The translations under genes and the position numbers were made by a program. The notes below the pieces were generated by a model. The model did no database searches, had not been told where the DNA came from, and saw only the letters and a program-made list of their open reading frames with translations. A stretch of 8,310 nt of DNA, taken from contig JAGBGE010000031.1 of NCBI GenBank assembly GCA_017936125.1, forward strand, positions 1 to 8,310, in the 5' to 3' direction. Shown piece by piece: positions 1 to 8,310 of the stretch (position 1 is its first letter; each line of letters starts with the position of its first letter). Source of the stretch: Clostridia bacterium. GTDB lineage: Bacteria > Bacillota_A > Clostridia > Oscillospirales > CAG-272.

Positions 1-1028
1 CGCAAAATATCGGCTCTCGGATCGGAGAGTGAGTAAACTGCGTGTCCCATACCGTAAATTAGTCCTGCCTTGTCAAAAGCTTGCTTATCGAGAAGTCTTA
101 CGAGATAGTCCTTGACAGCATCTTTGTCCTTCGTGTTGATGCTTGCCTTCATATCGTCGAACATTTGCATGACCTTGATATTGGCTCCACCATGGCGAGG
201 TCCTTTAAGAGAACCGAGTGCTGCGGAAATTGCGGAGTAGGTATCGGTTCCTGATGAGGTTACAACGTGCGTTGTAAAGGTTGAGTTGTTTCCGCCGCCG
301 TGCTCTGCATGAAGAACAAGTGCGAGGTCAAGCAATTCTGCTTCAAGGGGCGTATACTGACCATCCTCACGGAGTATGTAAAGCAGGTTTTCTGCCGTAT
401 TCAATTCCTTTTTGGGATAGTGAATGAACAAGCTCTGACCGTTATGATAATGCTGGAAGGACTGATATCCGTAAACCGCGAGAAGCGGAAACTCCGCTAT
501 GAGCTGTAAGCACTGGCGAAGAATGTTTGCCGTGGAGATATCGTCAGGATTATCGTCATAGGCATAGAGTGCCAACACGCTTCTTGAAAGAATATTCATC
601 ATATCCTTTCCAGGAGCCTTGAGGATCATATCACGAACAAAGGATGGCGGCAAGGAGCGATATAGCGAAAGCTGCTCGCAAAATGCATCAAGCTCATCCT
701 TGGTCGGAAGCTTTGAAAACAAAAGCAGGTACACTGTTTCTTCAAAACCCGGTCGGTTATCCGCAACAAAGCCCTTTACAAGACTCCGCACGTTAACACC
801 TCGGTAATAAAGCTGGCCTGCACACGGAACGGCGTTTCCTTCCGCATCGATCTCCTTCGCCTTGATATGCGACACCTCGGTAAGTCCGGCAACGACACCG
901 TTGCCGTTTATATCGCGCAAGCCGCGCTTTACGTCGTGTTGTGCATACATTTCCGGCGCGATATGGTTGCTTGCATCCGAAAGAGCCGCAAGCTCCTTGA
1001 TATACGGTGTAATTTCTGAATAGTTCAT
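1..1028 (-). CDS. gltA: citrate synthase, partial (C-terminus beyond the window)
   Basis: Citrate synthase condenses acetyl-CoA with oxaloacetate to citrate, the entry to the TCA cycle, and in anaerobes mainly feeds 2-oxoglutarate and glutamate synthesis in the cytoplasm. Reading back from position 1028 gives 342 open residues starting MNYSEITPYIKE. Family motifs seen are YYRGVNVRSLV (about 74-84), HAEHGGGNNSTFT (about 240-252, holding the substrate-binding His243), GSLKGPRHGGANIKV (272-286) and GMGHAVYSLSDPRA (326-339, with His329). The classical motif reads GHRVY; here the Arg is Ala, which I recall as common in the clostridial long form. The catalytic Asp lies further C-terminal and is outside the window, so roughly 100 residues are missing. 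The start is fixed by an excellent Shine-Dalgarno, AAGGAGGA at 1033-1040, and a promoter just upstream. A 2-methylcitrate synthase cannot be excluded by sequence reading alone. Confidence 0.95.
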   Translation of the reverse strand, partial: MNYSEITPYIKELAALSDASNHIAPEMYAQHDVKRGLRDINGNGVVAGLTEVSHIKAKEIDAEGNAVPCAGQLYYRGVNVRSLVKGFVADNRPGFEETVYLLLFSKLPTKDELDAFCEQLSLYRSLPPSFVRDMILKAPGKDMMNILSRSVLALYAYDDNPDDISTANILRQCLQLIAEFPLLAVYGYQSFQHYHNGQSLFIHYPKKELNTAENLLYILREDGQYTPLEAELLDLALVLHAEHGGGNNSTFTTHVVTSSGTDTYSAISAALGSLKGPRHGGANIKVMQMFDDMKASINTKDKDAVKDYLVRLLDKQAFDKAGLIYGMGHAVYSLSDPRADIL

Positions 1029-1063
1029 AGAGTCCTCCTTCCGTGTTTTGTAATTTTTTTACT

Positions 1064-1092
1064 ATTATACCATAATTTTGTGAACAATTCAA
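1064..1092 (-). promoter_or_regulatory. sigma-A promoter of the citrate synthase gene
   Basis: On the minus strand, TTGAAT (1087-1092) and TATAAT (1064-1069) are separated by exactly 17 bp. A TGG precedes the -10 box, making it an extended -10. Transcription would begin near 1057, giving a leader of about 28 nt that contains the AAGGAGGA ribosome binding site. The terminator at 1105-1135 lies immediately upstream, so this gene is insulated from the radical SAM gene and should be transcribed on its own. Confidence 0.8.
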
Positions 1093-1104
1093 TCATTTAA
1101 GCAC

Positions 1105-1135
1105 AAAATACCCTCGCTCCGAAATGGAACGAGGG
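1105..1135 (-). terminator. intrinsic terminator, minus strand
   Basis: A 10-bp stem (1111-1120 with 1126-1135) closes a 5-nt loop. Read on the minus strand the stem is fully paired with one G-U wobble, whereas on the plus strand the same position is an A-C mismatch, so the minus strand is favoured. It is followed on the minus strand by UAUUUUGUG. It would end transcription coming from the radical SAM gene and the lipoprotein-like relic upstream. Confidence 0.75.
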
Positions 1136-1142
1136 CATTTTG

Positions 1143-1282
1143 TTATTCAGTGTAAAAATAAATTGAGTGTGTACCGAGATTGATTGGCAACGTATAATTG
1201 TCCGCATATTCTACTCGTAGTCCTCAATCTTTACTTTGCCTAAACCGCAAGCAGAAAGAGTTATTGTTAAAGCAGCTATTAG
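1143..1282 (-). pseudogene. possible decayed small lipoprotein gene
   Basis: No intact gene is present, but two adjoining minus-strand frames look coding. Frame A (1282 down to a TAG at 1211-1213) reads LIAALTITLSACGLG followed by KVKIEDYE, which resembles a lipoprotein signal peptide with an LSAC lipobox. Its start codon is missing, with in-frame stops just upstream. A second frame (about 1217 down to a TAA at 1143-1145) continues with RVEYADNYTLPINLG and a similar tail. The joined product would be roughly 45-50 residues, begin right after the radical SAM stop codon, and end 8 bases before the terminator stem at 1135. This fits a short gene broken by a frameshift and loss of its start. Chance open frames in AT-rich spacer DNA are the main alternative. 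Confidence 0.35.
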
Positions 1283-1291
1283 TTATTGTTT

Positions 1292-2185
1292 TTATATTCC
1301 TGTGTTATCAAATGGCGGGATAAAGCTCTCCTCGGCTGTGCCGAATTCCTGCGTGAAGCCGTTTTTGAGGCCGAGCTTTTCAGCATACGCGAGCAGCTCG
1401 TCGTATTCCGCGTGAGTTACTTTGCGGTCGAGGGGCGGTGACATATTCGGCATCGGGGTGTATTGGTTCATCAAGCTGACGTAGACGGAATCGCCGTAGG
1501 TGTCGATAAGATACTTTAGCGACAGCTTTGCTTCGGCAACGTGTCCGGGAAACAGGAGAATTCTGACGACGACTCCGCGAGTCATAATGCCCTCTTGGTT
1601 GATTACAGGCTCGCCTACCTGCCTTACCATCTCTGCTATTGCGGTACGCGCTACCTCGGGATAGTCCGAAGCTGAGGAAAGCTTCTTCGCCGTTGACGGC
1701 ATATAATACTTAAGGTCGGGTAGATAAACGTCTATAAGACCTTCGAGCGATTTCAACGTTTCAATCTTGTCATAACTGCCTGTGTTATAAACTATCGGGA
1801 TATCGAGTCCCTTGGATTTCGCTATTATAAGCGCTTCCCTAATCGACGGCGCATAGTGCGTCGGTGTGACGAGGTTAATATTATGCGCGCCCTGCGCCTT
1901 TAAGTCAAGCATAATTTCAACAAGGCGCTCTATGCTTACCTCTTTGCCTGAAATGGCGCGAGAGATTTCCCTGTTCTGACAGAAAACGCAAGAGAGCGAG
2001 CAACCGGAAAAGAATATAGTACCCGAGCCGCGAGTGCCTGAGATAATCGGCTCTTCCCACTCGTGAAGCGCGGCGCGCGCGAGGTATAAAGCACTCGGCA
2101 TTCTGCAAAAGCCGACTGTCGTATTTCTGTCTACCGCGCAATTTCTAGCGCAGAGTGTACAAATTTTATATGCGTTTTGCGACAT
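1292..2185 (-). CDS. radical SAM protein, PflA/PflX-like (COG1313 type)
   Basis: This 297-residue cytoplasmic protein belongs to the radical SAM superfamily, which uses a [4Fe-4S] cluster to cleave S-adenosylmethionine and generate a 5'-deoxyadenosyl radical. The cluster-binding CxxxCxxC is seen as GCSLSCVFCQN (residues 61-71, Cys62, Cys66, Cys69). It is preceded by a cysteine-rich N-terminus, CTLCARNC (9-16) plus GFC (25-27), typical of the PflX-like group of pyruvate formate-lyase activase homologues. The stretch INLVTPTHYAPSI (about 98-110) is also characteristic of that group. The substrate of this group is not established to my knowledge. No glycyl radical enzyme gene lies beside it here, so calling it a PflA would be over-precise. 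The start at 2185 has AAAGGA 7 nt upstream. It is divergent from the dCMP deaminase gene; I see only weak promoter matches for it in the 85-bp spacer. The length is normal for the family. Confidence 0.9.
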   Translation of the reverse strand: MSQNAYKICTLCARNCAVDRNTTVGFCRMPSALYLARAALHEWEEPIISGTRGSGTIFFSGCSLSCVFCQNREISRAISGKEVSIERLVEIMLDLKAQGAHNINLVTPTHYAPSIREALIIAKSKGLDIPIVYNTGSYDKIETLKSLEGLIDVYLPDLKYYMPSTAKKLSSASDYPEVARTAIAEMVRQVGEPVINQEGIMTRGVVVRILLFPGHVAEAKLSLKYLIDTYGDSVYVSLMNQYTPMPNMSPPLDRKVTHAEYDELLAYAEKLGLKNGFTQEFGTAEESFIPPFDNTGI

Positions 2186-2212
2186 ACCGTTATCCTTTCA
2201 TAATTACTGCTA

Positions 2213-2241
2213 TTGACATATTGCGTTTTTTGTGATAAAAT
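2213..2241 (+). promoter_or_regulatory. strong sigma-A promoter of the dCMP deaminase gene
   Basis: A perfect TTGACA (2213-2218) and TAAAAT (2236-2241) are spaced by 17 bp. TG lies one base upstream of the -10 (TGATAAAAT), making it extended. The predicted transcription start is near 2248. The longer open frame that begins at 2213 starts inside the -35 box, which excludes 2213 as the translation start. Confidence 0.85.
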
Positions 2242-2256
2242 AAGTTATCTTATTTT
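2237..2256. promoter_or_regulatory. palindrome over the -10/+1 region, possible operator
   Basis: AAAATAAG (2237-2244) and CTTATTTT (2249-2256) form a perfect 8-bp inverted repeat around TTAT. It overlaps the -10 box and the predicted transcription start of the dCMP deaminase gene and sits in the spacer shared with the divergent radical SAM gene. The position suits a repressor operator, but the repeat is entirely A/T-rich apart from one G/C pair, so chance is quite possible. Confidence 0.35.
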
Positions 2257-2257
2257 T

Positions 2258-2262
2258 AGGAG
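2258..2262 (+). promoter_or_regulatory. ribosome binding site that fixes the dCMP deaminase start
   Basis: AGGAG lies 7 nt before the ATG at 2270. It selects this start over the upstream in-frame codon at 2213, which has no such site and lies inside the promoter. Confidence 0.85.
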
Positions 2263-2269
2263 AATCGCT

Positions 2270-2755
2270 ATGGATAAAAGAGCTGATTATATTTCCTGGG
2301 ACGAATACTTTATGGGAGTTGCGCTCCTCGCATCGCAGAGATCGAAGGATCCCAGCACGCAGGTTGGTGCTTGCATTGTTGACAGTGACAAGAGAATTAT
2401 CTCTACCGGCTACAACGGCTTCCCGCAGGGCTGCTCTGATGACGCGTTTCCCTGGAACAGAGATGAGAATCAGGGAGAGACGAAATATCAATTCGTCGTT
2501 CACGCAGAGCTGAACGCTATTCTCAATGCGAGCGGTAAGAAGCTCGCAGGCTCGGTGCTGTACGTTGGACTTTTCCCCTGCAACGAGTGCGCAAAGGCTA
2601 TTATTCAGTCAGGTATTAAGGAGATAATTTATCTATCAGACAAGTACCACAACACGCCGTCTATGAGCGCATCGCGAAAAATGCTCGATGCCGCGGGTGT
2701 TAAGTACCATCAAATTAAGCCTACTAAGGCTAGTATAGTTTTGAATTTTAACTAA
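2270..2755 (+). CDS. dCMP deaminase
   Basis: This cytoplasmic zinc enzyme converts dCMP to dUMP, supplying thymidylate synthase. The 161-residue product carries the deaminase signatures HAELNAIL (His78, catalytic Glu80) and PCNECAK (zinc ligands Cys104 and Cys107). It also shows WDEYFMGVALLASQRSKDP (10-28), QVGACIV (31-37), GYNGFPQGCSDDAFPW (47-62) and the late SDKYH motif (123-127). This set matches the human DCTD / phage T4 type more closely than the Bacillus ComEB type as I remember them. The GYNG...GCSDD segment is the region tied to allosteric dCTP/dTTP control in that group, so similar feedback is plausible. It is monocistronic, with its own promoter and terminator, divergent from the radical SAM gene and convergent with the AlaX gene. 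The length is typical for the DCTD type. Confidence 0.95.
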   Translation: MDKRADYISWDEYFMGVALLASQRSKDPSTQVGACIVDSDKRIISTGYNGFPQGCSDDAFPWNRDENQGETKYQFVVHAELNAILNASGKKLAGSVLYVGLFPCNECAKAIIQSGIKEIIYLSDKYHNTPSMSASRKMLDAAGVKYHQIKPTKASIVLNFN

Positions 2756-2761
2756 AGATTC

Positions 2762-2787
2762 GGTGCCGCATTTGCGGCACCTTTTTT
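2762..2787 (+). terminator. intrinsic terminator of the dCMP deaminase gene
   Basis: GGTGCCGC (2762-2769) pairs perfectly with GCGGCACC (2774-2781) over an ATTT loop, and six Ts follow. It begins 7 nt after the stop codon. The T-run overlaps the stop codon of the convergent AlaX gene (2786-2788). On the minus strand the same hairpin is followed by GAATCTTTAG, a weak U-tract, so it may also terminate the opposing operon less efficiently. Confidence 0.92.
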
Positions 2788-3928
2788 AATTGGCAAAATA
2801 TGATTCTATTTCAGCAAGCGTCACCGAGAACGAGCCCTGCACCATATTAGGCTTGCCGCCACCTCTGCCCGAGAGAGTCTTGTTGATAGAGGCAATCTCG
2901 GTGCGAAGGTCTGTATTTTTCGAAGAAATTACATATTTGTAGTCACCGTCACTGCCGGAGAGCGCAACGAGAATGCCGTCAACCTTCTGCACTGCTACGT
3001 TTGAGAAAGCAATAAGCTCCGGTATTGTGAATTCGGAAAAATTAACGACAAGATTGCCTTTTGTAGCCGGAACAGCGCTTCCCTCACGCTCTGCGAGCTT
3101 CAAGCGGCAGTTCTTAAGCTCCTGCTTGATCTGCTCGGAGTCGGTGATATATTTCTCGAGCGCATCGGCAGTTTCGTGCTGCGGTGTTGAAGTAAGAGCA
3201 GAAATTTTCTTAATGTTCTCATATTTCTTGCGATAATCAAGCAAAGCACGCTTGCCGGCAACCATCCAAATGCGAGTGCCGCCACGGTGCTTCATAAAAT
3301 CAAGAATCTTGATAAGTCCAACCTCTCCCGTACAGGCTACGTGAGGCGCACAGCAGGCGCAGGAGTCGTAGTCTGCTATTTTGACAATACGAACGCCCTC
3401 GGTGAAATCAAGCTTAGAGCGATATTCGAGTTTTTTTAACTCGTCTTCCGTCGGGAAAAAGGTATCAATACGCGCATTTGAGAATACCGCCGCATTGGCA
3501 AGGCTCTCAACCTCGTCGAGCTGCTCACGTGTGAGAACTCCGTCAACGTCGAATGTCACCTCGTCGTCTCCAAGGTGGAATCCAACGTTGGAAAGGCCGT
3601 AAAGCTTGTGTATAAATCCACAGAGTATATGCTCTGCCGTATGGCACTGCATCTTCTCAAATCGCTCGTCAAAATCAAGGATACAATGCACAGCCTTAGC
3701 CTCCGGGGCGAGATCGGTTAGATGATGTATCACCCCGTCCTTCTCATAAACGTGATTAACTCGAGCGTTCGCAATATATCCTCTGTCAGACGCCTGTCCT
3801 CCCTCCTCGGGGAAAAAGGCGGTTGCTGAAAGAATGACGTCGTAGCCGTCATCCGTCTTTTCAGAGGAAAGTATTTCTGCGTCAAATTCTTTTATGTACG
3901 CGTCCTTATAATAGAGCTTTTCGGTCAT
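2786..3928 (-). CDS. alanyl-tRNA editing protein, AlaX type with DHHA1 domain
   Basis: Free-standing relative of the alanyl-tRNA synthetase editing domain, expected to hydrolyse Ser-tRNA(Ala) or Gly-tRNA(Ala) in the cytoplasm and so prevent mistranslation. In the 380-residue product, PEEGGQASDRG (40-50) is the N-terminal editing-domain motif. HTAEH (96-100) and CCAPH (192-196) supply the zinc-binding His96, His100, Cys192 and His196. A charged helical, probably coiled segment lies at about 230-285. The C-terminal DHHA1 domain ends with GRGGGKPNMVQGS (354-366), the glycine-rich motif shared with AlaRS and DHH phosphoesterases. It lacks the aminoacylation domain. It is the second gene of an operon: 9 bp separate it from the pseudouridine synthase gene, and its AAGGTG ribosome binding site (3934-3939) overlaps that gene's stop codon, suggesting translational coupling. 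Confidence 0.92.
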   Translation of the reverse strand: MTEKLYYKDAYIKEFDAEILSSEKTDDGYDVILSATAFFPEEGGQASDRGYIANARVNHVYEKDGVIHHLTDLAPEAKAVHCILDFDERFEKMQCHTAEHILCGFIHKLYGLSNVGFHLGDDEVTFDVDGVLTREQLDEVESLANAAVFSNARIDTFFPTEDELKKLEYRSKLDFTEGVRIVKIADYDSCACCAPHVACTGEVGLIKILDFMKHRGGTRIWMVAGKRALLDYRKKYENIKKISALTSTPQHETADALEKYITDSEQIKQELKNCRLKLAEREGSAVPATKGNLVVNFSEFTIPELIAFSNVAVQKVDGILVALSGSDGDYKYVISSKNTDLRTEIASINKTLSGRGGGKPNMVQGSFSVTLAEIESYFAN

Positions 3929-3937
3929 AATTTCACC

Positions 3938-4615
3938 TTAATTTATTTCGTATTTTTCTTTCTCAAAAAGTGACCAAGGCAATTCATCGAGATTCGGGAG
4001 AAGCGAGGTATCTGCGGCAAGTCCGTCCTTATCAAAGGCTATGTGATAGGCAAAAAGCGCAGGCGCATTTCCACGGTGCTTGCTACCGTATTTCTTATCC
4101 GCAAACAGCGGCATATTACGCGAGGAAAACTGCGCTCTTATCTGATGGAATCTGCCCGTGTGAAGCTTGATTTTTACTAGCGAAAGAGGCTTTCCGCGAT
4201 ATTCGGTAGTATCAAGCACTTTATATTCAAGCTTCGACTCCTTTGCACCTTTTTGGCTGTGAGCAGCTACAATCGCCTTGCCCAGAGTCGCATCCTTATA
4301 TAAATAGTCAAACATTTCACCGCCCGAGGCTATTCCGTCACAGACGGCAAGATATTCCTTGCACAGCTCGCCATCCTGTACTAACGAGGAAAGCGTGGCA
4401 GCGCTTTTTTTATTTCTCGCAAAGGCGAGAAGTCCACCGACAACTCGATCAAGTCGGTGAATAAGATATAGCTCGCTCGGCTCTCCGAGGCTCAAAAGCT
4501 CACGCGAAAGCGCACTCATAGCATCCTCGTCACCACTCTTATCGCTCTGCGATGGAACCCCACTCGGCTTATATCCTATTATAAAATCAGGAGTTTTGTA
4601 AATAATTCTTGTCAT
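3938..4615 (-). CDS. RluA-family pseudouridine synthase
   Basis: Isomerises specific uridines in rRNA or tRNA to pseudouridine; the exact target site cannot be told from sequence. The 225-residue product begins MTRIIYKTPDFIIGYKPSG. The motifs are KPSGVPSQSD (16-25), the catalytic HRLDRVVGG (53-61, Asp56 as nucleophile), LHTGRFHQIRAQF (151-163) and FADKKYG (171-177). RluA members usually read HRLDRxTSG; here TSG is replaced by VGG, with the catalytic Asp kept. No S4 RNA-binding domain is present at the N-terminus. The frame is open further upstream to a GTG at 4675, but that codon has no ribosome binding site and the extra residues would be encoded across a terminator-like hairpin. The ATG at 4615 has AGGGG (4620-4624) 4 nt away, so I chose it. 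First gene of an operon with the AlaX gene. Confidence 0.92.
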   Translation of the reverse strand: MTRIIYKTPDFIIGYKPSGVPSQSDKSGDEDAMSALSRELLSLGEPSELYLIHRLDRVVGGLLAFARNKKSAATLSSLVQDGELCKEYLAVCDGIASGGEMFDYLYKDATLGKAIVAAHSQKGAKESKLEYKVLDTTEYRGKPLSLVKIKLHTGRFHQIRAQFSSRNMPLFADKKYGSKHRGNAPALFAYHIAFDKDGLAADTSLLPNLDELPWSLFEKEKYEIN

Positions 4616-4624
4616 ATATCCCCT

Positions 4625-4665
4625 AAAAAGAAGAACGGAGATCGTATTTTTGATTCGACCTCCGT
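4625..4665 (-). terminator. intrinsic terminator or attenuator hairpin ahead of the pseudouridine synthase gene
   Basis: On the minus strand, ACGGAGGTCG (4665-4656) pairs along its whole length with CGATCTCCGT (4644-4635), with one G-U wobble, around an 11-nt loop, and TCTTCTTTTT follows. On the plus strand the wobble becomes an A-C mismatch, so the hairpin belongs to minus-strand transcription. It would end transcripts of the large surface-protein gene. It also lies downstream of the promoter at 4715-4743 and directly abuts the ribosome binding site of the next gene, so it could attenuate that gene. Confidence 0.75.
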
Positions 4666-4714
4666 CTTTTCGCACTTTTATTCGACTTAAATTTTCAGAG
4701 ATGAATTTTTAATT

Positions 4715-4743
4715 AGTATAACATATATATCCCTAAAATTCAA
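4715..4743 (-). promoter_or_regulatory. predicted sigma-A promoter of the pseudouridine synthase - AlaX operon
   Basis: TTGAAT (4738-4743) and TATACT (4715-4720) are 17 bp apart on the minus strand, with an extended -10 TG (TGTTATACT). The -35 box overlaps the TGA stop codon of the upstream gene (4740-4742). The predicted start is near 4708, giving a leader of roughly 93 nt. Confidence 0.65.
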
Positions 4744-7700
4744 GTGCTTTGGTTGTTTTTGTCCTTTGCTTTCATTGTTACGGTTTTAATCGCCTCACCG
4801 CCCGTCAGCGCTATCATTTTTACCGCTGAGAGACTGAAGTCGTTTGCATACACGGTTAAGGGTTTGTCAATAATGCCGCGCGCAAGCACCTTGATATACG
4901 CGGTATCATACGGAATCAGGCTCTTGCTCTTTAGAATATTGATGTCAATTCGGTCGCCCGAGAGAAAATTCTCACTCAAGGTATCCACGTTTATTATGCC
5001 CTTTCCATTACCGTCGGTATAGACGCAGTCGTTCCCCTTGCGCACCAAATTTTTGGCAAGCGAATCGGTGATCAACTCATCCGCTCTTTCGACATCGACT
5101 CCGAAGCCCTCCAGCGATTCGAGCGACTCGAGTTCTTCGCTAAAGTTCTCGTGCTCCTTTTCATCTGCTTCAGGCTCAACATCTTCCTCATCAATTTCTG
5201 TCTCGGCTTCCTCTTTCGCTTCCGGTTCTTCAACCTCGCTCTCGGTACTTGAGGCTTGCCACTCGGTAATAACTCTGCGCTGCGGCTTGGGCGGTGATAT
5301 AGGAATGGCTCTATTGTTCCATCTGCAACGAGCTATGGCTATCGCGTTCTTTATCCTATGCTTGTTGCGATATGCGAAAACGAAGACGGCAATTAGCGCT
5401 AAAATAAGCAAAAGCCACAATAAAATACCTAGTATTCCTCTAGCGGAAGGATAAGGCAGACGCACTATTTGACCGCCTGTCTGAACGACTGTGTAATTCG
5501 GATTATCAGAGCGCAAGCGGATATATCCACCCGATTCAATCTGCGTGAAAGTAATATTATCACCAAATATCACGTCGCCTTCATTTATTAAATAATCTAT
5601 TTCGCTCGGACTCTCCCATAGGTGCAGAACTACGTCGGGAGTCGTTACCGCGATATTTTTGGGAAGAATTTTGAATTTCGCGCTACATCTCTCACCGTTT
5701 GTACTGAAGGTGTAATTCTTAGAATCTGTCAGCTTTAGCGTAATTTCATATTCTCCTGCATTAGTGTAGACGGGTGCTGACACAATGGTATAAAGTGCCG
5801 AATCACTAATCGGTGTAATGGGCCTGCCGTTGTATGTTGCCACAATCGTAGGAATGGATATTTTGCGCTTCTCTATCCTAAAGCTGCAAGGCAATATTTC
5901 AGGGGGAACATAATTAACTCTGTCATATTCAAGAACTGCCGTTACAGTATAGGTTCCCGCATCAACCGCGCCATCCACGGCATACTCCAAAACGTTTATG
6001 CCATCAGGCAATCCCGAAAGATTCGGCAATAGCCTTGCTCCGCTATAATACTGAACAGTATTCTCCCATCTGACTTGACTGAGGTCATATTCGGCAAGGC
6101 TCACTACTATATCCTGCTTATACGTAAAGTTCTTATATACGAAGCTAACGCTTTCGTCGGATAGTGAAATGAAATTTCCGCTCTCGTAAACGACTCTGAC
6201 AAGCGAGGACTCAATAGATGTTTTAGTGCCGTCGTTATATAGAAGATAGGCATGGAAATCGCTTGGCAGCAGCTTATCAAATACACAAATTTTCTCTTTT
6301 TTTATATCAACGCAAACCTCGATCGCTACCACCTTTTCTATCTCAAAGGCAAATGGCGATGAGGTAAGAGCGTAGTAATTTTCAGTTTCAGCAACCTCGG
6401 CTATGCAATAGTATACGCCTGCATTGCGTGGTGTTTTGATCTCGTTTTTACATTGCGGATCATTGAAATACCGATAGGTAATTTTGCCGAATCTCGACTC
6501 GCCGAAGCCACCCGGCTCGCGACTTTCGTAGCAGGTTTTCGAGGCGGGAGCCGTAGTCCAAGAGTTGTATGATTTGACTATTCTGAAGTCAAAATCTTTG
6601 TTTTCTACCAAAAAGTCGCTGCTTTCTGCCGCAGCCGACGCCTTATAGCTGCCGACGTTTATACCGCCGCCCTGAACATTTATTCTGCATTCAGGCGAGG
6701 TTGCAAGAGGCTTCACCGTCTCTCCGGTATAGGATAACTCGTCGCCGGACCAGCTGACGTATATCCCCTTCGGAATTATTCTAACGGTAGAATAACGAAT
6801 ATCGGGGACAAGGTAATTTTTACTTTTTGTTGTAAAGGATATGTTGACCTCAACTATTCCCTCGTCTACGTGTACGGCTCCTGCCGAAAAGCTATACTCA
6901 AGTCTGATGCCGTCAGCACCCGTCGGCATAACGCCAAGAAGCGTCGGGTAATGTATCCTGCCGTCATATATTGCCTCGGTGGGCATAAAGCTGACACCGC
7001 TCATATCGTACTCGGCGGGCTTGATCTCCCACTCATGCGTGAGAGTGGCAGGCGCATTATAATTCTTACTATCCCAGGATAGCGTTGCCGTTGCTAGATA
7101 ACTGCCTGCATCACGAGCGCGGTCGTTCTTATATCCGACTATATTCACACCGTCAGGTAGTCCCGAGAGATAAACTCGCTTCTCGCTGCCGTCGTAGGAG
7201 AACTCTGCATCACTCCATGACGCAGAGCTTAAATCATAGTCTGCTCTTTTAATTTCGTAGCTACAGCTTGTATTACTAAAATGATAGTTCGGGTCACTGA
7301 CGGAAGCGGTAGCAGTATACCCCACTCCCGCCTCGGTTGCCGCGCCGAAAACTGCGGGATATATGGTCGCGCCGCTGACATCGGTATAATATGCAGTAGG
7401 AATCTTGCTCTTACCGTCGTATACGAAGGACGTGTTAGACCACTTTATCTCGGTCTCGGCAGGCAGAACTGTCATAGTAACCGAGCGAGAGTCGGGCGTG
7501 AGATAATCGCGGCTATCCGTTGAAAAATCGAGCGTGACCGAATAACTGCCAACGTCGCTTCCACCACCAACAATGCTTATTAAAAGCGGAATACCGTCGA
7601 GTCCAACTATTTTGGGCAGTGCTGAGGTGTAGCTCTGACTTCTTCCGTTATACTCTACGGTAAAGTTGCTTGGCGCAAGCTCGGAGAGGTCATACGCCAC

Positions 7701-8063
7701 ACGCTCGACGGTTATCGGCAGGTCGATGCTTCTACCACCGTACGTGAGCGAGAGCGAGGTGTCGCCATATCTGAAGCAATCACCTCGCTGATATGCAAAT
7801 CTCACCTCAGAGAGATTAACCGCTTCAGTGCTGCCATCGTCATACACTGCGCGCAGACTCATTCCGCGCGTATCAAGCTTCTCAAACGCTTTGTACACCG
7901 TCTTTTCCGGGAAAGTCTGTATATATAGCCTCTCTACACTCCGGAAATTACTTCTCTCACCGACTTGTCCGTAGCCAACCGCATTACCTTCTGCCGCTTC
8001 GCTCGAAACAAAAATGCAAGAAAGTGATACAAAAATGACAAGTATTGTTAGTATTTTCTTCAT
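4740..8063 (-). CDS. membrane-anchored MBG/Ig-like repeat protein with cytoplasmic uL15-like domain
   Basis: Function unknown; 1107 residues. Residues 1-23 are a signal peptide (MKKILTILVIFVSLSCIFVS, cleavage probably after SEA). Residues 37-119 look like a bacterial Ig-like (group 3) domain (FPEKTVY, YDDGS, YGGRSIDLPITVE), followed by an array of MBG-type beta domains that often open with YDLS or YDMS. A second Ig-like domain (about 577-656) interrupts the array, which resumes to about 874. ILGILLWLLLILALIAVFVF (877-896) is the transmembrane helix, followed by a basic segment (RNKHRIK). Residues 939-985 are highly acidic. Residues 1002-1096 resemble the C-terminal half of ribosomal protein uL15. 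The predicted topology is array outside, uL15-like domain in the cytoplasm; there is no LPXTG motif. About ten cysteines lie in the extracellular part. The ATG at 8063 has GAGGAG at 6 nt spacing; the frame's upstream extension runs into the promoter and is rejected. The gene is flanked by its own promoter and terminator. Confidence 0.85.
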   Translation of the reverse strand: MKKILTILVIFVSLSCIFVSSEAAEGNAVGYGQVGERSNFRSVERLYIQTFPEKTVYKAFEKLDTRGMSLRAVYDDGSTEAVNLSEVRFAYQRGDCFRYGDTSLSLTYGGRSIDLPITVERVAYDLSELAPSNFTVEYNGRSQSYTSALPKIVGLDGIPLLISIVGGGSDVGSYSVTLDFSTDSRDYLTPDSRSVTMTVLPAETEIKWSNTSFVYDGKSKIPTAYYTDVSGATIYPAVFGAATEAGVGYTATASVSDPNYHFSNTSCSYEIKRADYDLSSASWSDAEFSYDGSEKRVYLSGLPDGVNIVGYKNDRARDAGSYLATATLSWDSKNYNAPATLTHEWEIKPAEYDMSGVSFMPTEAIYDGRIHYPTLLGVMPTGADGIRLEYSFSAGAVHVDEGIVEVNISFTTKSKNYLVPDIRYSTVRIIPKGIYVSWSGDELSYTGETVKPLATSPECRINVQGGGINVGSYKASAAAESSDFLVENKDFDFRIVKSYNSWTTAPASKTCYESREPGGFGESRFGKITYRYFNDPQCKNEIKTPRNAGVYYCIAEVAETENYYALTSSPFAFEIEKVVAIEVCVDIKKEKICVFDKLLPSDFHAYLLYNDGTKTSIESSLVRVVYESGNFISLSDESVSFVYKNFTYKQDIVVSLAEYDLSQVRWENTVQYYSGARLLPNLSGLPDGINVLEYAVDGAVDAGTYTVTAVLEYDRVNYVPPEILPCSFRIEKRKISIPTIVATYNGRPITPISDSALYTIVSAPVYTNAGEYEITLKLTDSKNYTFSTNGERCSAKFKILPKNIAVTTPDVVLHLWESPSEIDYLINEGDVIFGDNITFTQIESGGYIRLRSDNPNYTVVQTGGQIVRLPYPSARGILGILLWLLLILALIAVFVFAYRNKHRIKNAIAIARCRWNNRAIPISPPKPQRRVITEWQASSTESEVEEPEAKEEAETEIDEEDVEPEADEKEHENFSEELESLESLEGFGVDVERADELITDSLAKNLVRKGNDCVYTDGNGKGIINVDTLSENFLSGDRIDINILKSKSLIPYDTAYIKVLARGIIDKPLTVYANDFSLSAVKMIALTGGEAIKTVTMKAKDKNNQST
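4776..5060 (-). other. uL15-like C-terminal domain of the surface protein
   Basis: Residues 1002-1096 contain GKGIINVDTLSENF, then LKSKSLIPYDTAYIKVLARG, then DKPLTVYANDFSLSAVKMI and ALTGGEAIKTV. This follows the order of the ribosomal uL15 C-terminal fold: the 'vN.d.L..F' strand, 'L...glI....vKVLg.G', 'LtvkAh.fS.sA' and the terminal 'aGG'. The basic rRNA-binding N-terminal half of true uL15 is absent and is replaced by the acidic linker. Automatic annotation may therefore name this gene a ribosomal protein, which would be misleading for the whole protein. Confidence 0.75.
5370..5435 (-). other. transmembrane helix of the surface protein
   Basis: Residues 877-898 are almost wholly aliphatic and aromatic and are followed by RNKHRIK, a positive-inside stop-transfer signal. 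With the N-terminal signal peptide this predicts a type I topology, with about 850 residues outside the cell and about 210 inside. Confidence 0.85.
5442..7694 (-). repeat. array of divergent MBG / Ig-like beta domains (protein-level repeats)
   Basis: Within the surface protein I count about nine to ten modules of 65-85 residues. The recurring marks are an opening YDLS or YDMS, a mid-module Y(D/N/S)G, a D(A/V)GxY strand near the end (SDVGSY, RDAGSY, VDAGTY, TNAGEY, RNAGVY), and NYxxP or NYxF before a closing I(K/E/L)(P/R/K). The best-matching pair is LSGLPDGVNIVGY with LSGLPDGINVLEY. The modules are diverged at DNA level, so they are ancient rather than a recent tandem expansion. Such domains serve as adhesive or spacer modules in cell-surface proteins; the ligand here is unknown. 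Confidence 0.8.
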
Positions 8064-8069
8064 TTTTCT

Positions 8070-8075
8070 CTCCTC
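8070..8075 (-). promoter_or_regulatory. ribosome binding site fixing the surface-protein start
   Basis: GAGGAG lies 6 nt upstream of the ATG at 8063. The signal peptide begins immediately at this ATG, whereas longer starts (8084, 8135) would put extra charged residues in front of it and lack a comparable site. Confidence 0.8.
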
Positions 8076-8106
8076 GTTTTCCATTATTTTCCATAAAGTC
8101 GAGTGT

Positions 8107-8135
8107 ATTATACCACTCTTTTGGAAAATCTTCAA
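8107..8135 (-). promoter_or_regulatory. sigma-A promoter of the surface-protein gene
   Basis: TTGAAG (8130-8135) and TATAAT (8107-8112) have a 17-bp spacer on the minus strand, and an extended -10 TGG precedes TATAAT. The predicted start near 8100 leaves a leader of about 37 nt. Confidence 0.8.
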
Positions 8136-8219
8136 TAGAAAACACCGTTAACATTTCTCGCCCGTGCGACACATTACGAAATGCTGTGAGATGATTTGAG
8201 CCGGAATGATTTCTTGCGA

Positions 8220-8310
8220 CAATAAATATCCCCCCGTAGAACGGGGGGTATTTCATTTTCGGGCATAGCCCTAACCGCTACTGGCGACGCACAAGTGCGT
8301 TTTAGATTGA
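8220..8310. repeat. hairpin-dense intergenic segment, possible dispersed repeat
   Basis: The last 90 bases hold three consecutive inverted repeats: the C6/G6 hairpin at 8230-8248, GGGC-ATA-GCCC at 8261-8271, and ACGCAC-AA-GTGCGT at 8287-8300. The minus-strand frames that cross the segment (for example MKYPPFYGG from 8256) have no ribosome binding site and look non-coding. Together with 8136-8220, where I see nothing else, this stretch carries no supported gene. Stacked hairpins in spacer DNA are typical of small non-autonomous repeats, but the window has only one copy, so this is inference. Confidence 0.3.
8225..8259. terminator. G/C-run hairpin, probable intrinsic terminator at the right edge
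   Basis: CCCCCCGT (8230-8237) pairs with ACGGGGGG (8241-8248) over a 3-nt AGA loop. The stem extends with flanking A/T pairs after a one-base bulge. T-rich tails follow on both strands (TATTTCATTTT on plus, ATATTTATT on minus). No gene feeding it is visible in the window; it would most naturally end a minus-strand gene lying beyond 8310. It may instead be one arm of a dispersed hairpin repeat together with the stems to its right. Confidence 0.55.

Follow-up and report, generated by a model that had tools for sequence, protein, structure and literature searches.

Why should a protein that is predicted to be secreted and held at the cell surface end in part of a core ribosomal protein? This question is raised by a gene in the 8,310-nucleotide stretch of DNA analyzed here (the window), whose parts are listed in Table 1. 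A sequence-only reading had placed a uL15-like domain in the cytoplasm behind an extracellular array of MBG modules, described an acidic linker in place of the basic rRNA-binding half, raised the matter of a separate rplO, suspected that the architecture is widespread, and suggested a link of surface adhesion or sensing to the translation machinery. The observation was confirmed and the interpretation was supported in part: the fold, the side of the membrane, the linker, the separate rplO, and the spread stood, and the ties to MBG or adhesion and to the ribosome did not.

TABLE 1 Features of the uL15-tail gene in the window
Feature	Positions	Strand	Basis or remarks
Whole gene: predicted secreted single-pass surface protein with putatively cytoplasmic uL15 tail, 1107 aa	4740..8063	-	ATG, GAGGAG upstream
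Signal peptide MKKILTILVIFVSLSCIFVSSEAA	7992..8063	-	Hydropathy, translation; cleavage site estimated by eye
Extracellular beta-module region (Big_3/MBG-like)	5460..7991	-	Profile scan
C-terminal transmembrane helix, then basic residues	5364..5450	-	Hydropathy, translation
Basic juxtamembrane stretch, then acidic linker	5100..5363	-	Conservation, translation
N-terminal extension of uL15 domain	5016..5099	-	Structure model m2fa7d4d91c8d, conservation
uL15 C-terminal domain, residues 1019-1094	4782..5009	-	Profile match, structure match
Promoter-like site TTGAAG-17-TATAAT	8107..8135	-	10/12, ~44 nt upstream of ATG; counts of promoter-like sites in the region not above shuffles

The C-terminal domain matched the C-terminal fold of uL15 both by profile and by structure model, as had been proposed, and the curated profile match together with the fold places it, at the level of the domain, in the PF00828/uL15-eL18 fold family. 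The match covers only positions 73/74 to 142 of the 144-position profile and scores 27 to 32 bits versus a cut-off of 77.95. In the structure model, the extension that precedes the domain consists of a pair of short helices (ADELITDSLAK) plus part of a strand; it lies outside ribosomal uL15, the alignment of the best match beginning at model residue 49. The swap of the basic N-terminal half for an acidic linker was also borne out, with 25 D/E versus 11 K/R in the 88 aa of the linker part and a median charge of -8 over the ~70 aa before the domain versus +13 in canonical proteins. The net charge of the tail domain itself is slightly positive, near neutral. Compared with the C-terminal globular domain of RplO, the tail thus lacks the basic N-terminal half, carries a new helical extension, and is predicted to be tethered to the membrane; a polar helix face has turned hydrophobic, and the gene lies outside the ribosomal operon.

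Two canonical identities for the window gene were considered and rejected. It does not encode a ribosomal RplO, since there is no full-length protein and an acidic linker stands where the basic rRNA-binding half would be. Nor is it the rplO of a ribosomal operon, since it is not beside secY and its neighbors differ; the scanned neighbors are RluA-type, AlaX-like, and other genes and an IS200 transposase. This IS200-type transposase (Y1_Tnp, E 3e-40; L005:1076-1591) lies ~270 bases upstream of the ATG. Separately, a CCCCCCG/CGGGGGG hairpin with T-rich sequence after it on both strands (window 8230-8248) is a possible bidirectional terminator.

A separate canonical rplO was present in the same bin, on contig C41, in the gene order rplO-secY-adk-map-infA (names by eye), where it is truncated by the contig start; a third PF00828 protein of this 65%-complete bin lies on contig C32. 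The window contig (C7) may, however, be mis-binned, as indicated by its lower identity to the bin's genus and its higher G+C content. Its citrate synthase is 62 to 78% identical to those of six genomes of that genus, and three genomes with the MBG-type gene gave no match for it. The SHMT gene that adjoins the C32 copy is, by comparison, 88 to 92% identical to the same six. The G+C content of the window is 46.6%, versus 38.9 and 41.4% for the examined parts of C32 and C41. Independent support for a separate rplO comes from genome G753, which holds an MBG-type gene (1729-aa frame) together with a 155-aa rplO-like frame.

The positive-inside rule put the tail on the cytoplasmic side, in agreement with the sequence-only reading. 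In the window protein, the 20 residues after the transmembrane (TM) helix carry a charge of +6. Minimal homologues have an N-terminal hydrophobic segment in 120 of 120 among the matches listed (of 457), with a mean K+R count of 0.02 before it and 3.47 after it, and with more after than before in 118 of the 120. For carriers with a predicted TM segment, the K+R flanks of the last one favored an inside C terminus in 85 of 112, were even in 9, and were opposite in 18, and the class most like the window protein (a signal peptide plus one C-terminal TM segment) favored it in 22 of 27; TM calls, like pair identities, came from simple scripts, the former from crude hydropathy windows. From these charge rules only, we infer that the domain is probably cytoplasmic in the window protein and in the minimal class. 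Where a pair of hydrophobic segments lies close together ahead of the tail, the topology is ambiguous.

A search with the C-terminal 208 residues yielded 2668 candidates, of which 396 reached E ≤1e-3. PF00828 was precomputed in all 120 among the matches listed, and 103 of 121 proteins (the window's and these 120) have a signal-peptide-like N terminus and one C-terminal hydrophobic segment. A scan of genome contigs gave 76 loci carrying the domain, with titles naming Clostridia, Oscillospiraceae, Ruminococcus, Clostridiales, Firmicutes/Bacillota, Borkfalkia, Protoclostridium, or plain bacterium. Together with the relatives' loci, these yielded 137 nonribosomal open reading frames (ORFs) that are distinct over their last 300 aa. 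The domain lies at most 60 aa from the C terminus in 134 of the 137, and a TM segment is predicted before it in 89 of 92 5'-complete ORFs, in a protein set gathered by similarity to membrane-bound members. L158 (271 aa, with unread bases upstream), L054 (135 aa), and L055 (368 aa) lack a hydrophobic segment before the domain. Open frames range from 135 aa (L054) to 5284 aa, the shortest with a TM segment being 171 aa. That the architecture is an artifact of assembly or gene fusion has a negligible probability: the named records are MAGs or bins by title and the window contig may be mis-binned, but the domain is in frame in all 137 of these ORFs, the search gave 396 proteins, and the spread over many assemblies contradicts an artifact.

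The suspicion that the architecture is widespread, with some sources labeling such proteins as a uL15 family ribosomal protein, proved correct; source names of the proteins listed were "uL15 family ribosomal protein," "ribosomal protein L15," "L18E," or "hypothetical protein." The distribution searches began with a permissive first screen. Scored with a whole-module profile, the listed extension-type matches reached at least 81 bits and canonical proteins at most 68 bits, the latter starting at model position 29 or later. The extension-type tail was found in 5 of 245 genomes of an order sample, all five in one family (f1); within f1 it occurred in 34 of 196 genomes, which represent 15 of 71 genera. 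In a phylum sample of 299 genomes it was found in the window's bin alone; this sample holds no other f1 members and is therefore informative on other families only. The threshold for the family and phylum counts (E 1e-19) undercounts carriers because it misses peptidase-fused domains, which score in the canonical range (44 to 70 bits). PF00828 alone matched more than once in 7 of the 245 order genomes and, among the 299 phylum genomes, in the window's bin only. In Borkfalkia and Protoclostridium, the domain was present in 10 of 10 genomes, which were chosen for carrying it.

The carriers are of several kinds. MBG/InlB-type surface proteins are one, the window's among them; its ectodomain scored 21.0 versus 21.2 bits for Big_3 (residues 52-119) and 10.5 versus 25 bits for MBG_3, and PF18887 and PF07523 are precomputed in many relatives among the matches listed in the 208-residue search. 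Another kind, exemplified by the C32 copy, has an N-terminal TM segment, acidic repeats, and a YdhG-like domain before uL15. This companion occurs in 53 of the 137 carriers and precedes uL15 in 52 of the 53; its fold was assessed as well, and DUF5655 matched in 6 of 26. There are also minimal TM-linker-uL15 proteins (457 at E ≤1e-3; 155 to 209 aa for 120 among the matches listed), SipW-type signal peptidases that carry a fused uL15 domain (in five genomes of the window's genus), small proteins with two TM segments, giant proteins, and a protein with DUF1508. Since the tail occurs on small one-TM proteins and other kinds of membrane protein, and signal peptidases bear a uL15 form lacking the extra helices, we find no role specific to MBG modules or adhesion, to which the earlier reading had tied it. 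So many different membrane and surface proteins with the same tail suggest a common internal docking partner.

Individual carriers showed further features. DUF1508 repeats adjoin the tail at L185:2048-3766 (Pfam match) and L198:1864-4125 (similar by eye). The single open frames L176:1366-17217 (5284 aa) and L177:1722-17381 (5220 aa) end, by look, in a YdhG-like domain and a uL15 tail. At L128 (match 6001-6303), six predicted hydrophobic segments precede the uL15 domain. Genome G750 has 13 tail copies (L163-L175) in addition to the canonical one; over the last 100 aa all 13 are 89 to 99% identical (median, 94), and the five ectodomains long enough to compare are 25 to 35% identical. These copies look like a surface-protein family with an exchangeable outside. 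Contig ends truncate eight of the 13 frames, as would be anticipated for repeats that are nearly identical.

Conservation was compared among 33 relatives of the window architecture, drawn from 35 of the 42 proteins of 1040 to 1160 aa among the 121 (7 were dropped for lack of a motif match, and the window's own two entries stand outside the 33). Median identity fell from 79% in the uL15 part through 66% in the helices and 49% in the ectodomain to 39% in the linker, which ranked last among the four, and the uL15 part was more conserved than the ectodomain in all 33. The great diversity of carriers would suit an inert folded plug or stability tag, for which any small, fast-folding C-terminal domain would suffice. 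We consider this very unlikely, given that the sequence is conserved beyond the fold, both in the contrast of 79 with 49% and in domain positions that are invariant or nearly so across carrier types.

We compared 31 canonical with 129 extension-type domains position by position, with counts that are inflated by relatedness. Ten positions are basic in half or more of the canonical domains (position 44, filled in one canonical row, was excluded), and in the tails 7 of the ten fall below this mark. Positions 71 and 80 are still basic, as is position 103 in half of the tails, and there are five new basic positions plus one where canonical rows have no residue. Positions 94, 96, and 99 of the last helix are polar or small in canonical domains (mostly K94, K96, and A99). 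All three are V, I, L, M, or F in 125 of 128 tails with the extension and in 0 of 31 canonical domains; among 8 without a detected extension, the strip occurs in 1 (L097, which has an extension-like stretch by eye), and the L161 domain is in neither group. In a tree of 95 rows and 72 columns, with many open forks, a branch (94/97, not starred) sets the canonical rows apart from the rest; extension-type rows stand together, L097 among them, and peptidase-fused domains stand elsewhere.

The hydrophobic strip fits packing of the new helices upon it, in cis or in trans. In the latter case, the domain could bind its own copies, the helix of one lying on the strip of the next, and cluster its carriers without any other partner. 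Such homotypic assembly is compatible with the co-occurrence of extension and strip and with the fact that many genomes hold two or more carriers (G750 has 13), but the extension is modeled at high confidence in a single chain, where packing in cis fits equally well, and we hold it to be improbable.

The position comparison also bears on whether a tethered domain might bind 23S rRNA, a uL15-free 50S precursor, or a uL15-recognizing factor and so bring translation to the site of export. The uL15 fold, the basic positions kept, and the slightly positive net charge speak for such coupling, and one carrier class lies near secG-like genes (by eye) while another adjoins SipW-type peptidases. An RluA-family pseudouridine synthase and an AlaX-like protein also lie near the window gene (window 2786-4675) and near MBG-type uL15-tail genes in 20 and 21, respectively, of 22 related loci, a number that counts the window's own. 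RluA and tail genes share their orientation in 20 of 20, but this is a synteny with varying gaps of 64 to 1015 nt. The basic rRNA-binding half is absent, the 7 basic positions are lost, and a canonical rplO presumably fills the ribosomal uL15 site. We found no evidence for the proposed ribosome or translation link, most basic positions conserved in the local rplO having changed, and judge it unlikely.

Several carriers are associated with SipW-type signal peptidases. Among 11 loci from ten genomes with a minimal single-TM uL15 gene, 7 (L183, L186, L187, L188, L231, L232, and L233) have a SipW-type peptidase gene immediately before it in the same orientation; none was directly upstream at the other minimal-protein loci L182, L189, L199, and L234, nor was one a neighbor of six other small carriers (L181, L184, L191, L194, L196, and L200). 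By called starts, the two genes overlap by ATGA in four of the 7, and in the others the uL15 gene begins 12 to 24 nt from the last sense codon of the peptidase gene. Four of the 7 peptidases were scanned and matched NF046067 (E 1e-14 to 5e-18), below that equivalog's cut-off. TIGR04088, the SipW-dependent signal peptide, was above cut-off in two and below it in one of five scanned neighboring proteins. At L231:2162-7499, L232:2406-6170, and L233:1873-6422, a conserved order of a small membrane protein, the SipW-type peptidase, the TM-uL15 protein, and two further proteins was seen, the signal pattern flagging five of the 6 last proteins. In the window's genus, the uL15 domain of five peptidase-uL15 fusions lacks the extension; all five genomes encode at least one adjacent protein with a SipW-signal-like N terminus (GGV.A.W, by eye), and Pfam recognized neither of the two that were scanned.

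That the SipW-type peptidase and the uL15 domain are fused in one lineage and coupled as neighboring genes in another suggests that they work jointly. Having no extension and no strip, and standing elsewhere in the 72-column tree, the peptidase-fused domains may represent a separate recruitment. Co-occurrence at the genome level was weak, with archaeal/SipW-type peptidases in 28 of 34 tail-bearing genomes versus 114 of 162 other family members; such peptidases are thus frequent in the family whether or not a tail is present, which speaks against a general rule. Among its scanned neighbors the window gene has no adjoining or fused SipW-type peptidase, and TIGR02228 had no match at E ≤1e-4 in the 65%-complete bin. 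In other genera, the ~380-aa SipW-like proteins at L241-L248 have a long multi-TM N-terminal part, and no uL15 domain was detected in them. Like the TasA/SipW export operon of Bacillus, the operons at the minimal-protein loci combine a SipW-type peptidase with neighbors bearing SipW-type signals, but they hold a minimal uL15 protein in addition; the available portion of PMC4238804 mentions no uL15 component, and the window gene is not in such an operon. SipW of Bacillus has been reported to be bifunctional (Terra et al. 2012, as cited in PMC4238804).

On balance, with a probability somewhat better than even, we regard the uL15 tail as an exapted docking tail with a shared putative cytoplasmic partner. 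The C-terminal domain of uL15 would have been copied and freed of the rRNA-binding half, would have gained an N-terminal helical cap, and would then have been reused as the cytoplasmic docking tail of membrane proteins in one family of gut Clostridia. One shared partner would recognize the domain and gather or position the proteins that carry it or are encoded beside it, among them surface proteins, the SipW-type signal peptidase, and proteins with the YdhG-like domain. In the window protein, the MBG-like ectodomain would act outside and the tail would fix the protein to the partner. Sequence and model establish the fold, the predicted TM tether, the C-terminal position, the strong conservation among the window's relatives, and the absence of the ribosomal half, whereas the partner, the recruitment, and the clustering are inferred. 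Quite unlikely, by our estimate, is that the tails are membrane-tethered ribosomal-protein mimics that catch ribosomes, 50S precursors, or a uL15-recognizing factor and thereby confine both the synthesis and the export of surface proteins and SipW-type substrates to dedicated sites; if true, this would amount to a lineage-specific coupling of translation to envelope building.

As a standard tail of membrane proteins, a ribosomal domain finds no counterpart among the known systems tested. In LPXTG-type surface proteins, a conserved C-terminal module anchors the protein. The uL15 tail likewise stands as one conserved C-terminal module behind many unrelated ectodomains, but it is a folded and probably cytoplasmic domain rather than a sorting or cleavage signal. 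YidC/Oxa1 insertases have basic, ribosome-binding C-terminal tails; they share with the present proteins a cytoplasmic tail on a membrane protein and a possible link to export, whereas in the uL15 tails an acidic stretch leads into a nearly neutral domain. Roles of ribosomal proteins outside the ribosome form a known class (PMC10931766), and the accessible part of that article names uL15 once, in an operon list. Among the matches listed from the open PMC library, by title and abstract start, no paper on a uL15-tail module appeared.

The finding explains why databases misleadingly name such proteins "uL15 family ribosomal protein," and the minimal form, at 175 aa, offers a small handle for a partner search. 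If the docking reading is true, surface proteins, giant proteins, and signal-peptidase systems (the last by operon or fusion) would have a core ribosomal fold as their common cytoplasmic tail. This would be a novel mode of organizing the bacterial envelope, in a group of animal-gut bacteria that are mostly uncultured and known mostly from metagenomes.
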